Positions 1 through 64,000 of a stretch of DNA of 64,000 nt are shown here, piece after piece. Source of the stretch: Enterococcus sp. ZJ1622 (GTDB lineage: Bacteria; Bacillota; Bacilli; Lactobacillales; Enterococcaceae). The DNA lies in NCBI RefSeq assembly GCF_011038845.1, contig NZ_JAAKDW010000005.1, forward strand, positions 62,001-126,000. Reading direction: 5' to 3'. The notes under the pieces were generated by a model. It was not told the origin of the DNA. It made no database searches and saw only the letters and a list, made by a program, of their open reading frames with translations. Position 1 is the stretch's first letter, and each line of letters opens with the position of its first letter. The position numbers were made by a program, and so were the translations under genes.

Positions 1-765
<765 letters not shown>

Positions 766-813
766 TCAAAAATAATTTATCGTTAGTAATTATACCCTAC
801 TTGTCAACTTTTT

Positions 814-2082
814 CTAGAAAAAGAAGCGTTGGATGTCATTCCATGTCACTAATACCATGAGAAGCATCAGAAAACCGAACCCTACTAAGGTCAATATTCC
901 TTCTTTTTCTTGGCTGATTGGTTTGCCTCGAAGGCCTTCGATGATATTCAAGACGAGTTTTCCACCATCCAGTGCAGGAATCGGCAATAAGTTGACGATC
1001 CCTAGGTTCATGGAGAGCAAGGCCATCAAGCTGATAACAGTCATTACTCCTTGATTTGCAGCTTCAGAAGACAACTGGAACATCATGACAGGACCGCCTA
1101 GCTTATCTAAACTAAATCCGGTGAACAATGAGCCAAGAGCTTTGAAGATCTCCATAGAGCTGGTGAATGCCCGCTGTGTCCCCCCGACGATTTTATCCAT
1201 AAATCCGGTTTTTACTGGCGCTTGGATCCCTAATTGCCCAACTTTTGTACCATTGCTTTCAACTGCTTTTGGTGTCACCTCGAGCTCTTTTGTGTTTCCG
1301 TCTCGTTTTATTTCAAAATCCAATTTCTTCTCAGGATTTTTCGTGATCACTGATGTCAAATCATTCCATGAATGGATGGATTTTCCGTCAACACTTACTA
1401 TCTCATCATTTTCTTTCAAACCAGCTTCGGCTGCAGCACCGTCAGAAAGCACGGCTCCGATCTGATTCGTGTTCGTCACTTGGACGCCGCCTTGCATGAA
1501 AGCCAAAATGATAAATAACAAAATTGCTAGAATAAAGTTATTCATCGGTCCCGCAAAGTTCGTCAGCATACGCTGCCATAATTTTGCTGACTGGAACTGC
1601 ACATCTTTTGGCGCGATCCGAAGTTCTGTCCCGTCTGCTTCAATAATCGTTGCGTCATGATCGACAGGATAGGTGACAGCTTCTGTCTCATCACCGTTGA
1701 CATAACCTGTGATCGTCAATTCATCTTCAAGATCATATCGGATCAGTTCGATCGGGATGCCATTTGTCAGTTGAATTTTCTTGCTTAAGTTTATCTTCTC
1801 TACGACACCATCAGAATTCAATAAAAGAGATAACGGCATCCCAGGGGCCATTTCTGTTTCATCATCTCCATTTCCTGCCATTCTGACATATCCGCCGATT
1901 GGCAGCAAACGAAGTGTATATGTGGTTCCGTCCTTTGCTTGGTGCCCGTAGATCTTCGGCCCCATCCCGATTGCAAATTCACGAACGAGAATCCCTGATC
2001 GTTTCGCAAAGAAGAAATGTCCGAACTCGTGAACGATGACCAAAATACCAAAAACAATAATAAACGTTATAATTGTTTTCAT
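814..2082 (-). CDS. rseP: RseP/Eep site-2 intramembrane metalloprotease
   Basis: This is a membrane zinc protease of the S2P (M50B) family. In enterococci the orthologue Eep cleaves anti-sigma factors and lipoprotein signal peptides, including sex-pheromone precursors. The zinc motif HEFGH is at residues 18-22 in the first membrane segment. A PDZ domain lies at about residues 200-280, and the second metal-ligand motif LDGG is at 371-374 near the C-terminal membrane segments. The length of 422 residues is normal. The start has a good AAAGGAG site. A terminator at 2207-2244 separates it from cdsA upstream, so it probably has its own promoter within 2083-2200, and it is followed closely by proS. 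Confidence 0.95.
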   Translation of the reverse strand: MKTIITFIIVFGILVIVHEFGHFFFAKRSGILVREFAIGMGPKIYGHQAKDGTTYTLRLLPIGGYVRMAGNGDDETEMAPGMPLSLLLNSDGVVEKINLSKKIQLTNGIPIELIRYDLEDELTITGYVNGDETEAVTYPVDHDATIIEADGTELRIAPKDVQFQSAKLWQRMLTNFAGPMNNFILAILLFIILAFMQGGVQVTNTNQIGAVLSDGAAAEAGLKENDEIVSVDGKSIHSWNDLTSVITKNPEKKLDFEIKRDGNTKELEVTPKAVESNGTKVGQLGIQAPVKTGFMDKIVGGTQRAFTSSMEIFKALGSLFTGFSLDKLGGPVMMFQLSSEAANQGVMTVISLMALLSMNLGIVNLLPIPALDGGKLVLNIIEGLRGKPISQEKEGILTLVGFGFLMLLMVLVTWNDIQRFFF

Positions 2083-2206
2083 ATGCTTTCTCCTTTACAT
2101 GGTTTTTTATGCGTTTTTTTTGCGCGAATCGGCAATAAATAAAACACTATAATTTTACCATAGTCTCAGCTTATACACCAATAGTCTTGATAAATGAAAA
2201 ACAAAA

Positions 2207-2244
2207 ACCTGCGTCTTTTATGAAAATCATAAAAAAACGCAGGT
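2207..2244 (-). terminator. Rho-independent terminator after cdsA
   Basis: Read on the minus strand, ACCTGCGT pairs with ACGCAGGT across an AT-rich loop and is followed by a T-rich stretch. It lies directly after the cdsA stop codon at 2253. Confidence 0.75.
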
Positions 2245-2252
2245 AATAAGAA

Positions 2253-3053
2253 CTAAATCAGTCCAAATAGATGCATCATTGGAAAGACAAACAGCAAACT
2301 GTCGAAACGATCCAGAATTCCGCCATGTCCCGGCAAAATTTTACCAGAGTCCTTGACATCATAATGACGTTTAATTGCTGATTCTACTAAATCGCCAAAT
2401 TGGCCGACGATAGAAAAAATAACAGTCAGTAGAAGCATGACGAACATCCCATGATTGAATAAGTCTTTTGCCGAGAAAAGAAGGAAATAAAGGAACGCTA
2501 CAACAACTGCGCTTCCGATTCCACCCAATGCACCTTCAATCGTTTTATTCGGTGAGATATCCGGACTTAATTTGTGTTGACCATAACGTCTACCAACCAT
2601 ATAAGCGCCGATATCCGTTGCCCATACAATAAACAAACCAAAGATCAAGACAGTCAATCCTTCTGTTCTCGCGTTGACGAAATTCTGGAATCCCATCCCG
2701 ACGTATAGACTGACGATCACCGGAAACCCTGCTTCATCGATCGTGTACGTATTTTTTGATATAACAGACGTTCCCAGAAGGATCATCACAATGAAATAAA
2801 ACAACATAAAGCTGCTCGTGTTCTCTGGCAGGAAGAAAAACCACCGTTCCTTTGGTAATACGAGGATCACTGCACCAATGGCAGACAAGATCCCTTCAAA
2901 GCTCAATAATGTTAATCCCTTCATCCGGAACAATTCATACACGCCGACAACAGCTAATAAAGCTGCCACAAGCTCAATCGCTAAACCGCCGATCCAAATA
3001 ACAGGAATAAATAAAGCAAGTGCGATAACAGCAGTGATCACGCGTTGTTTCAT
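2253..3053 (-). CDS. cdsA: Phosphatidate cytidylyltransferase (CDP-diglyceride synthase)
   Basis: It makes CDP-diacylglycerol from phosphatidic acid and CTP, the entry to phosphatidylglycerol and cardiolipin. The protein is 266 residues with about eight hydrophobic membrane segments. The family signature is near the C-terminus (SPNKTIEGALGG and LPGHGGILDRFDS). I place the start at MKQRVITAV (ATG at 3051-3053), because an AGGGGG ribosome site precedes it and the ATGA overlaps the uppS stop codon. A longer upstream extension in the same frame lies wholly inside uppS and is not credible. Confidence 0.95.
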   Translation of the reverse strand: MKQRVITAVIALALFIPVIWIGGLAIELVAALLAVVGVYELFRMKGLTLLSFEGILSAIGAVILVLPKERWFFFLPENTSSFMLFYFIVMILLGTSVISKNTYTIDEAGFPVIVSLYVGMGFQNFVNARTEGLTVLIFGLFIVWATDIGAYMVGRRYGQHKLSPDISPNKTIEGALGGIGSAVVVAFLYFLLFSAKDLFNHGMFVMLLLTVIFSIVGQFGDLVESAIKRHYDVKDSGKILPGHGGILDRFDSLLFVFPMMHLFGLI

Positions 3054-3859
3054 GATTGATCCCCCTTTTCTTCTGTTTTTTTCACGCCGCCAAATCGACG
3101 GTCTCTGTTCTGATAAGAGGCGATCGCTTCTTCTAGATGTACGCCATCGAAATCCGGCCACAAAGCTTTCGTAAAATACAATTCGCTATAAGCAATTTGC
3201 CATAACAAGAAATTACTGATTCTTTCTTCACCGCTTGTTCTGATCACCAGCTCAGGATCTCGAAGCTCTTCTGGTAAGAAGCCGGTCATCAAATGCTCTG
3301 CAATCATTGCTTCGTCGATCTGGGCCGCATCGATTTCTTTGTCAGCAGCTTTTGCCGCTATTTGTTGGACGGCAGTCAGGATCTCTGCTCTGCTTCCATA
3401 GTTCAAGGCAAAATTCAGTACCATCCCAGTATTGTCTTTTGTCTGTTCGATGGCACGTCTCACGGCATCTTGTGTATGTTCAGGCAGTACATCCTCATAC
3501 CCCATCACATGGACTTTGACGTTTTCTTTGATCAGCTCAGGAACGAAGGTATCAAAAAAATCCACAGGAAGCTGCATCAAGAAACTGACCTCGTCTTTTG
3601 GACGTTTCCAGTTTTCGGTAGAAAAAGCATACAGCGTCAGTACTTTCACACCTAGTTTCGAAGCCTTTTTCGTTACGGTTTTAACGGTCTCCATTCCCTC
3701 TTTATGTCCCGCCACACGCGGTAAACGCCGATTTTGAGCCCAACGTCCATTTCCATCCATGATGATGGCGATATGTTGAGGAATAGCACCATTTACATCA
3801 AATTGAAATTCGCTTTTTTCTTGAATATATTTGTTTTTTTGCGGAAAAAAACGTAACAT
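3050..3859 (-). CDS. uppS: Isoprenyl transferase (undecaprenyl diphosphate synthase)
   Basis: This cytoplasmic cis-prenyltransferase condenses isopentenyl units onto farnesyl diphosphate to make the C55 carrier lipid for peptidoglycan, teichoic acid and capsule. The catalytic Asp is about residue 35 in the motif MDGNGRWA. The later conserved motif RTSGEERISNFLLWQ is also present. The length of 269 residues is slightly long because of an N-terminal extension of about 30 residues. AGGAGG precedes the ATG. It overlaps cdsA by four bases, giving a coupled uppS-cdsA pair. Confidence 0.96.
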   Translation of the reverse strand: MLRFFPQKNKYIQEKSEFQFDVNGAIPQHIAIIMDGNGRWAQNRRLPRVAGHKEGMETVKTVTKKASKLGVKVLTLYAFSTENWKRPKDEVSFLMQLPVDFFDTFVPELIKENVKVHVMGYEDVLPEHTQDAVRRAIEQTKDNTGMVLNFALNYGSRAEILTAVQQIAAKAADKEIDAAQIDEAMIAEHLMTGFLPEELRDPELVIRTSGEERISNFLLWQIAYSELYFTKALWPDFDGVHLEEAIASYQNRDRRFGGVKKTEEKGDQS

Positions 3860-4040
3860 TCTTTTTCCTCCTATACTAAAAAATTCCCACTATCTTAAAT
3901 ATTATAGCAATAACTTACGTGATTTCCTACGTTCTGCAGTTTTTTTTTACTAAATTCAGCAGATTTTTTTCTTTTTTTAATGTTTAGCTGACCATCAAGG
4001 GCAAAAGCAGCTGGAATCATGACTCAGCCAATCGAAAAAA

Positions 4041-4070
4041 GCAGAGGAAACACCTGAATGTTCCCTCTGC
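4041..4070 (-). terminator. Terminator after the pyrH-frr operon
   Basis: On the minus strand GCAGAGGGAA pairs with TTTCCTCTGC and is followed by a run of T (plus-strand A-run at 4035-4040). It lies 20 bases past the frr stop codon. The rest of the 230-base gap up to uppS is AT-rich and presumably holds the uppS promoter. Confidence 0.85.
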
Positions 4071-4089
4071 TTGTAGAATCTAGTATGTG

Positions 4090-4647
4090 CTAAACTTCTA
4101 ATAATTCTTTTTCTTTATCGCTTGCGATCTTGTCTACTTCCTTGATACTGTTGTCTGTCAATGTTTGGACATCTTTTTCCAAGCCACGCAGATCATCTTC
4201 TGTGATTTCTCCATTTTTTTGTTGTTTTTTATATTCGTCGATTGCTTCACGACGGATATTACGGATAGCGACTTTCGCATTTTCTGCTTCTTTTTTCACA
4301 TCTTTAGCCAGTTCCTTACGACGTTCTTCTGTCAATTGAGGAATAACCAAACGGATCACGTTTCCGTCGTTGGTTGGGCTGATTCCGATGTCGCTTGCCA
4401 TAATCGCTTTTTCAACATCTTGAAGAATACTTTTATCAAATGGTGTGATCATCAGTACTCTTGCTTCTGGGATTTGGATGGAAGCCATTTGATTCAATGG
4501 CGTAGGTGCACCGTAATAATTTACTGTGATGCGGTCTAATAGACTTGCATTCGCACGTCCTGCGCGGATCTGTCCAAGTTCTCTTTGTAGATTTTGTGCT
4601 GCTTTATGCATTTTTTCTTTTGCTTCTGTCATAATTGCGTCTGCCAT
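4090..4647 (-). CDS. frr: Ribosome recycling factor
   Basis: It splits post-termination ribosomes together with EF-G. The 185-residue protein matches the standard family length. It carries the conserved N-terminal helix ([15 protein letters not shown]) and the central [14 protein letters not shown] region, then a long charged C-terminal helix (the [16 protein letters not shown] part). AGGGGG precedes the ATG. Only three bases separate it from pyrH, giving a two-gene operon, the arrangement usual in Firmicutes. Confidence 0.97.
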
Positions 4648-4650
4648 TTT

Positions 4651-5457
<807 letters not shown>

Positions 5458-5466
5458 TTAAAAAAA

Positions 5467-5491
5467 GGGAGCGCACAAACCGTGCGTTCCC
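5467..5491 (-). terminator. Terminator after tsf
   Basis: On the minus strand GGGAACGCACGG pairs with GTGCGCTCCC around a three- to four-base loop, followed by a T-run. It lies 19 bases past the tsf stop codon and ends the rpsB-tsf operon. Confidence 0.85.
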
Positions 5492-5509
5492 GTCTGTTAT
5501 TCAACAGAA

Positions 5510-6391
5510 TTATTTTTTCACTTGGCTCATAACTTCTTCTACAAAGTTATCTTCGCGTTTTTCGATTCCTTCGCCAACTTCGAAACGTACGAATGTTTTA
5601 ACAGTTGCGCCTTTTGAAGCAACATATTTTTCAACAGTCATATCAGGATCTTTAACGAATGGTTGGTCAACCAAAGCGATTTCTGCTTTGAATTTTTTCA
5701 GGCGTCCTTCTACCATTTTTTCAACGATATTCGCTGGTTTTCCTTCGTTCAATGCTTGTTCTGTAAGAACAGTTTTTTCATGTTCCAATTCAGCTTCTGG
5801 AATTTGTGATTCATTGACGTAACGAGGGTTGATAGCTGCTACGTGCATTGCTACGTCTCTTGCTACAGTTTCGTCAGTTGTGCCGTCCAAAACAGTCAAT
5901 ACAGCAATGCGTCCGCCCATGTGTAGGTATCCGCCAAATGCAGCATTTTCGTCTTTTTCGACTACTTCAAAACGACGGAAGCTGATTTTTTCTCCGATGA
6001 CTTGTGTCGCTTCGATCAGATCAGATTCGATTGTTCCTTTTTCTGTTTTGATTTTCATAGCAGCTTCCATGTCAGCTGGTTTGTTTTCAGCAACAAGTTC
6101 TGCGATTTCTTTGACTAAGTCTTGGAACATTTCGTTTTTAGAAACGAAGTCAGTTTCTGAGTTTACTTCAACGATTGCTGCAGTGTTGCCTTTCACTGCG
6201 ACTGAAGCTAGACCTTCAGCAGCGATACGATCGTTTTTCTTCGCTGCTTTCGCCATTCCTTTTTCACGTAAAAGATCAACTGCTTTTTCCATGTCGCCTT
6301 CTACTTCTACCAATGCTTTTTTCGCATCCATCATTCCTACGCCAGTCATTTCGCGTAGTTCTTTTACCATTTTAGCTGTAACGTCTGCCAT
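5510..6391 (-). CDS. tsf: Elongation factor Ts
   Basis: This is the nucleotide exchange factor for EF-Tu. The N-terminal UBA-like domain (residues 1-55) includes [16 protein letters not shown]. The core has the TDFVSKNE motif that contacts EF-Tu. The length of 293 residues is normal. AGGAGG precedes the ATG. It lies about 96 bases after rpsB with a strong hairpin in the gap, so its expression relative to S2 may be tuned by partial termination. Confidence 0.97.
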
Positions 6392-6424
6392 GTTTGTTTC
6401 CTCCTGTGTTTTCTTTTTAAAAAA

Positions 6425-6474
6425 AGCTGTTTCAAAGGAGAGTGAGGCTTGTCGCCTAGCCTTTGAAACAGCTC
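6425..6474 (-). terminator. Hairpin between rpsB and tsf (partial terminator or attenuator)
   Basis: On the minus strand AGCTGTTTCAAAGG pairs with CCTTTGAAACAGCT across a GC-containing loop, and T residues follow. It sits inside a well-known operon. It therefore probably lets some transcription through, giving more rpsB than tsf message, or marks processing. The hairpin is read directly; the role is inferred. Confidence 0.7.
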
Positions 6475-6487
6475 CATCATTCTAAAA

Positions 6488-7270
6488 TTATTCTGCTGAA
6501 GAGTTGTCGCCTTCAACAACATCTACGATTTCTTCGATTGATGTTGCGTTGTTTTCTGCTGCAAAATCTTCTTCAACCACTTGGTCTTCCCCTTGGTTGC
6601 CTTCGATAAATGCATCAGCCATTTTTGAAGTGATCAATTTAACGGCGCGGATAGCATCGTCATTTGAAGGGATCACTACGTCGATTTCATCTGGATCGCA
6701 GTTTGTATCAACCATAGCTACGATTGGGATATTCAATTTATGCGCTTCTTGAACAGCGATACGTTCTTTACGAGGGTCTACGATGTACATTACATCTGGG
6801 ATTCTTGGCATATCAGCGATACCGCCTAAGAATTTTTCAAGACGTTCGCGTTCTTTGTTCAAACCAGCAACTTCTTTTTTAGGAAGTACTTCAAATGTTC
6901 CGTCTTCTTCCATTGCATTGATTTGTTTCAAACGGCTGATACGTTTTTGGATTGTATCCCAGTTTGTCAATGTTCCACCTAACCAGCGATGGTTAACGAA
7001 ATATTGTCCTGCGCGTGTTGCTTCTTCTTTGATTGCTTCTTGTGCTTGTTTTTTTGTACCTACGAACAAAGCAACGCCGCCTTCTTCTGCAACGCTCTTC
7101 ATGTAGTCATATGCTGCATCGACTAATTTCACTGTTTTTTGCAAGTCAATGATGTAGATACCGTTTCTTTCTGTGAAGATATATTTCTTCATTTTTGGGT
7201 TCCAGCGACGTGTTTGGTGACCAAAGTGTACGCCGGCTTCTAGTAATTGTTTCATAGAAATTACTGCCAT
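6488..7270 (-). CDS. rpsB: 30S ribosomal protein S2
   Basis: A structural protein of the small ribosomal subunit. It begins [20 protein letters not shown], with the S2 signature [13 protein letters not shown]. The 260 residues end in an acidic tail. I chose the ATG at 7268-7270 because GGAGG precedes it. A longer upstream reading, from a remote start, lies in the leader. First gene of rpsB-tsf. Confidence 0.97.
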
Positions 7271-7399
7271 TTTTGTTTCCTCCGATTTGGTTTTTATTTT
7301 CCCTCTTCTTGTCCTCGAGCTCGCCAGCAAACTTTCTCAAGCACCTACTGACAATCCGACAAGAATGTGGATTTGCTGATGCACAAAGCACCCTCAGCT

Positions 7400-7428
7400 A
7401 TTATACAGATAAATCACCTGTATCGCAA
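7400..7428 (-). promoter_or_regulatory. Promoter of rpsB-tsf
   Basis: On the minus strand TTGCGA (7423-7428) and a perfect TATAAT (7400-7405) are separated by 17 bases. This predicts a leader of about 120 bases before rpsB, long enough for autogenous control by S2, although I see no named motif in it. The remainder of the 7271-7609 gap holds only this promoter, the leader and the argR promoter. Confidence 0.75.
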
Positions 7429-7547
7429 TAGCAAAAGTTTTTTCTGCCCAACATTCAATATTTTACCCGAAACCCTACAATAATTCAAGGAAAACTCTTT
7501 TCTTCTTTTTGCTTTTCCTGCTGTTGTTTATAAAAAGCGAATTAATG

Positions 7548-7577
7548 TTGGGCATTTCTCATTTTTTTTGTTATGAT
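7548..7577 (+). promoter_or_regulatory. Probable argR promoter
   Basis: TTGGGC (7548-7553) and TATGAT (7572-7577) lie 18 bases apart, about 30 bases before the argR ATG and its AAAGGAG site. The -35 match is weak. Confidence 0.45.
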
Positions 7578-7609
7578 ACATGTGAAATCTTTCGTAAAGG
7601 AGAAAGAAA

Positions 7610-8089
7610 ATGCGTAAAGCTGAGCGACATTTACTGATTAAACAAGTGATCGAGACTTCACCGATCCGAACGCAAGAAGAACTGCTGACTAGGTTGAATG
7701 AATACGGTGTCACTGCCACTCAAGCGACGATCTCGCGAGATATCCGCGACTTGAAGATCGTCAAAGCGCCTGATGAGGATGGACTCAATCGTTTTGTTCT
7801 TTTTCGCGGACAAGATAACTCAGAGGAAAAAAATGAAGAAGAACAACGGCTGATCCATATGATCGAAGATATCGTCGTCAAAGTCGAGCGTGTCCACTTC
7901 TTGACAATCGTGAACACTCTTCCAGACAATGCCCATCTGTTCGCCTCTGTTCTAGACGAAATCAACCCGCCTCCTATCGTTAGTACGATCGCTGGATTCG
8001 ACACCGTCGTTGTGATTTCGCAGAATGAAGAAGAAGCCCAGCTCGTCGAAGCCTTTTTGCACCACCCGACGCAGTCTTCCATTTTTTAA
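7610..8089 (+). CDS. argR: ArgR-family arginine-responsive regulator
   Basis: This is a hexameric, arginine-sensing transcription regulator. The N-terminal winged helix (residues 1-70) includes the characteristic TQATISRDIRDLKIVK recognition region. The C-terminal oligomerisation and arginine-binding domain includes STIAGFDTVVV. In classical ArgR the equivalent arginine loop reads GDDT, whereas here it is GFDT. That is typical of the divergent paralogues found beside arc genes in lactic acid bacteria, so arginine binding may differ. It lies 8 kb from arcABC, which it probably controls. Which paralogue name applies is uncertain. Confidence 0.88.
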   Translation: MRKAERHLLIKQVIETSPIRTQEELLTRLNEYGVTATQATISRDIRDLKIVKAPDEDGLNRFVLFRGQDNSEEKNEEEQRLIHMIEDIVVKVERVHFLTIVNTLPDNAHLFASVLDEINPPPIVSTIAGFDTVVVISQNEEEAQLVEAFLHHPTQSSIF

Positions 8090-8093
8090 TTGG

Positions 8094-8129
8094 AACAAGC
8101 ATCTCTGTATTCGAGATGCTTGTTTTTTT
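8094..8129 (+). terminator. Terminator after argR
   Basis: ACAAGCATCTC pairs with GAGATGCTTGT around a seven-base loop and is followed by seven T. Located five bases after the argR stop codon. Confidence 0.9.
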
Positions 8130-8210
8130 ATTTTCCTTCTTTCCCCTCATTAACAAACCTTTACACTCTTTACAAAAAGACATCAGTTTTTATTTAAACT
8201 TTTCATAACT

Positions 8211-8336
8211 TTGATTCAAAATCAATAATCTTTCTATATATTAATGAGATAGAGGTGGTCATGAGGCTGAACCGGCCACTTCTTTCGCTAAACCTGTAAG
8301 CAGTTTAACAAAAAATAGAAATAGAGAGGGCGAAAA
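8211..8336 (+). promoter_or_regulatory. Probable phnWX promoter and structured leader
   Basis: TTGATT (8211-8216) and a TATATA-type -10 (8235-8240) are separated by 18 bases. The leader of about 90 bases contains GTGGTC pairing with GGCCAC (8255-8280) and a second weak stem formed by AAAC and GTTT further on. No known riboswitch class was recognised. The promoter is plausible; any regulatory role of the leader is speculation. Confidence 0.4.
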
Positions 8337-9428
8337 ATGTACAAATTACTGACACCTGGTCCATTAACTACTTCTTCTACGGTCAAAGAGGCTATGCTGA
8401 TCGATCATTGCACATGGGACAATGATTACAAACAAATCACTCAAGAGATCCGTACCAAATTACTAAATCTTGCACATGTATCAGCAAAGGAATACACAGC
8501 CGTTTTAATGCAAGGAAGCGGATCTTTTGGTGTAGAGTCTGTTTTGAGTTCCATGTTGAGACCAGATGACCATCTGCTCTTATGTGTCAATGGGGCTTAT
8601 GGACAACGAATGGCTGATATGTGTGAACGATACGAGGTTGAAACGACGATTTATGCGACTGCAGAGAATCAGATACCTGATGCGAAAGAGGTTGAGAGAA
8701 TCGTGGCTGATCATCCTTCAATTAGCGCAATCGCTATGGTCCACAGCGAAACAACCTCTGGAATATTGAATGATCTGTCAGGAATCGGCGCTTTTGCCAA
8801 GCAACACGATCTGCTGTTCATCGTTGATGCGATGTCCAGTTTCGGCGGTATCGATATCGATTTTGTCGGTTTAGACATCGATTTTCTGATTTCCAGTTCA
8901 AACAAGTGCATCCAAGGTGTTCCTGGCTTCTCCTTCGTGATTGCGAAACGAAAAGAGCTAGAAGAAAGAAATGGCTCCAGCAAGACACTTTCTCTTGATT
9001 TGTATGAACAGTACAAAGTCATGGAAGACCAAGGCGGAAAATGGCGCTTCACTTCTCCTACCCACACTGTTCTTGCCTTCCAGCAGGCATTGAAGGAGCT
9101 GGAGGAAGAAGGCGGTATCCAAGCGAGAAATATACGTTATGCAGTAAATAATCGGCTTCTTCGAGAAGAAATGGCAACTATTGGCTATGAGCCATTCATC
9201 AAGGAAAATCAAGGACCCTTCATCACTTCTTTTATGTATCCGGATGATCCGACATTTGATTTCAATCATTTTTATCATTATTTAAAACAGCATGGATTCG
9301 TCATTTATCCTGGAAAAATCAACCATCATGATTGTTTTCGTATTGGCAACATCGGAGATATCTATCCAGAAGATATCTTAGAATTAACAGCTGTCATCAA
9401 AAATTATCGGAGGAGCACACATGATTAA
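8337..9428 (+). CDS. phnW: 2-aminoethylphosphonate--pyruvate transaminase
   Basis: This PLP enzyme converts 2-aminoethylphosphonate and pyruvate to phosphonoacetaldehyde and alanine. The 363 residues match the class V aminotransferase PhnW family: N-terminal LLTPGPLTTS, the conserved DAMSSFGG segment, and the lysine in SSSNKCIQGVPG that should carry PLP. AGAGGG precedes the ATG. It overlaps phnX by eight bases, so the pair is translationally coupled. No phosphonate transporter or regulator is next to it, so uptake must come from elsewhere. Confidence 0.93.
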   Translation: MYKLLTPGPLTTSSTVKEAMLIDHCTWDNDYKQITQEIRTKLLNLAHVSAKEYTAVLMQGSGSFGVESVLSSMLRPDDHLLLCVNGAYGQRMADMCERYEVETTIYATAENQIPDAKEVERIVADHPSISAIAMVHSETTSGILNDLSGIGAFAKQHDLLFIVDAMSSFGGIDIDFVGLDIDFLISSSNKCIQGVPGFSFVIAKRKELEERNGSSKTLSLDLYEQYKVMEDQGGKWRFTSPTHTVLAFQQALKELEEEGGIQARNIRYAVNNRLLREEMATIGYEPFIKENQGPFITSFMYPDDPTFDFNHFYHYLKQHGFVIYPGKINHHDCFRIGNIGDIYPEDILELTAVIKNYRRSTHD

Positions 9429-10197
9429 AACAGTGATTTTAGATTGGGCAGGTACAACAGTTGACTTTGGCTGTATGGCTCCTGTCCATGCGTTCAAAAA
9501 CGCATTTCTCGAAAAAAATATCCAGCTGACGGACAAAGAGATCCGCGAACCCATGGGCAAACTGAAATTGGATCATATCCATCAGCTGTTCGCCCTCCCC
9601 TCCGTCCAGAAACAATGGTTGAAACTTTATCACGAACTGCCACAGGAAAAAGACGCGAATGAATTATATACTCAATTCGAACGATTTTTATTTGAGGATT
9701 TAGCAAACTACGCTTCTTTAAAACCTGATACCTTGCCAGCGATCGATCGATTAAAATCTGAGGGCTTGTCGATCGGCACGACTACTGGATATACGCGTGA
9801 GATGATGGATATCGTGGCCAAAACAGCTGAATCTTTCGGCTATACGCCTGATTTTCTCGTTACGCCAGATGAGACAGAGGGTTTGGGAAGACCTTATCCC
9901 TATATGATTTTCAAGAATATGCAATTTTTCCAAAGCCGTTCCGTGAAAGAAGTGATCAAGGTCGGCGATACGGCAGCAGACATAAAAGAAGGAAAAAATG
10001 CAGGACTATTCACGGTCGGAGTCATTGACGGAAGTTCTGCCATGGGACTTTCCTATGAAGAATATAAAGCTTTAGATACCGAAGAATTGAATCGGCTCCG
10101 TTCTTTTGTTTCTCGTGAGTTTCACGACGCCGGCGCTGATCTTTGTGTGAACAACCTTGAAGAATTAGCAGATTTCATACTAGAGGCGAATCAGTAA
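9421..10197 (+). CDS. phnX: Phosphonoacetaldehyde hydrolase (phosphonatase)
   Basis: A haloacid dehalogenase-superfamily enzyme that cleaves the C-P bond of phosphonoacetaldehyde to acetaldehyde and phosphate. The 258 residues start with the nucleophile motif LDWAGTTVDFG (Asp at residue 8). The cap domain holds the Schiff-base lysine region (EPMGKLKLDH), and VGDTAADIKEGKNAG is the HAD motif IV. GGAGGAGC lies just before the ATG inside the end of phnW. Together phnWX lets the cell use 2-aminoethylphosphonate as phosphorus and nitrogen source. Confidence 0.94.
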   Translation: MIKTVILDWAGTTVDFGCMAPVHAFKNAFLEKNIQLTDKEIREPMGKLKLDHIHQLFALPSVQKQWLKLYHELPQEKDANELYTQFERFLFEDLANYASLKPDTLPAIDRLKSEGLSIGTTTGYTREMMDIVAKTAESFGYTPDFLVTPDETEGLGRPYPYMIFKNMQFFQSRSVKEVIKVGDTAADIKEGKNAGLFTVGVIDGSSAMGLSYEEYKALDTEELNRLRSFVSREFHDAGADLCVNNLEELADFILEANQ

Positions 10198-10227
10198 AAC
10201 AGTCATTTTTCTGCGGATCGAACCATA

Positions 10228-10274
10228 AAGAGCAGCGAAGAACAGCCACTTGATGACTGTTCTTCGCTGCTCTT
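10228..10274. terminator. Perfect 18-bp inverted repeat between convergent phnX and argS
   Basis: AAGAGCAGCGAAGAACAG at 10228-10245 is exactly repeated in reverse at 10257-10274 with an 11-base loop. It lies 30 bases past phnX and 134 bases before the argS stop codon. There is no clear T-run on either side, so it may stop transcription in both directions weakly or mark a 3' end. The rest of the gap shows nothing recognisable. Confidence 0.6.
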
Positions 10275-10408
10275 ATATGGATTATGTGAAGAACTGATTT
10301 TATATTACTCTTACTTACCACATTAGATGGGCAAAAACATCAGTGAATTGAGTATGCGACATACCTACTTAGCTCTTAAAGCTGAATAGCACTGTCACAA
10401 CCTCTTTC

Positions 10409-12100
10409 CTACATTTTATCTGGCGCATGCAATCCCAGCAGTCGCAGATCTTCTTTCAACAATACGGATACTGCATAGACCAATGCTAGACGCGCGTCTT
10501 TTTGTTCATCTTCTGCAAGGATTTTTGTGTGTGCGTAATATTTGTTGAATGCTTGAGCTAATTTGATCGCGTGTTTAGCGATGACTGAAGGCTCATATTT
10601 TTCTCCTGCTTGTAAAACTGTTTCAGGGTATCTCTGGATCAGTTTGACAACTTCCCAGCTGATTTCATCATTCAATGCATACTCTTCGTTTTCTGAAGGA
10701 ACGAATCCTGCTTTTTCCAGCAAGCTGACTGCACGTGCATGTGTATATTGGACGTATGGACCAGTCTCTCCTTCAAAACGCACGACTTCTTCCAGATTGA
10801 AGTCAAAAGTATTCAGACGGTCATTTTTCAAATCATGGAAAATAACTGCGCCGACTCCTACTTGTTTCGCTACGATATCTTTGTTTTCCAAATCTGGGTT
10901 CTTCTCACTGATTTGTTCTTTCGCTGATTGGATCGCTTCATTCAATACTTCTTCCAGTAAAACGATCTTCCCTTTACGTGTCGATAATTTCTTACCGCCT
11001 TGCGTGATCAAACCAAATGGGATATGGTGCATGTCATCTGACCAGTCAAAGCCCATTTCCTTCAATACTGCTTTTAATTGTTTGAAATGATAGCTTTGTT
11101 CATTACCGACAACATATAAAGACTGTTTGAAATCATAGGTACGTTTGCGGTATAGCGCAGCAGCCAAGTCACGAGTGATATAAAGCGTTGCTCCATCTGA
11201 TTTCTTGATCAAAGCAGGATTCAGATCATAAGCAGAAAGATCCACGATCTCTGCCCCTTTGTCTTCATTCAACAAATGTTTTTCTTCTAAAAGTTGAACG
11301 ATCTCATCCATCTTGTCGTTATAAAAAGCTTCCCCGTTCAATGAATCGAAGCGTACTTCTAAAAGATCATAGATTTTATTGAATTCCTTCATTGATTCGT
11401 CGCGGAACCACTGCCATAATTGGATTGCTTCTTCGTCGCCTTCTTCCAGACGTTTGAACCAGGCACGTGCTTCTTCATTCAATTCAGGTTCAGTTTCTGC
11501 TACTTCATGGAATTGGACGTACAGACGTAGAAGTTCATTGATCGGCTGAGCTTTCACTGCTTCTTCTGATCCCCATTTTTTGTAAGCCACGATCAGTTTA
11601 CCGAATTGTGTTCCCCAGTCACCTAAATGATTGATGCGGATTGGCTGATAGCCGATTTTTTCCATGATAAACCCGATTGAATTACCAATAACAGTTGAAC
11701 GCAAGTGACCCATTGAGATCGGTTTTGCGATATTAGGAGAAGACATGTCGATCGGCACAGCTCCTTGTTCACCGATCGTGCTATCACCGTAATGTTCTTT
11801 TTCTTTTACGACGGTACGCAAAACATTCTTGCTGATCACTTCTTTGTTCATGAAAAAGTTCAAGTATGGTCCTACTACTTCGATTTTTTCAAAATTGGCC
11901 GAATCCATTTTTTCTGCTAAATCAGCGGCAATCTGCTGTGGTGCTTTCCGATAGATCTTTGCTAATGAGAATGCAGGGAATGCAACATCTCCATGGTCAG
12001 CAGATTTTGGATTTTCCAATAATTGCTCTACTTGTTCAAGTGTCAAATCATCTTTGACGACGTCATATACAGCTTTTGCGACAAAATCCTTGTTATTCAT
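10409..12100 (-). CDS. argS: Arginyl-tRNA synthetase
   Basis: This class I synthetase charges tRNA-Arg. The 563 residues carry the HIGH-type motif ([11 protein letters not shown] at about residue 130) and the KMSKS-type motif LSTRKGK. The N-terminal additional domain and the C-terminal anticodon-binding helical domain are both complete. A T-box leader immediately upstream makes it responsive to uncharged tRNA-Arg. Its placement between argR and arcABC puts arginine use, sensing and charging side by side. Confidence 0.97.
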
Positions 12101-12141
12101 CCTAATTCCTCCTAAAGTATCCTTTTATGATTGCTGAAAAC

Positions 12142-12395
12142 AAAAAAATCTCTAGCGATTACGTAATCATACATAATCACTAGAGACGAGATAACCCGCG
12201 GTACCACTCCGATTGTCCTTATGAAAAGGACCTGCTCCATCTGATAACGGTAGATGACCGTCTGCTTCGTGCAGAATTCTCCAAGTGCGCTTCGTTGCAT
12301 CTTCTTCATCCGGCTTCCACCATTTCCGAACTCGCTTCGACAAGAAGGATACAAGTACTCTCTTGTTCAACAAATCATAAGCATATTAAACTTTC
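12142..12395 (-). promoter_or_regulatory. T-box riboswitch of argS
   Basis: The minus-strand leader has the T-box element GGAGTGGTACCGCGG (12196-12210). It is followed by a terminator stem (CTCTAGTGATTA with TAATCGCTAGAG, 12149-12185) and T7 (12142-12148). Stem I contains the AG bulge region and, on its 3' side, CGC followed by A at 12286-12289, a plausible Arg specifier codon. When uncharged tRNA-Arg binds, the antiterminator forms and argS is read. A TATAAT at 12400-12405 is the probable -10, though the -35 match is poor. Confidence 0.9.
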
Positions 12396-12447
12396 TTGAA
12401 TTATAACAGAAAAAAAAGCGGCTGGCTAGGTGTTCTTACAAAAAAAC

Positions 12448-12487
12448 CGTCCAGATGGTCTAAAGGAGAATAAACTCCACCTGGACG
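12448..12487 (-). terminator. Terminator of the arc operon
   Basis: On the minus strand CGTCCAGGTGG pairs with CCATCTGGACG with one mismatch, followed by G and T7 at 12441-12447. It lies 40 bases past arcC and separates it from the argS promoter. Confidence 0.85.
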
Positions 12488-12527
12488 CCTTTATAAATCA
12501 TTTCGCGAACACGAAAGACTTAACAGA

Positions 12528-13475
12528 TTAATCAGCTACGATAATCGTTCCTTCTTCAGATGCTAAAAGATTCTCGATGTTCTCTAAAGAAGTGATGATT
12601 GCCTTAGCTTTTGGTTTTGCTTCAACGAATGCAATCGCTGCTTCGACTTTCGGCAGCATGCTTCCTGGGGCAAATTGGTTTTCGTCGATATACTGTTTCA
12701 TTTCAGAAACAGTGACTGTTTCCAATTTCTTTTGATCTGGTTTTTGATAGTTCACATAGACATTATCGACACCTGTTAAGACGATCAGGAGATCTGCGTC
12801 GATGATTTCTGCTAATTTTTCAGAAGCAAAATCTTTATCGATCACGGCTTCTTTTCCTTCTAGACCTGTAGCGGTTTCAACGACAGGGATACCTCCGCCT
12901 CCGACTGAAACGGTGATCACGCCTTGATCCACCAATGTTTCGATCACTCTTGCTTCTTTGATCGAAATCGGTTTTGGCGAAGCAACGACTTTACGCCAGC
13001 CTCGTCCAGCATCTTCTTTGAAGGTCACATTCGAGTCAGCTGCCATTTGTTCTTTTGCTTCCTCTTCTGTGTAAAATGGCCCAACAGGTTTGCTTGGATT
13101 TTTGAATGAAGGATCATTCTCATCCACGATCACTTGTGTTACTAAAGAAACGACGTCTTTGTCGATCCCTTTTTCTTTCAAGACTTCGCCCATAGCGTTT
13201 TGCAGCCAGTAGCCGATCGAACCTTCTGTCATCGCTACACAGGTATCTAGCGGCATTGCTGGTGTCTTTTCTGAATCAGCTGCCTGCTGCTGGATCAGCA
13301 AGTTGCCGACTTGCGGTCCATTCCCGTGGGAGATGATCAGTTCATCTCCTTGTTCGATGAATTTCACTAAATATTTCGCTGTCTCCATCAATGCTTCTTG
13401 CTGTGCCTTTGCACTTGCATCTGTAGATAAGATTGCATTGCCGCCTAATGCGACAACTACTTTTCGTTTTGCCAT
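12528..13475 (-). CDS. arcC: Carbamate kinase
   Basis: Third enzyme of the arginine deiminase pathway: carbamoyl phosphate plus ADP gives ATP, CO2 and ammonia. The 315 residues of the amino-acid-kinase fold include [10 protein letters not shown] at the N-terminus, [21 protein letters not shown] and the [11 protein letters not shown] segment. GAAAGGAC precedes the ATG. It is the last gene of arcA-arcB-arcC and is followed by a strong terminator. No arginine/ornithine antiporter (arcD) is in the window. Confidence 0.96.
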
Positions 13476-13519
13476 GTCGTTCGTCCTTTCTTCAGAGATT
13501 TTCCGAATTCTATCAATGA

Positions 13520-13568
13520 CAAAACGAGCCAGCGGTGTGTGAATGTCCCTTCTGACTGACTCGTTTTG
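13520..13568 (-). other. Inverted repeat between arcB and arcC
   Basis: CAAAACGAG at 13520-13528 is matched by CTCGTTTTG at 13560-13568 across a 31-base interior that can pair further (CAG with CTG). It lies in the 123-base gap between arcB and arcC. It could be an mRNA processing or partial termination hairpin lowering arcC relative to arcAB. The repeat is seen; the role is inferred. Confidence 0.5.
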
Positions 13569-13598
13569 TACGTGAGATGAATGTGGTTAGTTTTAGAC

Positions 13599-14618
13599 TT
13601 AAACTCTAGGGATGAACAAGTTACCTAAAGTAGCCGCCATGATTGCTTTGATTGAATGCATACGGTTTTCTGCTTGATCGAATTGACGTGCATATTTGCT
13701 GCGGAACACTTCATCCGTTACTTCCATTTCAGTGATGCCGAAGCGTTCTTTCATTTGTTCGCCGTAAACAGTATTCGTATCATGGAATGCTGGTAGGCAG
13801 TGCAAGAAAATCAAACGATCTGTGTTATGCGTTTTTTCGACCATTTCCATGTTGATTTGGTAAGGTTTCAACAATTTGATACGTTCTTCGAATTTGTCTT
13901 CTTCACCCATTGATACCCAAACATCTGAGTAAAGGACATCTGCTCCGTCTACCCCTTTGTCAACATCGTCTGTGATCATTAATTGCGCACCAGATTTTGC
14001 AGCAAATTCTTCCGCCATTTGAACGATTTCTTCTTCAGGTTGTAATTCTTTTGGTGCAACGATACGCATGTTTGCACCCAAGATGGCACCTGTGACTAAT
14101 AGAGAGTTTGCCATGTTGTTACGGCCGTCTCCACAGTAAGCAACAGTGATTCCTTCAACTTTTCCAAAGTTTTCTTGGATAGTCAAGAAGTCAGCGATCA
14201 TTTGTGTTGGATGCCATTCGTCAGTCAGACCATTCCATACTGGAACACCTGAGAATTCTGCTAATTCTTCGACCATTTTTTGGCTGAATCCGCGGAATTC
14301 GATTCCGTCGAACATGCGACCTAATACTTTTGCAGTATCTTCAGTTGATTCTTTTTTACCTAATTGTATATCGTTAGCGCCTAGATATTCAGGGTGTGCA
14401 CCTAGATCGATTGCTGCTGTTGTAAAGGCTGAACGTGTACGTGTAGATGTTTTTTCAAACAGCAATGCAATGTTTTTGCCTTCCAAGTAGTGATGAGGGA
14501 TCCCACGTTTTTTCAAGTCTTTCAAATGTTCGGAAAAGTCGATCAGGTATTGTAATTCTTCTTTTGTGAAATCTTTCTCTGCTAATAAACTTCTTCCTTG
14601 GAATACTGATTCTTTCAT
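13599..14618 (-). CDS. arcB: Ornithine carbamoyltransferase, catabolic
   Basis: It converts citrulline and phosphate to ornithine and carbamoyl phosphate in the deiminase pathway. Carbamoyl-phosphate motif STRTRSAF and ornithine/catalytic motif HCLPAFHD are present. I start at MKESVFQGR (ATG at 14616-14618), ten bases after GGAG. The ATG three codons earlier would be almost touching that site. This gives 339 residues, normal for the family. The operon context makes the catabolic role clear. Confidence 0.95.
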
Positions 14619-14710
14619 ATTAAACATTCTCCTTTAGATTGTTTTTTTTATTTAAGATTAAAGAGGAAACCCGATGGCAGCTGACAGTAAGACCACCACC
14701 GAGAAACAAA

Positions 14711-15940
14711 CTATTTCAAGTCTTCACGTACTAATGGTTGGCTCATGCAACGTGGACCGCCACGGCCGCGTGACAATTCACTTGAATTGATTTCCAGTAC
14801 TTTGATACCGTAGCTTCGCAGCAATTCGTTCGATACATAGTTACGGTTATAAGTCACTACCACGCCTGGCGCGATTGCTAATGTGTTCGAGCCGTCATTC
14901 CATTGTTCGCGTGGTGCAACGATTGCATCACCATTACCGGTCGGGATCAGCACTAGATCATCTAAGCCCAGAGCAGCTTTCATTGTTTCATGCAAGTTGT
15001 CTGAATGAGTGATCTTGATGTCATCTCCATCTGGCACGATCGTAAAGACATCGATTTTTCCTTCTTTGCTTTGGATCGCTGGATGGATTGTAAACTTATC
15101 GTAATCCACCATAGTGAACACTGTATCCAAATGCATCATCGCACGGTTGTTCGGAATCTTGATAGCCAGTACTTTTTCGAAGCCAGAATTTTTCTCGAAT
15201 AAATGACGTGCTAATTTTTCTATTGCTTTGGCATTCGTACGTTGAGAAATACCAACTGCGACGACTTTATCACTTAAGATCAATTCGTCTCCACCCTCGA
15301 TATGGTCAGGATTTTCTCGGTCTAACCAAACTTCTACCCCTTTGTTTGCAAATCGTGGATGGTGTTTCAAAATGTATTCTGTAAACATCGATTCGCGACG
15401 GCGTGCTTCGAAGGTCATTTTATTCACGGTCATCCCATTACCCATCGATGCGGAAGGGTCTCTTGTGAAATAAAGGTTTGGCATAGGATCCATATAAAAT
15501 GGATAATCATCATCTGCTGATAGGTCATACAAACTGTTTGAACGGACTTCGATTTCTTTCGTACGTACCCCTGCCATGATCTTATCTACCATTTCTTGTG
15601 TTTCCATTGATAGAAGGAACTCATGAAGACCATCTCTCACAGCACGTGATACAATATGGGATTCATCTAGCATTTTGTTCAGGAATTGTTCTTTCACATT
15701 ACCTGCATCAATTGCTTCAGCTGCTAATTTTTCAAGATACAGCGTTTCGACACCTTCATTTTGCAATGTCTTGGCAAAATTATCATGCTCTTCTTGGGCA
15801 ATTGGAAGATATGGAATGTCATCGAATAACAAACGTTCCATAATATCCGGCGTTAAGTTTTCTACTTCTTGTCCAGGCCGTTTCAGTAAAACTGTCTTTA
15901 ACTTCCCTATTTCAGAGAAAACGTGAATAGGTTTATCCAT
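14711..15940 (-). CDS. arcA: Arginine deiminase
   Basis: It hydrolyses arginine to citrulline and ammonia, giving energy and acid resistance. The 409 residues have the conserved [13 protein letters not shown] segment, [11 protein letters not shown] with the catalytic His, and the nucleophilic Cys at 398 in [18 protein letters not shown] precedes the ATG. First gene of the arc operon, transcribed away from arcR through a shared AT-rich control region. Confidence 0.97.
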
Positions 15941-15989
15941 GTTGTGTTGCCTCCTTCTTTTTGATTACATGTTTAGAATACAGCCGTTT

Positions 15990-16003
15990 TGAAATCACTT
16001 TCA
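15990..16003. promoter_or_regulatory. Possible cre (CcpA) site upstream of arcA
   Basis: TGAAATCACTTTCA is a near palindrome that differs from the cre consensus TGWAANCGNTNWCA at one central position. It lies 50 bases before the arcA start. Carbon catabolite repression of arc operons is well known in lactic acid bacteria, but this site is a match by eye only. Confidence 0.4.
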
Positions 16004-16229
16004 TAATTTTATCTCATTCAAAACGAGAGATCATTCACATTAATATCTGGTAATTAAATAATTAAACGTTTTTCCAAATTTTAGGAAGTATTATTCATTT
16101 TTCGTCCTTGAATACTCTTCCAAAAAAATATTTATTCATAAAAAAAATTTTTTTGAATATTTTTCTTTATTTAGTATCTATGCGGTTGTCAGCGGTTACT
16201 TTATGTATATTTATTGTTTTTTATACAAA

Positions 16230-16279
16230 AATATAATTTTGACAAAAGAAATATTCAATTGTTGTGAATAAATTTCACA
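16230..16279 (-). promoter_or_regulatory. arcA promoter with adjacent Crp/Fnr-type operator
   Basis: On the minus strand TTGAAT (16253-16258) and TATATT (16230-16235) are 17 bases apart. Just upstream of this -35 is the inverted repeat TGTGAA-N5-TTCACA (16263-16279), the type of site bound by Crp/Fnr proteins. ArcR, encoded divergently, is the obvious candidate to bind it. The whole 15941-16427 gap (487 bases) is very AT-rich and otherwise holds the arcR promoter, which I could not place with confidence. Confidence 0.6.
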
Positions 16280-16427
16280 TAATAACATTAGCTTTTTCAT
16301 TTAATTAAGAAAAAACTAAATTTTCGACCATGTGTTAAAACTTTACAAATTCTTATAAAAAAGTGACAATAGAAGATAAGAACAAAGGTAATGAGAGAGT
16401 AGAAAGAAGTAAGGAGTGGATTTTTAA

Positions 16428-17129
16428 GTGCGAGTCAGTAAAATTGATTTCCATTTTTCAAAACTTAGATATCAACCTGATTTTGAACAATTCACAGATG
16501 AAGAATTCCAAATGATCAAAGAGCATACTGTTTTTCGTTCATATAAAAAAGGACAAATTCTATTCGACGAAGGAGATGATCGTCAAAGACTATATATTTT
16601 GACAAAGGGCCTAGTTCGCTTAGAACGTTACGATGAGAGTGCTACTTATTATTATTATGATTATGTGAATGCCAACAATCTATTCCCGATGTCCGGTATC
16701 TTTGAAGATGATACTTATTCATATACCGCCCAAGCAATGACAGATATCGAAACTTTTTACCTGCCAGCTGCTTGTTATGAAAAATTTGCAAAGAATAATC
16801 CGAATCATTTGATCTACATGATCCACAAATTATCTAAAGTGGTAGAAATGCATGAACTTCGGATCCAGATCGGCTTGACTTCTAGTGCATTCGATCGAGT
16901 CAAACAAAATCTTTTTATTCTAAAAGAAGAACTCGGGGTCCCAACAGAAGATGGTCACGTGGAGATCCCCTATCCTATCACATTGAAGGAACTGGCCGTG
17001 AACAGCGGGACTACCAGAGAAACTGCTGGCCAAGTGATCAAACAGCTCAAAGACTCTGGATTGCTGGACTATCAGAAAAAACGCTTCACATTCTGTAAAG
17101 CCGCAGTGACGCCGGCGTTGAGGGAATAA
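16428..17129 (+). CDS. arcR: Crp/Fnr-family regulator of the arginine deiminase operon
   Basis: A 233-residue activator of the Crp/Fnr family. Residues about 20-130 form the cyclic-nucleotide-binding-like beta roll (GQILFDEGDDRQRLYILTKG). About residues 170-225 form the winged helix, with recognition helix NSGTTRETAGQVIKQLKD. No N-terminal cysteine cluster is present, so it does not sense oxygen through an Fe-S cluster as Fnr does. The start is GTG at 16428, eleven bases after AAGGAG. It is divergent from arcA, which fits the ArcR of streptococci and enterococci. Confidence 0.87.
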   Translation: MRVSKIDFHFSKLRYQPDFEQFTDEEFQMIKEHTVFRSYKKGQILFDEGDDRQRLYILTKGLVRLERYDESATYYYYDYVNANNLFPMSGIFEDDTYSYTAQAMTDIETFYLPAACYEKFAKNNPNHLIYMIHKLSKVVEMHELRIQIGLTSSAFDRVKQNLFILKEELGVPTEDGHVEIPYPITLKELAVNSGTTRETAGQVIKQLKDSGLLDYQKKRFTFCKAAVTPALRE

Positions 17130-17130
17130 T

Positions 17131-17177
17131 AAAAAAGGAGAACCAACAGTGTCATTCACGGTCGGTTCTCCTTTTTT
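17131..17177. terminator. Bidirectional terminator between arcR and the polysaccharide operon
   Basis: AAAAAAGGAGAACC pairs with GGTTCTCCTTTTTT around a 19-base loop. It provides A and T tracts for both strands. The flippase stop codon at 17156 lies inside the loop. Confidence 0.9.
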
Positions 17178-18598
17178 GCTTCACTTCTTTTGATTCTATC
17201 AGTTAGCGGATTGGCTTTACCTAGTGCAGTCAGTCCAAAATAAATACATACCGCAAGTATTCCCTGAATCATGTTTGTGAGAAGACTTGGCGATAAATTG
17301 TTCGTCGCCAAACGGGTTACGATCATCATCACAGCTGCTGAAGACACATAGATCATCAAACGCTGATAATCGAATGTAAATCCCGTATCTTTCACGAACG
17401 CTCTTACTCTGACCAAAGTAACAAAAAATTCTGCTAGTAAATTGGCAATCACTACGCCAAAAAAGCCAAGAAACGGCAATAACAGGAGGTTACTTAAAAT
17501 ATTGATCATCGCTCCAATCATCACCGATCGGTTATATTCTTTTACTTTTCCTATTGGTATCAAATATTGTCGGGAAATAGACATTCCCAACGGTATAATG
17601 ACAATCAGCACAGAGAAAAATGGGATCACTTGATTCACAAACAAAAACTTGTCACCAAAAAACCAAGGTACGAGTTTATCGTACACTGTCCACATGCCAA
17701 ACATGATCGGTATACTGAAAAAAAGCTGTAGATGCAGCGTTTTTGTCATCAAATTCACAATTGCTCCCACCTTGTTCTTTGCAAATAAACCACTCATGTG
17801 TGGAAGCAAGACCATATCCAGTGTAGTGATCACTGTAATAAATACCGTATTCAATGTGAGGGAATTCGTATAATATCCAACTGCCGAACTGCCGATAAAT
17901 AATCCTAGCAGCGTTTTATTCAAATTCGTATACAGCGTGATTGCTACTTGAGGAATAAAAAATTCAAACGCACCTTTGAAATGTGCCCAGCTTTTACTTA
18001 AGCGAGGTCTTCCAAAACAGACATAAGGTTTTAGAAAAAGCCAAACAAGAACTTGCGAAAAAACAGTCCCGATTGTTTGGATAAATATATACGCTAGAGT
18101 ATCAGATTGATCTTTGACAAAAAAGACAATTGCGACAAACGTTGCTATTTGCACAAGCAAACTGGACATGCTCGTTTTCTTAAAATCTTCTATCCCCATA
18201 AAAAACCAGGAGATATCAAATAAAACCGCGACGATTGTCAAACTTTGGATGTAAAAATAAATACGTTCAGAAAAAAAACTAACCGCCAAAAGATAACAAC
18301 AAAGTACCGCTATCGTCAGTGTTGCTTTAAAAAAGAAGATTTCCCAGAATAAAATAGAAATATTTTCTTTCCGATTATACGCTAGAGCGATTGCTCGATT
18401 TCCATACATCGCAACACCTAGACTTGCTACTAAAACAAAATATTGTGCAATCGAATTTGTATAATTAAAGACCCCTATCCCTGCTGGACCTAATGCAGTC
18501 GAAACAATCGGAATCGTAATGATAGGGATCACGATCTTCATTACTTGAAAAAGAGATTGATAGATAAAATTTCGAGCAATATGTTTGATTTCCTTCAA
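17156..18598 (-). CDS. wzx: Wzx-type polysaccharide flippase
   Basis: A membrane protein of the MOP/RfbX superfamily that moves lipid-linked repeat units across the membrane. The 480 residues form about 12-14 hydrophobic segments. The N-terminal hallmark is the [19 protein letters not shown] region. The start is TTG at 18596-18598, overlapping the ugd stop (TTGA), with the GAAGGG ribosome site very close. No ATG lies in the first 19 codons, so translation may be coupled to ugd. Last gene of the operon. Confidence 0.85.
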
Positions 18599-19761
18599 TC
18601 CCTTCTAAAAATATCTCTCGTATAAACCTTCTCTTTTACATCCTGCAATTCTTCATCGAATCGATTTGAAAGGATTACGTCGCTTATCTGCTTAAATTCA
18701 GCCAAGTTTTGGATCACAGGAGAAGCAAAGAATTCTTTTTCTTTTAGGGTCGGTTCGAAAATAACCATTGAGACCCCTTTAGCTTTGATTCGCTTCATCA
18801 CTCCTTGGATAGAGGAATATCGGAAATTGTCCGAATCAGCTTTCATTGTCAAACGATAGATGCCAACGATTTTGGGCTTTTTAGTCAAAATCTGTTCTGC
18901 AACGAAGTCCTTGCGTGTCTTATTTGCATCAACGATTGCTCCGATCAGATCACTAGGAACATCTGTATAATTTGCTCGAAGCTGCTTGGTATCTTTTGGT
19001 AGACAATATCCTCCATACCCAAAGGACGGGTTGTTATAATGTGTCCCGATGCGCGGATCAAGACCGACTCCTTCGATGATCTGGCGGCTATTCAAACCAT
19101 GAGACTCTGCATAAGTATCAAGCTCATTGAAATACGCGACCCGAAGAGCAAGATACGTATTCGAAAATAATTTGATGGCTTCTGCTTCTGTCGAGTGTGT
19201 CAAAAGAACAGTGATGTCCTGTCCAAGCGCATTTTTATGAAAGAGATCGGCAATTTCTCTGCCCCGTTTTGTGCATTCACCGACAACGATCCGCGAAGGG
19301 TACAGATTATCAAGTAGCGCCTTTCCCTCACGCAGAAATTCAGGAGAAAAAACGATGTTTTCTGTTTGGAATTTTGCTTTCAGCTCCGATGTGTAACTGA
19401 CTGGAACTGTGGATTTAATGATGAATACTGCCTCAGGATTGATCCGCAAGGCTTGTTCAATCACTGTTTCGACAGAAGACGTATTGAAATAATTCTTCTT
19501 TTCATCATAATCAGTTGGTGTCGCAATAAGCAAGTAGTCACCAAACTCCACAGCTTCCGCGAAATCCTTCGTGAAACCAATCGACAGATCGTCACGCCCT
19601 AAAAAATCCTGTATCTCTTGATCCTCGATAGGAGATTGCCTTTGTTGTAGCATGTCGATTTTTTCCTCTACTATATCATATGCCTTTACCTCATCCTGTT
19701 GACTAAGCAGCAATGCATTAGCCAAGCCGACGTAGCCAAGGCCGAATACTGAGATTTTCAT
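18595..19761 (-). CDS. ugd: UDP-glucose 6-dehydrogenase
   Basis: It oxidises UDP-glucose to UDP-glucuronate, so the polymer probably contains glucuronic acid or a derivative. The 388-residue protein has the N-terminal Rossmann motif [13 protein letters not shown], the [15 protein letters not shown] active-site segment with the catalytic Cys, and the C-terminal UDP-binding domain. It lies one base downstream of the GT2 gene and overlaps wzx. The short UgdA-like form typical of Firmicutes capsule loci fits well. Confidence 0.92.
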
Positions 19762-19762
19762 T

Positions 19763-20554
19763 TTATCGTTTTCTCCTTTTTATTTGTTTCAAAGAAAGTA
19801 ATTTTCTAGGAATCATGATTGCCAGTAATGGTTTGAAAGTGTAAATATATTGAATCCTCGAAAGCTCTAGATGCTGGAAATTTCTATATTTAAATTTGAA
19901 TTCTCCAATTCGGTTTTTCCAAGAAATCTTACTGTAGTAGTGTTTGTCTTGGTAATAATAAACCAGATTCTCTTGCAAATTGTACCCTTTCATTCCTTTC
20001 CCATACATTCTTAGATATAAATCATAATCCTGTCCCCTCACAGTTTCTTTCGATACACGATAACCATCTACAGTGTCTAATGCTTTTTTTCGAAACATGA
20101 CAGATGGATTGATAAATGGGCTCGTCTTTAAAAGATCATTAATTTGCGGTTTTTCTGGAACTTTCAGTTCACTATATATCCCCTCTTGATCCCATAATAC
20201 CGCATTGCTTCCTACAAAATCATACGAAGAGTGAGTATCTAAAAATTCCACTTGTTTACTCATTCGTTCCACATGGCAGTAATCATCATCGTCTAGTTGC
20301 ATAATATATTTACCTAATGCCTCATTAATCGCTTGATTTCTAGTAAAGGCACTTTTGGAGTTTCTTTCATTTTGAAAAATTCTGATCCTTGAATCTTTTT
20401 TGTTCAAACGAGACAACACTTCCCACGTATTATCGGTGGAACAATCATCATATAAAATAATCTCGAAATCCTGACAGCTCTGTTTTAGAACTGATTCAAC
20501 AGCTCTTTCGATGGTTTTTTCTGCATTATAAGTTGGTATAATTACGCTGATCAT
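19763..20554 (-). CDS. Family 2 glycosyltransferase
   Basis: A cytoplasmic inverting transferase that adds one sugar to the lipid-linked repeat unit. The 263-residue protein starts [18 protein letters not shown], the GT-A nucleotide-sugar fold signature. It shows [10 protein letters not shown] and the metal-binding QLDDDDYC (a DxD motif) and lacks membrane segments. The acceptor and donor sugars cannot be told from the sequence. It sits 13 bases after wzy. Confidence 0.88.
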
Positions 20555-20567
20555 TTCACATCTCCTT

Positions 20568-21845
20568 TCATTCTGTTTGCTTTATCGTTATTTTTTCTGT
20601 CATTCGACCACTGTCCTCTTTTATAAAAAGCATTGCCAATACTATCCAAAGCAAGCGGGAATTTTGTAAAGAAACACTGAACGAAAAAACAAGATTAATG
20701 GTTATAAGAAATAATAGCAGCCAATTTTTTTGAAGTAATTTGTTGATACTTGCTTTTAAAACAAAAAATAAACCGAAAATTAAAGGAAGAACACCCCATT
20801 CTACTGCTAATTGCAAAAAAGTATTATGAGCAATGATCGGACTTCCACTAATCGAACGTGCAACTGCTGAGTAATCCATGAAACCGATCCCCATAAAATG
20901 AGTGCCTGTAATCAATTCCTCAGCGGTTTCCCAAGCTTGAAATCGTCCAGAACCGCCATCGTTAATTGCCCCATTAAAATTACTAAATACAACATTTAAA
21001 CGAGCAAGTTGCGGAATAGTCTGGGTGAATCTCGCTACTGTATAAATCACCTGGTCGAAAAACAAATAAAATAGACTTAATCCTATTCCTAAAAATAGAA
21101 CAGCCACTGTAAGTCGCCGCAGTTGAAGTTTTACCGATATTATTTTTTTCCCTAAAAGAAGCAGATTGAGCAACAAAAACACGATAAGACCAGTCTTAGA
21201 GGCTGACAGTAAAATACTACTTACAAATACTACGCCAGCAACCATATTTATTACTTTTGCACGAAATGGCTTCATTGCCCAAATACAATAGCCACAAATC
21301 TGTAAATAAGCAAAATAATTGGGATCATTCATAAAACCTTTCAACCGCATATCTCCAAAAAGAATGAACGTACGCAAAATTGTAGGTCCTACAGCAAAAA
21401 GCACTAAACTGATACCACCTAAAATGAATGCACCGTATTTCAATCCTTTAAACACTAACTGTTTTAAATTCGGATTTTTCTTTGCAACAGAAATAGTTAT
21501 CGTAAAATAGAGTAGTCCCATCACAAATTTTTGAAACGTAATCAAAATAGACATTGCTGACATGGAAATATTCAAAAATACGCTTAAATAGATAGTTGAT
21601 ATCAATCGTAAAGCAATCACCAACATAAAAAAGAGCAATGTATTTTTCGTAAAATATATCTTTCGTAAAACAAGCAGGTGAATAAATAGAAAAACCATGA
21701 AAAAATCACTTACAGCTATATTGATGCCAAAAAAAACTTGAGAAATATTTAATGTGAAACCAAGCCAAAACACTATATAGTCTAAGCTCTTGCCTTTTAC
21801 TTCATCTATTTCATTCTCCATCACCAATGATTGACTTGTTTGCAT
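20568..21845 (-). CDS. wzy: Wzy-type O-antigen ligase/polymerase family protein
   Basis: About 425 residues with roughly 11-12 hydrophobic segments. A larger outer loop carries the MGFMDYSAVARS and AHNTFLQLAVEWG motif seen in the Wzy_C/O-antigen ligase family (the H-N before a membrane segment). It probably polymerises repeat units outside the membrane. I prefer the ATG at 21843-21845, nine bases after GGGAG, over the GTG one codon earlier. Such genes diverge rapidly, so the role rests on topology, this motif and context. Confidence 0.8.
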   Translation of the reverse strand: MQTSQSLVMENEIDEVKGKSLDYIVFWLGFTLNISQVFFGINIAVSDFFMVFLFIHLLVLRKIYFTKNTLLFFMLVIALRLISTIYLSVFLNISMSAMSILITFQKFVMGLLYFTITISVAKKNPNLKQLVFKGLKYGAFILGGISLVLFAVGPTILRTFILFGDMRLKGFMNDPNYFAYLQICGYCIWAMKPFRAKVINMVAGVVFVSSILLSASKTGLIVFLLLNLLLLGKKIISVKLQLRRLTVAVLFLGIGLSLFYLFFDQVIYTVARFTQTIPQLARLNVVFSNFNGAINDGGSGRFQAWETAEELITGTHFMGIGFMDYSAVARSISGSPIIAHNTFLQLAVEWGVLPLIFGLFFVLKASINKLLQKNWLLLFLITINLVFSFSVSLQNSRLLWIVLAMLFIKEDSGRMTEKITIKQTE

Positions 21846-22987
21846 CACATCTCACTCCCACTTGCTAACACTTCGTATACTTCGCTCATTTGATGAGCAA
21901 CACGTTCTTTACTAAAATGTTGGATACTTTCATAAGCATTTTTCGAATAGGTCTCTACTGGCAATTTGCCAGAAAAAAATCTTTTCAAAATCTCATCCAA
22001 CTCCTCAGTGTTCCTGACATCGAACAATTCGCCATTTTGTTTATTCGTAATCAGATCTCGATTCCCTCGAATATTTGATGCAACAATCGGTGTGCCTACG
22101 CACATCGCTTCCATTACTGAGACAGGGAGACCTTCTCGATAAGATGGAAAGAGAAATAAATCTGTATCACTTAGAATTGAAGGGATTTCTTTCGTATAAC
22201 CTAATAACAACACATTTTTTTCCAATGATAATTCCTTTATTCGTTGCTCTAACTTTTTTCTTTGTTTGCCTTCTCCACAAATAACGTAGAGAAAGGGTGA
22301 ATTGATTTCTTTGACGATTCTTCCTAAAGACTCAATTACAGCGATATGGTTCTTATTTTTATTTAGTTCACCGATTGACGTAAGCACTATCAATTCTTCC
22401 GGAAGAGAATATCGCTCTTTGAAATTACCAGTAGCACAATGGAACTTATCTATATCTACCCCGACACCGTTGACAAGCCTGATTTGTTTGCTGCGAAAAG
22501 TTTTACACCTATCATAATCTTCTTTATTTATCACAAGAAGAAAATCAGTATACCGAGAAAGATATTTTTCTATCGGATAAAAAAGGAGCCAGTTTTTTAT
22601 AGGAGCCCCTTTAAAAAAATGGAATCCATGCGCTTGATAGAGAATTTTTGTTCCTTTTTTTCGTAATTTTGCAGCCGCAAATCTCGTCAATAGCCCCCCA
22701 ACTGGTGTATTACAATGAATAATGTCAAAATTAGTTTTTTTAATCACTTTTTTCAGCTCAATATACGCTTTTACTAGATTAGGAGAGAAAGGATTTCTAG
22801 GAAAGTTAATATCGTGATACACATCACAATTAGGAATATCAAGGGAATTTTTCGGGTCAAAATCATTTTTAGCTGCCACATGGACTTCATAACCTAAGTC
22901 CTTGAAAATTTTGATATTATTTAAATGAAAAGTATTAATATGCGTCTTGACAACTGTTGCTACAAATAGAATTTTTTTTATTTTCAT
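21845..22987 (-). CDS. Family 4 (GT-B) glycosyltransferase
   Basis: A 380-residue retaining transferase. The N-terminal domain begins KKILFVATVVKTHINTFH. The C-terminal donor-binding domain has the EX7E motif in YREGLPVSVMEAMCVGTP. Related proteins such as CapM and EpsD add the second sugar of the repeat unit. It overlaps or abuts wzy. The gap upstream to wzb (22988-23167) is 180 bases of AT-rich DNA with no gene that I can see. Confidence 0.88.
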   Translation of the reverse strand: MKIKKILFVATVVKTHINTFHLNNIKIFKDLGYEVHVAAKNDFDPKNSLDIPNCDVYHDINFPRNPFSPNLVKAYIELKKVIKKTNFDIIHCNTPVGGLLTRFAAAKLRKKGTKILYQAHGFHFFKGAPIKNWLLFYPIEKYLSRYTDFLLVINKEDYDRCKTFRSKQIRLVNGVGVDIDKFHCATGNFKERYSLPEELIVLTSIGELNKNKNHIAVIESLGRIVKEINSPFLYVICGEGKQRKKLEQRIKELSLEKNVLLLGYTKEIPSILSDTDLFLFPSYREGLPVSVMEAMCVGTPIVASNIRGNRDLITNKQNGELFDVRNTEELDEILKRFFSGKLPVETYSKNAYESIQHFSKERVAHQMSEVYEVLASGSEM

Positions 22988-23167
22988 TTATTTGCTCCAT
23001 CTCCACTAACGATTAAGTTTTTCATCTTATTTTTAGTCTGACTGGTTCATTGAAGATTCTTTGTCTTTTCCAATCAAACAAGAGGACAGAGAACCTTTTT
23101 CTTATATACATATATAAATTTCCATCAATTCTGTTTACTTTACGTATTACTTATGTAGTTATCCATT

Positions 23168-23908
23168 TTATGGCATTGCCATATATCTGGCTGCTCTACA
23201 CACATCCCCATTGATCACATTTCTGCACGTCTTATCCATTCGTTCAATTACTTCTTGTCCGTATTTCTTCCTGATTATTTTGTATGCTTCTTTCATATGA
23301 AAGTCTCGATTTTTCCTTGCATGGGCATCAGAAGCTACCATTTGAACAAGTTGGTGCGTTATCAACTCTTCACTTAATTTTTGGATCTTTTTTCCATATA
23401 TCCCTACTAAGCTCGGAGCGGTCAACTGCGCCAAGCATCCCATATTCAAGTATGGCAGCAGTTGATTAGGATTTTCTTGAAATCCGCGATTTCGTTCGGG
23501 ATGAACAATAATCGGGATGATTCCTTTTTTTCGAAGTTCGTAAAAAAGGGATTCCGTAAAGGCAGGGATCTCATTTGATGGCAATTCTGCGAGCAGATAG
23601 CGATCTTCCACATCTGCAAAGAGAATATTCTCTTGTTCTATCTCTTCGATCAGCCGACTATGAATGCGTACTTCTTGCCCTTCGAATAGCGTCAGTGGCA
23701 ACTTCCGTTCGTCCAACACTTTTTGAAGTTTTGGCACTGCTGCCAAGACTTCAGCTTTTGGATTTTGAAAATGCTGGTTATGATGCGGTGTACATAAGAT
23801 ATGAGTGATTCCTTGTCGGACAGCTTCTTCAGCCATTTCAACGGACTCTTTGAGGTTTTGTGCTCCATCATCTAGACTAGGTAGGATATGGCAATGCAAA
23901 TCGATCAC
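23168..23908 (-). CDS. wzb: Tyrosine-protein phosphatase of the CpsB/Wzb PHP family
   Basis: A manganese-dependent phosphatase of the PHP fold that dephosphorylates the Wze kinase and so regulates polymer length and export. The 246 residues contain the metal motifs MIDLHCHILPSLDDG at the start, CTPHHN, IIVHPERN and ASDAHARKNRDF. The start is GTG at 23906-23908, ten bases after AAAGGAG. It lies directly after wze, as in pneumococcal cps loci. Confidence 0.93.
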   Translation of the reverse strand: MIDLHCHILPSLDDGAQNLKESVEMAEEAVRQGITHILCTPHHNQHFQNPKAEVLAAVPKLQKVLDERKLPLTLFEGQEVRIHSRLIEEIEQENILFADVEDRYLLAELPSNEIPAFTESLFYELRKKGIIPIIVHPERNRGFQENPNQLLPYLNMGCLAQLTAPSLVGIYGKKIQKLSEELITHQLVQMVASDAHARKNRDFHMKEAYKIIRKKYGQEVIERMDKTCRNVINGDVCRAARYMAMP

Positions 23909-23922
23909 GTTGACGCACTCCT

Positions 23923-24615
23923 TTACTGATAATAATAATAATTCAGTTCATGATTGCTTTGAGCTCCATTGTAAACAACACCAAGGATGTTCGCTTTTGC
24001 GATATTCAATAGCTCTTTTGCTTTCATTAGTTCCTGTTTTTTCGTTTTCCGCTCTCTGATAACTAATAAGGTACCATCGGTTTTTGCAGCCAAGATTTGA
24101 GCATCCGTCACAGTAGCTACCGGTGGCATGTCAAATATGATCAAATCATACACTTCTTTTAATTGTTCAGTTAGTTCTTCCATTCTCTTAGATGCCAACA
24201 TTTCGGATGGGTTAGGCGGCTTAGGCCCACTAGTCATAAGCCACAGATTTTCTACATTGCTTTTTGTTATATATTCACTGACTTGACTTTCCTTATCCTT
24301 ATTACCTAAGAGATTACTCAATCCCATCACATTCGGTAACTGGAACGTCAAAGCAACACTCGGCTTTCGAAGATCTGCATCAACAAGCAGGACCTTTTTC
24401 CCACTGTTGGCAAAGACAACTGCTAGATTTGCAGCGGTTGTCGACTTGCCTTCTCCAGGACCCGAGGAAGTGACAACGACCGTATTCAGTTCATGATCCA
24501 CCGCACTGAATTGGATATTGGAACGTATCGTCCGATATTGCTCAGAAATCACAGCATTTTGATCCGCTACAGTGACTAGCGAAATAGGCATGATAGTACT
24601 TTTTTTCTTTTTCAT
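23923..24615 (-). CDS. wze: Tyrosine-protein kinase of the CpsD/Wze family
   Basis: A cytoplasmic BY-kinase working with Wzd. The 230 residues have Walker A SGPGEGKSTTAANLA, Walker A' LLVDADLRKP and Walker B LIIFDMPP. A C-terminal tyrosine cluster (YYYYQ) is the autophosphorylation tail. The start MKKKKSTIM is preceded by AAGGAG. An upstream ATG in frame would overlap wzd and lacks a site. Confidence 0.94.
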   Translation of the reverse strand: MKKKKSTIMPISLVTVADQNAVISEQYRTIRSNIQFSAVDHELNTVVVTSSGPGEGKSTTAANLAVVFANSGKKVLLVDADLRKPSVALTFQLPNVMGLSNLLGNKDKESQVSEYITKSNVENLWLMTSGPKPPNPSEMLASKRMEELTEQLKEVYDLIIFDMPPVATVTDAQILAAKTDGTLLVIRERKTKKQELMKAKELLNIAKANILGVVYNGAQSNHELNYYYYQ

Positions 24616-24625
24616 CTTGATCTCC

Positions 24626-25402
24626 TTATATTCGATTTCTGGAACGTCTGCTGATACGGGCATCTTCTTCCTCAATAAAAGTCGGTACCGTCTCGATCAA
24701 TCGTCCTTTTTCCAATTCTTTACTGCTCATCTCATTGATCGTTCCTATCATTGGCAATCCCAGTTCTTCGATAGCAAATCGTTCATCCTTTACTGTTTTG
24801 TCTAGCAGTTCGATCAAAAAAGTCAGTCCGATTCCGATGACCAATCCCAAGAGAGCTCCGATTACCGCATTCAATTTATTATTAGGTGATACAGGTACAG
24901 GAATGCTTTGGGCATCCGAGGTGATCGTCACTTTGTTCACATCCAGAACATCCGTGGCTTTTTCCTTGAAAACAGCAGCGGTCAGATTAGCAATATCTGC
25001 TGCTTCATCAGGATTGTTCGTTGTTGCTTTGATTTGGAACATTTGTGAGTTTTGGGATTGTTCTACGCTGACGATCCCTTTCAGTTGGCTTTTATTCAAC
25101 TGGAGATGGAAATCTGTTTCCAATTGTTGCTGCACATCATTCAACACTACGTCACCCATGATCATATCTTTATATGTATTGATCAAAAGGACATTTGCGT
25201 TGACATCCGCCTGCAAGTTCGTATTGGCTCCATCACTTTTCGATTGGACAATCAATTCTGCTGATGAGCTGAATTTCGGTGTAATCAAAAAGAAAGTTAC
25301 ACCAGAAGCTAGAGCCAGACCTGCTAGTGTTACAATAAGGATCAGCAATAATCTTTTTCTCAAAATCCCAAAAATTTCTCCTAAGTTCATCGTCTCTTCC
25401 AT
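24626..25402 (-). CDS. wzd: Chain-length determinant / kinase activator of the CpsC/Wzd family
   Basis: A membrane protein controlling chain length and activating Wze. The 258 residues start METMNLGEIF after the first residues. There are two membrane segments: residues about 17-40, and about 177-200, with the proline-rich stretch VPVSPNNKLNAVIGALLG just before and in the second. The Wzz domain lies between. I chose the ATG at 25400-25402, after GTGGAG. Ten bases separate it from wze. Confidence 0.92.
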   Translation of the reverse strand: MEETMNLGEIFGILRKRLLLILIVTLAGLALASGVTFFLITPKFSSSAELIVQSKSDGANTNLQADVNANVLLINTYKDMIMGDVVLNDVQQQLETDFHLQLNKSQLKGIVSVEQSQNSQMFQIKATTNNPDEAADIANLTAAVFKEKATDVLDVNKVTITSDAQSIPVPVSPNNKLNAVIGALLGLVIGIGLTFLIELLDKTVKDERFAIEELGLPMIGTINEMSSKELEKGRLIETVPTFIEEEDARISRRSRNRI

Positions 25403-25422
25403 TTTTTCTCCACTTTCTATGA

Positions 25423-26277
25423 TTAGATTCTGCGCGTGAATTTTCGTTTTCGGACTAATTCGCTGATCAGCCATAAAACAACGCCCACAACTACAGCAGT
25501 TATTCCCCACTTGATAAAAGTTAAAACAAATTCGTTCAGATAAGTCGTTAAAAAGTCATATAATGATTTCGAACGGATACCTAAATGGTCGATTTTCCGT
25601 GAAAAGTAGACAAAAAGAGGAAGTACTAAAAGCATCAGACCAGCACCACCAAACACATACGCAAAATAACGTATTGCACGATGCCAGAAACGCCCAGTCA
25701 ACGAAACGATAGCTGCTAACAACAAGAAAAAAACCGCTCCTGTAAAAATCATAATCAATGTCAGCGTTTTAGAATAACCCATAACTTTTTTTCCATAATT
25801 TAAAATATAAGGAATCTCTATATATTGGCTGAACGAATCTGCTGCCGATTGTTTCAAGCGATCGATTGCGCCTTGTGTCTCACTGGTGATCGAGTATCCT
25901 TTTTCTTTCGCGTATGTCTCAATGTTCGTCTGGATCGTCTGTTGGATCTGAGCATTTCCTTCAACTGTAAACGGAAGTTCAGTGTAGATACTCTGGATAT
26001 AACGTTCGATATTTCTTTTGACTAGGGACTGGGAAGCTGTTTCAGCTAGCACTTCTGCTGGAACATTGCTCCCCCTTCCCAGATCACCGATTGTTTCATT
26101 GATTTCTTCTGTAATTGTTTTGGAGTAATCTGCACTATTTGCCGTACTAATCATAAATTCCTGATTAAAAAGTGTCGTTTTTATCACTCCAAGGCTCAGT
26201 AAAGCAAATAAGCTGAGCGAACAAATAAATGCGAGGATCCACCTTGATGCTTTCCTCATAACTTTCCGAGTACTCAT
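25423..26277 (-). CDS. Unknown membrane protein between the sortase and wzd
   Basis: I do not recognise this 284-residue protein. It has one membrane segment near residues 13-34. About 130 outside residues follow, predicted mostly helical and Gln/Thr-rich. Three more segments (about 168-195, 203-225 and 250-275) precede a basic tail (LVRKRKFTRR). AGGGGG precedes the ATG. It lies nine bases after the sortase gene and 20 bases before wzd, so it is part of the polysaccharide operon. It could help assemble or anchor the polymer or the secreted protein. This is inference from position only. Confidence 0.6.
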   Translation of the reverse strand: MSTRKVMRKASRWILAFICSLSLFALLSLGVIKTTLFNQEFMISTANSADYSKTITEEINETIGDLGRGSNVPAEVLAETASQSLVKRNIERYIQSIYTELPFTVEGNAQIQQTIQTNIETYAKEKGYSITSETQGAIDRLKQSAADSFSQYIEIPYILNYGKKVMGYSKTLTLIMIFTGAVFFLLLAAIVSLTGRFWHRAIRYFAYVFGGAGLMLLVLPLFVYFSRKIDHLGIRSKSLYDFLTTYLNEFVLTFIKWGITAVVVGVVLWLISELVRKRKFTRRI

Positions 26278-26286
26278 AGTTTCCCC

Positions 26287-26973
26287 CTATTTATTTGGAT
26301 TAATCATCGGACCATCAATCAGATCACAAATGACAAAAAGTCGTTCGTCAGTCATCCCTAGACTATCGACTGGATAACAAGTGTAAAGCATTACTGTCGG
26401 TTTTTGTTTTTGGTCGATCAACTGACTGATTTCTCGATCATCATAACGACGAACAATGATTTTTTTTACTTGGTAAAGATAATTTGCATAAGATGTTTTG
26501 ACGCTGACGACATCTCCCACTTGGCTTCCAATCAGTAGTCCAAACTCATCTATATTGTGCCCGCCAATCAATGTGGTTCCTCTCTCTCCAGGATAGACCG
26601 ATCCCATGTATTGACCGGCGCCTTGGCGCAATATCTCGTCGGTGTCTCCATAATACAAAGGCACATCTATTTTTAACGAATCGATGATTATCTTGCCGTA
26701 TTGCTCACCGCCTTTTGGGTAGGCAATCTGGGTAGAAGATAATTCGTTATTCTCATCTTTTTTCACTTCTTTTTCTTCTATTTCTGTAAATACTTGTTGT
26801 TTTTTATCAAATTCAGGTACGTCAGATAGTAAGAATAATTGTAAAGACGAGGTCGCAAAATGGATGACAGGTTGCCCTACGATGTACATGATAGAGTAGC
26901 CGGCTGTTAAAAAAAGGATAGGAGCAAAAAATAATGCTCCTATTCTTTTCAAAAGTGTGCGTTTTTTACGCAA
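26287..26973 (-). CDS. Sortase family transpeptidase
   Basis: A membrane-anchored cysteine transpeptidase joining proteins to peptidoglycan or to each other. The 228 residues have an N-terminal basic stretch and membrane segment (about 8-30). The catalytic His is in LIGGHNIDEFG, the Cys in VMLYTCYPVDS, and the Arg in MTDERLFV. There is no C-terminal membrane anchor as in pilin (class C) sortases. The start is TTG at 26971-26973, and its reading overlaps the preceding stop (TTGCGTAA), so translation is probably coupled. A dedicated enzyme for the adjacent secreted protein is likely. Confidence 0.88.
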   Translation of the reverse strand: MRKKRTLLKRIGALFFAPILFLTAGYSIMYIVGQPVIHFATSSLQLFLLSDVPEFDKKQQVFTEIEEKEVKKDENNELSSTQIAYPKGGEQYGKIIIDSLKIDVPLYYGDTDEILRQGAGQYMGSVYPGERGTTLIGGHNIDEFGLLIGSQVGDVVSVKTSYANYLYQVKKIIVRRYDDREISQLIDQKQKPTVMLYTCYPVDSLGMTDERLFVICDLIDGPMINPNK

Positions 26974-27547
26974 GCTTTGTTTTCTTACTTATTACGAACG
27001 CACCCGCTGCGACGAATAACAATGCTCCAACTGCGATAAAACTTGAAGCAAAGCTCGCACCTGTTTGTTTCACTGCTTGTTTTGAACTGAAGGCTGGTGA
27101 AGTTGTTCCATCAGAATTTTGCACACCGAATTGGATATCTCCTTGATTCCAGCTTAGAACCACTAAGCCTAGTGCATTAGCTGCAGCTGTCACATGCTGT
27201 TGAATCTGTACGATAACATCACGTGGCAAGGCTTTGATCAAATCATCCAGTGTACTGACACCTGATAGATCGACTGTAAGAGACGTCAAAAGTGTCTTTA
27301 CCGACTGGATATTCGAAACTACTATCTCCACCTGAGCGTTTGTCAACTCATTTTGTTTCAAGTAGTTTTCAGCTTGTGTCACATCTTTCGTTGGTACAGT
27401 GAATTCTTTTTCCTGGATCCGAACGGGTTCATTCAATTCATTCAATATTCTTTGTTCGTTGTCAGAAATAGCCCCAACTGCATCAACTGGCAGCGCAAAC
27501 ATAAAAACAGTAAAAAATACAACCACATAACTAACAAGTTTTCCCAT
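26966..27547 (-). CDS. Secreted protein with a degenerate sorting signal
   Basis: A 193-residue protein with a signal peptide (about 1-25, ending near DAVGA) and a C-terminal sorting-like tail. The tail has VKQTG at 159-163, a hydrophobic segment and the positively charged end ISKKTKLA. The canonical motif would be LPxTG, but here Leu-Pro is replaced by Val-Lys. The mature domain of about 130 residues is Gln/Asn/Val-rich with no domain that I know. AGGAGG precedes the ATG. It heads the polysaccharide operon and overlaps the sortase gene. Confidence 0.7.
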   Translation of the reverse strand: MGKLVSYVVVFFTVFMFALPVDAVGAISDNEQRILNELNEPVRIQEKEFTVPTKDVTQAENYLKQNELTNAQVEIVVSNIQSVKTLLTSLTVDLSGVSTLDDLIKALPRDVIVQIQQHVTAAANALGLVVLSWNQGDIQFGVQNSDGTTSPAFSSKQAVKQTGASFASSFIAVGALLFVAAGAFVISKKTKLA

Positions 27548-27711
27548 TTATTGGACCTCCTTTTTTATTATTTGAAAAAGGGACTTCCCTTTTCCAGTGA
27601 TTTATTTGGAAAACAACAATAACACACTTTTTAATAATTATTTTCCATTTTTAATATTATCACAGACGCCAGCCTAACACAATTTATATAATAACATCTT
27701 TATTTAAAATG

Positions 27712-27741
27712 ATTATAAATAAGTAATTAGTACGAAAGCAA
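27712..27741 (-). promoter_or_regulatory. Possible promoter of the polysaccharide operon
   Basis: On the minus strand TTGCTT (27736-27741) and TATAAT (27712-27717) are 18 bases apart, about 165 bases before the first gene. A second TATAAT (27752-27757) lacks a good -35. The rest of 27548-27963 is very AT-rich and shows no gene, so a long untranslated leader is likely. Confidence 0.5.
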
Positions 27742-27884
27742 TATCAACTTTATTATAGCGCATTTTCACAACAAAAAAAGTATATTAAAAAAAATTAAAA
27801 TAACAATCATTACGTTTAGGATTCTGAAATTAAACGTTAATAAAAATCAGTTAAAAGTAACTAAAGTTATTTCTGGCTGATTAC

Positions 27885-27911
27885 AAAAAACCGGAAGCAT
27901 CCTGCTTCCGG
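27885..27911 (-). terminator. Terminator after tsaD
   Basis: CCGGAAGC and GCTTCCGG form an eight-pair stem around a five-base loop, and on the minus strand a T6 run follows. It lies about 50 bases past the tsaD stop codon. Confidence 0.9.
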
Positions 27912-27963
27912 CATAGTAAATCCTTTATTTCATTTTTTTCGATGCAGCATTTTTCAGCGGCGG

Positions 27964-28977
27964 TCAAGCCAATATTAGGCTCGGATCAGCGTTTAATTCA
28001 TACCCGGCAAAATGCTGTTTTTGCATTTCTACATGTGCTGCTGCTCCAATCATCGCTGCATTGTCTCCACACAGACGTAGCGGTGGGATGATCAGTTCGA
28101 TTTCAGGCAATTCAGCTGTCAATGCTTCTTTTAGCCCTTCTCGCAGTCCTTGGTTTGCTGCCACGCCGCCTGCAACTACCAGTTGTTTCACTGGATAAGC
28201 TTTACATGCGCGAAGCGTTTTTTCAACTAGTACATCAACGACACTGGCTTGGAAACTGGCTGCTAAATCGTTCCTGTCCAATTCCTCACCTCGCTGTTGT
28301 GCATTATGCACCAGATTGATGAAAGCACTTTTCAATCCACTAAAACTGAAATCGTAATTCGCTTCATGAATCATTGCCCGCGGAAAATGATAAGCATCTT
28401 TTCCCTTGTGTGCTAATTGATCGATTTCTTTACCGCTTGGATAACTAAGACCTAATACACGTCCGACTTTATCATAAGCTTCTCCAGCTGCATCATCTCT
28501 CGTCTCACCGATAATTTCATAGGAGCCGTCTTCTGCCATGTAAACCAGTTCCGTATGTCCCCCACTGACTAACAAGGCGATTAGCGGAAACTCGAAAGGT
28601 TTGACAAACCGTGCGGCATAAATGTGTCCTGCCATATGATTGACTGGGATCAACGGCAGGTGGTTTGCCCATGCAAATGCTTTTGCTGCTGAGATACCGA
28701 TCAGTAGCGAACCCACAAGACCAGGTCCGTAAGTAACAGCTACGGCAGACAACTGGTCGACGGACACGTTCGCTTCTGCTAGAGCATCTTCTATACATAA
28801 GGTGATTTGTTCGACATGGTGTCGACTGGCCACTTCAGGTACGACCCCGCCAAATCGTTTGTGACTGTTGATTTGTGAAGCCACGATATTCGAGAGGATC
28901 TCTGTCCCGTTTTTGACGACCGCGACACTTGTTTCATCACAACTTGATTCAACTGCCAGAATCAATTCTTCATTCAT
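27964..28977 (-). CDS. tsaD: tRNA N6-threonylcarbamoyladenosine transferase
   Basis: It places the threonylcarbamoyl group on A37 of ANN-decoding tRNAs with TsaB and TsaE. The Kae1/TsaD family motifs are present: [15 protein letters not shown] at the N-terminus, the metal-binding [18 protein letters not shown] and [12 protein letters not shown] chose [10 protein letters not shown] (ATG at 28975-28977), which has GGAG eight bases upstream. This gives 337 residues. It lies at the end of tsaB-rimI-rimI-like-tsaD. Confidence 0.96.
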
Positions 28978-29441
28978 TTCATCGTCTCCATTTTTAACTT
29001 TGTACACATGATCACAGCGTCTTCCGTCGGGTCATGATAATAAGATTTACGTTTTCCTAATACACGGAACTTCTCCGATTCGTACAGATGTTTCGCTACC
29101 TCATTCGATAGACGGACTTCCAGAAATACAGTGAATGTGCCCTTTTCCTTTTCCTGATCCAGTAAATAACGAAGCAAGTGACGAGCATATCCTTTTCCCT
29201 GTTCACGTGTCGAAACTGCGATATTGGTGATCTCTACTTCATCAATGATCCTCGTATAACCGATAAATCCCTGGATCGTTCCTTCTTCGAACAATAAAAG
29301 ATATTCCGTATGAGGTTGTTTGATATCTGCTAAAAACTGCTCCTTCGTCCATGGCGATCCATAGCTGTAAGCTTCTTCACTAAGTGTCCATAGTTCTTGT
29401 GCAAGTTGTTCTTGTTTGAAATCTTTTTTTTGATAAATCAA
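28974..29441 (-). CDS. GNAT acetyltransferase, RimI-like paralogue
   Basis: A 155-residue GNAT-fold N-acetyltransferase. The acetyl-CoA loop is [13 protein letters not shown], preceded by ITNIAV, and the late [26 protein letters not shown] pattern is typical of RimI. It begins with TTG at 29439-29441 with a weak ribosome site and overlaps the next gene by four bases. Immediately upstream is a second RimI-like protein, so one of the two is probably the true S18 acetyltransferase and the other has another target. Substrate unknown. Confidence 0.82.
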
Positions 29442-29447
29442 CTGTAT

Positions 29448-29990
29448 TCACTCGTTTTCTAAAATTTTGACCATATCCAGCGCATCCTCATTGTTTTCTG
29501 AATAATAGCCTTTTTTTATTCTTCTGGATTGGAATCCCAGCTTTCGATAGAGTCTCTGCGCATCCTGATTGCTCATTCGGACTTCCAACGAGAGAGTCTC
29601 ACAGCGATTTATTATAGCAAAGTTCTCGATTTCGTCAATGAGAAGGGTCCCGATGCTTTTTCGCTGATAAGACGGGATCACCGCGATATTCGTGATATGG
29701 CAATCTAACCCCAAAACTCTGGCGCCAACAAAACCGAATAACTTCTCGCCTTCAAAAATCCCTAGATACAGATTGGTGAACGGAGATTTGAGCTCTGACA
29801 AAAAGGCGCTTTTTGTCCACGGTAGCTCGCCTGCATAGACTTCCCGTTCTACATCCAGTAATTCCTTGATGTCTTCTGGCGTTAACTCTCGGAGCGAGTA
29901 TATCGCACCGATCGCTTCGATCTTTTTTTCGGCATATTCTGTTTTTTCTTGAAATAAACTTCTCGCATAAGCTTTAAATTTTTTCAACAT
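29448..29990 (-). CDS. rimI: Ribosomal protein S18 N-acetyltransferase-like protein
   Basis: A 180-residue GNAT enzyme with a basic N-terminal extension of about 35 residues. The core motifs ITNIAVIPSYQRKSIGTLL (acetyl-CoA loop) and EVRMSNQDAQRLYRKLGFQ match RimI. GGAG lies upstream of the ATG and the gene overlaps the end of tsaB. The loop reads QRKSIG rather than the usual QRxGxG, a weak departure. Co-operon with tsaB and tsaD is the standard RimI position. Confidence 0.85.
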   Translation of the reverse strand: MLKKFKAYARSLFQEKTEYAEKKIEAIGAIYSLRELTPEDIKELLDVEREVYAGELPWTKSAFLSELKSPFTNLYLGIFEGEKLFGFVGARVLGLDCHITNIAVIPSYQRKSIGTLLIDEIENFAIINRCETLSLEVRMSNQDAQRLYRKLGFQSRRIKKGYYSENNEDALDMVKILENE

Positions 29991-30693
29991 AGCTTTCCGC
30001 TCCGGGTGTATGTGTCTCCAACCATTTTTCTTCTGCTTCGACTCGTTTCAAATAACGTGGAAGAAATTGCTGGATATCAGCAGGCTGTTCTTCTTCTCCA
30101 AGCTGCGCTACAACCACTCCACTCGGGATGTCCCAAGAAGCAACAGGATTGATTTGAGCATTCGGCAAAGCTTCTTTAATTTCCAGCACAAATTTTTGAC
30201 AATCACTGCCGACAAAGTAAATCGGTTCATTTTGTTTATTTAATTGATCAAACAGCTCTTCTGAGGCAATATGTACATCTTCCAGTACTGTTTCTAACAT
30301 ATCGTTCTGCCAGCGATATGCACCTGCATACACATTTTTTCTGCGCGCGTCAAACAAAGGCACGATCAACCCCTTTATGCCGATGCAATTCGCAGCGATC
30401 GCTTTGAGGCTTGAAACACCCGTCAACTCTTTTTTCAATGTGTAAGCCATTGTTTTAGCCGTAGTCACACCGATACGTAATCCTGTATAAGAACCAGGGC
30501 CATCCGAGACAGCGATTCGATCGATCTCTTCTGGAGTCAGCTGGATATCTGTAAACAGCTGATAGATTGCAGGCATCAGTGTCACACTATGGTTTCTTTT
30601 CTTATTAGTTTGGATTTGTCCAAGGATGAGCCCATCCTTTATCACACCGACAGCTAACGTTTGATTGGCTGTATCTATTCCTAAAGTAATCAT
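29974..30693 (-). CDS. tsaB: tRNA threonylcarbamoyladenosine protein TsaB
   Basis: An inactive paralogue of TsaD that dimerises with it for t6A synthesis. The 239 residues start MITLGIDTANQTLAVGV, with the SDGPGSYTGLRIGVTTAK segment characteristic of TsaB. AAAGGA precedes the ATG. First gene of a four-gene operon, and overlaps rimI by 17 bases. Confidence 0.95.
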   Translation of the reverse strand: MITLGIDTANQTLAVGVIKDGLILGQIQTNKKRNHSVTLMPAIYQLFTDIQLTPEEIDRIAVSDGPGSYTGLRIGVTTAKTMAYTLKKELTGVSSLKAIAANCIGIKGLIVPLFDARRKNVYAGAYRWQNDMLETVLEDVHIASEELFDQLNKQNEPIYFVGSDCQKFVLEIKEALPNAQINPVASWDIPSGVVVAQLGEEEQPADIQQFLPRYLKRVEAEEKWLETHTPGAESYVEKI

Positions 30694-30850
30694 TTATTTG
30701 TTCCTTTCTGCTCTAACTGTTTTCGTCCCTTTATTGTAGCATACTTCTTTAACAGGTGAGCAAAAAACTGTAACCCAGACAAGATGAAAGAGAAAATGTC
30801 GATTTTCGCCTGACCCTTCCATCCATTCTTGCTTGTGTTTTTAAGCAAGT

Positions 30851-30884
30851 AAAAAAACTGCGCCACTATAGGTACAGTTTTTTT
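30851..30884. terminator. Terminator after galR
   Basis: A stem AAAACTG with CAGTTTT flanked by A and T runs on both strands around a 14-base loop. It lies about 20 bases past the galR stop codon and also shields tsaB. A short open frame across this region is not credible as a gene. Confidence 0.75.
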
Positions 30885-30905
30885 CATTGATTCTCGTTTT
30901 CCTTG

Positions 30906-31886
30906 TCAGCGAGTCGAATCACGCAAGACCAGTTCTGTCTCTATAATGATTTTTCTGGCAACCGGCGTTTTTGATTCTGTCAATTGGAGAATCGTCTCCA
31001 CTGCCAGCTCGCCCATCCATTCGGTGTAGACTTTGATCGTCGAAAGAGACGGAGACACATATTTCGCTACGCTGATATCATTGAATCCGATAACAGAGAT
31101 GTCTTCAGGCACATTCATCCCTTTTTCCTGAATTGCTTTTAAAGCTCCGATCGCTAAGGCATCATTTGCGGCAAATAGGGAATCGGGTATTGTTTTTGCT
31201 GTCTGCAAAAAATCTTTCACCGCCTGATACCCTGATTCCATTGTAAAATCAGCTTCGATGATCGCTCCTTCAGTATATTTTTTATCTGACAGCACTTGCT
31301 TGAAAGCGGCCACTCTCGGATCGGCTACTTGCTGATGATCTTTCTTTGTGAATTCTTTGCCTGCAAGCATCGCGATGTTTTGTGCATGATGGCTGAGAAA
31401 ATAATCGACCACTTTTTCTACACTGGAATAAAAATCGACGATCAGCGAATCGATCCCCTGGCCGGTCCCATCTGAATCGACTAATAGAAGATTATTTTGG
31501 GAAGCTTTTAGCTCTTGAAGCTGATTCTCATCAAACTTCCCCAATGCGATCGTTCCATCTGCTGGAGTCTCGGTGATCGAATCCCACGTTTCCTTCAATA
31601 AAATGACATTTGCTTCTTCTGCTTTTTTTTCGACCCCCAAGCGGATAGCTAGATAATACAGATCTTCTAATTCTTCTGTATCATCATACCATTGGATCAA
31701 ACGCAATGTTTGTTTATTCGCATGCCCGCTTTTTCGATGTTTCGTATAGTTCAGCTGCTCTGCCGCTTCGAAAATTTTCTGCTTGGTTTTCAATCCTACA
31801 GAAATCTCCGGATCATAATTAAGCACTCTGGAGACAGTGGCAGGAGAAACACCTGCCAGCTGTGCGATATCTTTAATAGTTGCCAA
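30906..31886 (-). CDS. galR: LacI/GalR-family repressor of galactose genes
   Basis: A 326-residue repressor. The N-terminal helix-turn-helix (IKDIAQLAGVSPATVSRVLN) is followed by a periplasmic-binding-like sugar domain with the AANDALAIGALKAI and DISVIGFNDI segments. The start is TTG at 31884-31886, eight bases after GGAGAG. It is the last gene of galE-galT-galR. Direct repeats in the galE promoter are its likely operator. Confidence 0.87.
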   Translation of the reverse strand: MATIKDIAQLAGVSPATVSRVLNYDPEISVGLKTKQKIFEAAEQLNYTKHRKSGHANKQTLRLIQWYDDTEELEDLYYLAIRLGVEKKAEEANVILLKETWDSITETPADGTIALGKFDENQLQELKASQNNLLLVDSDGTGQGIDSLIVDFYSSVEKVVDYFLSHHAQNIAMLAGKEFTKKDHQQVADPRVAAFKQVLSDKKYTEGAIIEADFTMESGYQAVKDFLQTAKTIPDSLFAANDALAIGALKAIQEKGMNVPEDISVIGFNDISVAKYVSPSLSTIKVYTEWMGELAVETILQLTESKTPVARKIIIETELVLRDSTR

Positions 31887-31918
31887 CTTTGTCTCTCCCT
31901 CCTTCTCAACACCTGTCC

Positions 31919-33403
31919 CTACAAGTTTTCAGCAAATCGCAAAAAGGCTTCTTGCCCTTTTTCATCACGTTTGAATACGCCGGCATCCTCTAAGACTCGC
32001 GCAAATACATGACCGACTGCTTGCTGGACGACTTCTGTGACGTTTTCTTCTGTCAAATCGGGATGCTCTTTTTTCAATTGCTCTGCCCATGCACGATGAT
32101 ACTCAGCCATCTCATTTTCTTTGCCTAGCAGATACGATTCTACTTCGGCTAGTTCTGGTTTTAGACGAGGTGGCAAGACAGCAAGTCCCATCACTTCGAT
32201 TAGACCGATATTTTCTTTTTTGATATGCTGGATATCACGATGGGGGTGAAAAATACCATCCGGATGTTCTTCAGAAACATTATTGTCACGCAAGACCAAA
32301 TCTAATTCGAAGTAATCATCGCGCTTTCTTGCAATAGGTGTAATCGTATGATGCGGCGTGCCATCAGTAGAAAACGCCCGAATCGATACTGATTCATCTG
32401 AATACTGTCTCCACTTTTCCAATACAGTATCCGCTGCTTCGATCAGCAGTTCTTTGTCTGGCGACTGTAGCCGAATGACAGACATCGGCCATTTGACAAG
32501 ACCAGCGATTACTTGCGGATAATCAGATAGTTTGATCAGTTTTTCTATTGGTGCTTTAGCCATCGGAAATTCATGACGGCCTGCCTGATAATGATCATGT
32601 GAAAGAATCGATCCGCCAACAATCGGAAGGTCGGCATTCGATCCCACAAAATAATGTGGTAATACTTCTGTGATCCGAAGCAATCGCGCAAATGTTTCTT
32701 TCGTGATCTTCATTGGCCGATGCTGTTCTGAGAGAATGATCGAATGTTCGTTATAATAGGCATAAGGAGAATACTGGAATCCCCAGCTTTCACCGTCTAA
32801 GTTCATACGGATGATCCGATGATTGGTTCGTGCCGGATAATTCAGCCGTCCTTTGTACCCTTCGTTTTCCATGCACAACATACAGGTGGGGTAATCTACT
32901 TTGACTGCGTCTTTTTCAGCTGCAATCTGTTTTGGATCTTTTTCAGGCTTTGACAAATTGATAGTGATTTCTAGCTCTCCATATTCAGAAGCCACAGGGA
33001 ATTTGATATTTTTCGCAATGGCGCGTGTTTTGATATAGTCGTTTTGCTTGCTCAATTTGTAGAAATAATCGGTTGCTTCTTCAGGGCTTTTTGCGTAATG
33101 CTGGGCGAAAAATGCATTGACTACAGAAGGTGGCGGGGTCATAAGATCCATTAACTGTGCTTCAAACATCTCCCTTTCTGCTGCGAGGTCTGAAAGAACA
33201 CCATTTTTCTTTGCGACATCTACAAGACGATCCAGTAAAACGACAGACGATTCGTTGACTGGGCGCACTTCCGTCTGTTCCAGCGCGTCTTCACCGATCA
33301 TTCCCAGTATACGATTCTGCAAATAAAGACGATCCATCTCCATCCATCCGCCTGCTTCGATCGCAAGTGTAGCAAAATCACAAATTGTTTGACTGATTGA
33401 CAT
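31919..33403 (-). CDS. galT: UTP--hexose-1-phosphate uridylyltransferase (Firmicutes type)
   Basis: It transfers UMP between UDP-glucose and galactose-1-phosphate in the Leloir pathway. This is the ~494-residue form of lactic acid bacteria, not the short E. coli type. It starts MSISQTICDF (ATG at 33401-33403, AGGGGA site). Motifs include YPTCMLCMENEGYKGRLNYP, GGSILSHDHYQ with the nucleophilic His, and TPHHTITPIAR. It lies ten bases after galE. Confidence 0.95.
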   Translation of the reverse strand: MSISQTICDFATLAIEAGGWMEMDRLYLQNRILGMIGEDALEQTEVRPVNESSVVLLDRLVDVAKKNGVLSDLAAEREMFEAQLMDLMTPPPSVVNAFFAQHYAKSPEEATDYFYKLSKQNDYIKTRAIAKNIKFPVASEYGELEITINLSKPEKDPKQIAAEKDAVKVDYPTCMLCMENEGYKGRLNYPARTNHRIIRMNLDGESWGFQYSPYAYYNEHSIILSEQHRPMKITKETFARLLRITEVLPHYFVGSNADLPIVGGSILSHDHYQAGRHEFPMAKAPIEKLIKLSDYPQVIAGLVKWPMSVIRLQSPDKELLIEAADTVLEKWRQYSDESVSIRAFSTDGTPHHTITPIARKRDDYFELDLVLRDNNVSEEHPDGIFHPHRDIQHIKKENIGLIEVMGLAVLPPRLKPELAEVESYLLGKENEMAEYHRAWAEQLKKEHPDLTEENVTEVVQQAVGHVFARVLEDAGVFKRDEKGQEAFLRFAENL

Positions 33404-33413
33404 ACTTATTCCC

Positions 33414-34403
33414 CTATTCTTCATACCCATTTGGATGGCTGACATGCCAGTCCCAGGCAGTTTTGATAATTGCGTTGATATCTGTATATTCAGGTTCCCA
33501 GCCAAGAATCTCTCTTGCTTTTTCGCTTGATGCCACTAATCTGCTAGGGTCCCCTGCTCTTCTTGGTGCGATCTCTGCCGGGATATCTCTGCCAGTTACT
33601 TCTCTTGCTGCTTCCAGCATCTCTTTGACAGAGTATCCTTTGCTGCTGCCCAAGTTAAAGAAATCACTGTCGTTTCCTGCATTTAGATATTCCAAAGCTA
33701 AAATATGAGCGGCGATCAGATCTTCAACCTGTACGTAGTCTCGGATACATGTGCCATCTGGTGTATCATAGTCATCGCCATAGACAGCTAATGCTTTTCG
33801 CTGTCCTAGTGCCACTTGCAAGATGATTGGGACCAGATGCGTTTCCGATGTATGATCTTCACCGATCGATGCATCTGCTTTAGCCCCTGCTACATTGAAG
33901 TAGCGAAGTGCCACATAACGCATGCCATACGCCTGATCGCACCATTTCATCATTTTTTCCATCATCAGTTTGCTTTCGCCGTATGGGTTTTTCGGATTTG
34001 TCGGTGTACTTTCAGTGATAGGTGATTCTTTTGGCTCTCCATAAGTAGCGGCTGTAGATGAGAAGACGATTTTCTTCACATCGAATTCCTGCATGACTTC
34101 CAATAGGATCTGCATCCCATAGACATTGTTATTAAAATATTTCAGTGGTTTCTCCACTGATTCCCCTACTAATGAGCTTGCGGCGAAATGGATGACGCCT
34201 TCAACCGTTTCTTTTTCGAAAACAGAACGAAGGAATTCTTTATCACGAATATCTCCTTCATAAAAATGTGCTTGCGGATGAACCGCTTGTCTGTGTCCGG
34301 TCAATAAATTATCAACGACTGCCACCTCATAACCTTTATGAACAAGTTGATCTACTGCATGAGAACCGATATAACCTGCTCCTCCTAATACTAAAATCGA
34401 CAT
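33414..34403 (-). CDS. galE: UDP-glucose 4-epimerase
   Basis: A short-chain dehydrogenase/reductase that interconverts UDP-glucose and UDP-galactose. The 329 residues have [14 protein letters not shown] (NAD-binding), the [10 protein letters not shown] segment and catalytic [10 protein letters not shown] (YxxxK). AAAGGAG precedes the ATG. It starts galE-galT-galR. Galactokinase is not next to it, so galK lies elsewhere or is absent. Confidence 0.96.
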
Positions 34404-34496
34404 ATGAACACTCCTTTACTTCTCTCATATCCCGTTTGATCGGCAGGATCTCAAGTAGATCTTTTGCTTGTTGGCTCCGAAAAAACGGTTTATTTT

Positions 34497-34538
34497 ATTT
34501 AGTAAATTTATAATAAAACATTTAGTAAACATTTTCAA
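34497..34538 (-). promoter_or_regulatory. galE promoter with paired operator repeats
   Basis: On the minus strand TTGAAA (34533-34538) and TATTAT (34510-34515) are 17 bases apart. The plus-strand ATTTAGTAAA occurs exactly twice, at 34497-34506 and 34520-34529, 23 bases apart. One copy lies in the spacer and one just after the -10 box, the layout expected for repressor operators. GalR is the natural candidate. Confidence 0.6.
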
Positions 34539-34635
34539 GGCTTTATTGCAAAGGTTTCCAAAAAAACGTAAAACTGGTCTTTTTCTCGCTTTTGCTCCAT
34601 AATAGAAATAACAAATAATAAATGAGGTGGTTTCT

Positions 34636-34803
34636 ATGAAAAAATTTGTATCTGGAATACTAGTAGGAAGCCTTGCAACGGCTGCTGCTGTTGCTGGTTT
34701 AGTTGCATCAGTGAAAAAAACTGTGATCGATCCAATCGATGAAAAAGAAGCAATGATCGAAGAAAACCGCAAAAAAGCGATGCGAAAACGCGTATCACGC
34801 TAA
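34636..34803 (+). CDS. Small DUF3042 family membrane protein
   Basis: A 55-residue protein starting MKKFVSGILVGSLAT with one N-terminal hydrophobic segment (about 6-26). It then has VIDPIDEKEAMIEENRKKAM and a basic end. This matches the DUF3042 family of lactic acid bacteria, whose function is unknown. GAGGTGG precedes the ATG at 34636. It is transcribed away from galE and ends before a strong terminator. A longer antisense frame across it is a shadow. Confidence 0.82.
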   Translation: MKKFVSGILVGSLATAAAVAGLVASVKKTVIDPIDEKEAMIEENRKKAMRKRVSR

Positions 34804-34827
34804 TTTTTTTTCTAAAAAAAGGATAAT

Positions 34828-34868
34828 AAACCCAAAAGGCCGGAAGATTCTTCTGGCCTTTTGGGTTT
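34828..34868. terminator. Perfect bidirectional terminator
   Basis: AAACCCAAAAGGCC pairs with GGCCTTTTGGGTTT around GGAAGATTCTTCT, which can pair further. It lies between the convergent DUF3042 and FAD-protein genes, 25 bases past the former and 9 before the latter stop codon. Confidence 0.85.
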
Positions 34869-34876
34869 ATGTGTAT

Positions 34877-36688
34877 TCATCCATCCGATAAGATCAATTG
34901 AGCGATCGTATCCGCTTGTCTCAAATTCCATGGATCTGTATAAGGTCTAGCTGCTGCTGCTGTCAACCAGTCAACACCTTCGACTGGGATGCCAAAACAA
35001 TAAAAATCAGTTTGGATCTCTCCTGATGAACAAACGACCCGATTTGTCCCTCGTTCGACTTCGATCGCGCCTGTGGCATACTCACCTGTCTCGTCTTTCA
35101 ACTTAAATGGACGAATCAATCTGTTTTTGCTTAAATCACGGATGACAGGATTTTCAGTCTTCAACACATCCGTCTTCGGGATCCGTGCTTCAATCAGGAA
35201 TCGGCTTTTTATCGCTTCGTTCCCATAGTGAATCACGAATTTGCCAGATTCTTTTTGAATAGCCAATGGAGGTTCGATCAGATGAAAAATCCCCGCATCG
35301 ATCAGCGCTGCCAATTCTTTCGTTCGGATAACAGGAGGTCCGATTGTCAAAAAAGCATTCAGATGTGTGAACCATCCCCATAAAATATCCTTATATTCCT
35401 GCACCGAAAAGATCCCCCATGCCATCGCTTGCCGGATCGGATCGCGCCAATCCTTTAACGCATCAAAAGCAGAAGTCAGTGCGCCTGTACAATTACCTTT
35501 TTCCGCCTCCATGATCTGATCCTCAATAAAATGACGGCTTGCTGCCGCAAAATCATGGTTAGAATCAGTGATAGGTGAACTAAGTTTCTCCCACGACCAG
35601 CGATAAGGCTTTAATCCCGGATAACGGTCCAAGCATGAAACGGTCGACTCAGCAAGAAATTCTTTTTCAAATACTGGTATATCAATCGGTAACTGGTGTT
35701 CTTCGATGATTTTTTTGTAATAAAACAATTCGACGTCTTTTTTCAGGTACTCAAAAAACAATTCCCCTGTCAGGTTTCCAGCTTCATGCCATTTTTTTAG
35801 ATTCTCTTTCGTCAGCAATTTCGGCCATGCCATTGCGCCACCCTGTTTTTGATTCCTTCCTCGAGGATAGTAGGGCAATCCGCGCCTTGAACCACTGTAG
35901 ATAACAGGTTCGTTTCCTGAGGGATGATAGACCAGTTTTCCTTCACGCTCTTCAAAACGCCCCCCTCTGCCACTTGTAAACAATCCTACATAATCAAAGA
36001 AGCTCAATCCTAAACCTCTAAGAATCACCGGTTCTTGTGCTGGGATCTGGTCAAGTGCCACATCAGCAGGATTGGCAGGCATCTGGTAAAAAAGCTGATG
36101 TTCTCTGGCATATTCTGAAAATGCTTGTTCCTCGCCAGTCGCTTCATTTTCCCAATGACCACTTGCTAAGATCAACCGATCCATCGTGTAGCTTTTCTGT
36201 ACTGTCTTCAAGCGGAAGCCATCATCCGTCTTATCGACTGCTTCGACTAAAGAATCAATTAGTGAAAGGCTTTCCCCGTACTCTTTTTGGAGTTGGGAAA
36301 AAAACCAATGTTGATAAACGCTATAAAGACAGCGAGTCGATTGCTGATCCTTTTCCAATCGTTTGATTTCGTCTAGATAAAGCTGTTTCTCTTTGCCTGC
36401 TTTTTGTTCGATATATTCCGCTGCAGGCCCCTTGCTCCATTGGTATAAATTCGGACCTGGAGCTACTACCCCTCCACTGGATAAGGTTTCATCAGTAAAA
36501 AGAGTCACTTGCTGAGAGACCGAGTTCATCAAAAGCTCTTTTGGCTGATCCAAGCGCCAGATACGTCCACCTGGCCCAACTGGATCAAAAAGAAAAAGCT
36601 GGAGTTTTTGTTTGTTTTTATTATTGCGCAAAATTCGTTCTGCGGCACTCAAACCACGAGGCCCCGCCCCAATAATCCCTATTTTCAT
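34877..36688 (-). CDS. FAD/NAD(P)-binding protein
   Basis: A 603-residue flavoprotein of the family with Pfam NAD_binding_9. It has an N-terminal dinucleotide motif (GIIGAGPRGLSAAERIL), a GPGGRIW segment, and a second Rossmann-like region around RLILASGHWENEA. Related proteins of lactic acid bacteria are of unknown function; some resemble ornithine/lysine monooxygenases. AGGAGG precedes the ATG. It overlaps the DUF488 gene by four bases, so the two are probably co-regulated. Confidence 0.75.
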   Translation of the reverse strand: MKIGIIGAGPRGLSAAERILRNNKNKQKLQLFLFDPVGPGGRIWRLDQPKELLMNSVSQQVTLFTDETLSSGGVVAPGPNLYQWSKGPAAEYIEQKAGKEKQLYLDEIKRLEKDQQSTRCLYSVYQHWFFSQLQKEYGESLSLIDSLVEAVDKTDDGFRLKTVQKSYTMDRLILASGHWENEATGEEQAFSEYAREHQLFYQMPANPADVALDQIPAQEPVILRGLGLSFFDYVGLFTSGRGGRFEEREGKLVYHPSGNEPVIYSGSRRGLPYYPRGRNQKQGGAMAWPKLLTKENLKKWHEAGNLTGELFFEYLKKDVELFYYKKIIEEHQLPIDIPVFEKEFLAESTVSCLDRYPGLKPYRWSWEKLSSPITDSNHDFAAASRHFIEDQIMEAEKGNCTGALTSAFDALKDWRDPIRQAMAWGIFSVQEYKDILWGWFTHLNAFLTIGPPVIRTKELAALIDAGIFHLIEPPLAIQKESGKFVIHYGNEAIKSRFLIEARIPKTDVLKTENPVIRDLSKNRLIRPFKLKDETGEYATGAIEVERGTNRVVCSSGEIQTDFYCFGIPVEGVDWLTAAAARPYTDPWNLRQADTIAQLILSDG

Positions 36689-37050
36689 CTCTCAGCCTCC
36701 TGTTCCACGTAGGATTTCAGTACGACTGCCTGATTCTGTTTTTCATTTCTTGCACCATATACAAAGGTCAAAACTGGGTGTTTTTTGTATAGACTGATCA
36801 ATTGACGGACTGCCGCTTTCTTTTCTTCCTCTTCTGCAAGTTCCTGTTGATACTTCTTGGCGAATAAAACAAATCGATCCGGCACATGCCCGAATTCTTT
36901 TCGCAAAGCTGGACTTGGTGCAGCTTCCTTCAGCCACAGATCGAGATGTGCTTGTTCTTTCGTTATCCCTCTCGGCCATATCCTATCGACCAATATCCGA
37001 AATCCATCTTGTGGTTCTGGTTCTAAATAGACACGTTTCAACTTAATCAA
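36685..37050 (-). CDS. DUF488 family protein
   Basis: A 121-residue protein with the DUF488 pattern: VYLEPEPQDGFRILVDRIWPRG at the N-terminus (the LVDRxWPRG motif) and LTFVYGARNEKQNQAVVL. Family function is unproven. It starts with TTG at 37048-37050, after GAAGGG. It is coupled to the FAD protein. Confidence 0.85.
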   Translation of the reverse strand: MIKLKRVYLEPEPQDGFRILVDRIWPRGITKEQAHLDLWLKEAAPSPALRKEFGHVPDRFVLFAKKYQQELAEEEEKKAAVRQLISLYKKHPVLTFVYGARNEKQNQAVVLKSYVEQEAER

Positions 37051-37125
37051 TCGTATCCCTTCTTTCTTTTCCTATACGCAAATAATAGCACAAAAGGTCG
37101 AAAAACATTAAAAATCATTCTAGCA

Positions 37126-37420
37126 AGAGGTTGTGAAAAAGCTGCCCTGCATCAAGCAGTAAGAACAAGCAGACAAAAACAGCTCTTCATGTTTTTCGTC
37201 TGTTTGGACTTAGTGCCGTAGATGCAAGCTTTTGAACACCGTGTATGAGGTTGTGAAAGTAGCGCTTTGACCTGAGCATTAGAGAAGAAAAATGGGAAAT
37301 AGCTCTCCATATTTTGCATTTTTCTGAACTAATGCCGAAGGTCAGCTACATGAACACCGTTTATCAGAGGTTGTGACAGCGCCGCTCATCTCTGAGGGAG
37401 AAGTAGGTACGTTGCATCTA
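37126..37420. repeat. Tandem hairpin repeats, two full units and one partial unit
   Basis: Units begin AGAGGTTGTGA (or GAGGTTGTGA) and end GAACACCGT(G/T)TAT. Unit A is 37126-37246, unit B 37247-37365, and a truncated third begins at 37366. Interiors differ in sequence but each is self-complementary: unit A pairs AAAAGCTG...CTGCATC with GATGCAAGCTTTT, and unit B GTAGC...TTGACCT...GCATTAG with CTAATGC...AGGTCAGCTAC. The same unit ends occur at 45115-45359 in the opposite orientation. No open frame or transposase is present. Together they fill most of the 37051-37517 gap. Confidence 0.8.
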
Positions 37421-37423
37421 TCG

Positions 37424-37463
37424 AAAAAAGAGGATATGACAACAATCTTGTCATATCCCCTTC
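37424..37463 (-). terminator. Terminator after the rhodanese-like gene
   Basis: GGATATGACAA pairs with TTGTCATATCC around a five-base loop; on the minus strand T-rich sequence follows. It ends the 5-FCL-rhomboid-yqgQ-glcK-rhodanese cluster. Confidence 0.8.
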
Positions 37464-37517
37464 TAAAAGCTATTTGTTTGACGCAAAATACTGCTCGTCA
37501 CAGCTTCTGCACTCTGA

Positions 37518-37913
37518 TTAGACTTTTTTACTTTTGACTTTACCTGTCCAGCCATCATATCCGCCTTTTAGCAGATAGATATCTGTATAACCAGCTTTAC
37601 GCAATTTATTCGCTGTACGGATGCTCAAGCTTTTCTTTTGATCATAAATATAAACAGGCTGGTCTTTACGAATCGATCCTAGCGATTCTTTCAGCACAGT
37701 ATAAGGGATGTTTCTTGCTCCTAGAATATGACCAGCATCGAAAATATCTTTTTCTCGAACATCGATGACTTGTGCTTTTCGCATCCCTTCACGAAACTCT
37801 TCTTCAGTCAGCATCGTTGCTGACCGTTTTGCCATAACACGCAAATAAACTTCCCAGAAAACGATCGCTAGAACGATCAAAAGCAAAATGATGTTAATCA
37901 CCCACAAAACCAT
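37518..37913 (-). CDS. Membrane-anchored rhodanese-like protein without catalytic cysteine
   Basis: A 131-residue protein with one N-terminal membrane segment (about 4-26) and a rhodanese fold (VIDVREKDIFDAGHILGARNIPY). At the place of the usual active-site Cys loop it reads VYIYDQKKSLSIRTANKL, so the nucleophile is missing and sulphur transfer is unlikely. It may bind a phosphate or a partner protein. GGAGG precedes the ATG. It is near glcK, yqgQ and the rhomboid, as in Bacillus and enterococci. Confidence 0.85.
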   Translation of the reverse strand: MVLWVINIILLLIVLAIVFWEVYLRVMAKRSATMLTEEEFREGMRKAQVIDVREKDIFDAGHILGARNIPYTVLKESLGSIRKDQPVYIYDQKKSLSIRTANKLRKAGYTDIYLLKGGYDGWTGKVKSKKV

Positions 37914-37930
37914 GTAATGCCTCCACTTTA

Positions 37931-38893
37931 TTAAGCAAATTTCAAGGCTAATGAAGCAGCACCGATAACTCCAGCTTCATTTCCAAGTTCTGCTAATTTG
38001 ATTTTTGTTGATTCTCTTACTTGAGGGAATGTGAATTGACGGAAATAGTTTTCCACACGACTGCGTAAAAATTCTCCAGCTGCTGATACACCGCCGCCCA
38101 ATACGATGCTTGAAGGGTTCAATGTATTTCCTAAGTTTCCGCAAGCAAGACCAAGATAGAAGCAGACACGGTCCACAACCATCAACGCAAATTGGTCGCC
38201 TTCTTCTGCCATTTCGAAAATATCCTTACTTGTCACTTCTTCCCCATTGTCAAGCATTGCTTTCAATTTCGAGTCACCTGCATACTCTTCTGCCAAATAA
38301 CGGCCCAGACGCACAACCCCTGTAGCACTTGATACAGTTTCCAAGCATCCGCGTTTTCCGCAAGTACATTCAAACCCTTCAGGATCAACTGTGATATGGC
38401 CAATTTCACCACCAGCTCCGGCAACCCCGTGGATCAGATTCCCACCTGCAACGATTCCGCCGCCAACACCAGTTCCTAAAGTAACGAAGACCACATCCGG
38501 ATCATTTTCACCGGCGCCTTTCCAGCGTTCGCCTAGCGCAGCTACATTCGCATCGTTATCGATAGCGAATTTGATGCCTGTTCCAGCTTCGATTTGTTTT
38601 TTGACGTATTGAACTTCTGCCCAATTCAAATTGTAAGCTCCGATAACTGTACCGGCTTCGCTGTCGACACTTCCAGGTGTCCCCATGCCGATTCCGATAA
38701 AGTCTTCTGCTTTCATGTTATATAAGTTCATACGATGGTTGATTGATTCAATGATCTCAGGGACGATGTGCATGCCATCATCCAAAATATTGGTATCGAT
38801 ACTCCATTTTTGTTGAATCTCTCCCTCTGGTGTCAAAATTGCAAATTTTGCTGTTGTACCACCTAAATCAATCCCAATAATCTTTTTGTCCAT
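37931..38893 (-). CDS. glcK: Glucokinase (ROK family)
   Basis: It phosphorylates glucose with ATP. The 320-residue ROK protein has GIDLGGTTAKFAIL at the N-terminus, the sugar-binding DNDANVAALGE segment, GAGGEIGHI and the zinc-binding CTCGKRGCLE. Its start overlaps the yqgQ stop (TAATG), with AAAGGA. The neighbour set glcK-yqgQ-rhomboid matches the B. subtilis yqg region. Confidence 0.93.
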   Translation of the reverse strand: MDKKIIGIDLGGTTAKFAILTPEGEIQQKWSIDTNILDDGMHIVPEIIESINHRMNLYNMKAEDFIGIGMGTPGSVDSEAGTVIGAYNLNWAEVQYVKKQIEAGTGIKFAIDNDANVAALGERWKGAGENDPDVVFVTLGTGVGGGIVAGGNLIHGVAGAGGEIGHITVDPEGFECTCGKRGCLETVSSATGVVRLGRYLAEEYAGDSKLKAMLDNGEEVTSKDIFEMAEEGDQFALMVVDRVCFYLGLACGNLGNTLNPSSIVLGGGVSAAGEFLRSRVENYFRQFTFPQVRESTKIKLAELGNEAGVIGAASLALKFA

Positions 38894-39105
38894 TACAAGT
38901 TTCCTTTCTTTCGGCTTTCTTCAATTCGGTGCTCTCTTTTTAAGATACGCCACGCAGTCATGTATGTATCGTGGTCGATCAAACGGTTGTCATAAAGATT
39001 CCGTAGCTCGATCGTCATCAACTCAATGTCATAGATGCGTGCACCCACATAGATAAAGATGCCAAATTTTTTGAACAGCTGCTGTACATCATACAAGCTC
39101 TCCAT
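38893..39105 (-). CDS. yqgQ: YqgQ family protein (DUF910)
   Basis: A 70-residue cytoplasmic protein beginning MESLYDVQQLFKKFG. It belongs to the small DUF910/YqgQ family, whose function is unknown. AAGGAA precedes the ATG and the stop overlaps the glcK start. The small size and fixed position by glcK are typical. Confidence 0.88.
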   Translation of the reverse strand: MESLYDVQQLFKKFGIFIYVGARIYDIELMTIELRNLYDNRLIDHDTYMTAWRILKREHRIEESRKKGNL

Positions 39106-39125
39106 CTCTAAGCACTTCCTTCACA

Positions 39126-39821
39126 TTATACAAGTAAACCGTATTTTTTTAAACCCAATAAAACACATATTATAAAAAGAAATACAAAAACTAACGTAGA
39201 AAGTATCCGCTGGTGAACGGAATAATCGGCATTTCTCCGAGGCAATCCTAAAATATTCCCCAGAACAAGTCCGCCTACGATCCCGCCTACGTGTCCCCAG
39301 ACATCGACGGAAGTATCCATTAGACCAAAAATAAACGTCATGGCAATAAACAGCAAGAAGTGACGGACCATCTGCTGAAGCGCAGGATCATTTTTATAAT
39401 GAAATCCTAGAATAAACAGCGCACCGAACAAACCGAAAAGCGACGTACTTGCCCCACCTGATAAGATACCTGTGTTATTGAAGGCGAAACTGGCCACATT
39501 CCCCATGATGCCGCTAAGCAGATAAATCAGGAAAAACCGCCAGTGTCCATAAATAGCTTCAAGCTGTATCCCCATAAAATAAAGAATCAATGAATTCATG
39601 ACAAAATGCATCAATCCAAAATGAATAAAGATCGGCGTAATCAACCGCCACCATTCATTCATATAAACCAGATACGGGCCGTACATCCCCGCAGAAGCCG
39701 GAATATTCAAATTGGGAAACAATTCCATCGCTGCAAAGACAACTGTCTGGATGCCCAAGAAAATATAGGTCCAAATCGGTTTGTTCAGCCATTCTCGAAA
39801 ATTCATTTGTTGATCGTTCAT
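39126..39821 (-). CDS. Rhomboid family intramembrane serine protease
   Basis: It cleaves membrane proteins within or near the bilayer. The 231 residues have six or seven membrane segments. The catalytic Ser is in GGASTSLFGLFGA and the His in VWGHVGGIVGG. The N-terminus keeps the WRLITPIFIHFGLMHFVMNS loop typical of rhomboids. AGGAGG precedes the ATG. Substrate unknown; the B. subtilis neighbour is YqgP/GluP. Confidence 0.92.
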   Translation of the reverse strand: MNDQQMNFREWLNKPIWTYIFLGIQTVVFAAMELFPNLNIPASAGMYGPYLVYMNEWWRLITPIFIHFGLMHFVMNSLILYFMGIQLEAIYGHWRFFLIYLLSGIMGNVASFAFNNTGILSGGASTSLFGLFGALFILGFHYKNDPALQQMVRHFLLFIAMTFIFGLMDTSVDVWGHVGGIVGGLVLGNILGLPRRNADYSVHQRILSTLVFVFLFIICVLLGLKKYGLLV

Positions 39822-39843
39822 GAAATCCTCCTACTATACTGTT

Positions 39844-40379
39844 TTAGTCGATAAATAATTGTTGAATCTGCTGATCGAAGCTTTCCGGTTGCCATTGATC
39901 ATTTATCTGTTCACAAAATACAAGACTGCAAGTCGACTGATGGAAATTTTCCAGATACCGATCATAGTAGCCACCTCCAAAGCCGATGCGATAGCCGCTA
40001 CGATTGTACACCACACCAGGCACAATCAAAAGATCAATAGCTTCTGGCAGATACAGTTTTGCATCGGTTGGTTCAAGTACGCCAAAGCTGGAACGTTTCA
40101 AAACCGTGTGTTCATTCAGTTCATAAAATGCCATCTGACGTTTTGGCAAAGTTTTGGGGACAACGATCTTTTTATGGTCCGACCAAGCACGTTCGATGAC
40201 TGGCTGCGTAGCCAATTCCGATTCATTGGACAAAGTTATCCCGATCACATTTGCCTGCTGCCATGACTTGCTGGAAAACAGCTTATTATAAATACGCTGT
40301 TCTTTTTAACCTCGTTTTTTGCCAGTTGATTCAATAACTGAATACCGGAACGTCTAAGCTTCTCTTTTGTCTGATCCAA
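39844..40379 (-). pseudogene. 5-formyltetrahydrofolate cyclo-ligase, split by a one-base frameshift
   Basis: The usual 5-FCL is about 180 residues and makes methenyl-THF from 5-formyl-THF. Here two frames join. The N-part reads KEKLRRSGIQLLNQLAKNEVKK and the C-part KEQRIYNKLFSSKSWQQANV, continuing to the GFGGGYYDRYL motif. The break is at 40303-40307, where the coding strand has five A and six would restore the frame. A TTG at 40377-40379 with AAGGAAGG eight bases before is a likely start. Upstream ATG at 40529 is in frame but extends 50 unrelated residues. Real mutation or sequencing error cannot be told here. Confidence 0.8.
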
Positions 40380-40525
40380 AGAATCAACCTTCCTTCTCTC
40401 ATAGAATGGTATCGGAAAATCCGAAAAATAGCAATCGAACTTCTCGATAATCTTATCTGATACAAAAAAGACACGATCAGCAAACGATCGGTCTTTCTTA
40501 ATATACTCTAAAAAAACAAGTGAAA

Positions 40526-41521
40526 TCAATGCTGCTTTTGCTTGACAAACAACAAATAGAGAAAATAAGGTGCGCCCATTATGGCGATCAATATCCCTGT
40601 TGGCACTTCCCCGCTTGGAAGAATCAATCGAGCCAAGATATCTGCTGTATTCACGAATAAGGCGCCAAATAAACTGCTGAACAAAAAGGTACTGGTATTT
40701 TCTCTTCGTGTGATCATTTTAGCCGCATGAGGCGCTAATAACCCAATAAATGACAAACTCCCGGCTACAGCCACACTTCCGCATGAAAGAGCAACCGCTA
40801 AAACTAGCAGCAGACGCTGGCTTCTTACCACATCCACACCCAAACTCTGAGCTCTCTCATGACCAAAAGACAACAGGCCGATTCTTCGGCTATATATCAG
40901 GACGATTGGGAACAAAACAACTGTCCATGGCAGCAATGTCCAGACGTAAGGCCAGCTGGCTCCCCAGATCGAGCCCGCAAGCCACGCATTGACAAATCCA
41001 TAATTTTCTTTCGTCAAACGAATAGTCAATAAAAGAGTCAATGCAGAAAAACCTGCATTCACCGCTATCCCTGACAATAAGATACGGTTCATCCCCAAAA
41101 AACTTCCGCGTCTATACGCTGTCAGGTAGACCAGTAAGGACGCCAGCAAACCGCCCAAAAAAGCAACTAGCAGTAAAAAGACAGGAGAGGAATCACTAGC
41201 AAAGAAGCCTAGATACAGCATAACAAATAATCCTGCACCAGAATTGATCCCCAATATACTGGAATCAGCTAGCTCGTTTCTAGTCACCCCTTGTAAAAGA
41301 TAACCTGAAACCCCTAAACATGCACCTGCCAATAAACTGATCAGCAGACGAGGCAACCGGAATTCCACTACGACAAGCTGCTGTGCCATCGTTCCCTTTC
41401 CTGCGAAAACAGCTGACAACTGATCAATATAAATGAACGGCGTACCGATCATCAAACTCCCAACGATCGTCAAGCATAACACAAATAATAGCGTATATAG
41501 AACCCAATGATTCTTTTTCAT
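40526..41521 (-). CDS. FecCD-type siderophore ABC permease
   Basis: A 331-residue permease with about nine or ten membrane segments. It belongs to the FecCD family, shown by LAGACLGVSGYLLQGVTRN and GSLSFIGLLAPHAAK (a coupling loop). It pairs with the other permease and the ATPase to import ferric siderophore. It overlaps the upstream permease by four bases and ends close to the broken 5-FCL gene. Which siderophore is unknown. Confidence 0.9.
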   Translation of the reverse strand: MKKNHWVLYTLLFVLCLTIVGSLMIGTPFIYIDQLSAVFAGKGTMAQQLVVVEFRLPRLLISLLAGACLGVSGYLLQGVTRNELADSSILGINSGAGLFVMLYLGFFASDSSPVFLLLVAFLGGLLASLLVYLTAYRRGSFLGMNRILLSGIAVNAGFSALTLLLTIRLTKENYGFVNAWLAGSIWGASWPYVWTLLPWTVVLFPIVLIYSRRIGLLSFGHERAQSLGVDVVRSQRLLLVLAVALSCGSVAVAGSLSFIGLLAPHAAKMITRRENTSTFLFSSLFGALFVNTADILARLILPSGEVPTGILIAIMGAPYFLYLLFVKQKQH

Positions 41522-42507
41522 AGATGCTGCCTCCTTACTTGCAAGAGCAAAAAGGGCACGCCAATCAGTGCAATCACTAATCCAAAAGGCGTCTCAAAAG
41601 GCGGATTGAGCATCCGTGCAAGAAAATCGGCGAGCATGACTAAACAGCCGCCGCCTAAAAATGACGCAGGCAAAACATATCGGTAATCCGTTCCCAAGAC
41701 ACCGCGAATGACTGGCGGTACCATCAACCCGATAAACGAAACCGGTCCAACCAGTGAGACTGCTATAGCTGCAAGGATCGCTACAAGTCCGAAAGCAATC
41801 AATCGAGTACGTCTCGGATGGCCACCCAAAGCCAGTGCATGGGATTCGCTCAAATTGACTAATGAGATAGATTTTCCCAATAAAAAAGCAAAAAAAACAG
41901 CGATTGCGTATACAGGGAACAAGACTGTCAGCTGCTTCCACGTAATATTGGCTGCGCCACCGACAAACCAAAAAGCTAGATCTTGCTGTAAATTGAACAA
42001 CTGTGTCAGTGCTTGGCTGATCGCAGTAAAAAATGAACTGACTGCCACTCCTGCTAAAATCAGCTGCATCGGGTCCATACCCATTTTTGAAAACTGTAAA
42101 AATCCAAAAACAAGCAAAGTGACAAGAAAAGAACCCGCCAAAGAAACAAGAAAAACAGAAAAAGAAGAAGCGTCTGGCCAGAATGCAAAACTCACAGCCA
42201 TTGCCAAGGATGCACCGGCATTGATCCCAAGTAACCCTGAGTCAGCCAGCGTATTCCTTGTCACACCTTGCATCAATGCCCCACTTAAAGCAAAACAGCT
42301 GCCAACAAGAAAAGCGCCGATCACTCGTGGAAGCCGGATCGTTCGGATAATCTGCTGGGACTGATTCGCTGTATCAAAACGAAACAATGCTAACCAGAAG
42401 TCGCGATGTGCGATTGACACCGCTCCATTAGAAAGAGCTAGAAAAAAAATCGCCACAGCGATGACTACAAGCAGAAAAAGAAAACTGCTCTTTTTTCGTA
42501 CACTCAT
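41518..42507 (-). CDS. FecCD-type siderophore ABC permease
   Basis: The second half of the transport channel, 329 residues with about ten membrane segments. It carries FALSGALMQGVTRN near the start and GPVSFIGLMVPPVIR in the coupling loop. It overlaps both the ATPase gene upstream (42504-42507) and the other permease gene downstream, giving a tightly coupled ABC operon. Confidence 0.9.
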   Translation of the reverse strand: MSVRKKSSFLFLLVVIAVAIFFLALSNGAVSIAHRDFWLALFRFDTANQSQQIIRTIRLPRVIGAFLVGSCFALSGALMQGVTRNTLADSGLLGINAGASLAMAVSFAFWPDASSFSVFLVSLAGSFLVTLLVFGFLQFSKMGMDPMQLILAGVAVSSFFTAISQALTQLFNLQQDLAFWFVGGAANITWKQLTVLFPVYAIAVFFAFLLGKSISLVNLSESHALALGGHPRRTRLIAFGLVAILAAIAVSLVGPVSFIGLMVPPVIRGVLGTDYRYVLPASFLGGGCLVMLADFLARMLNPPFETPFGLVIALIGVPFLLLQVRRQHL

Positions 42508-43310
42508 CTTCTTACCTCCCGCTGTTTCGACAACAGATCATAAGTCAAGAAAACAGGTTTGTTTGTTTCGGGCAGAGTCACGATCTGTGCATCGATCTCG
42601 AATAATTGTTTCATGCATTCTTTTGTGATCACTTCGTCTGGTGTCCCTTTTACAATCAGTTCCCCCTCTTTTAATCCGATCAAATAATCGGAAAAGCGGG
42701 AAGCATGATTGATATCGTGAATCGACATTAAAATCGTCGTATGTTTTATCCGATTGATGTCAGCCAGAAGATGCAAGATTTCCAATTGATGTGCTGGATC
42801 TAAAAATGTCGTAGGCTCATCAAGGATCAGAATATCTGTTTCTTGTGCTAATGCCATGGCAATCCAGACACGTTGCGATTGTCCGCCAGATAACGTAGCA
42901 ATCTCCCTTGTCCGGAATGAAAGAAGTCCTGTCGCCTCCAGCGCCCAATCGATTGCTTTCATATCCTGTTCGTCCAGTCCTTTGAATGGCTGCTGATAAG
43001 GATATCTACCATAGGAAACCACCTCTTCTACGGTCATTCCCAGAGGATGTTCACTGCTTTGGGCAAGCAAAGCGACTTTTCTTGCTAATTCTTTTGGACG
43101 ATATGTAGAGATATCTGACCCATCCACGATGATTTTTCCCTTTTTAATGGGAAGGATCCTGGTAAAGCTTTTCAGCAAAGTAGATTTGCCACTACCGTTC
43201 GGTCCTATGAGACTAGTGATTTTTCCTGTTGGAATTTCGACCGAAAGCTTATCAATGATTTGTTTGTTCTGATAGCCTGTCGCGATCTCAACCGCTTCTA
43301 AATTTGTCAT
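42504..43310 (-). CDS. Siderophore ABC transporter ATP-binding protein
   Basis: An ATPase of the FepC/FhuC family. Walker A is GPNGSGKSTLLKS, the signature LSGGQSQRVWIAMAL, Walker B ILILDEPTTFLD and the switch His in MSIHDINHA. I start at MTNLEAVEIA (ATG at 43308-43310), which has GAGAGG nine bases before; earlier ATGs at 43343 and 43319 lack usable sites. This gives 268 residues. It is divergent from the binding-protein gene, with a Fur-like box at each start. Confidence 0.92.
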   Translation of the reverse strand: MTNLEAVEIATGYQNKQIIDKLSVEIPTGKITSLIGPNGSGKSTLLKSFTRILPIKKGKIIVDGSDISTYRPKELARKVALLAQSSEHPLGMTVEEVVSYGRYPYQQPFKGLDEQDMKAIDWALEATGLLSFRTREIATLSGGQSQRVWIAMALAQETDILILDEPTTFLDPAHQLEILHLLADINRIKHTTILMSIHDINHASRFSDYLIGLKEGELIVKGTPDEVITKECMKQLFEIDAQIVTLPETNKPVFLTYDLLSKQREVRR

Positions 43311-43325
43311 CTCACCCATCCTCTC

Positions 43326-43344
43326 ATTGAAAACCATTCTCAAT
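43326..43344. promoter_or_regulatory. Fur-like operator before the ATPase gene
   Basis: The imperfect inverted repeat ATTGAAAACCATTCTCAAT resembles iron-dependent (Fur) boxes. It lies within 35 bases of the ATPase start and would be expected to repress under iron sufficiency. Match is by eye. Confidence 0.5.
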
Positions 43345-43405
43345 TATGACGTTACTTCACAAATACGTCAAGCCTTAGTTCACATGCCTGACTATAAAAA
43401 ATCGA

Positions 43406-43455
43406 TTGACAGTACCGCTAATATCAGGAATAATAGCAAATGAGAAAGATTCTCA
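43406..43455 (+). promoter_or_regulatory. Promoter and Fur-like box before the binding-protein gene
   Basis: TTGACA (43406-43411) and AATAAT (43429-43434) are 17 bases apart. Just after is TGAGAAAGATTCTCA (43441-43455), a perfect TGAGAA-N3-TTCTCA palindrome. This is 20 bases before the ATG. Iron-dependent repression is the likely role. Confidence 0.6.
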
Positions 43456-43474
43456 ATTATAGTAGGAGGAAAAA

Positions 43475-44425
43475 ATGAAAATAAAACCAAAACTATTCAC
43501 AATCTTGAGTACTGTGTTACTGATAGGTGTGCTGAGTGCATGTTCTCCAACAGAAAAAAACAGTAGTGCCGAATCAGCAGATCAAGCGGCTCAAGGCACA
43601 CATACCGTTACAGACACTTTAGGCCATAAGGTAGTAATCCCTAATCAGCCGAAACGAATCATCGGGAGTTACTTGGAAGACTATCTGATTGCATTAGGAG
43701 AAAAGCCAGTTGCACAATGGACGGTGGGCAGTGGTTCGATCCAAGATTATCTGCAAGGTGATTTAAAAAATGTACCAACGATCTCTTATGACTTGCCGTA
43801 TGAAAAAGTCTTGAGTTTTGAGCCTGATCTTCTACTTATCTCCTCAACAGCTGCAGTCGAAGGCGGGAAATATGAACAATATAGCAAGATTGCTCCCACC
43901 TATGTCGTCAAAAACGGGACAGACGTTACGTGGGAAGAACAGTTGAAAGATGTCGGTAATGCACTCGACAAAAAAGCGCAAGCAGACAAAATCATCTCGG
44001 ATTATCAAGAGACAGTGAAGCAAACAAGAACGGAGCTAGCTGATAAAATCAAAGGAAAGACAGCAGCAGTCCTTTGGGTGACCAACAATTCAGCCTTTCT
44101 CGTAAGCCAGAACCGCTCAAGTGGAAGAATCGTCTATGACGACCTGCAATTCGGTGTGCCAAGCTTAGTCGAAGAAGTATCAAAAGAAGCGACATCCGAC
44201 TGGTCAGCTGTTTCTTCTGAAAAATTAGCGGAATTAGATGCAGATTACCTGATTCTTGTCAATAGTGACAAAGATGCAGCGATGTTTGACCAACCGAGCT
44301 GGCAAAACCTGAAAGCTGTCCAGGAAAATCACGTGTTGGAATTCGGACCTGAATCCAGTTGGTTATATAACGGGCCGATCGCAAGCAAAGAAATGATCCA
44401 AGATATCAAAAATCAATTGGATTGA
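43475..44425 (+). CDS. Ferric siderophore-binding lipoprotein
   Basis: A 316-residue substrate-binding protein of the FhuD/FepB class III fold. The signal peptide ends in the lipobox LSAC (Cys at residue 23). The N-lobe begins HTVTDTLGHKVVIPNQPKRIIG, typical of ferric siderophore-binding proteins. It is the binding partner of the divergent permease operon. AGGAGG precedes the ATG. Ligand unknown. Confidence 0.9.
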   Translation: MKIKPKLFTILSTVLLIGVLSACSPTEKNSSAESADQAAQGTHTVTDTLGHKVVIPNQPKRIIGSYLEDYLIALGEKPVAQWTVGSGSIQDYLQGDLKNVPTISYDLPYEKVLSFEPDLLLISSTAAVEGGKYEQYSKIAPTYVVKNGTDVTWEEQLKDVGNALDKKAQADKIISDYQETVKQTRTELADKIKGKTAAVLWVTNNSAFLVSQNRSSGRIVYDDLQFGVPSLVEEVSKEATSDWSAVSSEKLAELDADYLILVNSDKDAAMFDQPSWQNLKAVQENHVLEFGPESSWLYNGPIASKEMIQDIKNQLD

Positions 44426-44450
44426 TCACTTTTTTCCATAAATCAAAAAA

Positions 44451-44479
44451 ACATCCGATGAACCTGCGGATGTTTTTTT
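44451..44479 (+). terminator. Terminator after the binding-protein gene
   Basis: ACATCCG pairs with CGGATGT around a nine-base loop, followed by T7. It is about 25 bases past the stop codon. Confidence 0.85.
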
Positions 44480-44535
44480 GCGTGGCTAACGATTCTATCG
44501 GACTTTTTTTGCGTGCCTTCTAATCTCTCCAGCTT

Positions 44536-45027
44536 TCACAGCCGTTCCCATTTTTGGAACCGGTGAGGGTATCGGTTTTCTTTATCTGTGATCCCGATAT
44601 GCTCTTCTGTCAGTTGGAATCCAGAAAAATCAATCTCCCCGATATAAGTATCCCCTTCAAATTCTGCGTCAATCAGTGTACGCCAGATCACCCCTGTTTC
44701 TGGCAGCAGTTCCTGAAAAATCCTGCTTCCTCCAGAAACATAAATATCCTCTGACTGATTGTTGCTGTACGCCAATAATTCTTCGATCGAATGCATGACT
44801 TCCGCATTTTTTTTCACCTGAAAATCCGATTGTGTGGTCAAAACGATGATGTGTCGATAAGGAATAGATAAATCCCCCATTCCTTCATAGGTTTTTCTAC
44901 CCATCACTAAGATCCGATCCATCGTGTGTTCCCGAAAAAAACGCATATCATTCGGTAGTCTCCACGGCAGCAAACCATCTTTTCCGATCAGCCCATTCTT
45001 GTCTTGGGCCCACATTGAGATAAACAT
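44536..45027 (-). CDS. folA: Dihydrofolate reductase
   Basis: It reduces dihydrofolate with NADPH and is the trimethoprim target. The 163 residues have MWAQDKNGLIGKDGLLPW, the conserved LPNDMRFFREHT and VMGRKTYEG. GGGAGG precedes the ATG. No thymidylate synthase is adjacent here; it is usually found close to folA in related species. No evident acquired resistance context. Confidence 0.93.
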   Translation of the reverse strand: MFISMWAQDKNGLIGKDGLLPWRLPNDMRFFREHTMDRILVMGRKTYEGMGDLSIPYRHIIVLTTQSDFQVKKNAEVMHSIEELLAYSNNQSEDIYVSGGSRIFQELLPETGVIWRTLIDAEFEGDTYIGEIDFSGFQLTEEHIGITDKENRYPHRFQKWERL

Positions 45028-45074
45028 GTTCTCCCCTCCCAGATTTTCTTTCTATTCTACATTTTTTATAAAAA

Positions 45075-45107
45075 AGGAGCTGAGACAAAAGTATTGTCTC
45101 AACTCCT
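45075..45107 (-). terminator. Terminator upstream of folA
   Basis: AGGAGCTGAGACAA pairs with TTGTCTCAACTCCT around a five-base loop; on the minus strand T6 follows. It could end transcription coming from rpmG or the repeats. Confidence 0.85.
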
Positions 45108-45114
45108 ATTTCCC

Positions 45115-45359
45115 AATAAACGGTGTTCTCCTACCAACTCCTCGGGCACAAGTCACAATATTCATCAAACATGAGAAGCTGTTTTTTGAAATTGTTCCTT
45201 GTGCCTCAGAGTTAAACGGCAGGCTCACAACCTCTGATAAACGGTGTTCCAGAAGTAACTTCTTCGAAAAATAAGCCGAAATTTCACAAAAATTTGAAAA
45301 GCAATTTTCGTAAATTCCTTCTTATTTCTTGAAGCTGCCCACTTCTGTCACAACCTCCT
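45115..45359. repeat. Two tandem hairpin repeat units, opposite orientation to 37126-37420
   Basis: Read on the minus strand, the units begin GAGGTTGTGA and end GAACACCGTTTA: unit D 45237-45359 and unit E 45115-45235. Each interior is self-complementary: D pairs CAGAAGT...CTTC with GAAG...ACTTCTG, and E pairs GGCACAAG with CTTGTGCC. They fill the gap between the terminator at 45075 and rpmG. See 37126-37420 for the other copies. Confidence 0.78.
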
Positions 45360-45367
45360 TAAAAAGC

Positions 45368-45518
45368 CTTATTTTGTTTCACGGTGCAAAGTAACTTTGC
45401 GTTCGCGTGGGCAATATTTTTGTTTTTCCAAACGATCAGGGTTGTTACGTTTGTTTTTGCTTGTTAGATAGTTACGTTCTTTACAAGAAGTACATTCTAA
45501 TGTGATGTTTACGCGCAT
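45368..45518 (-). pseudogene. rpmG: Ribosomal protein L33, broken by a one-base insertion
   Basis: The normal 49-residue L33 begins [19 protein letters not shown] and should continue [22 protein letters not shown]. Here the coding strand has six A at 45416-45421 where five would keep the frame. Translation changes after EKQK to [12 protein letters not shown] and stops, while the [16 protein letters not shown] tail is intact in the next frame. The ATG at 45516-45518 has a GGAGG site. Enterococci usually have other rpmG copies, so loss may be tolerated. Error in a homopolymer is an equal explanation. Confidence 0.75.
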
Positions 45519-45772
45519 GTTTTTCCCTCCCATTTTTACTAGAATCCTCTAAGATGACTCTCAGACTTGATTATCTTACCATGATTTTACGTTGAATGCT
45601 AGCCTTTTTCAGAAATTTGTTAAGTAGTTTTACTTGACGAAGAAAACTATTCATTATTGCCTGCTCCACTTCACAAACAAATCTTTTTTCTTTTTACAAC
45701 AATGCGCTTACACTTGAAGTAAGGACTGCTGATTTCAAGCAGACAGATCAACTACTTAAGGAGGACAACAAT

Positions 45773-46219
45773 ATGCCATGGAATATGAACGATTTTCCGC
45801 CTGCAATGAAGAATCTAGAGGAATTGACGAGGAAAAAAGCGATCGACATCGGAAATGCTCTATTGGATGAAGGTTATCCTGACAGTCGGGCGATCCCAAT
45901 CGCCATCGATCAAGCAAAAGAATGGTTCGACGGCGCTAGTGAATCAGAGAAAAAAGATTTTGCTCATGAAAAAAATCCTTCGAAAAATGACAAACATGAA
46001 ACGAATCCCCGAGCAGCAAAACTCTTGGATGCGGATGTGACTGTCAAGTTCGAAGAGGATCGCTGGGTCGTTCGATCAAAAGGAGCAGAAAAAGCCAGCA
46101 ACCATTTTGACACAAAAGATGAGGCGGTAGAAAAAGGAAAAGAAATCGCCAGAAACAAAGAGACTTCTGTCGTGGTATACAAAAAAGACGGCTCAAAAGA
46201 CAGAGAGATCCATTACTAA
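45773..46219 (+). CDS. DUF2188 domain protein
   Basis: A 148-residue hydrophilic protein. The N-terminal half (MPWNMNDFPPAMKNLEE...) resembles small enterococcal stress-type proteins. The C-terminal half (about 85-148) reads VTVKFEEDRWVVRSKGAEKAS and ends DGSKDREIHY, the DUF2188 pattern. Function is unknown; similar domains are often in general-stress proteins. GGAGG precedes the ATG. It stands alone, with terminators on both sides. Promoter candidates upstream (a TTGACG near 45638) are unclear. Confidence 0.7.
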   Translation: MPWNMNDFPPAMKNLEELTRKKAIDIGNALLDEGYPDSRAIPIAIDQAKEWFDGASESEKKDFAHEKNPSKNDKHETNPRAAKLLDADVTVKFEEDRWVVRSKGAEKASNHFDTKDEAVEKGKEIARNKETSVVVYKKDGSKDREIHY

Positions 46220-46242
46220 ACAAGTCATGATACAAAGAAGCG

Positions 46243-46286
46243 GAGCACCCTGAAAGATCAACGTCTTCAAGGATGCTCCGTTTTTA
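46243..46286. terminator. Shared terminator of the DUF2188 gene and asnB
   Basis: CGGAGCA and TGCTCCG form the base of a hairpin with inner CTTGAAG-like pairing, followed by T5. It lies between convergent genes, ending about 10 bases before the asnB stop codon. Confidence 0.65.
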
Positions 46287-46296
46287 TTTCATATGA

Positions 46297-48192
46297 TCAA
46301 ACAGTGACATAATCGATTGGTTCTGCTTGTGGGATCGTTTCGTCTACAAAGTATACTTTATACCAAGTCAAGAAACTGAAAATCGTCCAGATCTTGCGTT
46401 GTTCTTCTTTGCGTCCGTCATGATGATCATTCAATAATTGCATGATTTTTTCTTGATCAAAGAACTCCTTCGCAAAATCTGCTTCAAATAGTGCTTTGAC
46501 TTGTTCGTATCCATGTTCTTCTTTCAGCCAGGCTTTGATTGGTACCGGGAAACCTAACTTCACGCGGTTCGACCATTCTTCTGGCAAATGATTGTTTGCT
46601 GCTTGTCTGAAGATGTCTTTTGTATTGTTCTGATTCAGCAAATATTTGCTTGGGATCTGTTGAGCCAGTTTCATGACTTCGATATCCAGTAATGGCACGC
46701 GGACTTCTAATGAACTTGCCATAGAAAGTTTATCTGCTTTCAGCAAGATATCTTTTGGCATCCATTGATGAAGATCGACATACTGCATCTTATTCACTTC
46801 ATCTTTGATACCATCTGTTTTTTCATAATGAACTGCCATGATATCATTCACAGTCGGTGCTTGCTGGAATTCAGGAGTCAATAGATCTGCTGCTTCGGAT
46901 TCCTCGAACACTCTTGCGTGACCGATGAAATATTCCTTCGCAGGCGCAAGAGATTCATATAAATGAATCCGTCCATGGAAGTTTTTCATCTTACCGATCT
47001 TCCGTCCTAAGTTGTAACGTGTCCCTTTCGGCAATTTTTTCAATCCCTGTGCAACGACGCGGATGAATTTTGAATTCGTATGGAATCCATATGTCTGGTA
47101 TCCTGCAAACAATTCGTCAGCCCCTTCGCCAGATTGAACCACACGAACACTTTGCGATGCTAAGTTTGCCAAGAAATACAATGGCACGCATGAAGGATTG
47201 GAATCAGGTTCATCCAAATGATATTGGATCAGCGGGAACGCTTTGAAGGACATATCGCCATCGATCACAGCTGCAGTATTGTCCAAGTCTAGCATTTCCG
47301 TCAATTTTCTTGCTTCGATTGCTTCATTGTATGTCTTATCGTCAAATCCGATCGAAAATGAATGATCTGGTTTCAATACAGAGGTGACATAACTTGAGTC
47401 CACACCGCTTGATAAAAATGATCCTACTTCCACATCACTGACTGTGTGTGCTTCAATCGAAGTTTGGACTGTTTCGTCAATTTTCTTGATCCAATCTTCT
47501 CGGGAATAATTTCCTTTTGTTTCAAAATCAGCATCCCAGTACTGTTGAATATCTAATTGTCCGTCTTTATAGGTGAAATAATGTCCTTCTGGCAATCGGT
47601 AGACACCTTTAAAGAAAGTCTCACCGTTCAATGGAGAATATTGGAAAGTCATGTAAGGTTTCAATGCCGCTTTATTCAATTCTTTTTCAAAATCTGGATG
47701 AGGTAAAAAGCTTTTGATCTCTGATCCGAACATGAATGTCCCATTCATTTCAGCATAGTAATAAGGTTTGATCCCGAAATGGTCACGAGCACCGAATAAT
47801 TCATTTTTTTCGTTGTCCCAAATCGCAAAAGCAAACATTCCGCGAATTTTTTGTAACAGGTCTGTTCCCCATTCTTCATAGCCGTGCAGTAAAACTTCTG
47901 TATCTGCATGTGTTTGGAAAACGTGTCCTGCAGCGATCAATTCTTCTCGTAGTGGCTGATAATTATAGATCTCACCGTTGAAGATGATGATTTTTGTTCG
48001 ATCTTCGTTATAAATAGGCTGTGTGCCGCCCTCTAAATCAATGATACTCAATCTTCTAAATCCTAAAGCAACATGTTTATCGATATATTCACCAGAGCTA
48101 TTTGGGCCGCGGTGGACGATCCGATCCATCATTGCGTTCACAATTGTTTTTTTGTTGTCTTTGTCGTTCACAAAACCTACAATTCCGCACAT
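46297..48192 (-). CDS. asnB: Asparagine synthase (glutamine-hydrolysing)
   Basis: It makes asparagine from aspartate, glutamine and ATP. The 631 residues have the N-terminal nucleophile MCGIVGFVND (Cys2), the glutaminase domain (1-210) and the PP-loop FLSSGVDSSYV in the synthetase domain. This is the long form common in Bacillales. The gene ends the core region next to the prophage. I could not define its promoter; 48193-48440 shows AT-rich DNA with no clear gene. Confidence 0.95.
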   Translation of the reverse strand: MCGIVGFVNDKDNKKTIVNAMMDRIVHRGPNSSGEYIDKHVALGFRRLSIIDLEGGTQPIYNEDRTKIIIFNGEIYNYQPLREELIAAGHVFQTHADTEVLLHGYEEWGTDLLQKIRGMFAFAIWDNEKNELFGARDHFGIKPYYYAEMNGTFMFGSEIKSFLPHPDFEKELNKAALKPYMTFQYSPLNGETFFKGVYRLPEGHYFTYKDGQLDIQQYWDADFETKGNYSREDWIKKIDETVQTSIEAHTVSDVEVGSFLSSGVDSSYVTSVLKPDHSFSIGFDDKTYNEAIEARKLTEMLDLDNTAAVIDGDMSFKAFPLIQYHLDEPDSNPSCVPLYFLANLASQSVRVVQSGEGADELFAGYQTYGFHTNSKFIRVVAQGLKKLPKGTRYNLGRKIGKMKNFHGRIHLYESLAPAKEYFIGHARVFEESEAADLLTPEFQQAPTVNDIMAVHYEKTDGIKDEVNKMQYVDLHQWMPKDILLKADKLSMASSLEVRVPLLDIEVMKLAQQIPSKYLLNQNNTKDIFRQAANNHLPEEWSNRVKLGFPVPIKAWLKEEHGYEQVKALFEADFAKEFFDQEKIMQLLNDHHDGRKEEQRKIWTIFSFLTWYKVYFVDETIPQAEPIDYVTV

Positions 48193-48449
48193 TTAACTTT
48201 CACATCCTAATAAAAATTACTATTCATTTTTTCATTCACATGCATCTTATCATAGAACGAAGCAAGTACGATTGATTTGCTGCTTACAATTTCGTCACAT
48301 GAAAACAATCAATGAAAATTTTGCTTTTTCAGCAAAAATATAGTCCCAAAAACTAATTTACCACGTTTTCTTTTTGGAAGCTATCTTATTATCTTTCGAT
48401 TAAAAAAAAATTAGATGTTCTCGGCAAAAAGCCGTCCGATGATAAAAAA

Positions 48450-48472
48450 GGAGTACTAAAAGGGGTACTCTT
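48450..48472 (-). terminator. Hairpin downstream of the tRNA remnant
   Basis: GAGTAC pairs with GTACTC around an A/G-rich loop, with A and T runs at both sides. Together with the next hairpin it gives two terminators in tandem for transcripts coming from the prophage end. Confidence 0.6.
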
Positions 48473-48483
48473 TTAAAAAAAGA

Positions 48484-48511
48484 GAGCTATCCAGCAAATG
48501 CCGGATAGCTC
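48484..48511 (-). terminator. Terminator of the original tRNA gene
   Basis: GAGCTATCC pairs with GGATAGCTC with an inner GC-AAAT-GC loop. On the minus strand T7 follows (48475-48483). It lies just past the tRNA 3' end remnant, as expected for the intact gene before the prophage inserted. Confidence 0.8.
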
Positions 48512-48522
48512 AGAAATGTTGA

Positions 48523-48588
48523 TATAAGGAAGGTACAGGATTTGAACCTGCGCGCCGGTATTAGCCGGTTCGCCGGATTTCGAGAATA
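48523..48588 (-). other. Prophage attachment site: 3' half of a tRNA-Ser gene
   Basis: On the minus strand the sequence contains an anticodon loop CTCGAAA (anticodon CGA, Ser), a long variable arm (CCGG pairing with CCGG), the T-arm GCAGGTTCAAATCCTGT and the acceptor 3' strand ACCTTCC. The 5' half is missing: the bases before the loop (CCCTATT) do not pair with TCCGG. So it is a truncated copy left by integration within the tRNA. The prophage lies to its right, and the intact tRNA should lie at the far end beyond base 64000. Confidence 0.75.
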
Positions 48589-48593
48589 GGGTT

Positions 48594-48634
48594 TAAAGCT
48601 GATTTTAAGTGTTTTTCGCTTATTATCAGCTTTT
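48594..48634. terminator. Hairpin at the prophage left end
   Basis: AAAGCTGAT pairs with ATCAGCTTT around AATAAGCG...ACTTAAA, with T and A runs beside it. It probably ends late prophage transcription after the endolysin. The remaining 70 bases to the endolysin stop show nothing recognisable. Confidence 0.6.
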
Positions 48635-48704
48635 TATTATCTAAAAAAACAACTTTTAGAGACATCCATATACTGCTTGGGGGAGTCAAAAGGGGAGTCA
48701 TTTT

Positions 48705-49481
48705 TTATAGCTTATTCGCATTCAATCGACGCTGTAATTCTTTCACTGCATTAGATACGGGACTGATCACACCGTCTTGCGTTGTACCCAGGTGTCTTTG
48801 TAAAGCTTTGATTGTTCCTTGCCCACATAGTCCGTCTTGAGCAATGCCTAAGAAACCTTGTAAAGCTCTGATGACATTCGATCCAGTCAATGTATTGTCA
48901 AATTGAGCAGCGTAAATATTTTGGTTAAATGTTTGTTTGAACTGATGGCTGATCACACCATCTTTGCCAGCAGTATCAAAGTATTCTTGTAAACGTCTAG
49001 CTGTTGCATTTCCAAATTGACCATCAAGAACTAATTGGATCATCTGTGGTTTATTATCTGTATTAGCAGTTCCTCCATCGATAATCCGATAGAAATTATG
49101 TTGCAGTTTTGTGCTCATGTAAGCATCGTTAGTATCAACCGCTATGCCATTATGTGTAAAAGAACAGTGAATAAATGATCCATTGCTTAGAAAAATTCCA
49201 GTATGACCAGCCGAACCGTTTGATCCACCAGGAGTACCTGAAATAAAGATATCCCCTCTTTGTACTTCTGATCGACTAATTTTTTTCAGTTTCGTTCCAA
49301 CCATTCCAAAGAGTGTTTCAGTATTTCCCATTGATCCAGAAGGTAGGAAGCCTCCAGCAATCATTGAGAAGAAAACTGCAGAGCTGCAATCATAAGAATT
49401 AGGTCCAAGCCGATGGGTCATTGAATACGTAACTTTGCCTAGTCTATCCTGCATCCATTTAATCATACTTTCTTTACTCAT
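48705..49481 (-). CDS. Endolysin: peptidoglycan amidohydrolase with two binding repeats
   Basis: It breaks the host wall at the end of the lytic cycle. The N-terminal domain (about 1-135) belongs to the phage amidase_5/NlpC-P60-like group: catalytic Cys in NSYDCSSAVFF, His in SAGHTGIFLS. The C-terminal half has two or three repeats of a peptidoglycan-binding type (LDGQFGNATARRLQEYF; AQDGLCGQGTIKALQRHLG). AAGGAGG precedes the ATG, which lies in the end of the holin gene. No signal peptide, so it needs the holin. Confidence 0.88.
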   Translation of the reverse strand: MSKESMIKWMQDRLGKVTYSMTHRLGPNSYDCSSAVFFSMIAGGFLPSGSMGNTETLFGMVGTKLKKISRSEVQRGDIFISGTPGGSNGSAGHTGIFLSNGSFIHCSFTHNGIAVDTNDAYMSTKLQHNFYRIIDGGTANTDNKPQMIQLVLDGQFGNATARRLQEYFDTAGKDGVISHQFKQTFNQNIYAAQFDNTLTGSNVIRALQGFLGIAQDGLCGQGTIKALQRHLGTTQDGVISPVSNAVKELQRRLNANKL

Positions 49482-50007
49482 GCTTGTTGTCCTCCTTCAT
49501 TGTTGGAAAATATTTTTCTTTTTTTGCTTCAATCTCATCTTTCAACCAATGAATCAGCCACATAGGAAATTTATCTTCCCAGCCCAATACTGCTACGTTA
49601 GCCATCAAGCTATAGAAATTATGGTAGATAAAAGCAAATGTAAATAAGCAAAAAATGATTGAACCTGTGCCTAGTAAATAATCAAACCCATAAGCTACCA
49701 TACATATGAGCAAAATAACAAAATCTCTAATTAGTGAATCGATTAAAACTGTACTCGTTTTTCTTTTCGCGGATGACATTTTTGCTAAGCGAGATCCGAT
49801 CACCCACTCCATTAAAAGAATAGCCAGTAATATTCCTACGACTACAGCGTGTTCTATCCCTAGTTTTTTTGCAGTAATCCATTCGGGAAAAGCAAAAGAG
49901 ATTCCACTTCCTACTGCACCTACAATCCAGCTTCCATCGTTTATCATTTTAGACAGCTGATTTTTCAACAATTCAATAATTTCATTCAATGTCTCCATTC
50001 CTTTCAT
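49474..50007 (-). CDS. Phage holin (holin_4_1 family type)
   Basis: A 177-residue membrane protein with three or four membrane segments (about 25-45, 52-72, 92-110, 113-135) and a charged C-terminus. It forms holes that release the endolysin. It overlaps the endolysin gene by eight bases. The first ATG (50007) has no good ribosome site; a second at 49998 is touched by AAAGGA. A terminator-like hairpin lies right before the gene. Confidence 0.8.
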   Translation of the reverse strand: MKGMETLNEIIELLKNQLSKMINDGSWIVGAVGSGISFAFPEWITAKKLGIEHAVVVGILLAILLMEWVIGSRLAKMSSAKRKTSTVLIDSLIRDFVILLICMVAYGFDYLLGTGSIIFCLFTFAFIYHNFYSLMANVAVLGWEDKFPMWLIHWLKDEIEAKKEKYFPTMKEDNKHE

Positions 50008-50013
50008 TGCAAA

Positions 50014-50046
50014 ATAAAAAGCGCACTCGTTTGAGTACGCTTTTTA
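50014..50046 (-). terminator. Hairpin between tail genes and the lysis genes
   Basis: On the minus strand AAAAAGCGTACTC pairs with GAGTGCGCTTTTT around four bases, with T residues after. It precedes the holin ATG by only about seven bases. It could reduce lysis gene transcription from upstream tail genes. Confidence 0.7.
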
Positions 50047-50059
50047 TTTAACTTTGTGC

Positions 50060-50203
50060 TTAATCAATAGTCTTTCCAGTAATTTGCTGGTATTGTTCTT
50101 CGGTTAAACATTTCATGTTTACATAGTCAAGCAAATCTCGCTCTGTATAACATCCCCAATCATAGAATTGCTTTATATTTTCAAATCCCGGAAAATCATT
50201 CAT
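50060..50203 (-). CDS. XkdX family phage protein
   Basis: A 47-residue protein starting MNDFPGFENIKQFYDWGCYT and ending EEQYQQITGKTID. This is the XkdX pattern of short phage proteins found next to lysis genes; function unknown. The ATG at 50201-50203 follows AGGAAC and overlaps the end of the upstream gene. Confidence 0.8.
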   Translation of the reverse strand: MNDFPGFENIKQFYDWGCYTERDLLDYVNMKCLTEEQYQQITGKTID

Positions 50204-50543
50204 TCTCTGTTCCTCCATTCTTAAGGTTTGCAACTTCCATCGTTAATTGAGCAAGAATTTTTTGCATCTTTTCTTGTTCTTGTATTGATGCCGTCAACTG
50301 TTTTGTTAGTAGAGCATTTAATTGTTTCAACTGATCCACATCTTCAATATCGTCAACCGCTGTGCCTTTCTTCTCGTCCTCAGTCGCCAACTCACTCCAT
50401 TGATTTTTCTCAAAATCAAATTTCGGTTTCCAATTGGGCACTGGTGGAACGATTTCTGTGCAACCTTCTGGTATGTTTTCATGATCGTCAATAATGATTT
50501 GTTCAAAGCCATAAGGTTCAATTGGTCTATATGCTGTCTTCAT
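50196..50543 (-). CDS. Phage hypothetical protein, coiled-coil C-terminus
   Basis: A 115-residue protein. The N-terminal half contains IEPYGFEQIIIDD and PVPNWKPKFDFEKNQW. The C-terminal half (about 65-105) is a heptad-like helix (DQLKQLNALLTKQLTASI). It is commonly found between baseplate and XkdX genes; a tail-fibre or assembly role is possible but unproven. Confidence 0.65.
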   Translation of the reverse strand: MKTAYRPIEPYGFEQIIIDDHENIPEGCTEIVPPVPNWKPKFDFEKNQWSELATEDEKKGTAVDDIEDVDQLKQLNALLTKQLTASIQEQEKMQKILAQLTMEVANLKNGGTENE

Positions 50544-50559
50544 ATCGATTCACGCCTTT

Positions 50560-50955
50560 CTAAATCGTGTAAGTAATTGCAAAGGTATAATCAGATGCAT
50601 AACTTGAGTTTCTTCGCCATTTAATTGCTCCATCTGCACCAATGGATAATTGAGCACTGTTCAAGGTAGAACGATCTATCGACCCTACCAGTTGTTCAAA
50701 ACTAATTGGTGGCCGATATTCTTCTGGAATTGTTAGTATCGTTGAATCATTTCCACCACTGCTTTTCCCATTCAACGCAACAAAATAAATAGTGACGGTT
50801 TTTCCTTCACGATAAAGCTTTGCTGTGCCAGTGTTACCATTAGTGACACTTAACCCTACATTTAATGAAGCGTTGCGACTATCTAAATCTGCAAAGTTCT
50901 CTTGAATTGTTTCTGCACCATTCTGCATTCCTCTGTAAATCTGTTTTAATGCCAT
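50560..50955 (-). CDS. Phage tail-tip/fibre-like protein
   Basis: A 131-residue protein beginning MALKQIYRGMQNGAETIQ. It has a beta-rich body with Thr/Ser/Asn and the LTIPEEYRPP segment, which is frequent in receptor-binding or fibre tip proteins of enterococcal and lactococcal phages. GAGGTGG precedes the ATG. It could be the host-range determinant or a decoration on the baseplate. Assigned by position and pattern. Confidence 0.6.
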   Translation of the reverse strand: MALKQIYRGMQNGAETIQENFADLDSRNASLNVGLSVTNGNTGTAKLYREGKTVTIYFVALNGKSSGGNDSTILTIPEEYRPPISFEQLVGSIDRSTLNSAQLSIGADGAIKWRRNSSYASDYTFAITYTI

Positions 50956-50996
50956 TTTATTCCCACCTCTTTCAGATATAACTTCTTAGTTGCCTG

Positions 50997-52070
50997 CTAT
51001 TGTCCGTCAACATACGCTTTAAGGATAGTAGCAGATGGAATCGTGAAGCATAATGTTTCATTCCCATCGATAATAACTAAAGTGTTTTTGTCTTTTATGA
51101 TGTAATCATTTGCACTAATTGTGTATTTTTGTGGCATTTCTACATGTACTTTTTTTCGATCAAAGCTCAATTGTGTTAATACATTATAAATGGTACCTCC
51201 ACCAAAACTGTCTGTAGTGTCTAGACCTTCAATTTCAGTTCCTATTGCATTTTGATAATAAGTTACTTTAACATCAGGTTGATATTCAGAATCATGTTCG
51301 ATGGTGATTTTATTGCCTACAGGAATATAGTCATGAACAATCAAATCTAGCTGAGATTTTATCTTTTCATAAATAAAATTCAAATCTGCAAGTAAACGTT
51401 CGGAGATTGACTCATGCCGTACTCCTTGAATATCTACTCTCGCATCCATCAATTCAGCTAACATGGTTCCACCAGGATCAATCGACGCTAGAATATCTTT
51501 GATGGATCCGAACCAACTTAAATAATCTGATTCTTGTCCTTTCCGCCACGCTTCAAAAGTATCTTGCTGATTTTTCCGCCACTGATCAAACTCATCCTTG
51601 CGTGCATTCATCCATGCTGTGAAGTCTCCTTTATTTTCGTTGATGAAGTTTGTCATATCTACAATCAAATCTTCTACAGATTGCCAGTAAGAACCCATTT
51701 CTCCTTCTGATTTTGATACTGCTTTGATAACGAAATAGGAGAAATCTTGTGTCGTAGCGATTAATTCATCATCTTTAAAAATGATGAAATCTGCTGTTTG
51801 TCGATGCAACATCTGCATCGAATACTGATCAAATGTGTACTGAATTTTCCCTTTTTTTGCATCAACAATTTTAGTTCCTAGCTGGACTGGATATTTGTCA
51901 CCGATAATTGATTCAAAATAAACTTTACAACCAGTCAAATCGTAAGGTAATCCATTTTCAGTGATCGTTGTTTCCATGATTTCGGAATTCTTATTACCTT
52001 GTCTAACTTGAATCATGCCAATGTAATTGAAGGGCTCTGTAGTACTTAGTGTGATATTCCATTTTGTCAT
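50997..52070 (-). CDS. Baseplate upper protein (BppU-like)
   Basis: A 357-residue protein. The N-terminal domain (about 1-125: NITLSTTEPFNYIGMIQVRQGNK...) matches BppU_N. A helical linker rich in Trp/Asp/Asn (about 130-200) precedes a beta-rich C-terminal part. It links the fibre to the tail tip in lactococcal and related phages. AAAGGAG precedes the ATG. Located between the tail lysin and the fibre-like protein. Confidence 0.8.
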   Translation of the reverse strand: MTKWNITLSTTEPFNYIGMIQVRQGNKNSEIMETTITENGLPYDLTGCKVYFESIIGDKYPVQLGTKIVDAKKGKIQYTFDQYSMQMLHRQTADFIIFKDDELIATTQDFSYFVIKAVSKSEGEMGSYWQSVEDLIVDMTNFINENKGDFTAWMNARKDEFDQWRKNQQDTFEAWRKGQESDYLSWFGSIKDILASIDPGGTMLAELMDARVDIQGVRHESISERLLADLNFIYEKIKSQLDLIVHDYIPVGNKITIEHDSEYQPDVKVTYYQNAIGTEIEGLDTTDSFGGGTIYNVLTQLSFDRKKVHVEMPQKYTISANDYIIKDKNTLVIIDGNETLCFTIPSATILKAYVDGQ

Positions 52071-52088
52071 CTGTTTACGCTCCTTTCT

Positions 52089-54878
52089 TTAAAAATTGAT
52101 ATAGTCTCTTGCATTATGAAAATGCGCTGCCGATGATGGATAAAACTCATCCATAAATTGGAAATGTAAATGTTCTCCTGTTGATGGTCCAGTAGTGCCC
52201 ATCAAGCCAATTTGCTGACCAGCAGTTACCTTCTGGCCTTTCGAGACGTCTACTCGGCTTTGATGCGCGTATCCTGTATACATGCCATCGGCGTGTTTGA
52301 TTACTGTCCAATTTCCGTACCAATCAAAGTAGTTTGCATCACCTGCAACGATGACTTCCCCATCTGCTGATGCAAAAATAGGTGTATTGGGGTTCCCATT
52401 CACAAGATCGATACCGTTATGAAATTCTTGTGCTCCTGTAATTGGAGAAGTGCGCCAGCCAAATTCACTTGTCACCGTGATCGGATCCGCAATCGGCTTC
52501 ACATATCCTTTTGACACAGGAATTTCCAAATCTTTGAATTTGTCATACCATTCTTGTGCCCATGTCGTCCGTTCTGGATGTGGATCACGCGGACGTTCAA
52601 AATTGGCCACGAAGGCTTGTGCTGCTGTGTTGATATCAGTCAGCGTCATGAATTGAGTCCATGAGTAAGGATAAGAGCTGGTGGCAATCCACTGTCCGTT
52701 TGGTGCATGCCACATCAAGAGTTTAAACTGTGCGGTAATCGTGTCTGGATTGTCGCTAATTCCAGCTTTAGTCATCAAATTAATCATGTAGACACGTCCA
52801 CTGCTTGCACCGGTGGAATCTGTCCATTGCCATACACCATAACCGAAACCTGGCGCGCCATTACCTTCATCCGCGGTTGGGTTTGCATCAGATTCACCTT
52901 GTGCATTCCCTAGTAAAGCGGCAGCTGCTTGCTTACTAAAGCCAGCGCCTAAAGCCAGCGCCCAAATTTGCCAATAACGCTTATCCCGATCAGTAGTTAC
53001 TTCTGGTGGATATTGTCCATTCCAACCGTTGTCATTTCCTCCGGTATTGTTACCGCCGTTTGTATCTATTTTTACACCATTTACATACAACTCTTTTACA
53101 TCTAAGCGACCAGCAATTGTTGCATCTGTAGCAACACTAAAACTTCCACCTACGAGCGCTTTACCGTAAATGCTAAAATCACCCTGATGAAATCCATAAT
53201 CACCAGCTAAAACTATCCCTTTGCCTTCTTTTGAGGAAAGTAAGATGTATTTAGGTGCATTTGCTGTCCCGTTAGCTTTGATTACTAAAGAGTTGTTTTC
53301 TAATGGAACAGGCGTGCTTGCTTCAGGAAATGGATTACCGACAGAATCAGTTGTTCCAATCGTTCCAATGGATTCTCTCGTATTCCAAAACTCCATCCCT
53401 TTTTTGGTCATTTCCATGATTTTTTTATTATCATTCCAAATTTGTAATGTACCTTTGACAATTTTTAGCACATCGCCCAGATCATTAATTGAACTTTCAA
53501 GAACTTCTGCATTAATAATCCCAACTTTAATGAAATCAGCTACGATTTCACCCTTCGACGTCATTGCGATACCAAATGGGCCATTTACTCCGTTGTCTGA
53601 ATAACCTAAGCCATTTAAATTCCAACGCCACACACGTTTCGCATTCGCTACATTTGGAGTATCCATGATAAGAATCTCTGATGGAGCTTTTTCTGGACGA
53701 AAAACGACATGCCCACCAGAATTACCAGTGATCCATGCCGTCGCATTCAACACATTTTGAACTAACGTTTCTGTTCGATTGTCGATTTTCTTTTTCAATT
53801 CTTGTGCTTGAGTATTTACTGTCGAGGTATAAAGAGATAAGTCATTACCCAGAACAAAATCTTTGTATTTTCCGAGTGTTGGGAAATAAGTGTATTCGAC
53901 CATGCGCTCTTTTATCTCGATGTCTAACTCTTTCGCCCTCACATGAGCGACATCACCAAAATGTAAAGATGCTAACTCTTGATACATTTCACCGTATTCA
54001 AGCGTATGCTCTAGCGCGACCATACTAACTGTGTGAGTTGCTTTTGGTTCGTGAATACGATCATTATCAAATAAGGTTTTACCCCATTTAATCAATTCAT
54101 CAACTGTTTTACAGTCGCCATTTTCCCGTTTTCCAATGCGTCTGTTTTCGTTAGTCACACCATCAATTTCTAAATAACCATATTCGATAGGTTCTTTGTC
54201 TTCATCATAATCGTTATCAGGAACCCCGCCAACCAAATACAAACTATTGACAATTGATTCTTCATCAATTTCTTCTTCGATTGCTTCTAAATTGATGCCA
54301 AAATCGATCCGAAAACCATTATCTGATCCAATCTGTTTTACCAGTTTCAAATCATAGTTATCCATATCAAGTTCCGCGCTAGTCACGCCAGTCAAATTTT
54401 GATTACCATTGTTTGAACCAATGATTGCTTCAACTGGTGCGACTTGTCTTGCTGTAAATTGATGTGTTGTGCCTACATTCGACAGATAGTTGAATTTTTG
54501 ATCAAATGCCAAACTGTTTTTAAGATTGGTCATGATCTGAGAACCGTTGCCGTTATCCGTGAATGACTTAACGATAAAGTTTTTATTGGCCATAAAACCA
54601 ATATGTCTGGCTGTCACAGAAACGGAGGTCAAATTCTTTTTGATATTGTAAATTTCGAAGTATTGCCAGGAACCATCTGGTACCTTCGCTTTTATAAAAT
54701 TTCCTTTTTTTAAATAAGAGCGATACTGTCCGCTTCTTGAATAGTTACCATAAAAACGATATTGGCCATTCAGCACACGATTGATTTCTGGCAAATCTTC
54801 CCAGCCAACTAACGACGCTCCGTTAACGCTCAAATCATCTGGCATTTTTTTGTAAGCATAAATAAATTCTTGCGTCAC
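52089..54878 (-). CDS. Tail spike/lysin with two wall hydrolase domains
   Basis: A 929-residue tail protein. The N-terminal half resembles the prophage endopeptidase tail/tail-associated family. About residues 630-790 is a phage tail lysozyme-like domain (GAGFSKQAAAALLGNAQGES, FGYGVWQWTD). About 800-925 is an M23 zinc endopeptidase with the HxxxD motif in HNGIDLVNG and the HLH motif in GEHLHFQF. The start is GTG at 54876-54878, ten bases after AGGAG. It degrades wall locally during infection. Confidence 0.9.
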   Translation of the reverse strand: MTQEFIYAYKKMPDDLSVNGASLVGWEDLPEINRVLNGQYRFYGNYSRSGQYRSYLKKGNFIKAKVPDGSWQYFEIYNIKKNLTSVSVTARHIGFMANKNFIVKSFTDNGNGSQIMTNLKNSLAFDQKFNYLSNVGTTHQFTARQVAPVEAIIGSNNGNQNLTGVTSAELDMDNYDLKLVKQIGSDNGFRIDFGINLEAIEEEIDEESIVNSLYLVGGVPDNDYDEDKEPIEYGYLEIDGVTNENRRIGKRENGDCKTVDELIKWGKTLFDNDRIHEPKATHTVSMVALEHTLEYGEMYQELASLHFGDVAHVRAKELDIEIKERMVEYTYFPTLGKYKDFVLGNDLSLYTSTVNTQAQELKKKIDNRTETLVQNVLNATAWITGNSGGHVVFRPEKAPSEILIMDTPNVANAKRVWRWNLNGLGYSDNGVNGPFGIAMTSKGEIVADFIKVGIINAEVLESSINDLGDVLKIVKGTLQIWNDNKKIMEMTKKGMEFWNTRESIGTIGTTDSVGNPFPEASTPVPLENNSLVIKANGTANAPKYILLSSKEGKGIVLAGDYGFHQGDFSIYGKALVGGSFSVATDATIAGRLDVKELYVNGVKIDTNGGNNTGGNDNGWNGQYPPEVTTDRDKRYWQIWALALGAGFSKQAAAALLGNAQGESDANPTADEGNGAPGFGYGVWQWTDSTGASSGRVYMINLMTKAGISDNPDTITAQFKLLMWHAPNGQWIATSSYPYSWTQFMTLTDINTAAQAFVANFERPRDPHPERTTWAQEWYDKFKDLEIPVSKGYVKPIADPITVTSEFGWRTSPITGAQEFHNGIDLVNGNPNTPIFASADGEVIVAGDANYFDWYGNWTVIKHADGMYTGYAHQSRVDVSKGQKVTAGQQIGLMGTTGPSTGEHLHFQFMDEFYPSSAAHFHNARDYINF

Positions 54879-55594
54879 AGATACACACTCCTATTCCAAA
54901 ACCGCACTTCTTTAAATTTTCCGGATATTTTTACCTGATTCCATTCAGGCTGCAAGACTGGCCAATCACCACGCGTAAATAAATTCAAACCTTCTTGTAT
55001 TGCTTTCCCAAGCTGAGTATCAACCACGATTGTTGCAGCTAACGTATTAAGTATTGTTAGGCTTTTATCACCGACAGCGATCGTTATATCTCCTCCGTTC
55101 GATTCTATTTCCAGATAGGGATGTGCAATTTCGTCACCATGATCAAAAATATCCATAACACTAGAATGAAAAATTTTAGGCGCTTCGCCGATTTTTCTTT
55201 TGAGTGGCTGACAACGAAAAGTAACATCGAATGTATAAAAGAAGCCCCACTCGTTTTCGAAAGGGACTTCTTTATCCATGCTGCAGATAGCTTCTAGATA
55301 CTTGTCTGGATCATTATGCGTGATTAATTGGCTTTTACCAGTGAGCCATCGTTTGACTTCTCTCAGTTTCGAATGTGGAATAGTGATCCCTTCTATTTCC
55401 AAATCAAAAGGTTCATAGTCATCAAACGTTTCTGTCAATTCTCCGCTTCGGCCCTGAATCGTGTACGTTTCGTATCGCTTGTTCGGCATAATATCTGGAA
55501 GCTCTCCCTCAATGATGCAATCCATATCAATTACTGCATTCCGATTTTTCCAAATAAAATTTGGTTCATCTGGTTTCATAAATTGTCGACTCAA
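54875..55594 (-). CDS. Distal tail protein (Dit)
   Basis: A 239-residue protein of the Sipho_tail family connecting the tail tube to the baseplate. The GEL... segment and the FTYTFDVTFRCQPLKR part fit Dit. The start is TTG at 55592-55594, eight bases after GGAGG, overlapping the tape measure stop by four bases. Confidence 0.82.
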   Translation of the reverse strand: MSRQFMKPDEPNFIWKNRNAVIDMDCIIEGELPDIMPNKRYETYTIQGRSGELTETFDDYEPFDLEIEGITIPHSKLREVKRWLTGKSQLITHNDPDKYLEAICSMDKEVPFENEWGFFYTFDVTFRCQPLKRKIGEAPKIFHSSVMDIFDHGDEIAHPYLEIESNGGDITIAVGDKSLTILNTLAATIVVDTQLGKAIQEGLNLFTRGDWPVLQPEWNQVKISGKFKEVRFWNRSVYL

Positions 55595-57972
55595 ATAGGA
55601 ACACCTCCCAAATCATAAATAGCCTGTTGGTTTGCTTTAGCAAATTTACGATTCATACGATCTAACTCAGATGGATTGTTTGCATCGACTTTGCCAATGT
55701 GTATATGCTGTTCAATGCTACCTCCGGAAACTCTTCCGCTGATTCCTTTGCGTTTTTCTTCGTCTGATAATGGAGTAACTGTGGTTTTTCCATTCTTAGC
55801 AGTCAGTAACTCAGGTCCAGCTTCACCAACGATTGCTTGCCCATTGATCAGATGACCACCTTGTGCTAGATAAGGGATTTTTGATATAGAGAATGATTTC
55901 CCTCCGATACCAGGAACCCATTTTGGTATCTTGATATTATTCAATCCACCAATAAATCCATTAATCAATCCAATCATGGCATTAATAGGAGCTTTCCCCA
56001 CAGCAACAATACCATCGAAAATACCTCCAAAAATATCAACTAACCCTTGCCAAGCTCTTGACCAGTCGCCTGTAAATACTCCGGTAATAAAATCTATGAA
56101 TCCGTTGAATATTCGTTTTCCTGCATTATAAAAATTTTTGAAATTAGCTACGATTCCTCCAAAAACATTGCTAACAAAGCCAACTAAGAAATTGAATTGC
56201 TGAACCCATGAGTCCACCAACATTTTTATAAAAGTATTCACGCCATCGCGGAACCATTTGACATTGTTATACGCCCAAACTAATCCAGCTATCAATGCTC
56301 CAATTGCAACAATAGCAATAGTGAACCATCCTCCTGACATCCCAAACAGACCGGCGAGTCCTTTCCAAATTCCTATGAAACCTTTAACACCGCCAACTAA
56401 ATTTTTCACCGACCCTGCTAATGTTCCTAATACCACAAGCGCAGGACCTACAGCAGCTGCTATAAGGCCGATTGCTACAATCCAGTTTTTAGTGTTTTGA
56501 TCTAAACTTTGAAACCATTGAGCAAAAGATTTTACTGCATCAGCTGCCATTTGGATATATGGAGCAAATACTTCACCGATGTCTGCACCAGCAAGCATAA
56601 GTTCATTCATAGCACTTTGATAAGACACCGTTTCTTGCATTTGATCTGACAAATTTTTTCCTGCGCCTGTCACATCATCATATGTTCCTTTCACACCTTC
56701 TGTTTCTTTTGATAGACCAGCCATTGCTTCAATTACTTTAGCGGCATTGTCCTCACCTAAAGAACCAAAAATTGTAGAAACCAAAGTGGCTTTTTGTGTA
56801 TCATCACCAACTTTAGAAATTTTTTCTGCTAAAGCACCAAATATTTCCTCGTTGCTAGACCCGCCATCTTTCATTTTGTTATAAAGCTCTTCCCATTCTC
56901 CGCCTAAATCTTGAACAGCAGATTGAATGGAGCCATCAGAAATCCGTATACCAAATTCTTTGGCTAAGTCGTTAACTTTATCAAGATTATATGCGCCACC
57001 TTCTAATCCAGATTGCAGCACTTCAAACATTTCTTCTGCTGAATAGCCATTTTGCTTGAATTGAATAGCATATTCAGCAAGATTGTCTCCTAGTTCGTGT
57101 GATTTATCTAAACCATTTTGGGTTGCTACTGTGATCATATCCATCGCTTCTTGACCAGACATTCCATAATTGGTCATTAAGGCATTGGCACCCTTTAAAG
57201 TTTCTTCTGTGTCGGAACCAAATGTTTCTTCTAAACTTTTAGCTTGTAAAATAATATCTTTAATAGATTCAGAGCTTTCATTTTTTAGTTTTGGCATCTG
57301 ATTTATTAACTGAATAACAGCCTCTTTAGATTCATCAATGCTCTCGACCATCCCTGACGCGAAAACATCTTCTACAGCTTGGTTCAGATTTTTAGCTTCT
57401 GACTCTGTCATACCAAATGCCGCTTGAATTTGTGTCTGTGCCGTACTCAATTCATTTGCTGTTTTAGTACCTACGGCTGCAATTCCCACTAATGGAGTTG
57501 TTACACCAACTGACAGTTTTTTACCGACACCTTTGATTTTTTCGCCAGCTTCTTCTATTTTCTGAAGCTTTTTTGCGGTGTCAATTGATACATCACCTTG
57601 AGTTTTCAGCGCTTCATTGGTTGCTTCCAATGCATCTTTTAATTTATTTTCTCCAGTTTGTGATTCTAATAGACGTTTATAAAGCTTTTCAGATTCCGCC
57701 GAAAACCTTCCTGTTTCAGCCACTGATTGTTGATAAGACTCTCGTAACTGTTGGGTTCGTTGACTAGCAAGCTCGACTTGTTTTTCTAATTTCCGCTTAG
57801 CTGCTGTTAGCTTTTCTGTCTCCGTTGCATCCTTATCCATTGCCGATAATTGGTTTTTATACTCGGTAGCAGCTAAGTTCATTCCCTTGTTGATTTCTTT
57901 GATCGTTTTTGCATACTGAACTTCTCCACTTGTTTTAAAATTCAGTACTACATCAGATTCTTTACCGTTCAT
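55591..57972 (-). CDS. Tail tape measure protein
   Basis: A 793-residue protein fixing tail length. The N-terminal part (about 20-135) is coiled-coil and the TP901 domain follows (TANELSTAQTQIQAAFGM, the TMP core). Two membrane-like hydrophobic stretches lie at about 490-520 and 555-580. The C-terminal part includes GGSIEQHIHIG. AAAGGAG precedes the ATG. The length suggests a tail of about 120 nm by the usual 1.5 angstrom-per-residue rule (an estimate). Confidence 0.92.
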   Translation of the reverse strand: MNGKESDVVLNFKTSGEVQYAKTIKEINKGMNLAATEYKNQLSAMDKDATETEKLTAAKRKLEKQVELASQRTQQLRESYQQSVAETGRFSAESEKLYKRLLESQTGENKLKDALEATNEALKTQGDVSIDTAKKLQKIEEAGEKIKGVGKKLSVGVTTPLVGIAAVGTKTANELSTAQTQIQAAFGMTESEAKNLNQAVEDVFASGMVESIDESKEAVIQLINQMPKLKNESSESIKDIILQAKSLEETFGSDTEETLKGANALMTNYGMSGQEAMDMITVATQNGLDKSHELGDNLAEYAIQFKQNGYSAEEMFEVLQSGLEGGAYNLDKVNDLAKEFGIRISDGSIQSAVQDLGGEWEELYNKMKDGGSSNEEIFGALAEKISKVGDDTQKATLVSTIFGSLGEDNAAKVIEAMAGLSKETEGVKGTYDDVTGAGKNLSDQMQETVSYQSAMNELMLAGADIGEVFAPYIQMAADAVKSFAQWFQSLDQNTKNWIVAIGLIAAAVGPALVVLGTLAGSVKNLVGGVKGFIGIWKGLAGLFGMSGGWFTIAIVAIGALIAGLVWAYNNVKWFRDGVNTFIKMLVDSWVQQFNFLVGFVSNVFGGIVANFKNFYNAGKRIFNGFIDFITGVFTGDWSRAWQGLVDIFGGIFDGIVAVGKAPINAMIGLINGFIGGLNNIKIPKWVPGIGGKSFSISKIPYLAQGGHLINGQAIVGEAGPELLTAKNGKTTVTPLSDEEKRKGISGRVSGGSIEQHIHIGKVDANNPSELDRMNRKFAKANQQAIYDLGGVPI

Positions 57973-57987
57973 CTTAGCGCTCCTTTC

Positions 57988-58637
57988 TTACCAAAACGGA
58001 CTTTCGTCTAGCCTGATTGTTTCTGGAACTTCAAAGTTCTCATTGTTGAATTCAAGCCATTGGATAAATGATTTAAGCCACAAGTTCGGAGAAGCCTTCA
58101 AAAAGAAATCTTCGCTCCAGCCCAGCAAGGTCAAAGCGACATAAATATAAAAAGCCCAAGGAGTTCCTATTTCCCCTTGCGCTTGTTTTGATTTTTTCTT
58201 TTTTGAGTTTGTTTTGAAGGCTTGAAGTCTTGTGGCTTCTTGGATTTTTTTATATCTTCCACCTGGAAAGTTTGATTAGTAAAGATTTCCGCACATACAC
58301 CGTAAATTTCTAATAAATCCCGATTCATTCCTAAGAACAGGAAAATGTCTTCTGGAGTATCTTCTAATCCTCCAGTTTTAAGCATCGCGTAAATTAATGC
58401 ACGCATGATTTTCAAATCACTTTTTGTTAGATTGGCGATTGAGATTGTGCCATTTTTCTTTGAAATCATTGCGTTCATATCTGCCTCAAATTTTGAATAA
58501 TCTCCACCATAAATATCTGCAATGTATTCCATTGTTACCATAGTGAAGGCAATTGGAAATTCGTGTCCTTGAATAGAAACAACAGCCGTATTTTTTAATT
58601 CCTCAACATGAATACCATAATCGGCAAGACGAGCCAT
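57988..58637 (-). CDS. Tail assembly chaperone gpGT fusion, by -1 frameshift
   Basis: The gpG frame can shift -1 at A AAA AAT (58191-58197). It then reads SKQAQGEIGTPWAFY, continues TLLGWSEDFFLKASPNLW and ends at 57988, about 68 residues after the slip. The extension overlaps gpG and has no own start with a ribosome site. This mirrors the G/GT arrangement of lambda and many siphoviruses, where the T part binds the tape measure and tube protein. Inferred from frame layout. Confidence 0.8.
58167..58637 (-). CDS. Tail assembly chaperone gpG
   Basis: A 156-residue protein that binds the tape measure during tail assembly. It begins MARLADYGIHVEELKN and has a Lys/Gln-rich C-terminus (SKQTQKRKNQNKRKGK). 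It overlaps the major tail protein gene at the stop codon. The short form is made by normal termination at 58167, and the long form by frameshift (57988-58637). Confidence 0.85.
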   Translation of the reverse strand: MARLADYGIHVEELKNTAVVSIQGHEFPIAFTMVTMEYIADIYGGDYSKFEADMNAMISKKNGTISIANLTKSDLKIMRALIYAMLKTGGLEDTPEDIFLFLGMNRDLLEIYGVCAEIFTNQTFQVEDIKKSKKPQDFKPSKQTQKRKNQNKRKGK

Positions 58638-59284
58638 TATTCTTCACCTCCGCCAGTTCCAGGATCTGTCGCTCCTGCTAGTTCGTTCCATTGATCTTCA
58701 CTGATAACGGGTTGTTGAATGAATTTATCTAACGTGATGCCAGTGGCTGAATCGCGTAATGAATTGAACGTTGCATACATGTTATTTGGCTCTGTGTTCA
58801 ATCCGTAAGCGACTAAGTTTGCTGTTACGTCAGCGATATCGATTTCCGCTTCCGAAGTGTTGTATTCTTCATCAATAACATTAGACAGTTGAGCTTTGGG
58901 ATACCAAACAGCCATCTGTGCGCCGCCTTCGATATTTCCGATAAAACCAAAAGCAAAGAATGGAAATTGCTTTGCTTTAGTATTGCTAAAAGTCACTCCC
59001 TTAACTGCAGTTAGCCCTTTTAGCTTATCCATCAATTCAATTGGAATACCAACATGATCAAGTCCTAACTCATGTTTTGTTTCTCGACCAATTGAACGGA
59101 ACAATTTACTTGAAGCGTATTTTTCAAGAGTTGAACCATTCCCTTTGATTGCTAACTTTGTAGCAATTGGTAATCGTACGACTTCTTCATAAGTTGGTTC
59201 GGTTGTCGGTGTATCATCTGTTAGCATCGGAGCTATTAAAATGTCACTTAATCCTTCAAAAAATTTAATTTCTTGAGCATCCAT
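58637..59284 (-). CDS. Major tail protein (phi13 type)
   Basis: The tail tube subunit, 215 residues from MDAQEIKFFEGL (ATG at 59282-59284). GGAGAGG lies 12 bases before this; an earlier start has no site. The beta-rich body includes GFIGNIEGGAQMAVWYPKA. The C-terminus is Gly/Glu-rich. Position between connectors and gpG supports the role. Confidence 0.85.
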   Translation of the reverse strand: MDAQEIKFFEGLSDILIAPMLTDDTPTTEPTYEEVVRLPIATKLAIKGNGSTLEKYASSKLFRSIGRETKHELGLDHVGIPIELMDKLKGLTAVKGVTFSNTKAKQFPFFAFGFIGNIEGGAQMAVWYPKAQLSNVIDEEYNTSEAEIDIADVTANLVAYGLNTEPNNMYATFNSLRDSATGITLDKFIQQPVISEDQWNELAGATDPGTGGGEE

Positions 59285-59292
59285 TTTTTTGA

Positions 59293-59658
59293 TCATCCTC
59301 TCCATAGACTAAGAATTTTTCTAGTCATAATTTCTTCAATTTTTTCTTTATTTTGTTCATACGTACCACTTGCAAAATGTTGGGCACGTTGCTTTGTTGT
59401 GCCATTTTCGGCAAAACGCCAGTAAAAGGCAGTCTCTTCAAATTGAACTTTCACTTGATCGTTTTCAACTACTACTTTTATTTGTTCGTTCATGTGTTTT
59501 TTCTTAAGCAGAGACTTAGGAATATTAGGAAGTAGCTGTTTAAGATAAAAATTTGCTGCATCTTCTAAAGATTCCAATGATATTTTTTTGGGATCCACTC
59601 GCGAAAGATTACCCAAATAATCCGATATTTCAGAAAAACCATTCCTATTACTTGGCAT
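59293..59658 (-). CDS. HK97 gp10-like neck/tail component
   Basis: About 121 residues. It has the gp10 fold pattern: SLESLEDAANFYLKQLLPNIPKS and TAFYWRFAENGTTKQRAQHFASG, in particular the FAENGT motif. I start at MPSNRNGF (ATG at 59656-59658). It overlaps the upstream gene by 11 bases and lies next to the major tail gene. Confidence 0.8.
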   Translation of the reverse strand: MPSNRNGFSEISDYLGNLSRVDPKKISLESLEDAANFYLKQLLPNIPKSLLKKKHMNEQIKVVVENDQVKVQFEETAFYWRFAENGTTKQRAQHFASGTYEQNKEKIEEIMTRKILSLWRG

Positions 59659-59986
59659 TTTCCACACACCTCACATATGTGTAATAGTTTGTCACGGTAT
59701 CGTCATTCTCATCACCTTGTCTACCTGTGAAGTCTGAATATGGAATACCAGCATTTTCCAATGCTGTTTCTAATACCTTCAAGTCTTGCTCTGTTCCTGT
59801 TGTATATAGCGAAACTTGGTAATACGGCAATCGTCGATGAACTTTTGAAGATGCCATTTTTTTACTTTTGCTAACATTCGAATAAACAATATAAGGAAAA
59901 TCAGTTCCTTTAGCTGCTTTATCTCTCGTTACTGGTAGTCCAGTGGATTTAAGTATTTCTTTGAGTTCTGAAAAGCTAATCGACAT
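59648..59986 (-). CDS. Tail completion/terminator-like protein
   Basis: A 112-residue protein with SYxV... pattern (FPYIVYSNVSKSKKMASSK, YQVSLYTTGTEQDLKVLE). This fits the tail terminator/DUF3168-like group. It sits between the closure and gp10 proteins. In many phages this order is gp10 first; here it is reversed. Assigned by pattern and order. Confidence 0.65.
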   Translation of the reverse strand: MSISFSELKEILKSTGLPVTRDKAAKGTDFPYIVYSNVSKSKKMASSKVHRRLPYYQVSLYTTGTEQDLKVLETALENAGIPYSDFTGRQGDENDDTVTNYYTYVRCVENAK

Positions 59987-60302
59987 AAGCTAAACTCAAC
60001 TCCATTTCTCTTGTATCGGGATTCGTATAAATGCGAGTAATGTTATACGTCACAGAATCAATTTTGAGCGCACTTAATTTCTCTGTGATGGATTTATCCC
60101 ATCTGACTTTAATTCGTCTGACAACGTCTGTCTTAGCTTGCTGTGACAAATATTTTTCTTGAGAAGTCACACCAAGTTCTTCATAGAAAATTGGACGCTT
60201 AAATTCATAAACTGTAGTTGGACGATCGTTTTCGTCTGTTCCTGTTTTAATGTCTAGCAACTCAGCTTTCCACCTGAGATTATTCGTCTGTCTCTTCGGC
60301 AT
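59976..60302 (-). CDS. Head closure protein
   Basis: About 108 residues matching the head-tail joining (SPP1 gp16-like) family: beta-rich with FYEELGVTSQEKYLSQQAKTDV. I start at MPKRQTNN (ATG at 60300-60302), nine bases after AAGGAG. It overlaps the connector gene by 23 bases. Confidence 0.75.
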   Translation of the reverse strand: MPKRQTNNLRWKAELLDIKTGTDENDRPTTVYEFKRPIFYEELGVTSQEKYLSQQAKTDVVRRIKVRWDKSITEKLSALKIDSVTYNITRIYTNPDTREMELSLAYVD

Positions 60303-60549
60303 TTTGAATCGCTCCTTGCACAATAAATGGCGTCATAGCATCCATAGCTTTGTCGAGTTCATCTTCTGAAACTCGATATTCATAGGCAATGCCTGCAACC
60401 ATCAAAATAAGATATTCTTGTTGGCCACCAGTTGCTGTTTTGACATAATCTTTTGCCATTTCCAAATAGAAAGAGAGCAAAGAATCATCCATGCCCTTTT
60501 CAAAATGAATATGTGATTTGAATTTTTCAATTAATTCCAAGTTGAACAC
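60280..60549 (-). CDS. Head-tail connector protein
   Basis: An 89-residue helical protein (FNLELIEKFKSHIHFEKG, DDSLLSFYLEMAKDYVKTATG) of the phage connector family (gp6/gp15-like). It lies between the small capsid-linked gene and the closure protein, the normal place. Confidence 0.8.
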   Translation of the reverse strand: MFNLELIEKFKSHIHFEKGMDDSLLSFYLEMAKDYVKTATGGQQEYLILMVAGIAYEYRVSEDELDKAMDAMTPFIVQGAIQNAEETDE

Positions 60550-60555
60550 CCGCTT

Positions 60556-60804
60556 TTATGTTGAAATTATCTCAACTATTTGTTTTTCAACTACAACAAC
60601 ATCTAAAGCGTTCAGACCTTCTAATTCAACTTTATCTGTCGCTTCAAATTTACCTTTCGCATAGAAAATAAATTTTCCATCAGAAAAAGTGCCACCGATA
60701 ACGCCCGCATAAGCACCGTTTACATATAATTTTCCTCTTTCTACATCACCAGTATATGTTCCTGTAATGTTATCAGATCCAAATATATACGGATCGATGT
60801 GCAT
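60556..60804 (-). CDS. Small phage protein after the capsid
   Basis: An 82-residue beta-rich protein with VNGAYAGVIGGTFSDGKFIFYAKG and a C-terminal hydrophobic strand (LDVVVVEKQIVEIIS). It resembles Ig-like or capsid-decoration modules. No function is known to me. It is ten bases from the fibronectin-like segment. Confidence 0.55.
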   Translation of the reverse strand: MHIDPYIFGSDNITGTYTGDVERGKLYVNGAYAGVIGGTFSDGKFIFYAKGKFEATDKVELEGLNALDVVVVEKQIVEIIST

Positions 60805-60814
60805 TGCGGGCTCA

Positions 60815-61160
60815 TTAGGGAGTAGTTTTAGTCAAGATTACTGGTTTAGACCACTCCGACCCTGTAAATGGCCCATCATGTAAATAACGTGCTTTCTCGA
60901 TATCGTTATCGCCTACACCGAGTTCGTTGTATGCTTGGACATAAATGTAAATCTTATCTCCGTCATTTAACGATGGAACATTTTCGGCTGCTAATGTCCA
61001 AGAAGACGTCTCGGTATATCCCATTTTAGTTGCTTTTTTCGGATCAGAAACGTTGGCGTCCCCATAATGAGTTAAATACGATTTTGCCCCTTCCACAGGA
61101 TCAAAGGAGACGGCCAGTGAACCATCTCCATTAAATTTACCTGTTGGATTCAGGGGCGTT
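60815..61160 (-). CDS. Fibronectin-like capsid extension, entered by +1 frameshift
   Basis: The frame has no ATG. Its only near-start is GTG at 61094-61096, which would begin inside the fold. Going upstream it stays open through a Thr/Pro linker (KTPLNPTGKFNGDGSLAV) and joins the capsid end at CCC TAA. A +1 slip at CCC-T would read Pro, then Lys-Thr-Pro, and continue here. The sequence (SYLTHYGDANVSDPKKA, YIYVQAYNELGVGDN, SEWSKPVIL) fits an FnIII domain. It would display a binding or decoration domain on a share of capsid subunits. Confidence 0.65.
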
Positions 61161-62534
61161 TTAGGGTGTAGTAGTCGTCACTTCATAACGGTATACTGCT
61201 GGTTCAAATGGAGAATAAATCAACTGGCCATCTAGCAAGTTGTAAATTTGGAATCCAATTTGATTTTTACCAGAGAATTTTTCAACCAATCGTTGGATTT
61301 CCAATGCGCCGATCACTTCTTGAATTTTGAATGCCGAGAAATCACCGAAGTAAATAATCGGTGTATCTGGTTCACCTTTCTTATCTGCCGCATCAGTCCA
61401 ATCAACTGGATAACCGACTAATGTATGACCAATCCCACCTTCGGCTTGTGTGAATGGACGTAATAGAGGAAACCCATCAGCAGTTTTCATTTTTTCAACA
61501 GCAGTTAAAGCAGCACGATTGATAATGAAACGTCCTTTTTTCATAACTTCCGTAACTGGTGTATTTTTCATTTCGATTAAGGCATCGTACAATTTCTGGC
61601 CAGCGTCAGCTGCGGTTAAATCGACAGCTGTTGCTGGAGTAAATTTAACTGATTTTTTCGCTAACGCGCCAGGGTTTTCATTATCCGTGTCATCACCATT
61701 GAACATGTAATTGATTTCTTTACGGACATAAGCTTTTTTCAATTCTTCAACAACAATGTCTTCGACAGGAACACCAGACATTTTCAACAGCTTTTTAGTT
61801 ACAGTAGCCAACGCATCGAATTCCGCTGGATCAAGAGTAATTTCATCAAATTCAATATCCGTTTCTGGAATATCGGTAGTTCGTTCTTTCTTATTGACGT
61901 TAGCTTCTGCCTTCTTAACTAAGAAAGGATATTTGACATCACCGGCTGTTCGTACCACTGTCCCATATTTTCGAAGTAAATTCTCTTCTTGTGCATACGT
62001 GATCACTTCTGATGCAATTACTTCTGGAACAGTTACTGAACCATTACCGGCATCAATTCCCAATGAGCGCGCTTCTGTTTCTGAAATTTTACCAATAACA
62101 AAATTGGCAAATGCTTTTCGGATTTGTTGTTCTTTTTGTTCTTTGGTCATTTTTGCACGTGCCTCCAATCCGTTTTTAATTGATCCAAGTAATCCATCTC
62201 GTTGTTGTTGGGTAATCATTCCAGAACGATTTTCTGAATTTCCCTCGTCATCTGAAATTTCATCTTTTCCATCTTCGTCTGAACGATTTTCATTCAAATC
62301 TGCCCCGTTTGCTTTTTCGTCTGTGTTATCACCGGCATCGCCGGTATCCTCGGTATTCGTGTCTGAAACCAGTTCTTCTTTGATTCCGTTCAACTCATCA
62401 ACAACAGCATCAATTTCTTTTTTCACAGCTTCTAAATCAGCTTCGCGTAATTCTCCTGATTCAACTTTTTCACGTAATTCAGTCAATCGTTGCTCACGAC
62501 GTGCCTTCATTTTTTTCAATAATTCTTTATCCAT
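61161..62534 (-). CDS. Major capsid protein, HK97 family, with scaffold domain
   Basis: A 457-residue capsid subunit. The N-terminal coiled-coil/acidic delta domain (1-115, DTGDAGDNTDE) acts as scaffold and is likely removed by the protease. The mature part begins around MITQQQRDGLLG and has the E-loop and A-domain typical of HK97 (FDALATVTKKLLKM, GHTLVGYPVDW). GGAGG precedes the ATG. The stop TAA at 61161-61163 follows CCC and may be bypassed by +1 slipping. Confidence 0.92.
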   Translation of the reverse strand: MDKELLKKMKARREQRLTELREKVESGELREADLEAVKKEIDAVVDELNGIKEELVSDTNTEDTGDAGDNTDEKANGADLNENRSDEDGKDEISDDEGNSENRSGMITQQQRDGLLGSIKNGLEARAKMTKEQKEQQIRKAFANFVIGKISETEARSLGIDAGNGSVTVPEVIASEVITYAQEENLLRKYGTVVRTAGDVKYPFLVKKAEANVNKKERTTDIPETDIEFDEITLDPAEFDALATVTKKLLKMSGVPVEDIVVEELKKAYVRKEINYMFNGDDTDNENPGALAKKSVKFTPATAVDLTAADAGQKLYDALIEMKNTPVTEVMKKGRFIINRAALTAVEKMKTADGFPLLRPFTQAEGGIGHTLVGYPVDWTDAADKKGEPDTPIIYFGDFSAFKIQEVIGALEIQRLVEKFSGKNQIGFQIYNLLDGQLIYSPFEPAVYRYEVTTTTP

Positions 62535-62546
62535 GTATTTTTCCTC

Positions 62547-63116
62547 CTACACTTCTAGCGCTTGATTAATTTTTTTGATTAATTTTTTTCTTTCTTCGAC
62601 GTTTTTTTCTAATTCATCACGACTTCTTAATGCAGCTTCTGTATCTTCGTATGCTGGCAAAGGCACAATAGAAACCTCGTATAATTCCACTTCATGGATT
62701 GTTCGAAGCATTGGTTCAGAATTGTAGTCCCACGTTTCTTCTGTCGGCACAAAACCAAAGCTACATTGATTGATGTCTCCGCGTTCCATAGATTTAACTA
62801 AGTCCCTTGCTACCGTTGTGTCTGGTAAATCAACTTCGAATTTCAAACCACGTTCATCTTCTTCAAGGCGAAGGGTTCCGCTTTTAGTACGTCCTAGCAC
62901 ATTGGACCAATCGTGATTGAACAAACAACGAACATCTGAATTACTAATTGCCTTTGAGAATGCACCAGGAACAATCACTTCGCTTAAGTCATCCCATAAA
63001 AGTGTTGGACTGTTGAATACAGCAGCGTAGCCGCTAATGGTCCTCGTATGAGTTTCTTCATCGGAACGTGTTGAAAGATTGGTGATGTCAATCGTGCGAA
63101 TTTCCTTCTTCTTCAT
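62547..63116 (-). CDS. HK97-type prohead protease
   Basis: A serine protease maturing the capsid. It starts MKKKEIRTIDI (ATG at 63114-63116, eight bases after AGGGGG) and runs 189 residues. TISGYAAVFNSPTLLWDDLSEV, the catalytic His in LFNHDWSNVLGRTKSG and the Ser in INQCSFGF are present. It overlaps the portal end by 29 bases and is 12 bases from the capsid gene. Confidence 0.9.
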   Translation of the reverse strand: MKKKEIRTIDITNLSTRSDEETHTRTISGYAAVFNSPTLLWDDLSEVIVPGAFSKAISNSDVRCLFNHDWSNVLGRTKSGTLRLEEDERGLKFEVDLPDTTVARDLVKSMERGDINQCSFGFVPTEETWDYNSEPMLRTIHEVELYEVSIVPLPAYEDTEAALRSRDELEKNVEERKKLIKKINQALEV

Positions 63117-64000
63117 TTCCATCACCCCCTTTCAAATTTTGATCATTCGCTGATAATGAATCATCGGTTGCATTCTTCTGTCCGATTCTCGTTAAATCAT
63201 TTGATACATAGACTGATTGTGTTTCTGGTAAATTTTGTTTGGGGAATCCAAGCATTTCCGCAACATTATCAGGACAGGTAATCATCGTTCTAACAAGGTT
63301 GTAGCCGATACTTGTTTTTGTTGAGTAAGGAACAAAGTCCAAAATGTTGATTTTCCATTCCACTCGATAGCCAGAATTAGGCATAAAAAAAAGAGCGGTG
63401 TAATGTTCGCTCTTGTTCTTCAATATTGGTTTGATTGCTTTGTTGTGCAGATACATCATCGCTTTTTCGATGTCTGTTTTCATCAACGATTGATACGTAT
63501 CAACATTGATTCCTAAAAATTTACCTAGATCTTTTTTATAGACACCTAAATAATTCAAAATAGCCGCATCATCAACAGGACTTTTTAATGTCTCGATGGA
63601 ATATCCTTTTCCCAGAGGAATCATCTTAACAGAATGATCACTGTCATTTTGCGTTCCTTCCAGTTGATCCAATATAGCTTTGACAATTTTCGTTTGGGCG
63701 CTATTATTTGGATTGATGTGGGCGTCCAGTTTAAGCATGAACGCGAGTAAACCACCTTTAGTATACTTGTCCGTCAAAACTTTTTCAGCGCTCAGAACGC
63801 CTTCCAGAGTGTTTCTTGCAAGGTCAATTATTCCAGCACCTTTTAATGAATCAGTTCCGATGTTCTTAATGTGTCGAATCATTTGACCAGGTATTTTTTG
63901 TCCATTCATTTCAAATTCTTCTTGAAGTCGTTCATTGATTTTAGTGGTTACACCGTATGCCAAATGAAGCTGTTCCCGATCTGTTAATGGGAATGTCTCA
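63088..64000 (-). CDS. Phage portal protein, C-terminal part (cut by window edge)
   Basis: About 304 residues of an HK97-family portal that forms the DNA entry dodecamer. The frame is open to the window end (it reads ETFPLTDREQLHLAYG before the TTG at 63963), so the gene begins beyond it. The body includes ARNTLEGVLSAEKVL and VEWKINILDF. The C-terminus is acidic and polar (GGDGNEEEGNSHD). Confidence 0.85.
   Translation of the reverse strand, partial: ETFPLTDREQLHLAYGVTTKINERLQEEFEMNGQKIPGQMIRHIKNIGTDSLKGAGIIDLARNTLEGVLSAEKVLTDKYTKGGLLAFMLKLDAHINPNNSAQTKIVKAILDQLEGTQNDSDHSVKMIPLGKGYSIETLKSPVDDAAILNYLGVYKKDLGKFLGINVDTYQSLMKTDIEKAMMYLHNKAIKPILKNKSEHYTALFFMPNSGYRVEWKINILDFVPYSTKTSIGYNLVRTMITCPDNVAEMLGFPKQNLPETQSVYVSNDLTRIGQKNATDDSLSANDQNLKGGDGNEEEGNSHD

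Follow-up and report, generated by a model that had tools for sequence, protein, structure and literature searches.

Two candidate +1 frameshift sites in series behind an enterococcal phage capsid gene, leading into an FnIII-like and an Ig-like domain

Several phages are described as lengthening a virion protein by slippage on a proline codon at the end of its gene. In SPP1, a +1 slip at CCCUAA adds an FN3-like domain to give gp17.1*, at a ratio of ~3:1 (PMC6316719). The account of Listeria phages gives +1 shifts at CCC for the cps and tsh genes of PSA and for the tsh genes of A118 and A500, with ACA_CCC_UCC as the PSA capsid site, and a −1 shift instead of +1 for the A118 and A500 capsids; it also describes a stimulatory pseudoknot for the PSA capsid, discusses Ig-like extensions in Listeria phages, and reports a suggestion that chance accounts for the frame in which Ig-like domains stand (PMC5009743). 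For MTP-TpeX of the lactococcal 936 group the site is CCC.UAG, and the larger product was seen by Western blot in PhiC0139 (PMC4759559). The passage of the Listeria account that lists cases of two or more shifts names retroviruses, a Euplotes gene and mitochondrial genes, and no phage is in that list (PMC5009743).

Here we describe a locus in a stretch of 64,000 nucleotides from Enterococcus sp. ZJ1622, referred to below as the window. On its minus strand lies a tailed-phage head module consisting of a protease, a capsid gene, extension frames and a small gene, with the following features.

62547-63125, minus strand: protease gene of the head module.
61161-62534, minus strand: major capsid protein gene, zero frame (HK97 fold, 457 aa, phrog_10/PF05065).
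61161-61169, minus strand: J1, first candidate slip site, ACA CCC TAA (CCC 61164-61166, stop 61161-61163, +1 codon CCT 61163-61165).
61140-61154, minus strand: 4-bp stem, an apparent remnant of hairpin A.
61106-61129, minus strand: hairpin B, 10 bp with a CACU tetraloop, starting 31 nt past the stop, inside the FnIII coding sequence.
60815-61165, minus strand: first extension, FnIII-like domain, read by a putative +1 shift (stop 60815-60817); matches the C-terminal part of phrog_7440.
60815-60823, minus strand: J2, second candidate slip site, ACT CCC TAA (CCC 60818-60820, stop 60815-60817, +1 codon CCT 60817-60819).
60556-60819, minus strand: second extension, Big_15 Ig-like domain, read by a putative second +1 shift (stop 60556-60558).
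60280-60549, minus strand: next gene, phrog_4609, with a weak match to the head-tail adaptor Ad1.

Elsewhere on the minus strand of the window, at 58167-58637 and 57988-58134, a tail assembly chaperone frame (phrog_4888) stands before a short one that matches phrog_8856; these are perhaps the usual tail-chaperone frameshift pair.

The capsid protein matched PF05065 with E=1.4e-61, and its gene ended in ACA-CCC-TAA exactly where a preliminary description of this DNA had placed a probable +1 frameshift. As that description had stated, the +1 frame was open from the CCT at 61165 to the stop at 60815, and its reading began PKTPLNPTG..., in agreement with the Pro-Lys-Thr-Pro entry given there. Stop readthrough at J1 was rejected; the zero frame meets another stop after seven codons, and readthrough would therefore yield nothing. 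When CCCT was read as proline, translation gave a single 658-residue chain in which the rule was used exactly twice, at P457 and P572. The preliminary description was thus correct for the first junction and incomplete for the locus, having overlooked the tandem CCC-TAA that leads into Big_15. At both J1 and J2, the rare proline codon CCC and a stop end a virion gene, the arrangement of a CCC shifty stop, and beyond the stop the +1 frame is open and encodes a conserved domain without a start of its own, with a small doubt at J2 from an ATG 10 nt on. We consider it quite probable, judging from the sequence, that two successive programmed +1 frameshifts occur on the capsid message and yield capsid, capsid-FnIII and capsid-FnIII-Ig proteins.

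The first extension is ~115 residues long. Its AlphaFold2 model, made with a 23-row alignment, had a pLDDT of 95.5 and took the form of an FnIII beta sandwich with an extra helix at residues 86-95. The 50 PDB matches shown for this model were FnIII domains, FnIII-like receptor domains and engineered FnIII binders, with an FnIII domain at the top; among these listed matches the TMq values were a modest 0.44-0.64, and five had E <= 0.001. The best match among viral models was a 320-residue protein (TMq 0.75). The FnIII-like fold that had been proposed for the +1 product from its residue pattern is therefore confidently predicted. A Pfam search with the window domain matched no family, and a PDB sequence search using the FnIII profile gave none; in PHROG 7440, a family of major tail proteins, it is the C-terminal part that the domain matched. 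The domain was found in 4 of 395 genomes sampled across the order at E 1e-6, all of the window's genus and with its own genome included, and in 6 of 105 genomes of the family at E 1e-3, representing 3 of 17 genera.

From the overlapping CCT of J2, the +1 frame runs for 87 codons and starts PNEPAMHIDPYIFGSDNITG. The second extension matched Big_15 (PF20622) with 62.7 bits against a cut-off of 27 bits (E=3e-17). When viral contigs were searched with the window Big_15 domain as the lone query, no relative was found; a three-row Big_15 alignment gave one match, the contig of L225 (L-numbers here and below are labels for loci of relatives). For both domains dN was lower than dS. In the second domain dN/dS was 0.07-0.30 in the 9 pairs, of 13, whose dS was finite, rough values as many dS exceeded 1, and second domains appear to be under purifying selection.

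The state of the locus without the two domains could be seen in capsid relatives, which comprised 90 loci (10 genomic ones and 80 of the 97 viral relatives) and 4 phage records. The counterpart of the window's next gene came no more than 60 nt after the capsid stop in 93 of the 94; the lone exception was L028, where 1317 nt intervene, against 611 nt in the window. No capsid gene among the 94 ended in CCC, and neither did any of the 572 ORFs of 100 aa or more in the 90 capsid-relative loci, a set redundant through near-identical loci. Because the next gene adjoins the capsid gene in all relatives but one and none ends in CCC, we conclude from this comparison that the two extension domains are an insertion behind the capsid gene. 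L275, found in a nucleotide-pattern scan, has a capsid fragment close to that of the window and carries the FnIII cassette at the same place after ACACCC-TAA. The absence of CCC endings elsewhere, together with the recurrence of the same junction behind FnIII in relatives, argues that the CCC-TAA junctions are more than chance.

The preliminary description had proposed comparing the CCC-TAA junction among relatives. We examined 64 FnIII loci with 67 copies, omitting the contig repeats L096-L099, L103 and L109 and the phage matches H8 and H10; comparison of 115- or 120-nt stretches reduced these copies to 48 unique junctions, a number that depends on this choice of length. Counts of related contigs are not counts of independent events, and some IMG/VR contigs and genomes are the same sequences. 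The domain lay in the +1 frame at 43 unique junctions and in the −1 frame at one, and was fused in frame at four, gp45 of phage phiFL4A among them. Among the 44 unfused junctions, most were CCC_TAA (29); the others were CCC_TGA (5), CCC_TAG (1), CCC_AGC_TAA (5), CCC_TCA_TAA (1) and three exceptions, AAA-TCG-TAG, ACA-TCC-TAA and ACA-CAC-TAA. The stop of the CCC-AGC and CCC-TCA forms comes one codon later, and the distance from CCC to the downstream stem is unchanged in the alignment, an indication that the shift takes place on CCC. The CAC-TAA and TCC-TAA junctions, two unique junctions found at 8 loci (the L215 group of six, and L100 and L213), may be lost slip sites; a +1 slip there should be poor, and this counts against the shift being always needed. 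In L202, around 3480-3500, the FnIII domain is in the −1 frame after ACC CCA AAA TCG TAG, which contains what resembles a classical −1 heptamer, a possible −1 slippery site.

The genes in front of the cassette were of many kinds. The best matches of the upstream proteins, the window capsid and 20 others scanned, included at least nine PHROG families, four of head proteins (10, 1393, 422, 544) and five of tail proteins (820, 885, 238, 117, 88), and DNA likeness between unrelated hosts set in at the slip site. In 11 chosen representatives, all with a CCC-stop junction and one or more per family, conservation was poor to about −9 and high from −7/−5 through the stop, with CACCCTRA invariant; these include three diverged phrog_10 capsids and two near-identical cassettes and are therefore not 11 fully independent events. 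The slip site thus appears, from the sequence alignments, to belong to the FnIII cassette. With the motif and the domain recurring together after unrelated head and tail genes, and no usable start in the window, the +1 shift at the capsid CCC-TAA is strongly supported. Two FnIII cassettes were present on each of three contigs, at positions 1218 and 3501 in L201, 3504 and 6047 in L237, and 1734 and 4143 in L236; in L201 and L237 the junctions were CCC-stop on head and tail genes alike, and in L236 the head copy was in the +1 frame and the second copy in frame.

When viral contigs were scanned for the 15-nt junction ACACCCTAATGCNCC, with no protein information, 116 stretches matched. Among the 80 of these that were listed, 19 combined 100 or more open codons upstream with 50 or more in the +1 frame. 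Four of the 19 (L264, L294, L323 and L333) had a different domain, an ordinary fn3 (PF00041, above cut-off), after the same 15-nt junction, and these domains sit behind phrog_238, phrog_820 and phrog_10 proteins. The remaining matches were mostly short frames or chance. A +1 stub of 20-22 residues followed CCC-TAA in L278, L309, L296 and L331 and by eye resembles a truncated FnIII start. The loose pattern CACCCTRANGCNCC occurred at 17 places in the 105 family genomes, against 9 for the reversed control; four of the 17 were FnIII cassettes, and the other 13, with short or unremarkable frames, were set aside.

An open second junction followed by a further domain was found in 8 of the 48, namely the window, L104 (=L200), L107 (=L201), L106, L237, L225, L139 and L227; L249, fetched separately, is an additional intact stacked case. 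The window, L104, L107, L106 and L237 had TAA or TGA directly after the second CCC; L225 and L139 had CCC AGT and then a stop, and L227 had CCC AGC GAA CCC CTC TAA. Seven of the eight second extensions contained Big_15; that of L227 had no Pfam match. Besides Big_15, those of L104, L106 and L237 had an extra stretch of ~90 residues, and that of L104 also a HeH domain. Traces of a second junction with a broken second domain were seen in L238, L235 and L202.

The decoding context was examined in the host genome. The only tRNA-Pro anticodon found was UGG, at two perfect places by a genome-wide tRNA-Pro pattern and with ARAGORN run on 30 of 62 tRNA matches, and there was no GGG-anticodon tRNA-Pro as far as tRNAs were found. 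CCC makes up 5.8% of the proline codons in 64 window ORFs. tRNA-Pro(UGG) decodes CCC as a near-cognate and, once it has slipped, is able to pair with CCU; a set of this kind, with no GGG-anticodon tRNA-Pro, would favour slippage on that codon.

Downstream of the slip codon, 28 of the 44 unfused junctions had a hairpin (A) made of CCCCRG, a 7-nt loop and CYGGGG, beginning 7 nt after the slip codon, with the variable pair A-U in 24 and G-C in 4. Against synonymous-codon shuffles the first 33 nt had a mean z of −2.1, a value inflated by relatedness. The glycine codon in the 3' arm was GGG in 32 of 38 cases against 65 of 405 elsewhere, a contrast that relatedness likewise inflates. Pairing over 38 rows was 71.5% versus 67.5% in shuffles (0/500); pairs changed on both sides were no better than in shuffles (382/500), and the covariation score gave 53/500. 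The covariation evidence for hairpin A is thus mixed, and the synonymous shuffles and glycine codon choice support it. Hairpin B of the window has counterparts in L199 and L194, with compensatory changes by eye, and all three are without hairpin A; against synonymous shuffles its z was −4.1 in the window, −3.0 in L199 and −5.0 in L194, and the same region over the 39 sequences tested had a mean z of −0.5. Hairpin B lies so far from the slip site that a direct part in slippage is doubtful. At J2 there was no significant downstream structure (z −1.09), and an Rfam search of 60300-63000 gave no match.

Three other explanations were weighed against programmed slippage at both junctions. The preliminary description had found neither an ATG nor a ribosome site for the FnIII domain, and the first in-frame start in the window is indeed the GTG at 61096, codon 24, with a Shine-Dalgarno energy of −0.1 kcal/mol; for upstream genes, the best start among the first 30 codons had a median of −10.2 kcal/mol. 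Independent translation from this GTG, which the description had left standing, would also drop the conserved first residues of the domain, and that the domain is made in this way, as a separate decoration protein, we regard as extremely unlikely even though the GTG is in frame. Some relatives do offer another start. Strong SD-like scores were found for an in-frame TTG in 4 of 48 FnIII copies, at codon 11 in three that follow head genes (the first copy of L201, −9.3; L233, −9.3; the first copy of L237, −13.2) and at codon 31 in L194 (−8.9), and in these a second route to the domain is therefore possible; against this, 11 of the 48 copies have no start at all in the first 40 codons. Reinitiation deserves more weight at J2. 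If the first slip alone were programmed, termination there followed by reinitiation at the ATG at 60804, codon 6 of the Big_15 frame and 10 nt past the stop, could make Big_15 separately, and early ATGs also occur in the second domains of L225 and L237. The window ATG lacks a clear Shine-Dalgarno sequence (−1.9 kcal/mol), however, and the first in-frame starts in L104, L107 and L106 are at codons 20, 14 and 16, with none in the first 40 codons of L227, yet each of these follows a CCC junction; reinitiation is therefore not a general explanation of J2. GTG codons with stronger scores lie further in, at codon 20 in L104 (−6.7) and at codon 32 in L139 (−8.5). With CCC also absent as a last codon from the 572 ORFs, we consider reinitiation at J2 improbable, and independent starts for either domain in the window unlikely.

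A decayed capsid-domain fusion, or a fault of sequencing or assembly, would leave the downstream frames untranslated. The broken second domains of L235, L238 and L202 and the altered slip codons of the L215 group and of L100/L213 speak for decay, but the same junction is found across many contigs and unrelated host genes, both domains have dN below dS, and the breaks coincide with the same rare motif. We judge this explanation very unlikely.

Programmed slippage at both junctions would proceed as follows. At the capsid end tRNA-Pro(UGG) would sit on the rare CCC with the stop codon next. Most ribosomes would terminate at J1 and release the plain capsid protein, and a fraction would slip one base, with proline re-pairing with CCU, and add the FnIII-like domain. 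The same CCC-TAA choice would be met at J2, where most of these ribosomes would terminate to give capsid-FnIII and a smaller fraction would slip again and add the Big_15 Ig-like domain. The virion would then consist mostly of plain capsid subunits, with some capsid-FnIII and few capsid-FnIII-Ig subunits, and the extended subunits would probably be displayed on the outside as weak adhesins or decorations. The open frames, the recurrence of the motif, the selection on both domains, the lack of usable starts in the window and the tRNA genes found can be read from the sequence; that ribosomes slip and how often, that the products are built into particles, and that the domains stand on the surface and bind are inferred. 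We also lean, with less assurance, towards the view that the mobile unit is a self-contained, stackable recoding cassette, with a slip codon and stop at its 5' end, often a stem-loop 7 nt on, and a surface domain, and that its landing places are the 3' ends of unrelated virion genes, of heads and tails alike, where it gives a graded ladder of subunits with zero, one or two units. Such a portable cassette would speak against the published suggestion that the frame of these domains is set by chance landing.

If these proposals are correct, the short CCC-stop motif is a portable connector through which virion proteins of unrelated kinds gain a surface domain at low dose, and a second one at a still lower dose; the locus would be a naturally occurring frameshift ladder of two steps in a bacteriophage, and on it one could clearly test whether selection or accident lies behind the shift signal. 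Searches of the open-access literature for double, tandem or successive frameshifts and shifty stops in phages gave no stacked case, and those for enterococci gave nothing; as no phage case was found in the literature searched, we rate the stacked pair as new. The slips on CCC in SPP1, the 936 group and Listeria phages are established, and J1 therefore joins a known kind of single slip. The parallel with PSA drawn in the preliminary description was well chosen, in that J1 resembles the PSA capsid case; in sequence J1 is the documented CCCUAA of SPP1. SPP1 gp17.1/gp17.1* and the window have in common CCCUAA, a +1 shift from rare CCC to CCU and a C-terminal FN3-type extension (PMC6316719), whereas the SPP1 protein is a tail tube protein made with one shift, and the window has a capsid protein with two putative shifts in series. 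The Listeria phages likewise slip +1 on CCC in virion genes, but with one shift described per gene (PMC5009743). In 936-group MTP-TpeX a shifty stop ending a virion gene also adds a module (PMC4759559); it differs from the window in having one shift, a tail protein and another domain. Enterococcus phage phiFL4A gp45 carries a domain of the same FnIII family, at 46% identity, but fused in frame to a major tail protein with no shift. Two serial shifts giving a three-step product ladder are found in the gag-pro-pol of MMTV and HTLV (PMC5009743), although those are −1 shifts, in retroviruses, with a different mechanism and different proteins.
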